A DNA stretch of 34,667 nucleotides. Origin: Phycisphaerales bacterium. GTDB taxonomy: Bacteria; Planctomycetota; Phycisphaerae; Sedimentisphaerales; Anaerobacaceae. The position numbers and the translations under genes are program-made. The notes beneath the pieces were generated by a model. It was not told where the DNA came from, did not search any database, and saw only the letters and a program-made list of their open reading frames with translations. Below are positions 1 to 34,667 of the stretch, piece after piece (within the stretch, counting starts at the first letter, position 1; every line of letters starts with the position of its first letter). The stretch is from the NCBI GenBank assembly GCA_030602885.1, contig JAUVYV010000034.1, forward strand, positions 1 through 34,667, given 5' to 3'.

Positions 1-138
1 CTGTTTTTTATGGTGTCTTTGTTCGGGCATATTGGGCCTCCATGCAAAAATTGAGAAGTTGTCCGATAACATATCGGCCAAATGCCCTCAATATACCCAA
101 TTTTGCTGTTATTCTTTACCAATATCATGAGTGAGAAC

Positions 139-167
139 CAATTCAAACCCAAAACGAACCCAATTTT
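139..167 (+). repeat. Dispersed AACCCAATT-type repeat, left copy
   Basis: The stretch contains AATTCAAACCC and GAACCCAATTTT words. Read on the minus strand, the part at 150-167 matches 34063-34080 except for one C/T difference. The tandem array at 33898-33983 uses the same words. This points to one repeat family present at both ends of the window in opposite orientation. Confidence 0.5.
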
Positions 168-418
168 CAAGCTGCCGGAGCCTGTCGAGGGCAGCGCAGA
201 TCCCCGCTTGTCCTCGGGAGATTGCTACTTTGGTCCTGCAGCAGAGGAACTGCTCCTCCAATGGCCCAGCAGCAGGGGACCCAACGTCGAGGGTCGCGCA
301 GACCCCGCACCCATCGTGGTGCCGGGCCCAGTTCAAACCCCCACTGGCCGTTTTCCCCCCGTCTTTGCGAAAAAAGGTGCATGGCCCCCTCCTCCGTGCA
401 AACTTCTACTGCTAAGTG

Positions 419-424
419 TATAAT
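419..424 (+). promoter_or_regulatory. Possible -10 element for ispE
   Basis: A perfect TATAAT lies 12 bases before the ispE ATG at 437. No convincing -35 hexamer is visible 16-18 bases upstream. If used, transcription would begin near 431 and leave a leader of about six bases. That fits the lack of any Shine-Dalgarno sequence before this ATG. It may equally be chance. Confidence 0.25.
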
Positions 425-436
425 AAGATTCAGACC

Positions 437-1339
437 ATGAGTGACAAAGAGCAATTCACATCAACCGATAACGGCCTGCTGGTCCTGGCACCGGCCAAGC
501 TCAATCTGTCCCTGCTCATAGCAGGCAAGCGGCCGGACGGCTTTCATGAGATAGAAACCATAATGGCCAAGGTTGACTACTACGATGAAATTCTCATTGA
601 GCGAGGACAAAAGAAGGGGATTGAACTGGTTTGCAAAGGCCAATACCCCGTTCCGGATGGTGAGGATAATCTCGTATTCAAAGCAGCCACTTTGCTTCTG
701 GAGGAATGTGGGATACAGGCCGACCTGAGATTCACCTTGACAAAGAATATCCCGCCAGGTTCGGGACTGGGCTCGGCAAGCAGTGACGCTGCGGCCGCAC
801 TTCTCGGCGTCAGGCGGTTTCTGAATCTGGCGGTTGCTGACGGCGAGCTTGCCCGGATGGCGGGCGGGCTGGGCGGTGACGTTCCCTTCTTTCTGGGCGG
901 GCCTCTGGCGTTATGCCGGGGCAAAGGCGAAAAAATTGAAAAACTACAGGAAATTTTTGATTTTTCAGCCCTTTTGGTCATGCCGAACGTAAGTGTCTCC
1001 ACACAAAGGGTTTACGCCAACTACAGGCATGAGCCCGCGATTTATTCTAAGTTCTCGGCTGAAATAGGCCGGCTTATCGGAAAAAACAGGATTGATTTAG
1101 TCTCAGGAGTGTGCGCAAATATGCTGCTGCAAAGTTGTTTTGAGATGCATAAAGAGCTTGCTGAGCTGAAGGAAAGAATAGAATCGTTGGGTATCAGACC
1201 GGTGTGTCTGAGCGGTAGTGGTTCGGCAATGTTTTGCATTATTAACAACAACAATGAGGAAGGAGTAAGAAAGAATCGAGGCAAACTTGAGCAGGATTTC
1301 GGCTGCAGGAGCATTATTGTAACGAACAACAGATGGTAA
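437..1339 (+). CDS. ispE: 4-diphosphocytidyl-2-C-methyl-D-erythritol kinase
   Basis: IspE phosphorylates CDP-methylerythritol in the cytoplasmic MEP pathway to isoprenoid precursors. The 300-residue protein has the family's usual length and its motifs in order: the N-terminal APAKLNLSL segment with the catalytic-type Lys near residue 21, the GHMP-kinase ATP loop [15 protein letters not shown] at about 106-120, GGDVPFF with the expected catalytic Asp near 148, and the C-terminal LSGSGSAMF glycine-rich loop near 258-266. The frame is open from an ATG at 416, but 437 gives the better N-terminus; neither start has a clear ribosome-binding site. spoVG follows after 22 bases, so the two are probably co-transcribed. 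ispE close to spoVG is also seen in Bacillus. Confidence 0.95.
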
Positions 1340-1361
1340 ACTATTAGGTGAGGCAAGGAAA

Positions 1362-1802
1362 ATGGAGATCAGCGAAGTCAGAGTCAAACTAATCGAGAAC
1401 AAAGACGACAGGTTGAAGGCCTTTTGTTCGGTGACGATGGACAACGAGTTTGTGGTTCGCGATATAAAAATCATCGAGGGCACCAACGGCTTCTTCGTGG
1501 CTATGCCTTCGAGGAAGATGAGCGACCATTGTGAGAAATGCGGGGGCAAGAACCACCTCCGCGCGAAATTCTGTAACAACTGCGGCGGTTCACTGCCGGA
1601 GGACAGGGCAAAAAAGGATATGAAAGGCAGGATGAAGCTGCACGCCGACATCGCCCATCCGATTAACGCAGAGTGCCGTAAGAAGATACAGGACAAGGTT
1701 ATCGCCGCGTTCACGGAAGAAGTGGAAAAATCGAAACTGCCCGGTTACAAGCCGGTCGATATGGACGAGCCGGACAACGAGGTACCGGAAATCGTCACGT
1801 AA
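1362..1802 (+). CDS. spoVG: SpoVG family protein with inserted zinc ribbon
   Basis: SpoVG proteins are small regulators known in Bacillus, Staphylococcus and Borrelia to bind nucleic acid and to affect septation and expression. Residues 1-52 match the family closely ([24 protein letters not shown]), and the match resumes at about 95 with [18 protein letters not shown]. In ordinary SpoVG these segments are joined by roughly ten residues. Here about 40 residues intervene, with four cysteines at 57, 60, 71 and 74 (CxxC-x10-CxxC), the pattern of a zinc ribbon. An acidic tail ends the 146-residue protein. AAGGA before ATG 1362 serves as ribosome-binding site. It follows ispE directly, so co-expression is likely. 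The family call is firm; the function of the insert is unknown. Confidence 0.9.
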
Positions 1803-1855
1803 TCGAGAATGTTTCGAGTCTTCCCGCTGCAATGCTGCGGAGTGGAAAATGTAGT

Positions 1856-1880
1856 CTGCCGGGCGGCACCGCGCCGGCAG
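1856..1880 (+). terminator. GC-rich hairpin between convergent genes
   Basis: CTGCCGG at 1856-1862 pairs with CCGGCAG at 1874-1880, and a further three pairs inside extend the stem past a bulge. On the plus strand it is followed by GGCTCTTT, a poor U-tract. It lies between spoVG (+) and the FlgM-like gene (-) and could end transcription from either side. Confidence 0.45.
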
Positions 1881-1955
1881 GGCTCTTTAAGAAAAACACT
1901 CCACCGTGATTATCAGGTGTTCCCAAACGCAGAAACCTGTGTTCAGGAGCTTTGT

Positions 1956-2324
1956 TTATGTAGTGAGGTCTTCGAGAACCTTATCGAGGGCAACATCAAG
2001 CCGCTCATTGAGATCGTATTTACCTTCCGTGAGCTGCCGACGGACATCAAGGACTTTCTCTTTGCGCACCTCCGGCAGTGAAGCTATTCTTTTTAATACC
2101 TGGCCAATGGGCGTGTTATTGATATTTTCGAGGATCCGCTCCATTACCAAATCCTCATTGCCGGCCAAGCTCTCGTTGACCGGCTCTGTGTTCTGATCGA
2201 AGTCTTCAAGAAAACCGTCCCAAACAAAATCCGACATTATCACAACCCTGTCTGCCAAGTCACCGGCGAAAGCATCCATTTTTTCGTCCTGAAGCGACCA
2301 ACCACTATATCTTGTATGTCCCAT
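1956..2324 (-). CDS. FlgM-like anti-sigma-28 factor domain protein
   Basis: The 122-residue acidic protein has no membrane segment. Its C-terminal half, from about residue 83, reads SLPEVRKEKVLDVRRQL, then a TEGKYDLNERLD segment and a final helix. This is the pattern by which FlgM-family proteins grip sigma-28 (R-x-E-K-V...R..L..G.Y..d...lA..ll). FlgM holds flagellar sigma-28 inactive until the hook is complete. No flagellar gene lies nearby, so this may be an orphan or a regulator of another sigma factor. The ATG at 2324 lacks a ribosome-binding site. An internal ATG at 2279 has AGGAC just upstream and is a fair alternative start. Confidence 0.65.
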   Translation of the reverse strand: MGHTRYSGWSLQDEKMDAFAGDLADRVVIMSDFVWDGFLEDFDQNTEPVNESLAGNEDLVMERILENINNTPIGQVLKRIASLPEVRKEKVLDVRRQLTEGKYDLNERLDVALDKVLEDLTT

Positions 2325-2701
2325 AAATCCGTTTTGAGACCCGAATGTCGCTTTACAGTCTTGATATCGACAACCATATGGATAAAACTTTAGAAAAGTT
2401 TGCCCCGCATTTAACCACTGTAATCAGCTCGAATTACGTCATTTCCTGGCCAAATTCCGGCTATCAATGTGAAAAATCGGCACAGAAATTAGTCATTTAA
2501 ACCCCTGATACAGGCCCAGGTGCGCGCCAAGAGAGATTTTTGGCAAAATAGGCAATATACTACATATTGTGTTTGGTGCCGAGAGTTTGAAGGTCCCATA
2601 TTGACCGGTTGCACAGATTGGATATCCGCGATTGGACAAGAGCACGCTCACAATGAGCCGTTCTTATCAGGTCTTGCGATTTGGCCGGTGTAAGCACAAG
2701 A
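2325..2701. other. Gene-free stretch upstream of FlgM-like gene
   Basis: Apart from the candidate sigma-28-type promoter at 2364-2392, no open frame, RNA fold or repeat stands out here. It separates the FlgM-like gene from the end of the deoC operon. Confidence 0.5.
2364..2392 (-). promoter_or_regulatory. Candidate sigma-28-type promoter for FlgM-like gene
   Basis: Read on the minus strand, TAAAGTTT (2392-2385) is identical to the sigma-28 -35 box. GTCGATAT (2371-2364) matches six of eight bases of the -10 consensus GCCGATAA. The spacer is 13 bases, where 11 is usual, which weakens the call. It lies 40 bases upstream of the first ATG of the FlgM-like gene. In enterics flgM itself is partly transcribed by sigma-28. 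Confidence 0.35.
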
Positions 2702-2733
2702 AAGTGCCCGATTGTCCAACGGGTCGGGCACTT
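2702..2733 (-). terminator. Intrinsic terminator of the deoC operon
   Basis: AAGTGCCCGA (2702-2711) and TCGGGCACTT (2724-2733) form a perfect 10-bp stem with a 12-base loop. On the minus strand the stem is followed by TCTTGTG, a short U-rich run. It lies 23 bases beyond the stop codon of the last gene in the minus-strand operon. Confidence 0.75.
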
Positions 2734-2756
2734 CCGCATCTGGCAATCTCAATCAC

Positions 2757-3677
2757 CTAAACGGCGAAGAACTGCCGGAGATAGTTTTGGCTTTGGGTAA
2801 CCGAGGCCTTTCGCGCAGCAAGCGAACCTTCGAATGAGCTGTCCTCAACTTCGATTACGGCGCAGCCTCTATACCCGATATCGGTAAGGGTAGAAAAGAA
2901 ACCAGCCCAATCCACATCACCCAGCCCCGGAATTTTGGGTTTGTGAAGCTCGAGAGGCGTTGAAAGTATCCCGACCTGGCCAAGCTGTTCCCAGAGAATC
3001 TTGGCATCTTTCAGATGCACATGGAAAATTCGGTTCTTAAATTCATAAATAGCCGACTCCGTGTCCATCATCTGCCATACAAAGTGAGATGGGTCGAAGT
3101 TCAGGCCGAAATTCTTCGACGGAATCTCCTTAAACATCCGCCTCCAGATGGCAGGGCTGTGCGCCAGATTCTTGCCGCTCGGCCATTCATCGTTGGTGAA
3201 ATACATCGGGCAGTTCTCAATAGCCACCTTGACCTTGTGTTTTTCTGCGAATTTGATAATCGGCGGCCAGACCTTCCTGAACTGTTTGAAATTTTCCTCC
3301 AGCGTTTTCGCCGGGTCGCGACCGATGAAGGTATTCACGACCGGGACACCGAGTTTTGCAGCACCTGCAATCACCTTCTTTATATGTTCCACTGCCGCTC
3401 GCGCCGCCTTGGCATCCGCATCGAGTGGATTGGGATAGAAACCGAGGCCGGAAATGGTGACATTCTTTTCTTTCAGCAGCTTCCTTATAGAACTGACCTT
3501 GCCCGCCGAAAGCTTGCTCACATCGATATGGGTAACACCGGCGTACTTTCGCTCGGCCTTGCCGACAGGCCAGCACGGGACCTCGATACAGCTAAAACCG
3601 TTCTCGGCTGCAAAGTTCACTACCTGCTCGAAGGAGAGTTCTGCCAGTATGACACTTAAAAAACCAAGCTTCATCAT
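2757..3677 (-). CDS. Sugar phosphate isomerase/epimerase-like TIM barrel
   Basis: The 306-residue protein belongs to the xylose-isomerase-like/AP-endonuclease-2 TIM-barrel superfamily, whose members isomerise or epimerise sugars and inositol derivatives with a divalent metal. Likely metal ligands are visible at Glu154 (AIENCP), Asp195 and His198 (NFDPSHF), His221 (FHVHLKD) and Glu276 (VIEVED). GLGDVDW near 251-257 is another family signature. There is no signal peptide, so it should be cytoplasmic. AGGAG eight bases before ATG 3677 decides the start; the frame is open further upstream but that would run into the preceding gene. It is the last gene of the operon, 16 bases after the Gfo/Idh gene, a pairing typical of inositol or sugar-acid catabolism. 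The substrate cannot be told. Confidence 0.88.
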
Positions 3678-3693
3678 TTTCTCAACTCCTGAA

Positions 3694-4842
3694 TTAAACC
3701 TTAATCCATTGTCTCTTTTCGTTACTTTCCAATATTTTTTCACACAGCACCGTCTCACGCAGGCCTGCTTCGAAGCTCGGATACAACGGCTGCTGCGAAA
3801 CCTTGCCTGTTGCCACGACCGCGTAAAACTCTTTGAAGAGCTGCTTTGATGTATCGCCGAATGCCTCGTTATGGCCTCCGGGGAAGCTTATCAGCTCACG
3901 CACCTCAGGAAAAACAAGTGAGGGATCCTTCATGAGCTGTTCGTTGTTGCCGTCCCTTCGGCCTATCCAGACGTAGTTGGGATTCTCAGAATCCCAGGCG
4001 ACTGCTCTGTTGGAGCCGTCCATCTCGAAGTACAGCCGGTTCTTTCGGCCTGCCGCCACCTGGCTTACGGTGAGGACGCCGCGGGCGTCGGTATCGAATT
4101 TAAACAGAACAGTTGCGTAGTCTTCGGTGTTGATGGGTATATCGGCGTAGTCTTCGGGCTTGAGAATCTTGCCGGCGTATGTTTCGAGCGGCTTGAGTGG
4201 TTTCTTTCTTATCTTGTGGAAGGTTGCGAAGTCAGCGAAGAGCTCGACGATCTTTCGGCCGCTGATGTATTCGATGAGATCTATCCAGTGCGAACCGATA
4301 TCGGCGATGGCACAGCTCTTGCCGGAGAGTTCGGGTTCCAGCCGCCAGTTGTAGTCGGTTGCATAGAAAAGCCAGTCCTGAAGGTACGAGCCGTGAATAG
4401 CATAGATATCGCCAATGTCGCCGTTTTCCACCATCATCTTCATCTGGCGTATGAGAGGGTAGTAGCGGATGTTGAAGTGGACCGCGTTGGCAAGCCCTTC
4501 CTTCTCGGCCAGCTCGACGAGCTCTTCGGCTTCGGCGACAGTGATGGCCAGGGGCTTTTCGCACACCACGTGCTTGCCGGCTTCGAGAGCTTCCTTAGCC
4601 ATTTGGTAGTGAAGATTGTTCGGCGTGCAAATATGAACCGACTGGATGGCACTGTCCGCCAGAAGTTTCCTGTAGTCGCCGTAGTAATTGTCGATGCTGA
4701 GCTGGGCCGCCTTTTCCTTTGCGGTTTCTTCGTCAACATCAGCAAGGGCGACGACGTCGATATTACCCAAGCGCCTTAATGCCTCAATATGTGCAGGCCC
4801 AATAAAACCTGTCCCTATAACGCCAACCTTTATCTTACTCAT
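3694..4842 (-). CDS. Gfo/Idh/MocA family NAD(P)-dependent oxidoreductase
   Basis: The 382-residue protein starts with a Rossmann fold: GVIGTGFIG (G10, G12, G15), with an Asp near 35 (ALADVD) at the end of strand two, which suggests NAD(H). The family motif CEKPLA is at about 94-99, and [10 protein letters not shown] follows in the position of the substrate-domain hinge. The C-terminal part fits the family's beta-sheet domain. Such enzymes oxidise or reduce sugars, inositols or related cyclic polyols. No signal peptide is present, unlike the Tat-exported relative at 31123. GAAGG eight bases before ATG 4842 supports the start. It lies 34 bases after the flavoenzyme gene and 16 before the TIM-barrel gene, so it is in the same operon. 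Confidence 0.9.
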
Positions 4843-4876
4843 TACTTATACCTTCAGAACGGAATCAATCTATTCA

Positions 4877-6994
4877 CTAAATATCCACACCCGTCGGCAA
4901 ATTGCAAATCACAGCGTTATTCGCATTGAGCATCGGTTTTTCATCCAGCTCAAGGCCGATATTGGCGCCGTCGGTCACAGCGCCTCTTAGATTTCGCACC
5001 TGTTTTAGGTCTCCGATTTTCTCAACAGTCAGCCCGGCGGCAAGAAGCTTCTCATAGAATGTATTGTCCGGCTCGACTTTGCCAAGGACAACGTTGTCAA
5101 CCTTCAGCTCACTCTTGTTGAACTCACTGTCCATCAAGGTCATCTGGCCGTTCTTCTTTATTTCAACAACCGTCGAATTGGGGATAATAGTGATGGGATG
5201 CTTGAACTTCTTTCCCTTGAGCCCTTCGCCGTTACTGCCCGCAAACCTTTTGAGCATCACATCGTAGTGGCACGGCTCCATCCAGCTTGCAAACTGGGCG
5301 TTCTCGGTCACTATGTAAACCTTTTTGCCGTCAACGCCCAGCTTCTCAGCCGTATCCGCAGCCCCGAAGTGGTCGCCCCAGATAAGCACGGTATTGCCGC
5401 ACCTGACCGGCTTGGGCTTAGCTTTCGGATAGAACCTGCAGTTTTTGTTCTCACAGCGCAGCACATCCTCGAAACTGACAACTAAGGGCAGCTCGATTCC
5501 GGGTATATCCGGTCGCGTGACGGTGCCACCTGTTGCCAAAATCACAACGTCATACTTCTTCAGCTCAGCTACTTTTGCCTCAGTATTGTATTTGACTTCG
5601 ACGCCAAGCTTCTTGACCTGGTCTCGTATCCAGTCGGCATACCACCGCATCTTGTTCTTGCAGGAGACCGTGCAGCAGTACAGAATCGCACCGCCCAATT
5701 CGCCGCTTTTCTCGAAGATTGTCACCTTGTGTCCCCGAAGCGTGGCAATCCGGGCCGTCTCCATACCCGCCGGGCCTCCACCAACAACAGCCACCTTACA
5801 AGGTTGCTTTGCAGGCACGAGATGAATAAATCTCTCGTCACCGACTGCCGGGTTGATGGCGCAACGCATATCGCGCTTTATCATCAGCGATTCCTGCCAG
5901 CAACCGACCAGACAGGAGATGCACTTTCTGATTTCTTCGGGCTTACCCGCCTTTGCCTTGTCTGCCCAGTACGGGTCGGCAATCATCTGGCGTGAGAAGC
6001 CCACCATATCGGCCTTTCCACCAGCCAGTATCTTTTCGCACACTGCCGGGTCTCGCAAGCTATGGCTGGTAATCACCGGTATCTTGACTTCTTTCTTCAC
6101 CGCCTCGGCTGAGTACGTATTCCAACCCTGCGGATAGTACATCGGGTCCATAATCGGCCCCGGCACCTCGAAGATACCGGCGCTGATGTCAACGTAGGCA
6201 GCGCCGTGCTCTTCCATCAGTTTGGCGACCTTGACGCTCTCGGCAATGTCCCTGCCCCCTTCGATAAACTCATCACCGGAATAGCGAATGCCGACGGGGA
6301 AATCCCTGCCGCACTTAGTCTTTATTCTGCTGATAATCTCAAGCGGAAAACGCATACGGTTGATAAAGCTTCCGCCGAACCGGTCGTGCCTCTTATTCAC
6401 GTATGGACTCATAAACTGCGCTATCAGATAGCCGTGCGCCGCGTGAAGCTCGACCGAATCGAATCCTGCCTGCTGAACACGCCAGGCCGCCTCGGCAAAT
6501 TTCTCTATTAGCTCATATATCTCCTCGATTGTCATCGCTCGTATTGCTTTGCCTTGTGCCAGAGCTTCCGCATAAACGACCTCATGGCCGGCAGAACCGG
6601 GAAGGTCAACGACGCTGTCCGAGGCGCTCATCAGCCCCTTGCGGGGCCAGGCCGCCTGTCTTCCGGGGTGCTGAATCTGAACCGCACACTTGGCGCCGTG
6701 CCGATGCATCCCCTCTGCCAGGTTTGCAAGGCCCGGTATCAAAGTATCAGCATCCGCGGCAAGGCATGTCACCGTCGGTCTGCCCGTGGCCCTGTCTGGC
6801 GTGGTGGCCCCTACGATGATAAAACCGCAGCCGCCCTTCGCTACCTGTTCGTGATATGTAATCACCCTTTGATTAACCGAGCCATCTGCATTCGCGGAGC
6901 TGATGTCGGTCGGCACCATCGCAATGCGGTTGGCAACGGTGAAGTTACCGATTTGAATCGGCATAAACAGATGCGGGAAACGATTGCTGCTCAT
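4877..6994 (-). CDS. NADH:flavin oxidoreductase, 2,4-dienoyl-CoA reductase-like
   Basis: The 705-residue protein has the three-part build of bacterial 2,4-dienoyl-CoA reductase and trimethylamine dehydrogenase. Residues 1-350 form an Old Yellow Enzyme barrel binding FMN (HAAHGYLIAQFMSPYVNKR, then DRFGGS). Four cysteines at 358, 361, 365 and 378 (CxxC-x3-C-x12-C) bind a 4Fe-4S cluster. A Rossmann domain with VAVVGGGPAGMETA begins near 401, and an NAD-binding part follows with ATGG near 487. Electrons would pass from NADH through FAD and Fe-S to FMN. Members also act on bile acids, cyclic ketones and other enones, so the fatty-acid role is not assured. AGGAG before ATG 6994 fixes the start. It is second in the operon, behind deoC. 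Confidence 0.93.
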   Translation of the reverse strand: MSSNRFPHLFMPIQIGNFTVANRIAMVPTDISSANADGSVNQRVITYHEQVAKGGCGFIIVGATTPDRATGRPTVTCLAADADTLIPGLANLAEGMHRHGAKCAVQIQHPGRQAAWPRKGLMSASDSVVDLPGSAGHEVVYAEALAQGKAIRAMTIEEIYELIEKFAEAAWRVQQAGFDSVELHAAHGYLIAQFMSPYVNKRHDRFGGSFINRMRFPLEIISRIKTKCGRDFPVGIRYSGDEFIEGGRDIAESVKVAKLMEEHGAAYVDISAGIFEVPGPIMDPMYYPQGWNTYSAEAVKKEVKIPVITSHSLRDPAVCEKILAGGKADMVGFSRQMIADPYWADKAKAGKPEEIRKCISCLVGCWQESLMIKRDMRCAINPAVGDERFIHLVPAKQPCKVAVVGGGPAGMETARIATLRGHKVTIFEKSGELGGAILYCCTVSCKNKMRWYADWIRDQVKKLGVEVKYNTEAKVAELKKYDVVILATGGTVTRPDIPGIELPLVVSFEDVLRCENKNCRFYPKAKPKPVRCGNTVLIWGDHFGAADTAEKLGVDGKKVYIVTENAQFASWMEPCHYDVMLKRFAGSNGEGLKGKKFKHPITIIPNSTVVEIKKNGQMTLMDSEFNKSELKVDNVVLGKVEPDNTFYEKLLAAGLTVEKIGDLKQVRNLRGAVTDGANIGLELDEKPMLNANNAVICNLPTGVDI

Positions 6995-7034
6995 GTCTTT
7001 CTCCTCTTACACTATAGGGTGCAGCCGTTGTCCT

Positions 7035-7721
7035 CTATTCTTTGCCTTTTCGCTTGTAGCACTCTTCCAGAATCGCCTCGGTCGCCGTTGCACCGAATCG
7101 GCTGCAACCGACCTGGCGAACCTCGATTGCCTTGTCGAGCGTGCGCACTCCACCGGCCGCCTTGACCTGCACCTTCTCAGAGACCGTTTTTCGCATCAGC
7201 TTCAAGTCTTCGATTGTCGCGCCGCCGCCTGCAAAGCCCGTAGATGTCTTGACCCAGTCGGCTCCTGCCTCTTCGCAGAGCTTGCATGCGATTTCTTTCT
7301 CCTCGTCGGTCAGATAAAAATTCTCGAGGATTACCTTGACAAAGGCGTTGTTGGCGTGGGCGACATCAACCACGGCTTTGATTTCGTTGCGGACGTAGTT
7401 GTAGTCGCCGCTCTTGAGCTTGCTGATATTCAGCACCATATCCAGTTCGACCACACCATCTTTTATGGCTTGTTCGGCTTCGAAAACTTTTGTCTCGGTC
7501 TTGTTGTAGCCGTGCGGAAATCCAATCACAGTAGAGGGTTTCACATCCGAGCCCTCCAGTTGCTTTACAACCAAAGGCAATGCCGCCGGCGAGCAGCATA
7601 CCGTTGCCACATCATACTTCTTCGCTAATTCACAGCCCTTGATAATATCTTCCTCCGTAAGCTCCGGCTTGAGAAGGGAGTGGTCAATCATTTTTGCGAT
7701 GTCACGACAGCTATAATCCAT
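7035..7721 (-). CDS. deoC: Deoxyribose-phosphate aldolase
   Basis: DeoC cleaves 2-deoxyribose-5-phosphate to acetaldehyde and glyceraldehyde-3-phosphate. The 228-residue protein has the expected bacterial length and active site: IDHSLLKPE at 12-20, Asp94 in VELDMVLN, the Schiff-base Lys158 in WVKTSTGF and the second Lys187 in VKAAGGVRT. GGAGG seven bases before ATG 7721 serves as ribosome-binding site. It is the first gene of the minus-strand operon, 40 bases ahead of the flavoenzyme gene. No phosphopentomutase or nucleoside phosphorylase is nearby. A role in aldol cleavage of another 2-deoxy or 3-hydroxy sugar intermediate is therefore as likely as nucleoside salvage. Confidence 0.95.
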   Translation of the reverse strand: MDYSCRDIAKMIDHSLLKPELTEEDIIKGCELAKKYDVATVCCSPAALPLVVKQLEGSDVKPSTVIGFPHGYNKTETKVFEAEQAIKDGVVELDMVLNISKLKSGDYNYVRNEIKAVVDVAHANNAFVKVILENFYLTDEEKEIACKLCEEAGADWVKTSTGFAGGGATIEDLKLMRKTVSEKVQVKAAGGVRTLDKAIEVRQVGCSRFGATATEAILEECYKRKGKE

Positions 7722-7789
7722 TGCGGTTCCTCCAGAAATTGGAACAGTTACAATCTTTCCGTTGGCCCTGCTCTTGGCAACAGATGCCT

Positions 7790-7817
7790 ATTGTATTTAT
7801 TCACCGCCACCCTACAA
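7790..7817 (-). promoter_or_regulatory. Promoter of the deoC operon
   Basis: On the minus strand TTGTAG (7817-7812) and TACAAT (7795-7790) are separated by 16 bases, a sigma-70-like arrangement, about 70 bases before deoC. It is back to back with the plus-strand promoter at 7881-7908, which has the same spacer length and a similar -35. Confidence 0.45.
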
Positions 7818-7880
7818 TCATTTTTCGCCCGAAGCACCCAAAAGCGTCCATGGCCCGCACCCAAAAACGCACAAAGGGGA

Positions 7881-7908
7881 TTGTAAGGTCCCTGCCAAAC
7901 CCTATAAT
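7881..7908 (+). promoter_or_regulatory. Promoter of the TIM-barrel/glycosidase-like gene pair
   Basis: TTGTAA (7881-7886), a 16-base spacer and a perfect TATAAT (7903-7908) lie about 50 bases before ATG 7957. The same -35, spacer and -10 recur at 31044-31071. Confidence 0.55.
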
Positions 7909-7956
7909 ACAAGCAAACACACAAAACCATGGGTTCTATGTTACGCGAAGAAAATT

Positions 7957-8832
7957 ATGAAAAAAGTGACACGCAGGAACTTCTTAACTCAATCAGCAGC
8001 GTTGGGGGCCGGACTGAGCGGCCTGGCACTAATGAAAGGCCAAAAAGCCAAAGCCACCCCAAGAACCGTAACCAACGACATCTCATTAGCGCAGTGGGCG
8101 CTGGTCCGCGAAATCAAAGAAGGAAAATGGAAGACCCTGGATTTTCCAAAGGTCGCCAGAGAAGATTTCGACATCAACGGCATTGAGTTTGTAAATACAC
8201 TTTTTGAGGTCCCGACGCAGGATTATCTTTGGCAGTTGAAAAAGAACGCAGAGGACCAGGGTGTCACAATGGTCTTGATCATGGTGGACGGCGAAGGTGA
8301 AACATGCGCCCCAACAAAAGAAGAGAGAAGGCAGACCGTCATAAATCACCGCAAGTGGATAGACATCGCTCAGTATCTTGGATGTCACTCAATTCGCACG
8401 AACTGCAGAGGGCCAAAAGACGCACCGAAAGACGAAGCACTTAAGTGGGCAGCCGATACCTATAATCAGATGCTCGAATACTCTATGCCGGCACATGTCG
8501 GCATTGTTATTGAAAATCACGGGGGACTGTCCAACGATGCAGACTGGATGGTCTCTTTGTTCAAAGAAGTCAACAGCCTGTACTTCGGCTCATATCCCGA
8601 CTGGCGAAGGCCGAGCCCTGATTTCGATAATTACGAATACCTCAAGAAAATGCTTCCCTATGCCGGGGGGATGTCGTACAGGAACCAGCCCACCGAGGAG
8701 CAAACCGCAAGGATGATCAAGTTGTGTCACGACGGCGGCTACCGCGGCTGGTACGGCATTGAATCCGGCGGCCGCGAGGCAATCAAACAGGGGAAAAGAC
8801 TACTCGAAAAGTATCTGTTCGGCAAAGAATAG
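7957..8832 (+). CDS. Tat-exported sugar isomerase/epimerase-like TIM barrel
   Basis: The 291-residue protein starts with a twin-arginine signal (TRRNFLTQSA, then a hydrophobic AALGAGLSGLALM run), so it should be exported folded, probably with its metal bound. The rest is a xylose-isomerase-like TIM barrel: Glu186 in VIENHGG and Glu269 in WYGIES are likely metal ligands, and YFGSYPDW near 209-216 takes the place of the usual xDxxH segment. The frame is open back to 7762, but only ATG 7957 gives a Tat signal; the upstream part carries the promoter. The ribosome-binding site is weak (GAAGAA). It is divergent from deoC and 53 bases ahead of the secreted gene at 8886. Substrate unknown. Confidence 0.85.
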   Translation: MKKVTRRNFLTQSAALGAGLSGLALMKGQKAKATPRTVTNDISLAQWALVREIKEGKWKTLDFPKVAREDFDINGIEFVNTLFEVPTQDYLWQLKKNAEDQGVTMVLIMVDGEGETCAPTKEERRQTVINHRKWIDIAQYLGCHSIRTNCRGPKDAPKDEALKWAADTYNQMLEYSMPAHVGIVIENHGGLSNDADWMVSLFKEVNSLYFGSYPDWRRPSPDFDNYEYLKKMLPYAGGMSYRNQPTEEQTARMIKLCHDGGYRGWYGIESGGREAIKQGKRLLEKYLFGKE

Positions 8833-8885
8833 TTGTCGCTGTGCAGCGGCAGCATAAAACTATCTCTTGGCTATTGGGAGTCCGT

Positions 8886-10520
8886 ATGTCTGCAAAAAGA
8901 ATCGGTACCTGCACGTCCATACTAACTATAATGCTTGCGGCCACGGGGCTGCTCAAAGCCGAAGAGCAAGGTGCATCTCTGACAATCTCGACGTTCTTCA
9001 CTGTTAAGAGCACATGGACGTATCTGTCTTCTGATGAAGCAATCGACAATGCTATTGACCAGTGCAGAAAAACGGACATTACCAAAGTTTATATCGAAAC
9101 CTTCCGAGATGGATACTGGGCTGACAGGAAAACTCTCGAGCATGCCCGTGACCGATTTAAAGAAGCCGGATTTGAAGTATCAGGCGGTGTCACCACCACA
9201 CGAATCGGCAAACGCTCAACGGGCTTGTCGCACCTCTGCTGCTACACAAACGAGCAGACTCAAAACCAGCTTCAGAAGATATTCGAATTCACCGCCTCGA
9301 TATTCGATGAGATAATGATTGACGATTTTCTTTACACTGATTGTCAGTGCAGCCAGTGCGAGGCCGGACGCAGCTCCGACAAATACAAGAGATTTCACGC
9401 CGACTCATTAAGCTGGGCCGATTACCGCTGTGACCTGATGGTCGAAGTAAGCAAAGAGCGTATCCTAAAGCCGGCCAGGGCGGTCAATCCAAACGTCAAA
9501 ATCATCATAAAGTATCCCCAATGGTATGACCGCTTTCAAAAACGCGGCTATGAGGTGGTACGCGAATCAGCAATCTTCGACAGAATCTGGGTGGGGACGG
9601 AAACGCGTGACCCGAACAGCGAACGATTCGGAAACAAGAACCAGTACGAGGCCTATTACATAATGCGCTGGCTGGGCGAGATAGGAGGCGATAAGTGCGG
9701 CGGTGGATGGTTTGACAGCATCGACACCTCGCCAAAAACCTACCTCGAACAGGCGCGCCAGACGGTCCTTGGCGGCGCCCGAGAGATGCTTCTGTTCGCC
9801 TACGGTTCGCTTCAGAGAGACGAACGCGCACATTGCACCGAAGCCTTTCGAAAGGAGCTGCCAGGCCTGTATGAGTTAGCCGGACTCATTCGCAACAAGC
9901 CGATTAAAGGCATTCTGGCCCCCAAGCCGCCCAACAGCGAGCATTACGCCGAGCAGTACATCTATGATTTTGTGGGAATGATGGGCTTGCCTTTAGTGCC
10001 GACTGCAAAGATCGACCCGGCTGCCAAAGCTGCTTTTCTACCCGTGCATACTCTAAAGGACCCTGAAATCAGAGATAAAATCAGTTCAATGCTCGCAGCC
10101 GGAAAACCCGTGCTGATTACCGACGGTCTGGCCAAACGACTTGAGGGCTTCGATTTCCAGGATAAGAACCTTCATATCCTCAAGGTCAAAGCCGACCCTT
10201 ACAACCTGCACAGGCTCACCCGCGAAAAACTAAAGGCGATAAGGAGCCCAATGCTGGCGCCTTTCGGCCTCGAATTCGATGCTCCAAACAAAGTGGCGCT
10301 GTATCTGTTCGGCGACGATTTGCTCGTGATAGAGAATTTCAACGACCAGCCAGTGACAGCAACACTCAGGATAAGCCGTCTTGGCAAGGCTGAAAAGGCG
10401 CTGGTTCTGTCGGCTGACGAGGCAGCGGACTTCTCACAAGCGCACGAGACGCTCGATTTCACAAAGATTGGCCCGCGGACCCTGGTGGCCGTCAAATATC
10501 AGCGGTCTTCTATGCAATGA
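8886..10520 (+). CDS. Secreted putative glycosidase-like TIM-barrel protein
   Basis: The 544-residue protein has a Sec signal peptide (MSAKRIG, then a hydrophobic SILTIMLAATGLL, cleavage probably after LLKA). The first two-thirds read like a glycoside-hydrolase-type barrel: KVYIETFRDGYW near 67-78, the acidic strand end EIMIDDFLYTDC at about 142-153 followed by CxCxxC (153, 155, 158), and KIIIKYPQWYD near 205-215. The C-terminal 150 residues resemble a glutamine-amidotransferase-like or beta-sandwich tail. Asp146/Asp147 could be catalytic, but this is inference. I cannot name an assigned family. The start at 8886 is chosen for its GGGAG ribosome-binding site and signal peptide; the frame is open from 8841. 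It forms a unit with the Tat TIM-barrel gene. Confidence 0.65.
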   Translation: MSAKRIGTCTSILTIMLAATGLLKAEEQGASLTISTFFTVKSTWTYLSSDEAIDNAIDQCRKTDITKVYIETFRDGYWADRKTLEHARDRFKEAGFEVSGGVTTTRIGKRSTGLSHLCCYTNEQTQNQLQKIFEFTASIFDEIMIDDFLYTDCQCSQCEAGRSSDKYKRFHADSLSWADYRCDLMVEVSKERILKPARAVNPNVKIIIKYPQWYDRFQKRGYEVVRESAIFDRIWVGTETRDPNSERFGNKNQYEAYYIMRWLGEIGGDKCGGGWFDSIDTSPKTYLEQARQTVLGGAREMLLFAYGSLQRDERAHCTEAFRKELPGLYELAGLIRNKPIKGILAPKPPNSEHYAEQYIYDFVGMMGLPLVPTAKIDPAAKAAFLPVHTLKDPEIRDKISSMLAAGKPVLITDGLAKRLEGFDFQDKNLHILKVKADPYNLHRLTREKLKAIRSPMLAPFGLEFDAPNKVALYLFGDDLLVIENFNDQPVTATLRISRLGKAEKALVLSADEAADFSQAHETLDFTKIGPRTLVAVKYQRSSMQ

Positions 10521-10544
10521 CAGCAGCCGGCTCCGCAGCTCATG

Positions 10545-10729
10545 TTAAGAGCCTATCCTAAAAACCCGCTCTATTACGGCCTGCTGCAAAGCCCGATGCC
10601 TGCGTTGTCGGGGCGAAATCGTCCTCGACGTAGCTTTAGCTACGCCTGCGGCAATTTTGCCCCTGCCGCCTTGGCCTGGGGCTTTTCGCTCGGCCTCATA
10701 ACGAGCCGATTATCAGGATAGGCTCTTAA
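10545..10729. repeat. 185-bp palindromic MITE-like element
   Basis: The ends TTAAGAGCCTATCCT (10545-10559) and AGGATAGGCTCTTAA (10715-10729) are perfect 15-bp inverted repeats. The centre CGTAGCTTTAGCTACG (10629-10644) lies exactly in the middle. Matching blocks between them (such as AAAGCCC/GGGGCTTTT and CGGCCT/AGGCCG) make the whole unit one long imperfect hairpin. It carries no gene. It sits between convergent operons, and its right end supplies the TAA stop of the GspM-like gene. It could also end transcription from both sides. Confidence 0.75.
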
Positions 10730-11226
10730 TAGTAGTAGTTGAACCGCAGGTCCACATCCCAGGAATCGGGCGCACCTTTTTTCTTCTTAAGTGTCACCTT
10801 GGTACACTGCAGGTTCGACCAGCGAAGCTGAATAGTCGAAAGGAATTTGGCAAAGGTCTTTACGTCAACTTCGTCCAGCGATACATTCGCGCTCTGGCTC
10901 TTCTTTCCGCTGGATGTTACGATTGTGCCCGACGAGAGTTTGTATTTGGCCGCCGATATACCGTAGGATTCGGCGGCATTTTGCACGGCCGTGGCGTAGT
11001 CGAACTCTGCAGAGCCGCCCTTCTGTTCGGCATAATCCAAACGCTCTGCATCCATATCAAGAATCTGCCCGATAAGCTCTCTCGCCTGGTCGTACTGTTT
11101 CCTTTCCTTCTTCAGGCTATTTTCGGCATTAGGAAGATACACACCCCTGATCAGCACCGGGCACAGGGCGACAGCAACAGGTACCGCTATGTAATAGAAG
11201 AACGGATTTCTTAATACTTCCTTCAT
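10726..11226 (-). CDS. GspM/PilO-like type II secretion inner-membrane protein
   Basis: The 166-residue protein has a short cytoplasmic start, one membrane helix at about 12-31, a coiled-coil-like stretch at 34-65 (SLKKERKQYDQARELIGQIL) and a ferredoxin-like C-terminal region ending RFNYYY. This is the build of GspM and PilO, which pair with GspL/PilN in the inner-membrane platform. Sequence identity to the family is low, so the call rests on build and position: it is the last gene of the gsp operon, directly after gspL. The start at 11226 has AGGTAG upstream. The stop codon lies inside the palindromic element at 10545-10729, so the original C-terminus may have been changed by its insertion. 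Confidence 0.65.
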   Translation of the reverse strand: MKEVLRNPFFYYIAVPVAVALCPVLIRGVYLPNAENSLKKERKQYDQARELIGQILDMDAERLDYAEQKGGSAEFDYATAVQNAAESYGISAAKYKLSSGTIVTSSGKKSQSANVSLDEVDVKTFAKFLSTIQLRWSNLQCTKVTLKKKKGAPDSWDVDLRFNYYY

Positions 11227-11242
11227 AAGTGTTCTACCTTGT

Positions 11243-12721
11243 TCATTTCTTCGGCTCGACGGTTATCTGGAACGTATGGCGTCCGCCCTTGGAGCTCATA
11301 CGCTGCTGTACGATGTTCATATTGGTCTTTCGGACAGTGTCGAATAATTTAAGCGTATTCTGGCTGTTGGAAGTATCACCGGATATTGTAATTGCCCTGT
11401 TGGTTATGCTTATCGACTCTATGTTCAGATTCGTTTTTGCCGCACATTTGTTAAAGGCCTCCAGCACACGGGTAAGCTTGGCCGAAACGGATTGCTCACC
11501 GGTAGCACTCAGCATTCCCTTGTTAATCTCTTCGACCTTTCTCTTGGCCCTTTTAAGGTCACTGACCGCGCTGGTCTTGCCGCCGGGTTTCCGCCCGTAC
11601 ATCGCGGCGGAATAGTCTGTTTCGAGCCTATTTCGCAAACGGTCTCGATAATCGTTTACCTGCAGCAGCTGCATAAAACCGTGTATCCCGGCAGCGAGCA
11701 TCAGCACTACCACGGCGGCACTGAGAAATTTAAGCGCCTTTTGGATGCGAACTTTTTTGCCCTGATAAGGCATGAAACCGGCGCGAAAGTTGATGTTCTG
11801 AGGCTTCTCGAAATGCGCCAGCGCGGCGCCGCAGGCAATTGCAAAATCAACGGCATCGGGACAATCGGCCATCATCTCGGGCGCAACCTGGGCCGACCGG
11901 ACGAGGTCAACGACGCCGCTTTCGGTGCCGAGTCGGCCAGTGAGCTGCCGGCAGTCCAGTGAACCGGAGGAATCAAAAACGGCCAAATAGTTTACCGGCT
12001 CATCAGTCTCAATCAATGTAGTGGTCACGGGCACTTCCCGTGCCAGCAATTGAGTTCTGTCATGTGCCGGGCCGAGCAGAAATGTCCGGACATAAACCGG
12101 CGGCACCGGCGAGACTTTCTGCCACGATGAGGCCTTGGGGACAACAAAATAACCCTTCTTGCGCGAGAGCATCGCGAAGAAAGGACGCTTCTCGTCCTCC
12201 AATGATACATTTTGGCAGATGAATCTCGCCAGTGAATTAACATCCGGCTCGACCGTCACCGGGTCAATGTTGTTGCTCTGCAGAGCGGCAAGAACCTCTG
12301 CAAGGACATCTTTTTCCGCGGTAAAGACGGTCAGCTTCGAACCGGTCTGGTCAATCGAGTCTATCTTGAAGGCAATCGCAACATTGCTTATGTCGGTAGC
12401 AAGCGCTTCTTCGGTATCAAATCTTATGGTCTGGGTTATTCTTTTTACATCGTCAAATTCGCTGCCAATGCTGTGCTGCATGTACATCGCACAATCCAGG
12501 GCCACGGCGACCTCACCAAACCTGAGCTGCCTTTCGGCGCAGCCCTGTGCGATGAGCGTTGCCAGGTTCTGCGGGCTCGCTTCTTCCTGCTGCTCGACAG
12601 AGATACTGAAGCAGCCCTGCAGATTCAAGCCCCCGCCCCCCGGGCCGATACAGACCACCGTGGCGCCCTCTGCGCTCAAATAGATTCCCAGATAGTTACC
12701 CTGCACTTCAAGCAACCTCAA
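11243..12721 (-). CDS. gspL: GspL-like (PilM-PilN type) type II secretion protein
   Basis: GspL links the GspE ATPase to the inner-membrane platform. Residues 1-310 resemble the actin-like PilM/GspL cytoplasmic domain (GEVAVALDCAMYMQHSI, TQTIRFDTEEAL, VEPDVNSLARF). A membrane helix spans about 332-353, and a PilN-like periplasmic domain follows (SAKLTRVLEAF, INITNRAITISGDT-type strands). The order and the 492-residue length fit GspL. No ATG opens the frame. The TTG at 12721 or, better, the TTG at 12715, which lies eight bases after GGGAG, is the probable start. It is 47 bases after gspK and 16 before the GspM-like gene. Confidence 0.8.
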   Translation of the reverse strand: MRLLEVQGNYLGIYLSAEGATVVCIGPGGGGLNLQGCFSISVEQQEEASPQNLATLIAQGCAERQLRFGEVAVALDCAMYMQHSIGSEFDDVKRITQTIRFDTEEALATDISNVAIAFKIDSIDQTGSKLTVFTAEKDVLAEVLAALQSNNIDPVTVEPDVNSLARFICQNVSLEDEKRPFFAMLSRKKGYFVVPKASSWQKVSPVPPVYVRTFLLGPAHDRTQLLAREVPVTTTLIETDEPVNYLAVFDSSGSLDCRQLTGRLGTESGVVDLVRSAQVAPEMMADCPDAVDFAIACGAALAHFEKPQNINFRAGFMPYQGKKVRIQKALKFLSAAVVVLMLAAGIHGFMQLLQVNDYRDRLRNRLETDYSAAMYGRKPGGKTSAVSDLKRAKRKVEEINKGMLSATGEQSVSAKLTRVLEAFNKCAAKTNLNIESISITNRAITISGDTSNSQNTLKLFDTVRKTNMNIVQQRMSSKGGRHTFQITVEPKK

Positions 12722-12768
12722 TACTCCCGCAATACATTCTACATTCCTGATTGCATCTGTTCGGGCGA

Positions 12769-14076
12769 TTAACCCGATATTAAGCCTATACGCTGCACTT
12801 TCCCGCCCTGCTTTGTTACCACTACGACGGCAGCAGCTTCGGCCACGCCGCTTTCGGCGGTAACCCTGATAGTGAACAAGCTGCTCGTTGTTGTGATGAA
12901 TCTTTCACATTTCTCTATGGAGCTCGAGTATCTGAAGAGATCCTTCTTCAGATCTTCTATGCTCTCGAAGGGTTTTACCCGTCTTGCCTCTATTATCTCT
13001 TCGGCGATATCATCGGCATCGCCGCCGAAAGTAAAGGCCGCCTCAAGCACGTGACGGGGAGCCGTGTTAATGTTGACCTTTGCAGAGGCCCACATGCCCG
13101 TATATTTAAGAGTGGATTCCTTTCGGCTCTCGCTGACTATGGTGCCCCTGGCAAGTATCTCGGTATCAATCAGTGAGCTATGAAGGAGCTTGACAAAATC
13201 CTTTGTCTGTCTGACCTGCTGCTGGGCGACGGATATCGTCTGGGTCCTGTACCTTGTACGGCTTGTCCTCCTCCTGCGCGTGCGAGTACTTCTTCTGGTT
13301 GTGGCTTGTTTAACCGGCGTCCTTTTGGTTATGGGTTTGAACTCGATTTTGAATGGTTTAATCTCGGCTACCTCCTCCAACTGTTCCTTAAGTGAATCAA
13401 TCTCCTCGAAGCTCAGCCCCATCCACTCACAGAAGGTCTCGAAGCCGGCCTCTGCTTCACGCCTGATTTCGCTGTCGTCGATCACCGCCCAGCCGATGGG
13501 GTACTTGGCGTTTTCATCCTCTATTTCGATACGAACAGTTGCCGAGCCAATCTCAATCTCCTCGGGCCTGGTAATATAGGGCCACTCGTGACCGTATGGG
13601 CCGCGTATCGTCAGAGAGTTAATATCGTTAGTCTCATCGTAATCGCTGATGCGGTCATAACGGTTGACGTCGTTGACGTTGTTGACTTCATCGAAAGTAT
13701 CAGCTGCCTCGCGAGTGCTTTCGTAGCTCCACTGCTCCAGGTACTGCTGGTATTGTTCTTCACTCAACGCAAACAAATCGGAGAAGTCCGGCTCATTCGG
13801 ACGAGCAACCACGGGCGGCACATTAATATCCTGCAGCGTAGCGAGGGCATATTTGACCGCCGAGTCACATGCGTAACGAGCTTTCTGATAGTCTATAATG
13901 TAGTTGTCACGGTGACGCTGAGCGGCTACCCGACTGCTCAGAATATAGCCGAGCATTGAGAGCACCACAAGCACGACCAGCGTGACCAAAAGCACAATGC
14001 CCCCGCTGCGCCGGTGAAACTTACCGATGCTGTCTGTGCCAAAACAGAAATTGTTCCGCTTTTTCCTACGTATCAT
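12769..14076 (-). CDS. gspK: Type II secretion minor pseudopilin GspK
   Basis: GspK caps the pseudopilus tip with GspI and GspJ. The 435-residue protein has a basic leader, then SGG before a hydrophobic segment (IVLLVTLVVLVVL, about 27-39) that lacks Glu at +5, as is normal for GspK. The large globular domain ends with a helix-hairpin-helix-like part (KVNINTAPRHVLEAAF near 333-348, then RRVKPFESIEDL). An Arg/Thr-rich stretch at about 251-280 is unusual. ATG 14076 is preferred, overlapping the end of gspJ by 11 bases with GGAAG upstream; an ATG at 14136 lies deep inside gspJ. It is followed by gspL. Confidence 0.88.
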   Translation of the reverse strand: MIRRKKRNNFCFGTDSIGKFHRRSGGIVLLVTLVVLVVLSMLGYILSSRVAAQRHRDNYIIDYQKARYACDSAVKYALATLQDINVPPVVARPNEPDFSDLFALSEEQYQQYLEQWSYESTREAADTFDEVNNVNDVNRYDRISDYDETNDINSLTIRGPYGHEWPYITRPEEIEIGSATVRIEIEDENAKYPIGWAVIDDSEIRREAEAGFETFCEWMGLSFEEIDSLKEQLEEVAEIKPFKIEFKPITKRTPVKQATTRRSTRTRRRRTSRTRYRTQTISVAQQQVRQTKDFVKLLHSSLIDTEILARGTIVSESRKESTLKYTGMWASAKVNINTAPRHVLEAAFTFGGDADDIAEEIIEARRVKPFESIEDLKKDLFRYSSSIEKCERFITTTSSLFTIRVTAESGVAEAAAVVVVTKQGGKVQRIGLISG

Positions 14077-14860
14077 TCTGGTCTTCCGCTCCGTCGTCCT
14101 GCGACAAATCCTGCTCGTTCGGCTCTTGTGGCTCATTAGCTTCCTGGGCCGCTTGCGGGATTTCGGGCCTGGCGATTGTGAACTTTATCTTTCTGGTCCT
14201 GTCGATGGCTATGGTTCGTGTAATCATTTCATCTTCGGGCACTTCCCAGGTTCCATCTACGGCCTTATAGGGTTCGGCGAAAGAAATCGTTATTACCATG
14301 CCGCTCGGCAGGGCGTCGCTCGTCCACCTGTTCAGATAATCTTCGCCCCTGGGAATCTGTATCCTGAACATGGTGACACCATCGCAGATCGGGACAAACG
14401 CATCGCGCTGCCACGGCTCTTTCTGCCCGCCGAGCAGCTTGTCCTCCATCGCAATCCCGCTGTGGCTGCGATATATCACAAGTGTTCCCGTCAGAGGGTC
14501 AAGGTTGCTCTGCCAGGTAATCTTGCTGAGCTCCTGAGGGTTATTCTTGTCGTCGTTGACTGTCGTGATGATCTCGAAGCGAACGACACTAAAGCCGCTC
14601 TGAAATTTACTCTCGACGGTAATCTTTGTATCCGAACCGGATGCAATTACCCGATCGAGGTCTTCTGCTATGCGCTGCAGGACCTCAGCAGGCAGCCGAG
14701 CGCTGTCAATCCGCTCAGTAAGCGCCGCGGCGCTGTCCTGAACCCTGCTGTAAATGGCAAGAACGACCACAAGGACTATAGAGCCCACCGTAAGCGCTGC
14801 CAGTATCTCAGCCAAGGTAAACCCAAAACGCCCGTTCAATGTATTTGCAAAATGTCTCAT
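14066..14860 (-). CDS. gspJ: Type II secretion minor pseudopilin GspJ
   Basis: The 264-residue protein starts with a 13-residue leader ending RFG, then FTLAEILAALTVGSIVLVVVL, a class III prepilin signal with Gly at -1 and Glu at +5. The prepilin peptidase would cut after Gly13. The body has the mixed strands of GspJ, and a proline/glutamate/glutamine-rich tail (after about 238) ends the protein. GspJ sits in the tip complex with GspI and GspK. It lies 22 bases after gspI and overlaps gspK by 11 bases, which points to translational coupling. The J assignment rests on gene order and length as much as on sequence. Confidence 0.82.
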   Translation of the reverse strand: MRHFANTLNGRFGFTLAEILAALTVGSIVLVVVLAIYSRVQDSAAALTERIDSARLPAEVLQRIAEDLDRVIASGSDTKITVESKFQSGFSVVRFEIITTVNDDKNNPQELSKITWQSNLDPLTGTLVIYRSHSGIAMEDKLLGGQKEPWQRDAFVPICDGVTMFRIQIPRGEDYLNRWTSDALPSGMVITISFAEPYKAVDGTWEVPEDEMITRTIAIDRTRKIKFTIARPEIPQAAQEANEPQEPNEQDLSQDDGAEDQNDT

Positions 14861-14882
14861 AAGTCTCCACCACCCAGTTCAA

Positions 14883-15647
14883 TCACTCGAGGCCCAAATC
14901 CTCGAGTATCTCAGGGGGAATGACCATGTCCTCAGGGATATCAAGAGGCAGGCCCGTATCCTGGCCCGGCGGCTGAGGTAAAATCTGTCCGTCCGTCCCC
15001 GCACCAGAGCCACCTGCAGTTGCCAGTTCCGGATATTGACTCAGCACATCCTGCTTATCCCGTTCGCTCGGTACACAACCCGTAATGGCCCAAAGGTCAA
15101 GCCAGGGTATCAGGTAAGTACCGCCAGATGCTGTCGGCATGCCGCAGGCTACCCATTCGCGTATGGTTTCTATATCGACGCCTGCATATTCGGCCGCTTC
15201 CTGTTCTGTCTCGATAATATGCTCAGCCAGCTCCTCGTCTCGATTCTTCAATTGCTCTATTTGCTGCTTGCTCAATTCCATCAGCCAGTGCGTCAGCTCG
15301 ACGGTCTGCACCTCGCCGCCAGCATCGGTATATTCAGCCGAGCAAATCGCCTGAGCCCACATACGCGAAGTCAGCGGCTCGGAGAAAGTCTCGACCGTCG
15401 TCTGCCATTGAATATCAAGGTATTTGTCGCTGATACCATACTCGGCCGCCTCCTCGACCGAATCGGAGACAAGCAGCTTCTCCATATTCTCACGCGCAAT
15501 CTCAAACGCCCGCATCCGCTGCGCCGAATCGGCTGCAGATGTCATACAGCGCTCCAGCACCACCCAGACACTTGTGCTGACAAATGCAAGTATCATCACT
15601 GCGGCCATCGTCTCAGTCAGAGTAAAACCATTTTCTCTGTTTCGCAT
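14883..15647 (-). CDS. gspI: Type II secretion minor pseudopilin GspI
   Basis: A very short leader, MRNRENG, precedes FTLTETMAAVMILAFVST. The prepilin site is therefore after Gly7, with Glu at +5. The protein has 254 residues, about twice the length of a standard GspI. The extra part after about 130 has an acidic helix (QQIEQLKNRDEELAEHIIE) and a Pro/Gly/Asp-rich tail. GspI is thought to nucleate the tip complex. It lies 21 bases after gspH and 22 before gspJ. The extra C-terminal half matches nothing I recognise. Confidence 0.8.
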   Translation of the reverse strand: MRNRENGFTLTETMAAVMILAFVSTSVWVVLERCMTSAADSAQRMRAFEIARENMEKLLVSDSVEEAAEYGISDKYLDIQWQTTVETFSEPLTSRMWAQAICSAEYTDAGGEVQTVELTHWLMELSKQQIEQLKNRDEELAEHIIETEQEAAEYAGVDIETIREWVACGMPTASGGTYLIPWLDLWAITGCVPSERDKQDVLSQYPELATAGGSGAGTDGQILPQPPGQDTGLPLDIPEDMVIPPEILEDLGLE

Positions 15648-15668
15648 GCTTTGGCCCTGTCGTAACCG

Positions 15669-16274
15669 TCAGAACGGCATTTCTTCCTTGGTCCTGGGCA
15701 TCATAATCTCGACCTCTCCCGGCTGTAATCTGACGATGTTGCTCAGCCGGTTCACCACAACCGAGTACGGCTGTTCGTCTTCATCGAGCAGGACAATCAC
15801 GCCGCCGAAATTCCAGCCGCTGCGCCCGGCACGGAACTTCGCCCTGAACCGGTCGGTAAACTCACCGTCGTCAAACAGAACATACGCAACACGGCAATTC
15901 TCTCCGAAATCACCCTCTGCGATAATTTCTTCTTCCAGCACTTCTGACAGGTCAGACGTTGTAATCTCCCGCAGCAGATATCTTTGCTCAACGGGGTCTA
16001 CTGTGACCTCGTATCGTCGGCCGGTCTGTGCCGCGGCGGTGACAGCCGCTTGCATCGAAGAGACAAAATTATGGACCCTTGCCTTGAACGAATTCCTCAT
16101 CAACACACTTCTTAAATTGCCGACAGCCATAATCGTAAACAATGAAAATATGACAAGCACCACCATTGACTCGGCTAAAGTGAAAGCCGAGTACCTGCCA
16201 GCCGCCCGATATGCACAGACAGACCCTCGCCCAGACAGGCCCGGCCACTGTAATGAACGATTGCCCTCAGCCAT
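15669..16274 (-). CDS. gspH: Type II secretion minor pseudopilin GspH
   Basis: The 201-residue protein has a 30-residue leader and then FTLAESMVVLVIFSLFTIMAVGNL, with Glu at +5. The residue before the cleavage site is Ala30 (GRYSA/FTLAE), not the usual Gly. The C-terminal part has the strands of GspH (RRYEVTVDPVEQRYLL). GspH joins the tip complex to the GspG shaft. The start ATG 16274 has AGAGG about ten bases upstream. It is 17 bases after gspG. GspG in the same operon has the same Ala at -1. Confidence 0.82.
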   Translation of the reverse strand: MAEGNRSLQWPGLSGRGSVCAYRAAGRYSAFTLAESMVVLVIFSLFTIMAVGNLRSVLMRNSFKARVHNFVSSMQAAVTAAAQTGRRYEVTVDPVEQRYLLREITTSDLSEVLEEEIIAEGDFGENCRVAYVLFDDGEFTDRFRAKFRAGRSGWNFGGVIVLLDEDEQPYSVVVNRLSNIVRLQPGEVEIMMPRTKEEMPF

Positions 16275-16291
16275 AACGACAGAAACCTCTC

Positions 16292-16801
16292 TTAGTTTGC
16301 ATCTGTGCTGTAAAGGTCGGCATCGTTGCCCTCGCCGCCTTCCTCACCGTCGGCTCCGTAACTGATAATTACAAAGGGCATCCCGCTCTCCGGGTAAAGC
16401 TGATACATAAAATCGTTGCCCCAGCTGTCCTTGGGTATCTCCGTCGTGTTCAGATAACCGGATGGATCCCACCCCGTCACATCTGTCGGCTCGACAATCA
16501 GCTCCAAAAGCCCCTCTTCCTCGCTCGGGAATTGCCCCGTATCGAGCTTGAACTGGGTCACGGAATTATGAAGGAGTTTCAGGTTGGCCTTGGTAGCGAT
16601 GACACGGGCTTTGTCTATCCTGCCGACAACGTTTACCGCCACGATCCCGGCAAGGATGCCGAGGATGACTATCACAGCCATCACCTCGATAATCGTAAAG
16701 GCCCGTCGCAGCGGCGATTGTCGAATCCCGCAGCCGGCATATATGCGTCTTCTTCGCCGGGCACAACCACATGTAGCTCTATTTTTTGTTCTACTTCTCA
16801 T
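16292..16801 (-). CDS. gspG: Type II secretion major pseudopilin GspG
   Basis: GspG forms the shaft of the pseudopilus. The 169-residue protein has an unusually long basic leader of 34 residues with three cysteines, then FTIIEVMAVIVILGILAGIVAVNVV with Glu at +5. Ala34, not Gly, precedes the cut site (LRRA/FTIIE). The rest is typical: KANLKLLHNSVTQFKLDTGQFPS, PKDSWGNDFMYQ and the calcium-binding region SYGADGEEGGEGNDADL. Only one ATG is available, with GGGAG upstream. It lies between gspF and gspH, 18 bases after gspF. Confidence 0.92.
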   Translation of the reverse strand: MRSRTKNRATCGCARRRRRIYAGCGIRQSPLRRAFTIIEVMAVIVILGILAGIVAVNVVGRIDKARVIATKANLKLLHNSVTQFKLDTGQFPSEEEGLLELIVEPTDVTGWDPSGYLNTTEIPKDSWGNDFMYQLYPESGMPFVIISYGADGEEGGEGNDADLYSTDAN

Positions 16802-16819
16802 ATTTCACTCCCGTACACC

Positions 16820-18037
16820 TTAAACTGCCATTGAGGAAATCTTCAAAATCGGCAATATCGTCGCAAGGGCGATAATCATCACTACTATTGCTATGAAAAT
16901 TATAATCAGCGGCTCGACCGCTGCGCTGAGCCGTTCTATCACTATGTCCGTCGATTCTTCTAAGCTCTCGCTTATGTTCTTCAGCATGCTTTCGAGCTCG
17001 CCGCTCTTTTCTCCAACAGTGACCATATGTGCAATCACCGGATCAATCACCCCGCTGTCGCGCAGGGGCGTGGCGATATCGGCCCCGGCCAGAATCCGTT
17101 CCCGGGCCTGTCCGACAGCACGCTTCATCAAAGTATTGCCGGTCACCTCGGCAACAACTCGAAGAGACTCGGCCATGCTCAATCCCGAGCTTAGAAGCGT
17201 CGAGAGAGTCGAGGTAAAACGTGAAACAACACGCTGCTTTAGCAGCGAGCCAAACAGGGGCAAAGACAGCAAGACCCTGTCACGAAGGTAGGCGCCACGC
17301 TGTGTTTTGAAAAATCGCTTCAGCCCCCACGCCAGCGCGACAATCACTGCCAGGGCCAGCAGCGCCCACCAGCTCCTCATCACATGGCCGACATTCATCA
17401 ATTGCCTCGTGATCCAGGGCAATTCCATCTTGGCAGCAACAAGCTGGGCGCCTATCTTCGGTATTACAAACGTCGTCAGAACCAGTATTACTACCACGGA
17501 GAAGATAATCAGAATCACAGGATAGACCATCGCCGTTATAATCTTCGATTCGACCTTCTGGCGCTTGCCCATAAAATCGGCGATAGTATTGAAAATGCCT
17601 CCCAGGGAACCCGTCACCTCACCGACGCGAACCATGCTCACATAGATGATGTCAAAGTAGTCTTCGTGGTCCTTCATGGCATCGGTCAGCGATTCACCGG
17701 TGACTACCCTGTCTCTCATATCAGTCAGGGTGTTTTTGAATCTTGCATCTGAGGCCTGCATAGTCAGAACCGAAAGCGCCTCGGTCAGTTTTATACCCGA
17801 ATTCAACAGTATCGCCATCTGTTTGGTAAAATCGATTATTTGTCTTTTGCCGCCTTTGGAAAAAAACGATGTCAGCGCCGCCCTGCCTTCATCCGCTACG
17901 CCGACTTCCGTAATTGACGTCGGATGAATACTGCGGACTCTAAGCTGTTTCCGGGCGGCGTACGGGCTTTCGGCCGTTATAGTCCCTTTTGCTTTCCTTC
18001 CGCTGGCCGCTATCGCTATGTAAGCATATCTTGGCAT
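16820..18037 (-). CDS. gspF: Type II secretion inner-membrane protein GspF
   Basis: GspF is the polytopic core of the inner-membrane platform. The 405-residue protein has the expected length, with two similar cytoplasmic GspF domains (DFTKQMAILLNSGIKLTEAL at about 69-88 and FTSTLSTLLSSGLSMAESL at about 274-292) and three membrane helices at about 170-192, 222-240 and 376-397. The repeated VGE motifs (MVRVGEVTGSL, MVTVGEKSGEL) are family hallmarks. The start at ATG 18037 gives the usual MPRYAYIA N-terminus. It follows gspE after 15 bases. Confidence 0.95.
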   Translation of the reverse strand: MPRYAYIAIAASGRKAKGTITAESPYAARKQLRVRSIHPTSITEVGVADEGRAALTSFFSKGGKRQIIDFTKQMAILLNSGIKLTEALSVLTMQASDARFKNTLTDMRDRVVTGESLTDAMKDHEDYFDIIYVSMVRVGEVTGSLGGIFNTIADFMGKRQKVESKIITAMVYPVILIIFSVVVILVLTTFVIPKIGAQLVAAKMELPWITRQLMNVGHVMRSWWALLALAVIVALAWGLKRFFKTQRGAYLRDRVLLSLPLFGSLLKQRVVSRFTSTLSTLLSSGLSMAESLRVVAEVTGNTLMKRAVGQARERILAGADIATPLRDSGVIDPVIAHMVTVGEKSGELESMLKNISESLEESTDIVIERLSAAVEPLIIIFIAIVVMIIALATILPILKISSMAV

Positions 18038-18052
18038 CGTAAATAGTCAATA

Positions 18053-19756
18053 TTACATTATATCCGCCTGGGTTACTCTAAGGACCTCAGCAACAGTCGT
18101 GATGCCCTCCGTAACCTTTCTGGCGCCGTCCATACGCAGCGTCTGCAGCCCGGCGTTAAGGGCGGCTTTCTTTATCGTCCCCGCCGTCTCTCTTCGGTAT
18201 ATTAAATCCTGTATCTCGCCGCTGACCATCATCAGCTCATATATACCTGTCCTGCCGCGATAGCCGGTGTGAAAACACCTGTCACAGCCGGCCCCTGTTA
18301 CAAACTGTGTATCCGTCGCGGCAATATCACCGATACCAAGCTCGCGCAGCTCATGAGACGTCGGCTCATACGCCCTTTTGCAGTCCGGGCACACCCTTCG
18401 CACTAATCGCTGCGCCATTATAGCAATCAAAGACGAACTGACAAGATACGGCTCGACGCCGAAGTCCAGAAGTCGGCTGACCGCACCTGCTGAGTCGTTC
18501 GTATGAAGCGTGCTGAATACAAGATGGCCGGTAAGTGACGACTGTATCGCCATCCGTGCCGTCTCAACATCGCGAACCTCGCCCACCATTATAACATCCG
18601 GGTCCTGACGCAGAACATGACGCAACGCATTCACAAATGTCACACCCTTCTTGCTGGCTACCTGCATCTGACTGATTCCGCCAAGCTGGTATTCGATGGG
18701 GTCCTCTATCGTCATTATGTTCTTCTCTGCAGAATTCATCCGGTTCAGGCACGCATACAGTGTGGTGCTCTTGCCGCTGCCGGTAGGCCCCGTTACAAAA
18801 ATAACCCCGTGCGTGCGAGAGAGCAGCGAATCGAACTTCTTCAAATCGTCTTCCCACAGACCAAGCTCGTCGAGTGTGAATATGCCGGTGCTCTTATCCA
18901 GCAGTCGAAGGACACTTCGCTCGCCATAGCTCGTCGGCACGGTGCTCACACGCAAATCGATTTCACGCTGGCCCAGGCGGACGCTGCACCTGCCGTCCTG
19001 CGGCATTCTTCGCTCGGCGATATCCATACCGGCCATCACCTTGATACGCGAGACAACCAGCGGAAGCACATTTCTGTTCAAGCTCAGCGTGTCGTACAGA
19101 ATACCGTCAATACGATAGCGAATCTGTATCTTCCCCTCGTACGGATGAACGTGGATGTCACTTGCCCTCAACTGCAGAGCGCGGAAGAGAATATCGTTGA
19201 CTAACCGAATAACCGGAGGCCTGTTCACCACGTCGAGAAGGTCGTCCGAGCCGGCGACTTCATCGGCAAGGGCGTCAAGATTCTGTGCGTCGAGCTCCTC
19301 GGCAACCTCCTCGATAACCGTCGTCCTCTGCTCGTATGCCACGTCGATTACAGCGGTAATAGCCGCCCGCGTAGCCACCGCCGCCTTTACAGGCAGACCC
19401 GTCATCTTCGAGACATTGTCTAATGCGTTCACATCCAACGGCCTCGACAATACCACCGTAAGCTCACCGTCATGACCTTCCTGCTTTATCCCCACGAGAA
19501 AATGATGCTGCGCGTATGCGGCGGGAACCGCCTCTATGAATTCCGCAGGAACCGATTGGGCTGGGATATCGCTGAGAAACTCTGTCCCCATCGCCGCCGC
19601 GAAGAGCCGCAATACCTGCTCCTCGGTAAAGTACGGACAGCTTAGCAGGGCCTCATCCAGACGCTGCCGGCCCTGCTCCTCCTCGAAATACTCAGCCAAC
19701 TTCTCAGCATCTACTATGCCCGTTCGTTTCGCTGTCTGTATCAGTAAATCTTTCAT
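18053..19756 (-). CDS. gspE: Type II secretion ATPase GspE
   Basis: GspE powers pseudopilus assembly from the cytoplasmic side. The 567-residue protein has N1 and N2 domains, the SDIHVHPYEGKIQIRYRIDG segment near 199-218, a Walker A GPTGSGKST at about 323-331, an Asp/Glu box around ITIEDPIEYQ (here MTIEDPIEYQ), Walker B with MVGEVRDVETA near 390-400, and a zinc site of two CxxC pairs (CPDC 456-459, CDRC 491-494). All catalytic features are present. ATG 19756 is chosen; a TTG in frame at 19783 lies inside the repeat element. The ribosome-binding site is weak. The gene follows gspD across that element. Confidence 0.96.
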   Translation of the reverse strand: MKDLLIQTAKRTGIVDAEKLAEYFEEEQGRQRLDEALLSCPYFTEEQVLRLFAAAMGTEFLSDIPAQSVPAEFIEAVPAAYAQHHFLVGIKQEGHDGELTVVLSRPLDVNALDNVSKMTGLPVKAAVATRAAITAVIDVAYEQRTTVIEEVAEELDAQNLDALADEVAGSDDLLDVVNRPPVIRLVNDILFRALQLRASDIHVHPYEGKIQIRYRIDGILYDTLSLNRNVLPLVVSRIKVMAGMDIAERRMPQDGRCSVRLGQREIDLRVSTVPTSYGERSVLRLLDKSTGIFTLDELGLWEDDLKKFDSLLSRTHGVIFVTGPTGSGKSTTLYACLNRMNSAEKNIMTIEDPIEYQLGGISQMQVASKKGVTFVNALRHVLRQDPDVIMVGEVRDVETARMAIQSSLTGHLVFSTLHTNDSAGAVSRLLDFGVEPYLVSSSLIAIMAQRLVRRVCPDCKRAYEPTSHELRELGIGDIAATDTQFVTGAGCDRCFHTGYRGRTGIYELMMVSGEIQDLIYRRETAGTIKKAALNAGLQTLRMDGARKVTEGITTVAEVLRVTQADIM

Positions 19757-19768
19757 TTGCTTCTTTAT

Positions 19769-19881
19769 GTCATTCCCGCGCAAGCGGGAATCTATTTATT
19801 TATTATCGTTACTTGTAGAGAACCGTCGGCTTCTGGATTCCTGCTACCCGCTTTCGCGGGCACAAGCTTCGCAGGAATGAC
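19769..19881. repeat. 113-bp palindromic repeat with GTCATTCC ends
   Basis: The unit begins GTCATTCC (19769-19776) and ends GGAATGAC (19874-19881), perfect inverted ends. Inside the left arm ATTCCC-N8-GGGAAT (19772-19791) is a small palindrome of the kind known as dRS3 in Neisseria and seen in many genomes. A second palindrome, CCCGCTTTCGCGGG, is at 19850-19863 approximately. It fills most of the gap between gspD and gspE and ends 11 bases from the gspD stop. No gene is encoded. Confidence 0.7.
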
Positions 19882-19892
19882 AATTACAATAC

Positions 19893-22800
19893 TCACTCTG
19901 CCTCCAAAACATGAACCGGGTCAATCGGCTCCGGCTCTATACCCGGCCAGCCCTCTTTGCTCTGGAACCTGCGTTCCTCCGCTTCGAAGGCGACTTTGCT
20001 TTCTGTAGAGATTTTCTCAAGCTGCGCCAGACCCACAGTTTCATCAGGTCGGAGAATGTTGGCTTTAACAAAAATATAAAGTTTACTTGCTTTGTCACTA
20101 TTGTCAATTGTCCTGAATAATCCTCCGACAAGTGGGATATCGCCCAGCAGTGGGACTTTGCTTCCTGCTTTCGTTTGCTTTAGTTTTGTCAGGCCGCCAA
20201 GAATTATAGTGCTCCCGTCAGGAACAGTAACAGTTGTCGTAACATTACTTGTTCTGTAATCAGGAGGACCCTGTGCCTGTTTCTCGAAGTCCTCACGAAT
20301 CATATTTATCTCCAGCCTTAGCAAATCACCTTCGCTGATATTCGGCGTTATGGTCAGCTCAATCTTGGCTTCGTAGGGTTTGTACGTTAAAACCTCAATC
20401 GGGTTAAAACCCACACCACCTGTAGTCCCTCCTGAGGGGTAGCTTGTAGTTTTTTCCCCAACGTATGTCTTTTCCGTAGTGTTTATCACGCCCTCTTCAT
20501 TGTCGTTGACCAGAATTTTGGGCCTGGCGAGGACCCGGCCATAACCCTTGCTTGCCATAGCAGTTAACAGGGCCTGAATCCTATCCTCAGCATAGAAACC
20601 CTTGATATTCTGGGCACCGCCCACGTTCCATCCACCTTCAAGCTCGCTGCTCGAGGTGGCAATGGGTAAAACACCGAGCACTCCTATATTGCCTGTTACT
20701 AAATCTTTTGCATTGGCTATAATATTCAGGTCATACTGAAATTTGTCATCTCGTGTTATTTCGACAAGTGAGACATCAATAAGAACCTGAGGTCTCCGCT
20801 TATCGAGCGTCTTTATCAAATTCGATATCCATTCCTGGTTCTTCCTGCTCGCATAGACTATCAGCGAAAACGTGCTCTCATCTGGTACGATAACAATGTC
20901 TTCTTCCTGTCTGCTTACGACCCTTTCCACCTTGCCTTCCGGGTCCCTGATGGTCTCCTCTATAAGCTTGTTAAGAATCTCGGCAAGGTCCTCCGGCTTT
21001 TGGTTCTCAAGCGGATAAATCACATAGGGTATCGCCTGCTCAAGCGTCTCGGCGTCCACGTAGCCGATTATCACGGCAATCTGCATGTGCTGTTCGGAGG
21101 TCGCGTTGACTAAAAGCGAATTCGTCGCTTCAATGACGACAACCTGCGGCTCCTCGGCCAGTGGCTCTGCTGTGCCGGCGGTGGTTGATACGGCTGCTGC
21201 AGACCTTGCCGCAGGGGCCTGCGCCTGGCCCGCCCTGGGCTGTGTTATCCTACCCGTCTGCGCCCTGCCCCTGCCCGTCGTCGTTCGCGCCGCTCCGATC
21301 ATGCCAAGCTCCTGCAGCTTCGACCTTACCTCCTCGGCATCGACATTTTGTATTTCGTACAGCCGAAGCGAGCGGAGGTCCTGCTGCTCAACGTCAAGTG
21401 CATCTACCAGCTCTTCGACTATGTCCAGCTCGCTTTCCAGCCCTATCATAAGGATGCGATTCGTTCTTTCATCTGCGTCAAGATAAACAGTCGGTTTCGA
21501 TGGTTTTGCTGCCGGTGTCGGCTGTCTCGCAGGGGTCGGTGTACGCCGGGCGGGCGTACGACGGGCCGCCGTCCTGCTCGGCGGTTGGGCCGCGCCCTTG
21601 GCAATAGTGATTGAAATCTCACCAAGCTGCTCGACAAGACTTTTTACCTTCGGTGCCAGTGTTGCTGCCATCGTGTACTTCAACTGCCTGAACCTGAATT
21701 CCTTCGGCTCGCCCGGCTTGTCAATCATCTCAAGTACGTCTTCTATCCGACCCATACGGTGAGCATAATCGGTCACTATAAGCGTCCCGGTCGCCGCGAT
21801 TGGCCTGATGTTCGCACCGAGCTTCATCTCGCTCAACAACGTCTGCGCGCTGGCCGTATCTACATGCTTCAGATTGAAAATCCGCGTGACAACAACATCG
21901 CCCGCCTCGACCAAGCCATGCTCGTCACCAAGCAGCGCAGGATCTACTCTCAACGCCTCTTCAGCGGGAACAACCGTCACCAGATCGCCCCGGCGAGTCA
22001 TCACAAATCCTCTGAACTTCATCACAGATTCCAGCAGAGGATACAGCTCGCTGACCTTGACAGGCCCCTGAACTCTCAGGGCCACCTCCTTGCCCGCAAG
22101 CTGCTTGTCATCGTACATATAATTCAGATTAAGGTGCTTGCCAACTAAGTCAAGCAAATCAATGATGCCCAATTTCTCCGGCAGGTCCAGTGTCAGCGCC
22201 TCATCGCCGTTCAGAACCGGCTCCGGCTCATATGAGCGCTTGACAATACCGCCCGCAGATTCGTCGGCACCCTCCTCCGGCTCCAGCTCCACAGCTTCGG
22301 CTTGTGCGTCGGTCGCGTTGGGTTCGGCAACTGTCATCTCGGCTGCGCCTGGAGCTTGCCTTTGCACATCTGCCGGCCCGGCCGGTTCTTCCCGCCCGCT
22401 GGCCTCCGGCGCGCCGCGAACCTCCTCGACGTCCTCGCCACGCATACTCTGCTCCGTTGCCTTTCTTTCCGCCTCGGCAAGCGAGCCGAGAAGACTGTTG
22501 AAAAGTTCATCCACCTGCGCCTCGGCCGCCTTCTCAGAGGCACGCTCAACTGCTCGATTCGGCTCGACCGACTCCAGCAGCTCGCTCATCTGACCCTCTT
22601 TCGCCGCCGACCTGGCTTTCTGCAACGCCTCTATCGCCGACGTAATTCTCGCCACTTGCTCCGAAGGCGCAATCACAAACAGCGTCTCGTTATGAACATC
22701 GACAATCGCCTTGGCGCCGGCATCTCCGGGAGGGTCGAAGAAAGTCCCAATTGAGATATCCCCCGCCGCTTCTGCAAGTGCGCCAAATGAGGGCACATCA

Positions 22801-23150
22801 CCCGGCTCTGAAACCCGCATGACCTGCTTGACAACATACCGCTCCTCGGAATCGACCAGCCTTAAAACGGCGCTCGCCTTCACCAGGTCCTCCTGCGATG
22901 CCGTCACCAATAGAGTCTCGGTCCCGGGAAGTGCCGTAGCGGTTCCTGTTCCCACATCTGCCAGATACTGTTTGCCCGTCTCGGCGGATATGTGTCGCAG
23001 CGAAAAGACTCTGTAGCGAGCCGCCTTTGGGCCGTTTGCCTGCCCCGACTCGGCCGCATTTACAACCACCGAGACGAAACTCAACATACATATCAAGACA
23101 AATACAAATGCACTGACTCTACGCACCTGAAACCTCAATTCCGAGACCAT
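19893..23150 (-). CDS. gspD: Type II secretion outer-membrane secretin GspD
   Basis: The 1085-residue secretin forms the outer-membrane channel. After a signal peptide (cleavage near NAAES) come an extra N-like module at about 45-180 (YRVFSLRHISAETGKQYL), an acidic Ala/Glu-rich linker to about 300, an N0/STN-like domain near 318-396 (LDLPEKLGIIDLLDLVG), several N1-N3-type repeats with Arg/Thr/Pro-rich inserts at about 520-555 and 625-665, and the secretin barrel from about 780 (PQVLIDVSLVEITRDDKFQYD, GYGRVLARPKILVNDNE, VPLLGDIPLVGGLFR). A classic GspD is about 650 residues. ATG 23150 follows GGAGAG closely; a GTG at 23162 is less likely. No cysteine lipobox is seen. Confidence 0.94.
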   Translation of the reverse strand: MVSELRFQVRRVSAFVFVLICMLSFVSVVVNAAESGQANGPKAARYRVFSLRHISAETGKQYLADVGTGTATALPGTETLLVTASQEDLVKASAVLRLVDSEERYVVKQVMRVSEPGDVPSFGALAEAAGDISIGTFFDPPGDAGAKAIVDVHNETLFVIAPSEQVARITSAIEALQKARSAAKEGQMSELLESVEPNRAVERASEKAAEAQVDELFNSLLGSLAEAERKATEQSMRGEDVEEVRGAPEASGREEPAGPADVQRQAPGAAEMTVAEPNATDAQAEAVELEPEEGADESAGGIVKRSYEPEPVLNGDEALTLDLPEKLGIIDLLDLVGKHLNLNYMYDDKQLAGKEVALRVQGPVKVSELYPLLESVMKFRGFVMTRRGDLVTVVPAEEALRVDPALLGDEHGLVEAGDVVVTRIFNLKHVDTASAQTLLSEMKLGANIRPIAATGTLIVTDYAHRMGRIEDVLEMIDKPGEPKEFRFRQLKYTMAATLAPKVKSLVEQLGEISITIAKGAAQPPSRTAARRTPARRTPTPARQPTPAAKPSKPTVYLDADERTNRILMIGLESELDIVEELVDALDVEQQDLRSLRLYEIQNVDAEEVRSKLQELGMIGAARTTTGRGRAQTGRITQPRAGQAQAPAARSAAAVSTTAGTAEPLAEEPQVVVIEATNSLLVNATSEQHMQIAVIIGYVDAETLEQAIPYVIYPLENQKPEDLAEILNKLIEETIRDPEGKVERVVSRQEEDIVIVPDESTFSLIVYASRKNQEWISNLIKTLDKRRPQVLIDVSLVEITRDDKFQYDLNIIANAKDLVTGNIGVLGVLPIATSSSELEGGWNVGGAQNIKGFYAEDRIQALLTAMASKGYGRVLARPKILVNDNEEGVINTTEKTYVGEKTTSYPSGGTTGGVGFNPIEVLTYKPYEAKIELTITPNISEGDLLRLEINMIREDFEKQAQGPPDYRTSNVTTTVTVPDGSTIILGGLTKLKQTKAGSKVPLLGDIPLVGGLFRTIDNSDKASKLYIFVKANILRPDETVGLAQLEKISTESKVAFEAEERRFQSKEGWPGIEPEPIDPVHVLEAE

Positions 23151-23519
23151 ACGTCTCTCCACAGCTTCTCAAAAATCGCCCTGGTGCCCGGCACTTTAAC
23201 TAAACTGCCGGTGCCCACTTAAAATAAAACGATTTAGATGCTCGTACCTCTCTTGGCAATTCAATCGGAGCCCGGAGCGCCAAAACGGACTCTCACCATA
23301 CTAAATCAGACAAAAGAAAGGCCGAAAAGTTCCGACATTTCACCGCCGAACGCACTATCCGCTGCGAAAATGACAAGATGTTCAAAGGGTCCTGTAAAAA
23401 CATGCCCCGGGACATCTGACGAGACCTGCAGGAAATGTAGTGGCTGAGAAACAGGAAGGTACCCAAATTGTTTACCGCGTTAACAACGGCCCCGTGACAC
23501 TCACTCTCATCGCCCCGCG
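23151..23519. other. Gene-free stretch inside the gsp operon
   Basis: No credible open frame lies between the GspC-like gene and gspD. The only structure seen is a weak hairpin, CCGGCA (23188-23193) with TGCCGG (23206-23211), flanked by GGTGCCC repeats about 40 bases ahead of gspD. It may hold a promoter for gspD, but no strong -10/-35 pair is visible. Confidence 0.5.
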
Positions 23520-24539
23520 CTATTCGTCCGGTGGGTCGGGTGGCTCCTCCGGCTCCTCCGGCTCCACATCATCGTCTGCGCTATCCTCATCGGAATCACC
23601 TGGCCTTGGGGGAACGTCACGCCCTTCATCCAGCTCCTGTCCCAGGCGACTGAGCAGCTCTGCCTCTTCGGGACTCAAGTTAGTTGACTCGAAATCAGAC
23701 ATAAGCTTCTCCATCATCTCAGCCCTCTTCTCGGCAGCAGCTTCTGAGTCCTCCCCATCCTCGGCCGATATTGCCTGAAGCTGTGCTATCAGCTCATCGA
23801 GTCTTGCTGTTTCTTCTTCGCTCATCTCCACAGGCACAGAAACCGGCTGTCTTGCCGCAGGGCTCCGGCTGATACGTCCGCGACGGCTTGGCCTTGAAGC
23901 CTGCCGACCTGAAATCGGGATCTTTGGAGCCGGTGTGTCACGGACGTCACCACCAGGCGGGCCGGGCACTTCTGTCGGTTCGGCCGAAGACTCCCCTTTC
24001 ACGAGACTCCTTCGCACATTTTCACGCTTGACCTCCATCTCAAACGTCCTTTGCCCATCGAGGACGGTAACAGACCCGTCCCTTACCTGCTCGATAATCA
24101 GATGCCCCACCTTGCCGCCCTGGCGAATCCAGTGCAATTCCTTCCCCGGCTCGTCAATCAACGCCAGCGACAGCTCCGGGCGCGACTCATAAAAGCTCGT
24201 GGCAATAAGCTCAAACTTCGACGAGACATCCCCCAAAGGCCTGGTTGCGGGCTTTCTCGTGGTCGCCCTGCTGCTGCTTTTTTTAGGCCTCGACACCTTC
24301 GCCGGCGGATTCAGGTACTTTGCGAAGGCCTCCGCCTGCTTGACAAGCGGAGATACCTGATTCTGACCTTTTGTCCGCTTCTGACCCGCCGCCTTCTTGA
24401 ATGCCTCCACCGCTGTCGCAGAACCCAGATACTCCTCAGTCTCCGTATCCTCGCGAACACCATAAACAACAGGCAGAACCAGAAGCACCAATGCCGCTAT
24501 CGCCGCAATGACGCTTGTTATTCGCAATGTCCGTATCAT
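23520..24539 (-). CDS. GspC-like type II secretion protein
   Basis: The 339-residue protein has one membrane helix at about 7-26, a Lys/Arg/Ser/Pro-rich linker to about 105, a domain at about 107-170 resembling the GspC homology region (FELIATSFYESRPELSLALID, then GKVGHLIIEQVRDGSVTVLDG), then a long disordered basic-to-acidic tail ending in Glu/Asp/Pro. GspC joins the inner platform to the secretin. Being first in the gsp operon and directly before gspD supports the call, since family sequences are very diverse. No PDZ domain is seen. AAGGAG eight bases before ATG 24539 fixes the start; the frame is open to 24671. Confidence 0.6.
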   Translation of the reverse strand: MIRTLRITSVIAAIAALVLLVLPVVYGVREDTETEEYLGSATAVEAFKKAAGQKRTKGQNQVSPLVKQAEAFAKYLNPPAKVSRPKKSSSRATTRKPATRPLGDVSSKFELIATSFYESRPELSLALIDEPGKELHWIRQGGKVGHLIIEQVRDGSVTVLDGQRTFEMEVKRENVRRSLVKGESSAEPTEVPGPPGGDVRDTPAPKIPISGRQASRPSRRGRISRSPAARQPVSVPVEMSEEETARLDELIAQLQAISAEDGEDSEAAAEKRAEMMEKLMSDFESTNLSPEEAELLSRLGQELDEGRDVPPRPGDSDEDSADDDVEPEEPEEPPDPPDE

Positions 24540-24778
24540 AATGCAGTCTCCTTGCATTTTGACATCCCACCGCCGATTCCGTTCCACCAAAACCGACCTT
24601 TCTTTAAGATTTTTCGGCAATAACCGGGCAGTCTCGCCAGCAGAACAATCCCTGCGATTACTACCTCCCAAAACCGCTTTTTGTTTACTCTCTTATTCTC
24701 CGGCCCGCCTGCGACTATCTTTGACCGCCGCTTACAAGCGCTCGCTCAGTAAGATTCGCAGGAACGCTCCAATTGCAG

Positions 24779-26128
24779 TTACTGCCCAAGATCTTCGCGT
24801 TCATCCACCTTGCGCTGCGACACCGGCTCTCGCCAGTGTACTATCTTTTTCATATACTCATCTTCCTGACCTGCGAACTCGCCGCTGTGCTCCGGAGTAT
24901 GGCAGTCTGTGCACACCGTAATCGGCCCCGTTGTCTCGAACGCACCAAGCGACCTGACATGCTCCGAGCCGGGCCCGTGACAGTTCTCGCAGCCCACATC
25001 CTTCAAGTGCACCGTCTTGCTCTCACTGACGAAACCGCTGTCGTACTTCATCCCCACAACGTGACAAATAACACACTCTGGGTCATACTGCGAGCCCACC
25101 TTCACAAGCGTCTCGTATGCGTCGGAATGGGCCTTTACGCTCCACCTGTCATACTCGTAGTCGTGACACAGCTTGCAGGATCTCGAACCAATATATCTCA
25201 GGTGGTCATCAAGAGAAAAACGCGCGTATTTCTCCAGCAGGCCCGCCTCTTTCACAAGCTGCTGGTAACTCTTGTAAAGCTCTACCAAAGACTGCTCCAG
25301 AGGCAAATCCTCTTCCACCGGTATCGAGGAAAAGCTCAGTTTCAAGCCATCCCCGTTCGGCCTTGCCTCCACTTTACCAACATATTTGCCCTCTCTGCCG
25401 GGCGAGATAACCATACACCTCGCATTCGGCTCACTCACAAGCATCGGCTCATCAGACTCAGGCGGCACTATCACCAAGTCAACCCCGGCTTCCGCGGCGG
25501 CCTCGATAACGCCCGCATCCCCCTGCCGGACTATCAATATCCCAAGCGACATATCCCCGTCGTTTGCCTCTGCATCTTCGAATAGAAATGCAATATCCTC
25601 TGGCTGGTCTGCCTCCGCATTAAACGCCGCTGCTGTAACCAAAACGCCTCCATCCTCCGTGGAAATCCGCTTTGTGAATCTCCTCGGTATGTTCACATCA
25701 GGCCAACTATGAGAGCTTATCACATCGAAAAATGAGCTCATAACCTCCAGAAAACCGAGTTCCTGAGCCGATTGAATATCCTCCTCGCTAAGATGAACAA
25801 CGTCGTAACCCAGCAGTCCGAACGACTGGACTACAATATTGAATTTAATCAGGTCCTGCTCGCCTTGTCCTTCTATCAATGTCCCTGTATCAAGAATGAA
25901 ACGCCCGGCGGGGTCTGCCCGATCAAAAATAGCTCCTCGCCTGTCAAGCCCCCCGAGCTGCCCGCCTGCACAGCCGCACGGCTTTATCGCTCCAAGCTCG
26001 TTGCCCGTAATAAAAATGGTGACAGAGCCACCCTCAGAACCGGATTCGGCGCACGGCTTGTTCGACGACGCCGGTACACACGAAATCGCCGCCGTCAGGA
26101 CACTGATGAAAACCGATTTGGGTATCAT
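24779..26128 (-). CDS. Tetraheme cytochrome c with degenerate 5'-nucleotidase-like domain
   Basis: The 449-residue protein has a lipoprotein-like start (VLTAAISC, Cys17), so it may be anchored to a membrane outside the cytoplasm. Residues 36-280 resemble the metallophosphatase domain of UshA-type proteins with the signature IKPCGCAGGQLGGLDRRGA, but the usual Asp-x-His metal motif is replaced by ITGNELG. The C-terminal part has four CxxCH heme sites at 318 (CKLCH), 352 (CVICH), 380 (CENCH) and 406 (CTDCH), like the cytochrome c554 family. It probably carries electrons in the periplasm or at the surface. It lies 13 bases after the DUF1573 gene. The fusion of these two domains is seen in other bacteria; the partner is unknown. 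Confidence 0.85.
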   Translation of the reverse strand: MIPKSVFISVLTAAISCVPASSNKPCAESGSEGGSVTIFITGNELGAIKPCGCAGGQLGGLDRRGAIFDRADPAGRFILDTGTLIEGQGEQDLIKFNIVVQSFGLLGYDVVHLSEEDIQSAQELGFLEVMSSFFDVISSHSWPDVNIPRRFTKRISTEDGGVLVTAAAFNAEADQPEDIAFLFEDAEANDGDMSLGILIVRQGDAGVIEAAAEAGVDLVIVPPESDEPMLVSEPNARCMVISPGREGKYVGKVEARPNGDGLKLSFSSIPVEEDLPLEQSLVELYKSYQQLVKEAGLLEKYARFSLDDHLRYIGSRSCKLCHDYEYDRWSVKAHSDAYETLVKVGSQYDPECVICHVVGMKYDSGFVSESKTVHLKDVGCENCHGPGSEHVRSLGAFETTGPITVCTDCHTPEHSGEFAGQEDEYMKKIVHWREPVSQRKVDEREDLGQ

Positions 26129-26141
26129 AGCTCGGCCGGTT

Positions 26142-27245
26142 CTATCGCCTCGAAGTTCTGGTCCCTTCGCGTGCGTAAAACCCGCGACACGGAACCTCCA
26201 GTTTCCCTCCGTCCTTCAGCTTCACGTAAAGCGTGTCCGTGAAAATTCTCGCCCTGCTCTTCGTAGGCGGCGGCGTTATTTCCAGAATAAGCTTGTACCT
26301 TTTGCCCACCTTCTCCTGGCTTACTACCTTGATAAGCCCGCTCTTCGCAGATGTTGACTCCACCTCAAAATCCTCATCGTAGTTGTTCAGAATCCAGACC
26401 TCTTTCTCAGTGGCCTGCGCCGGCTTGGCATTGAGAACGTTGATTGACGGTGGCGTAATCTGAAACCTCGGCAGAATACTGTACGGGACAGTCACTTTGG
26501 GGCATTCAGGGTGAGTCAACCGCACCTCTATTCTGCCGTTCACGTTCTTGTCCGCCTTGTCGGGATTTATCTTCGTACGAACGACAATTTCAGTTGCTTC
26601 CTGCGAAGCGTCATACTCAGCGATAATCTGATTGCCTGTAGAAGTAAAGCCCTTTATTGAAAACGGCTTGTTGTCGATACTGCGGACCGTCAGTTTCGCA
26701 ACGCCGGCTTTTTCGCCCTTTAGCGTATACTTCAGTTTCGTCGGTTCGTATTCAACCTTTTGAACGATCACCGCCTTTATTGCCAGTTGGACCTTCTTGT
26801 TCGCCGGATCATTGCTGTACACATACAGTTTTCTCGTCCTGCTGCCGTGTCCCTTGTCGGCATTGTATTTTACCTTCAGCACCCCGCATTCACCGGGCGC
26901 ATATTCCTTCTTCTCAAGCGTAAACGGAGTACACCCGCACGTCTTGCTCACATTGGTTATCTTCAGCACGCCGTCGCCTTTGTTGCAGAACTTGAACTCG
27001 CAGACATTCTTCGCCCCCGGAGCAACCTTGCCGAAATCCTGTGTTGTCTTCTCGAATACAATCTTCGGCGTCCCCGCTCCTGCCGCCGGTGCCTCCACCG
27101 ACTTCGCACCTTCTGCCGCCGGCTCAGACGCCTTTGGCTGTACCTCCGGCTCGTCCGCACCAAATGCCTGCAACCCCGCACCAAACTGCAGCAATACAAC
27201 ACTTGTGATAACCAGAACGCTCAACACCAACCTTCGCAACCGCAT
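26142..27245 (-). CDS. Secreted DUF1573 domain protein
   Basis: The 367-residue protein has a signal peptide (RRLVLSVLVITSVVLLQFGAG, cleavage near AFGA), an Ala/Glu/Pro-rich spacer, then a DUF1573 immunoglobulin-like domain from about 61 (FGKVAPGAKNVCEFKFCNKG, then SKTCGCTPF near 100-107). A second, less clear beta-rich region fills the C-terminal half. The family is common in Bacteroidetes and planctomycetes, and its function is not established. The conserved Cys-Gly-Cys may bind a metal or form disulfides. ATG 27245 has GGGAG seven bases upstream; the open frame starts at 27305 but the start there would lack a signal peptide. The cytochrome gene follows after 13 bases. Confidence 0.85.
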   Translation of the reverse strand: MRLRRLVLSVLVITSVVLLQFGAGLQAFGADEPEVQPKASEPAAEGAKSVEAPAAGAGTPKIVFEKTTQDFGKVAPGAKNVCEFKFCNKGDGVLKITNVSKTCGCTPFTLEKKEYAPGECGVLKVKYNADKGHGSRTRKLYVYSNDPANKKVQLAIKAVIVQKVEYEPTKLKYTLKGEKAGVAKLTVRSIDNKPFSIKGFTSTGNQIIAEYDASQEATEIVVRTKINPDKADKNVNGRIEVRLTHPECPKVTVPYSILPRFQITPPSINVLNAKPAQATEKEVWILNNYDEDFEVESTSAKSGLIKVVSQEKVGKRYKLILEITPPPTKSRARIFTDTLYVKLKDGGKLEVPCRGFYAREGTRTSRR

Positions 27246-27670
27246 TTCTTGTCTCCCAGCTATTTTCCTTGTCACCCCTATCAAGTTTGAGAACACGTAA
27301 ACCATTTATGATAGCACAAAGAACATCGTCAAGCAAGCAAATTCACATAAGAACCGCTGACAAACAGACCTGAAAATCCCCCTCTCTCCCCCAATAGGCG
27401 ACAAATACATCCCTCATCCTTGCACTAACCGGAAAACCGGAAGCTTTTTCGGACCTGCCTTTATCATGCCGCATAACCACCAAAACCACCGTTCTTTACC
27501 AAACTCGCCCGGCTGCGCGTACCCTCACAGCCGAATCAAAAACCAACACCAATACTATACTCCCCAAACCCCGGCTTGTTCGCCAAAAACCCCGCCTCCG
27601 CCAGCACAAGCTCTTGGAGCAGGTGCAGAAAGCAACTGCCATCAGCGAAGCAACCTCGGCCATAACAGAG
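27246..27670. other. Intergenic region between DUF1573 operon and mutS
   Basis: This stretch separates two divergent genes. It holds a possible minus-strand promoter at 27308-27336 and, at its right edge, the mutS promoter. The mutS frame stays open through 27466-27705, but that part is Pro/Asn/His-rich, lacks family similarity and is judged non-coding. No RNA structure was recognised. Confidence 0.5.
27308..27336 (-). promoter_or_regulatory. Possible promoter of DUF1573-cytochrome operon
   Basis: On the minus strand TATCAT (27313-27308) is preceded, after 17 bases, by TTGCTT (27336-27331). This is a moderate sigma-70-like match about 60 bases before ATG 27245. Confidence 0.35.
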
Positions 27671-27698
27671 TTGTTAAACGGCCCGCCGGCAGTATAAT
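27671..27698 (+). promoter_or_regulatory. mutS promoter, apparently giving a leaderless mRNA
   Basis: TTGTTA (27671-27676), a 16-base spacer and a perfect TATAAT (27693-27698) lie just seven bases before ATG 27706. Transcription would begin at or next to the A of the start codon. No Shine-Dalgarno sequence precedes this ATG, which agrees. Confidence 0.5.
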
Positions 27699-27705
27699 CG
27701 GCCTT

Positions 27706-30330
27706 ATGGCAACGAAGGGCAAAAACCCGACGCCTGCGATGAGGCAGTTCCATCAGTTCAAGGCGAAATACCCCGACTGCATACTGTTTTTTCGCATGGG
27801 CGATTTCTACGAGACCTTCTACGACGATGCAAGGACCTGCTCGAAGGTGCTCGGCCTGACCCTGACCAGCCGGGACAAAGGCACAAATCCCATTCCATTA
27901 GCCGGTCTGCCCTACCACGCCGTCGACGGCTACCTCAGGAAGATGCTCCAGGCCGGCTACAAAGTCGCCGTCTGCGAACAGGTCGAAAACCCCAAGACCG
28001 CAAAAGGAGTCGTCAAGCGCGACGTCGTCCGCGTCGTCACGCCCGGCACACTCACCGACGATATGCTGCTCGATGCAAAAGAGGAAAACTTTCTCTGCGC
28101 CATCTGGCAGAGCAATGCGGCCTCAGCCATAAGCTGGGTCGATATCTCCACCGGCCATTTCTTTGTCCAGCAGGTTTCCGAGAACAAGCTGCTCGACGAA
28201 CTTTTGCGCCTCTCGCCGAAAGAGTGCCTGTTGGCCGACAGTCGAGGCGAGTTGTTCGAGGCCCAGGTGAAGAAGCTCACAAGGGACATTACACAGCTCA
28301 CCGGGGCCATTGTCACCGAGCGCCCGGGCTGGTATTTCGACCCGTACCAGGCAAGACAGCGCCTCTTGAAGCATTTCGGCACCGCAACACTCGAGGGCTT
28401 CGGTATATCCGACAGCGACAACGCTCTCATTCCCCCTGCCGGGGCAATAATCGAATACCTCAACGAGACTCAAAAGACAACACTCGGTCACATCTCTGCA
28501 ATAAGAAAGGTCAACCGCAAGAAGTTCCTCCAAATCGATCAGACTTCCCTGACGAGTCTCGAAGTTTTGCGGACCATCCGCACCGAAAGCTCAAAGGGCT
28601 CGCTGCTCGAATGTCTCGACGAAACGCTCACGCCTATGGGCGGGCGGATGTTCCGAAATCGGCTCTGCATGCCGCTCTGCGATGTAGCAGCTATCGAGCT
28701 TCGCCAGGACGCCGTCGGTGAACTCAAGAACAGCTCTACTCTGCTAAACGACATCCGCAAGCTGCTCTCGAATGTCGCCGACCCCGAGCGAATTGCGGCA
28801 AGAATCAGCACCGTCCGTGTGAACCCAAAGGACCTCATCGCCCTTGCAGCCACTCTCCGGCAGATACCGATGATTCGAAAGGCACTGGAAGAATCCGCCG
28901 CCGAGCTTCTCAAACAATTGGCCGACCGGTGCGACAGTATGGACGAATTGGCCGAGCTGCTCGAATCGGCTGTCGAGCCGGATTGTCCTGCGCATCTGCG
29001 GGACGGCGGCGTCATACGCACGGGTTTCCACTCCGAGCTCGACGGCCTGCGCTCAATCTCACGCGACGGCCAAAACTGGCTGCGGCAATATCAAAAGCAG
29101 CAAATCGAACGCACCGGCATCAATAAACTCAAAATCGGTTTCAACCAGGTCTTCGGCTATTACATCGAGGTAAGCCACGCCGCCGCCGACAAAGTCCCCG
29201 CCGACTACGTTCGCAAGCAGACCATTAAGAACGCCGAACGCTACATCACCGACGAGCTGAAAAAATACGAGACCAAAGCCCTCGGTGCCGCAGAGAAGGC
29301 CATCGAGCTCGAACAGCGACTCTTCGAGGACATCCGCTGCCGGGCCGCTCAATACATCTTCCGCCTGCAGAAGCTCGCCGATACGCTCGCACAGTGTGAC
29401 TGTTTAAGTGCATTCGCGTATCTGGCCAACCGGCGAAATTACGTTCGGCCAAAGATAACAGCAGGCACGGAGCTAAACATAACCGATGGTAAACACCCCG
29501 TCCTTGCCGAGACCTTAGGCCATGACTTTGTCCCCAACGACGTCGAGCTTGGAAACGGCGCCGGCGACGTGCTGATAATCACCGGGCCTAACATGAGCGG
29601 CAAAAGCACGTACATCAGACAAACTGCCCTATTAGTCCTTATGGCGCAGGCCGGCTCATTCATACCCGCGAAAGATGCAACCATCGGCCTGGTTGACAGA
29701 ATCTTCACCCGCGTCGGCGCCTCAGACGAGCTCACACGGGGACAATCAACCTTTATGGTCGAGATGACCGAGACTGCCAACATAATCAACAACGCCAGCG
29801 GCAGGAGTCTTGTCGTGCTTGATGAGGTCGGGCGGGGCACAAGCACCTATGATGGCCTCTCGCTTGCCTGGGCAATCACCGAGCATATCGCAAATAAAAT
29901 CAAATGTCGCACACTCTTCGCCACTCACTACCACGAGCTGACCGAATTAGCTCAGCTTTTCGAAAACGTCAAGAACTGCAATGTGGCGGTTCGCGAGTGG
30001 ATGGACGAGGTCGTATTCCTGCACAAAATACTGCCCGGCGGCACCGACAAATCCTACGGCATCCACGTCGCAAAACTCGCCGGCGTCCCGAAGCCCATCC
30101 TCGACAGAAGTAAAGAAATCCTCGAAGAGCTCGAAGCTACTTTCGAAAAGGAAGCCAAAGGCGCTCACCTGTCAAAACACAAAACAAAAGAGCCCTCTCC
30201 TGACTTACTCTTCGTTGAAAAACATAAGTCCGTCCTCGACAAGCTCGCCTCAACCGACATCAACAACCTCACACCCATCGAGGCAATAAACCTCCTCAAC
30301 CAGATAAGAGGCAAAATTCAGGAAGGATGA
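27706..30330 (+). CDS. mutS: DNA mismatch repair protein MutS
   Basis: MutS detects mismatches and small loops and calls in MutL using ATP. The 874-residue protein has the usual length and all domains: mismatch-binding domain I with Phe-x-Glu in RMGDFYETF (residues about 31-39), connector, lever (LDETLTPMGGRMFRNRL), clamp, and the ABC ATPase with Walker A GPNMSGKST at about 627-635 and Walker B/signature LDEVGRGTSTYDGLSLAWA from about 705. A C-terminal tail ends with the helical segment LTPIEAINLLNQIRGKI typical of MutS1. ATG 27706 gives the standard N-terminus (AMRQFHQFKAKYPD). No mutL is nearby. It stands alone on the plus strand. Confidence 0.98.
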   Translation: MATKGKNPTPAMRQFHQFKAKYPDCILFFRMGDFYETFYDDARTCSKVLGLTLTSRDKGTNPIPLAGLPYHAVDGYLRKMLQAGYKVAVCEQVENPKTAKGVVKRDVVRVVTPGTLTDDMLLDAKEENFLCAIWQSNAASAISWVDISTGHFFVQQVSENKLLDELLRLSPKECLLADSRGELFEAQVKKLTRDITQLTGAIVTERPGWYFDPYQARQRLLKHFGTATLEGFGISDSDNALIPPAGAIIEYLNETQKTTLGHISAIRKVNRKKFLQIDQTSLTSLEVLRTIRTESSKGSLLECLDETLTPMGGRMFRNRLCMPLCDVAAIELRQDAVGELKNSSTLLNDIRKLLSNVADPERIAARISTVRVNPKDLIALAATLRQIPMIRKALEESAAELLKQLADRCDSMDELAELLESAVEPDCPAHLRDGGVIRTGFHSELDGLRSISRDGQNWLRQYQKQQIERTGINKLKIGFNQVFGYYIEVSHAAADKVPADYVRKQTIKNAERYITDELKKYETKALGAAEKAIELEQRLFEDIRCRAAQYIFRLQKLADTLAQCDCLSAFAYLANRRNYVRPKITAGTELNITDGKHPVLAETLGHDFVPNDVELGNGAGDVLIITGPNMSGKSTYIRQTALLVLMAQAGSFIPAKDATIGLVDRIFTRVGASDELTRGQSTFMVEMTETANIINNASGRSLVVLDEVGRGTSTYDGLSLAWAITEHIANKIKCRTLFATHYHELTELAQLFENVKNCNVAVREWMDEVVFLHKILPGGTDKSYGIHVAKLAGVPKPILDRSKEILEELEATFEKEAKGAHLSKHKTKEPSPDLLFVEKHKSVLDKLASTDINNLTPIEAINLLNQIRGKIQEG

Positions 30331-30421
30331 CTACCGCACCGTCTCGTCAAGAGGCAGCCCCAGCTTCCTTCTTTGATTAAGACCGGTTTTGGATTTAAGG
30401 TGTAACAGTTCAACTCATTCC

Positions 30422-30438
30422 AACAGCCCCCTGCTGTT
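30422..30438 (+). terminator. Weak hairpin between mutS and the cupin gene
   Basis: AACAGC (30422-30427) and GCTGTT (30433-30438) form a 6-bp stem with a 5-base loop, followed by TTG on the plus strand. It lies between convergent genes and may serve mutS, but the stem is short. Confidence 0.3.
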
Positions 30439-30458
30439 TGCAGAACGCAATCCACGTC

Positions 30459-30938
30459 TCAATAAGTGACCTTACACTGTTCTGCCAGGTCCTTGATGAC
30501 CAGGTCGTCTTCGGAGGTGTTGTCCTTGAAGAGCACGAGTATAGTGAGCTCGTCTTTGTCTGCCGGGTTGGGCACCCAGTGCCAGCAAGACCTCTTTATC
30601 ATAATCGCCTGCCTCGGGCCAACCTCAAAGGCCTCAATCTTGTCCGGACTGGGCACATCATCGGATGGAGGCGCAACCGGGACCACAAAGCCGCCATCCA
30701 GACCGATGAGTATCTCGGGCGTTTCTGTGTGTTGTTCCATCTGGTCGAAAACCGTCTCGTGCTTTTTGACCTTCAGCACGCCTATCTCGACTGGGCCGTC
30801 GATACTGAAGACAGCCTGCTGCTTCCAGTAATCAAGCACGTCAGCCGATATCGTCGGCTCTACCGACGGCGACAAATCTATCACCTCACCATATTTCGCA
30901 AAATCTTCCGCGGTCAGTTTCTTTGCCTGTATCTCCAT
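30459..30938 (-). CDS. Ureidoglycolate-lyase-family cupin protein
   Basis: The 159-residue protein resembles AllA-type ureidoglycolate lyases, which release urea from ureidoglycolate in purine breakdown. Visible signs are the N-terminal LTAEDFAKYGEVID, a central LIGLDGGFVVPVAPP strand pair, and the C-terminal RSCWHWVPNPADKDELTILVLF, a family hallmark. No other allantoin genes are nearby, so a different small acid substrate is possible. GGAGG eight bases before ATG 30938 fixes the start over the upstream ATGs at 30953 and 30992. It is transcribed alone, convergent with mutS and divergent from the Gfo/Idh gene. Confidence 0.75.
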   Translation of the reverse strand: MEIQAKKLTAEDFAKYGEVIDLSPSVEPTISADVLDYWKQQAVFSIDGPVEIGVLKVKKHETVFDQMEQHTETPEILIGLDGGFVVPVAPPSDDVPSPDKIEAFEVGPRQAIMIKRSCWHWVPNPADKDELTILVLFKDNTSEDDLVIKDLAEQCKVTY

Positions 30939-31043
30939 TCCTACGACCTCCATTCTGAGTAACTCTGAAACACCAGGATCGTATCCGCTCACATAACTTA
31001 CCTCAAGCGGAACATGGCGTCAAAGGCAAACCGGCGGTTGGTC

Positions 31044-31071
31044 TTGTAAATGCGTATCCATGCACTATAAT
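31044..31071 (+). promoter_or_regulatory. Promoter of the Tat Gfo/Idh gene
   Basis: TTGTAA (31044-31049), a 16-base spacer and TATAAT (31066-31071) precede ATG 31123 by about 50 bases. Hexamers and spacing are the same as at 7881-7908. Confidence 0.55.
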
Positions 31072-31122
31072 ATGAGAACTTGCTAATCAAAACTCGGACG
31101 CTGAAATTACGGAGAAGTAGTC

Positions 31123-32445
31123 ATGTTGATTAATCGCCGAACATTCCTCAAAAACAGTGTAGCTGCGAGCATGACCTTTGTCGCACCGCATATCCTGGCA
31201 GAGGACAAAAACAAGAAGTACCGCACGGCCCTTATCGGCTCGGGCTGGTGGGGTATGAACATTGCCCGTGAGGCAATTAAATCGGGTAAATGCAAAATCG
31301 TCGCGATGTGCGACGTGGACCGCAACATACTCGACAAAGCCGCGGAAGAAGTTGAACAGCTCACAGGCGATAAGCCCACTAAATACAAGGACTATCGCGA
31401 GCTGCTCGATAAGGAAAAGCCGGAGATTGTCATTAATGCGACCCCCGACCATTGGCATGCGCTGATTACCATTGCGGCCTGCAAGGCAGGTGCGGACGTG
31501 TACCATGAAAAACCTATTGGCCATACCATTAATGAGGGTAAAGCAATGGTCAAAGCGGCACGTGACAACGGCAGAGTCGTGCAGGTGGGGACACATCGCC
31601 GGGTATCGCCGCATCATATATCGGCTATGAAGTTCCTGAAGGAAGATGGAGCCGGTACAATCGGTATGGTTCGGACATTCGCCCATTACAGCCGGTATCG
31701 CAGCCGGAGCCCTGCGGACAGCGATCCGCCCGAGGGTCTGGACTGGGATTTCTGGTGTGGGCCTGCGCCGCTACGGCCATACAACAGACGCATACACCCG
31801 GGCGGGTTCAGGCAGTTTCTTGATTACGCCAACGGCCAGTTGGGCGACTGGGGCATACACTGGCTCGACCAGGTCCTGTGGTGGACCGAGGAGAAGTTCC
31901 CGAAAACGGTTTATTCCACCGGCGCGAGGCATGTAAAAGAGGACAACACCGACTCACCCGATACGCAGGTAGTGACATACGAATTCGAATCGTTTACGGC
32001 GACGTGGGAACATCGCTTTTACGCCGCAAACGAGGCTGAGAAGCACCATGTGGGCTGTTATTTCTACGGGACGAAAGGTACGCTTCACATTGGGTGGCAG
32101 GACGGCTGGACGTTCTATCCGGTTGATCGCTGGGACAGACGTCGGCGTGTGGCGGAAAAGGGAAAGATTATTCACGAGGAGCCCCAGCTGCATACGAAGA
32201 GTGACCACAACATACCGGAACTCTGGGCAGATTTCCTAAGCTGCATCAAGAGCCGCTCCAAGCCCGTCTGCGATATAGAGATAGGCCACCGCTCGACGAA
32301 TATGAGTCTGCTGGGGATGCTCTCGCTCAAGCTCGGCAGGAGTGTTAAGTGGGACGGCGAGAAGGAGATTATCATCGCCGACCCACAAGCAAACAAGCTG
32401 CTCAGTCGAGAATACCGCAAGCCGTGGGTTTACCCCGAAGCTTAG
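31123..32445 (+). CDS. Tat-exported Gfo/Idh/MocA family oxidoreductase
   Basis: The 440-residue protein has a twin-arginine signal (NRRTFLKNSVAAS, residues 4-16) and then a Rossmann fold with ALIGSGWWG (G39, G41, G44) and CDVDRN near 64-69. TPDHWHALI near 107-115 and YHEKPIGH near 127-134 match the family; the last is the catalytic EKP motif. Its C-terminal half is longer than in cytoplasmic members and rich in Trp (GLDWDFWCGPAPLRPYN), as is usual for planctomycete Tat-exported members. Such proteins carry NAD(P) out with them in folded form. GGAGA about eight bases before ATG 31123 supports the start. It has its own promoter. The substrate is unknown. Confidence 0.92.
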   Translation: MLINRRTFLKNSVAASMTFVAPHILAEDKNKKYRTALIGSGWWGMNIAREAIKSGKCKIVAMCDVDRNILDKAAEEVEQLTGDKPTKYKDYRELLDKEKPEIVINATPDHWHALITIAACKAGADVYHEKPIGHTINEGKAMVKAARDNGRVVQVGTHRRVSPHHISAMKFLKEDGAGTIGMVRTFAHYSRYRSRSPADSDPPEGLDWDFWCGPAPLRPYNRRIHPGGFRQFLDYANGQLGDWGIHWLDQVLWWTEEKFPKTVYSTGARHVKEDNTDSPDTQVVTYEFESFTATWEHRFYAANEAEKHHVGCYFYGTKGTLHIGWQDGWTFYPVDRWDRRRRVAEKGKIIHEEPQLHTKSDHNIPELWADFLSCIKSRSKPVCDIEIGHRSTNMSLLGMLSLKLGRSVKWDGEKEIIIADPQANKLLSREYRKPWVYPEA

Positions 32446-32478
32446 GTTTTCCCATCCGGGCTCGCTCCTGCTCTGCCG

Positions 32479-32500
32479 CCATCAAGCTCAAAGTTGATGG
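32479..32500 (+). terminator. Hairpin after the Tat Gfo/Idh gene
   Basis: CCATCAA (32479-32485) and TTGATGG (32494-32500) form a perfect 7-bp stem with an 8-base loop, 33 bases after the stop. No U-tract follows, so termination would be weak. Confidence 0.3.
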
Positions 32501-32520
32501 GGTATAAGGTAGGAGGCGCG

Positions 32521-32745
32521 ATGAGGCCTGCATTGCTTTTTTGTATCATCCTGTTTACAGCCCTTACCTCCTGGGCCAGGACAATCACCGTCGACGACGA
32601 CGGCTTCGCAGATTTTAACAACATTCAAGCCGCGATAAATGATGCGGCCAATGACGACTTGATTATCGTGGCCAACGGCACACATCCTTGGCACTGCATA
32701 ATCAATAAAGGCCTCGAAAGTAGTGCGGATGCCTTCGTCCGTTGA
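32521..32745 (+). pseudogene. Truncated N-terminus of a beta-helix surface protein
   Basis: The 74-residue frame starts with a strong AGGAGG ribosome-binding site four bases before ATG 32521, a clear signal peptide (ALLFCIILFTALTSWA) and then the start of a parallel beta-helix protein: RTITVDDDGFADFNNIQ, AAINDAANDDLIIVANGTH. Full-length proteins of this type run several hundred residues and are abundant at the planctomycete surface. Here the match stops after about 58 residues and the frame ends with an unrelated GLESSADAFVR. The next gene is on the other strand three bases on. I take it as the remains of a gene cut by a deletion or rearrangement; a short functional product is less likely. 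Confidence 0.6.
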
Positions 32746-32747
32746 TT

Positions 32748-33731
32748 TCAGAAGCGATACGTGAGATTGAGTGCGGCGAAGGAGTCGGCCTCTTCCTGGT
32801 GCTCGAATTCGCGGGTGAGAAAGGTCTGGGAGTAACTGACGTCGAATGCCTTGTAGCGGTAGGCGATGCCGAGCTGGAACTGGCCGACAGCGATTTCTTC
32901 GTTGAGGCCGGTCAGGAAACGGTCGTGCTCAACGAGTTTTCCGCCCAGCCGACTAAACAGATACAGGCAGGGTTCATTCTGAACGGCGCGAACGAAGCTG
33001 GCGGGCAGTTCGAGTCGGCCGGGCCCAAAGTCCTTCGGCAGGTTGAATCCCAATCGCAGGATAAGCGAGCCGGCTGCATTGCGATGGACTGAGCCGGCGG
33101 TGAAGCCGTACTCGAGAATCAAGTCTAAGTTCTTAGTAGGACGGAAATTACCTGCCTCGAGGAACTGCCTTTTCATCCAGGTGAAGTCGATTGCGAACTC
33201 GTCGCCGAGCTGGCTTTCCCAGCCCTTTGGCTCATCGGTCTGCACTACATCGTGGACGAAGCTCTGGGCCCCGTAACCCTGCGCGGAAGGTCCTATTATG
33301 CCGAGACTTAGCTCGAAATGCTCTAACTCGGTATCAGTGGCGCGCTGGGCGAAGATTCCGCCGTAGAGCCAGCCGGCAAAGACGCGGTCGCGGGAATTTC
33401 TAAGCCCGGGATTCTCGGTATGATCGGGTGTGTAGATGTTCTGGCCGAGAAAATAGCCGAGAGCGGTTTGTACGTTTTCGTCGGGCTGGACGAAGTTGTT
33501 CCATTGGCCTAAGCCTTTTAACCATTGATAGTTAGGTTGGTGGGTGTAGACGATTTTGAGCCCGTTTGTGTAGTGGCGGTCGGTGCGTTGGTATGGCTTT
33601 AGGAAGGTACCGTCGTTTTCCCAGTATAGCGATAAGGACTGGTCGGCGGTGGCGGGTGAGTGGGCGAGGAGAATAATGAGGAGGGTCGTAAGTATCGGCC
33701 AGAACATTATTTGTGTGTTTATGGTTTTCAT
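32748..33731 (-). CDS. LpxR-like lipid A deacylase family outer-membrane protein
   Basis: The 327-residue protein has a signal peptide (ending SPATA) and the pattern of the LpxR/DUF2219 family: LYWENDGTF near 36-43, RHYTNGLKI near 52-60, GQNIYTPDH near 96-104 and RDRVFAGWLYGG near 114-125. Alternating hydrophobic strands and a final Tyr-Arg-Phe point to an outer-membrane beta-barrel. In Salmonella LpxR removes the 3'-acyloxyacyl group from lipid A. If active here it implies lipid A in the outer membrane. AAAGGA precedes ATG 33731 by about ten bases. It stands alone, with a TATATAA sequence just upstream on its strand as a possible -10. Confidence 0.85.
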   Translation of the reverse strand: MKTINTQIMFWPILTTLLIILLAHSPATADQSLSLYWENDGTFLKPYQRTDRHYTNGLKIVYTHQPNYQWLKGLGQWNNFVQPDENVQTALGYFLGQNIYTPDHTENPGLRNSRDRVFAGWLYGGIFAQRATDTELEHFELSLGIIGPSAQGYGAQSFVHDVVQTDEPKGWESQLGDEFAIDFTWMKRQFLEAGNFRPTKNLDLILEYGFTAGSVHRNAAGSLILRLGFNLPKDFGPGRLELPASFVRAVQNEPCLYLFSRLGGKLVEHDRFLTGLNEEIAVGQFQLGIAYRYKAFDVSYSQTFLTREFEHQEEADSFAALNLTYRF

Positions 33732-33897
33732 TTTGCAGCTGTCCTTTATTTGGTAGCTGTGCTTTATATATCGCCCGTTTCGCCCGGTCGAGTTAAAAGT
33801 GAATCGATTCAGGTGATGTTAATATGGGCAAGATGCAGGGGTTGTGAGGGGGTAATTGGACAGGTGGTTATTGGGACTGCACCGCTGTTTTTGGGCT

Positions 33898-33983
33898 GAA
33901 ATTGGGTTTGAATTGGGTTTGAATTGGGTTTGATTGGGTTTGATTGGGTTTGAATTGGGTTTGAATTGGGTTTGTTTGGGTTT
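33898..33983 (+). repeat. Eight-copy tandem repeat of GAATTGGGTTT
   Basis: Eight units of 10-12 bp follow one another: lengths 12, 11, 11, 10, 10, 11, 11 and 10, all variants of GAATTGGGTTT. The period is close to one DNA helical turn. A related single copy is at 34063-34080 and a reverse-oriented relative at 139-167. Confidence 0.85.
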
Positions 33984-34140
33984 GCTTTTCACCGTTCGGA
34001 GGGGTGAATATTCTTCGTAATTCCTTTTTAGGTATGGAGTTAAGTTCATTGTGGGCCTTGCCAAAATTGGGTTTGTTTTGCATAAAAAGGTTGTAAATTG
34101 CCAGCAAGTTAAGTTGGGCAATATAGGCGGTTTGTTTTTA

Positions 34141-34170
34141 GACACTGATTCACACTGATTGACACTGATT
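34141..34170 (+). repeat. Three-copy 10-bp tandem repeat
   Basis: GACACTGATT, CACACTGATT and GACACTGATT follow one another with a single base difference. Confidence 0.7.
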
Positions 34171-34525
34171 CTTGAAAAAGTTCAAGGGCTGAGAAACAAA
34201 ATATAACATCTTGTAAATGCGTGGCCATTGTTGAACCCTCCCCGGCTACGGTTTCGGCCTTCGCCGAGACGAGCGAGTTTAGGATATTCACTTTCTGCAT
34301 ATACGCTTCATCGGGGGCTAAAGCGCCCCCCGTAATTAGGGTAAAGCTGCGCGTTTGGTGCGAAAATTCGCCCTTTTCGGCGCAGCCGATTTGCGTAAGT
34401 GCTTATAGAGACGAGAGTAAAAAAAATTTGGAATTTGGATTTTAAGGCGCAGGGCGTTGCGCGTTTGCGCCAAACGGATGTTTGAATTGTGAGATTTTCA
34501 CCGCGGAGGGCGCAGAGATTAAAGA

Positions 34526-34553
34526 GCGTATCGCGTATTGCGTATCGCGTAGT
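34526..34553 (+). repeat. Four-copy 7-bp tandem repeat
   Basis: GCGTATC, GCGTATT, GCGTATC and GCGTAGT follow one another. The copies differ only in the last two bases. Confidence 0.7.
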
Positions 34554-34667
34554 TCGGTTTGTGGACACGGATTCCGCCAAGAGGACCCGCCAAGGGAAGG
34601 GCGGGCAAGCGGCGGGTAAAAGGCGGACAAATAACGCAGATTATGGACTCAAAATAGACAGAGAGGG

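Follow-up and report, generated by a model that had tools for sequence, protein, structure and literature searches.

A predicted zinc ribbon in the conserved loop insert of planctomycete SpoVG

The SpoVG protein encoded in the window (the whole 34,667-nt stretch of contig JAUVYV010000034.1 of a Phycisphaerales bacterium) carries a 43-residue segment in place of the short loop that joins the two conserved halves of this family. Profile matches and invariant cysteines, and more weakly the fold of a model, support the prediction that the segment is a zinc ribbon. The insert, its invariant ligands, its profile matches, its retention throughout the phylum, the purifying selection on it, its basic signature and its position were all computed. 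The simplest reading of the signature would be an added nucleic-acid contact beside the old one. The finding of the first-pass annotation is real and largely as described there, and the insert itself was already on record.

The open reading frame at 1362-1802 (+) encodes a SpoVG of 146 amino acids (plus stop) and is the sole spoVG copy of the 3.2 Mb genome. The PF04026 profile matched residues 1-118 of the protein with a score of 101.7 bits (curated cut-off 29.6), covering profile positions 1-81 of 82. The NCBIfam equivalog 'septation regulator SpoVG' gave 96.7 bits, below its cut-off of 108, and this match is broken in two because of the insert. The missed cut-off concerns the protein name at NCBI and leaves the family homology unaffected. 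The features of the gene and its upstream neighbour are as follows:

416..1339 (+), ispE-like GHMP kinase gene (PF00288 E 4.9e-15, PF08544 E 3e-06), directly upstream of spoVG with a 22-base gap
1346..1353 (+), AGGTGAGG, candidate ribosome-binding site read from the sequence, 8 bases ahead of the spoVG start
1362..1802 (+), spoVG, 146 aa, with the predicted zinc-ribbon insert (PF04026 E 2.4e-29)
1362..1517 (+), SpoVG N-terminal core, residues 1-52, with VAMPSRK at its end (phmmer to 2ia9_A residues 1-55)
1512..1517 (+), R51-K52, counterpart of the S. aureus SpoVG basic pair K50/R51 (PMC3688583 and alignment to solved SpoVG)
1518..1646 (+), 43-residue segment (53-95) replacing the 7-residue loop (alignment with Bacillota SpoVG; compare the 32-36 aa insert of Gupta 2012, PMC3444138)
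1530..1586 (+), predicted zinc ribbon C57-x2-C60-x10-C71-x2-C74-G75, with K63, N64, R67 and N72 (Pfam zinc-ribbon profiles)
1647..1733 (+), SpoVG C-terminal core (residues 96-124) with DIAHPIN and a helix, modelled at residues 103-124
1734..1799 (+), acidic C-terminal tail of low model confidence (pLDDT 52-65 in the last blocks)

The convergent gene 3′ of spoVG (1956-2324, -) encodes a protein that resembles the anti-sigma factor FlgM (PF04316 E 8e-05, just under the cut-off). A similar gene occurs at the same location in locus L035.

The last residue of VAMPSRK is 52 and the first of DIAHPIN is 96. The loop of Bacillota SpoVG has 7 residues in the aligned sequences, giving a net gain of 36 residues in the window protein. 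The cysteines at residues 57, 60, 71 and 74 form the pattern CxxC-x10-CxxC. Thus the first-pass description of two intact SpoVG halves whose joining loop is replaced by such a segment was correct, with 43 residues counted between the halves and PF04026 matched at E 2.4e-29.

The insert was not confined to the window protein, and its cysteines were conserved; the two outcomes that the first-pass annotation had named as refuting its reading, no insert in relatives and variable cysteines, were thus looked for and neither occurred. A set of 201 planctomycete inserts, restricted to complete and parsable sequences, was assembled from the loci of the PF04026 search, a follow-up of weaker hits, a GTDB genome scan and fetched stretches. 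All 201 had the four cysteines, 199 of them with exact CxxC-x10-CxxC spacing; the other two (L140 and L221) had one altered knuckle. No complete planctomycete insert (0/201) had lost a cysteine. Among 56 divergent members only 11 columns were invariant, and the four cysteines were among them. The pN/pS ratio was 0.067 for the ribbon and 0.078 and 0.148 for the two SpoVG core halves, values of which only the relative order is meaningful, as synonymous sites were near saturation. Purifying selection on the ribbon is as strong as on the SpoVG core. One locus, L184 (G084:C1:70080-70331), showed an apparent frameshift in the ribbon part of spoVG, which marks either a pseudogene or an assembly error.

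The zinc-ribbon profiles DZR and Zn_Ribbon_1 matched 55 and 30 of the 56 divergent members, respectively (E<=0.01). In a whole-genome search, PF13240 scored above its family cut-off within spoVG in at least nine genomes, for example at G050:C1:10747-10812 inside the spoVG match 10633-10980. For the window protein itself, DZR gave E 5e-05 and a score of 23.8, under the cut-off of 27.3. The AlphaFold model of the window SpoVG had a mean pLDDT of 84.6, with 82-86 in the ribbon blocks and 73 in the linker. Foldseek matched the model to the SpoVG structures 2ia9, 2i9x and 2i9z (E 8e-07 to 3e-05, with TM values relative to the target reaching 0.90). VIA superposed its core on the SpoVG crystal structures with Z of 11.6-12.7, so in the fold comparison that the first-pass annotation had proposed, the insert leaves the core undisturbed. 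For the ribbon region alone, similarity to NZF/RanBP2 fingers was weak: Foldseek probabilities reached 0.90, yet at an E of about 3, and VIA gave a Z of about 3. The nearest PDB folds to it came from fingers of Nup153 and the Trabid NZF, in complexes with Ran or ubiquitin. The earlier proposal of a zinc ribbon in the loop is therefore upheld by the profile matches and the invariant cysteines, with weaker backing from the model fold, and zinc binding itself stands as a prediction.

With the solved members of PF04026 (2ia9, 2i9x, 2i9z) the protein shares its two core halves, the basic pair that follows PS, the DIAHPIN motif and the C-terminal helix. It differs from them in the 43 residues with the ribbon in place of a 7-residue loop and in a longer acidic tail. 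The ribbon shares with DZR (PF12773) and Zn_Ribbon_1 (PF13240) the CxxCG-x9-CxxCG knuckles and the placement of N and F/Y. Unlike these, it is single and lies inside another domain, and its loop is basic and acid-free, unlike those of other ribbons of the phylum. Similarity to the RanBP2-type fingers (PF00641; ZRANB2, Nup153, NZF) was seen in the spacing Cys-x2-Cys-x3-Asn-x6-Cys-x2-Cys and in the local fold. The RanBP2-type consensus is Trp-x-Cys-x2-4-Cys-x3-Asn-x6-Cys-x2-Cys (PMC6384913). PF00641 matched 4 of the 56 divergent members, and an aromatic residue (Y/F) at the RanBP2 stacking position was present in just 6/54 SpoVG ribbon representatives. None of the 54 had the Trp that lies two positions ahead of the first Cys in that consensus. 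Membership of the RanBP2 type was rejected on the missing Trp, though spacing and Asn agree.

The position of the ribbon bears on its possible role. DNA binding by S. aureus SpoVG requires K50 and R51, and the helix confers specificity (PMC3688583). Sequence-specific nucleic-acid binding was reported for SpoVG of S. aureus, B. burgdorferi and Listeria (PMC3688583, PMC4959528). The Listeria protein proved an RNA binder in vitro, with weak binding to DNA (PMC4959528), and whether SpoVG is a DNA- or an RNA-binding protein is disputed between these two papers. K50/R51 of S. aureus align with R51/K52 of the window SpoVG, a pair that lies four residues before C57.

The SpoVG ribbons share an almost acid-free signature, K-N-x-[LVI]-[RK]-[AS], that is missing in other ribbons of the phylum. 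This was seen on comparing 54 non-redundant SpoVG ribbons with 42 unrelated CxxC-x10-CxxC ribbons of the same phylum; a 75% identity filter was applied and related sequences were then treated as independent, which makes the p-values optimistic. Position 7 was K/R in 52/54 SpoVG ribbons and 4/42 others, position 8 was N in 53/54 and 10/42, position 11 was K/R in 42/54 and 2/42, and position 16 was N/S in 49/54 and 5/42. Position 10 was hydrophobic and near-fixed in the 54 SpoVG ribbons. None of these five positions is a zinc ligand. The loop held 0.09 acidic residues in the SpoVG ribbons versus 1.55 in the others, and the median net charge of the insert was +5. The suggestion in the first-pass annotation that the ribbon could change the target of SpoVG is plausible in view of its place beside the essential basic pair and of this basic, acid-free signature.

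The PF04026 search found SpoVG in 233 of 392 planctomycete genomes, and the strong matches listed spanned approximately 336-393 nt for a profile of 82 positions. Every one of the 201 complete planctomycete SpoVG sequences of the ispE type had the insert. In Bacillota, SpoVG was found in 144 of 199 sampled genomes, and the matches listed spanned at most approximately 249 nt and are therefore without such an insert. SpoVG matches in annotated phage and plasmid collections spanned approximately 230-300 nt and gave no sign of it. Whole-genome sampling covered Planctomycetota and Bacillota; for absence from other phyla, the basis is Gupta 2012 together with the collections given here. An ispE match lay directly upstream of spoVG in 182 of the 194 planctomycete loci with enough flank, and the ispE-spoVG pair is therefore stably inherited. 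The tree of core residues (81 columns) was mostly unresolved and requires at least two changes of ribbon state, because L289, a viral sequence lacking the insert, is placed inside on a long branch. This tree is compatible with one origin of the insert and with several, and 81 columns are too few to prove a single one.

Approximately 40% of the sampled planctomycete genomes had no SpoVG match, including all those listed from the class of the window outside its order. A few planctomycete genomes (L185, L186, L193) encode a second, short and divergent SpoVG-like protein that lacks the insert (pattern TGLLGYITCVLDG...SYPAR...) and occurs besides or in place of the ribboned SpoVG.

Gupta, Bhandari and Naushad (2012) reported that SpoVG of every planctomycete sequenced by that time, and of no other organism, has an insert of 32-36 aa (PMC3444138). 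The window insert, with its net gain of 36 residues, fits that description and is an insert of the same kind, in a conserved region of the same protein. The authors treat it as a taxonomic marker, a conserved signature indel, and neither 'zinc' nor 'cysteine' is present in their text. The first-pass statement that no SpoVG with this build had been described thus fails for the insert, though its zinc-ribbon character goes unmentioned in that paper. No paper on a SpoVG with a zinc ribbon was found in the open-access literature, and within that literature the zinc-ribbon nature of the insert seems undescribed.

Whereas Gupta 2012 confines the insert to the phylum, phage contigs have it here too. 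The first IMG/VR scan, with a single-protein query, gave no relative, and an alignment-based scan gave 18 loci. Nine IMG/VR contigs (L272-L280), about seven of them distinct, carried a ribboned SpoVG, all with the four cysteines. No ispE was detected upstream of spoVG in any of the nine. The gene order of L277 (18-4432) was terminase large subunit, portal, head morphogenesis and spoVG, and in L280 (392-4456) a terminase large subunit lay upstream of spoVG. These two are real phages. We infer planctomycete hosts for both from the SpoVG type alone, and the hosts of L272-L280 as a whole are presumably planctomycetes.

The terminase beside spoVG in L277 (18-1349) weakly matched a Hint domain at residues 28-67 (PF13403, E 7e-07), which may be what is left of an intein. 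In the related contigs L272 (5412-6170) and L273 (6661-7440), a small protein with a Clp_N domain is encoded a few kb away from spoVG.

We propose that the window protein is the ispE-linked planctomycete SpoVG orthologue, probably a dimeric nucleic-acid-binding regulator. A Zn(Cys)4 ribbon of the DZR/Zn_Ribbon_1 type would sit on a hairpin right after the basic pair that contacts the phosphate backbone in other SpoVGs, and the zinc would most likely just keep the module folded. K63, N64, R67, N72 and their neighbours may then form a second basic contact surface beside the SpoVG groove, by which binding to DNA or RNA would be widened or redirected, with one ribbon per subunit. We give this structural module with a second nucleic-acid contact surface about an even chance of being right. 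The basic signature might serve folding or protein docking, and the fingers that the ribbon alone matches weakly (E about 3) have protein as well as RNA ligands. A more specific version, a two-site RNA regulator whose ribbon recognises a short RNA motif next to the SpoVG groove and which planctomycete phages captured to control host or phage transcripts, is unlikely.

The ribbon may instead serve to dock a protein partner in planctomycetes, such as RNA polymerase, the ribosome or a nuclease, leaving nucleic-acid binding to the core alone. Ribbons of the same fold do bind proteins, as Nup153 and the Trabid NZF finger do with Ran or ubiquitin, and a fixed non-ligand signature would suit a protein interface equally well; the signature, however, is basic and nearly acid-free, the module adjoins the known nucleic-acid-binding pair, and the gene context points to no partner, only to ispE. 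We regard docking as possible, if on the unlikely side. All-Cys zinc ribbons are often structural staples, and the insert takes the place of a loop and leaves the core undisturbed, as would be expected if the ribbon merely stabilised the hairpin or the dimer and its surface had no binding role. Yet positions 7, 8, 10, 11 and 16 are fixed far beyond what the phylum's other ribbons need, and Bacillota SpoVG reaches its fold with no ribbon at all, which makes simple stabilisation rather improbable. Four thiols within a nucleic-acid-binding protein could also sense metal or redox state, with nucleic acid let go upon zinc loss or thiol oxidation. We consider this very unlikely, as Zn(Cys)4 ribbons usually bind zinc too tightly for sensing and spoVG is linked to ispE, not to metal genes. 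Nor was there, among the 201 inserts, a paralogue of ribboned SpoVG that lacked the cysteines or spared zinc; zinc sparing through cysteine-free variants was rejected on this count, and the earlier idea of a metal-responsive SpoVG found no support, all-Cys ribbons being usually structural. Chance pairing of the CxxC motifs is ruled out by their retention in 201/201 inserts. With these inserts coming from independent genomes, and with the purifying selection and the profile matches, the probability that chance or an assembly artefact mimics a module is negligible.

What is new here is the zinc-ribbon identity of the insert, its position just after the essential basic pair, the ribbon signature and the ribboned SpoVG on phage contigs. 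Gene regulation in the planctomycete phylum is little known. The lineage marker left unnamed in 2012 becomes a concrete hypothesis, in which a widespread bacterial regulator would have gained a zinc-held nucleic-acid contact early in the phylum. The phage copies of the ribboned SpoVG suggest that it may be important during infection.
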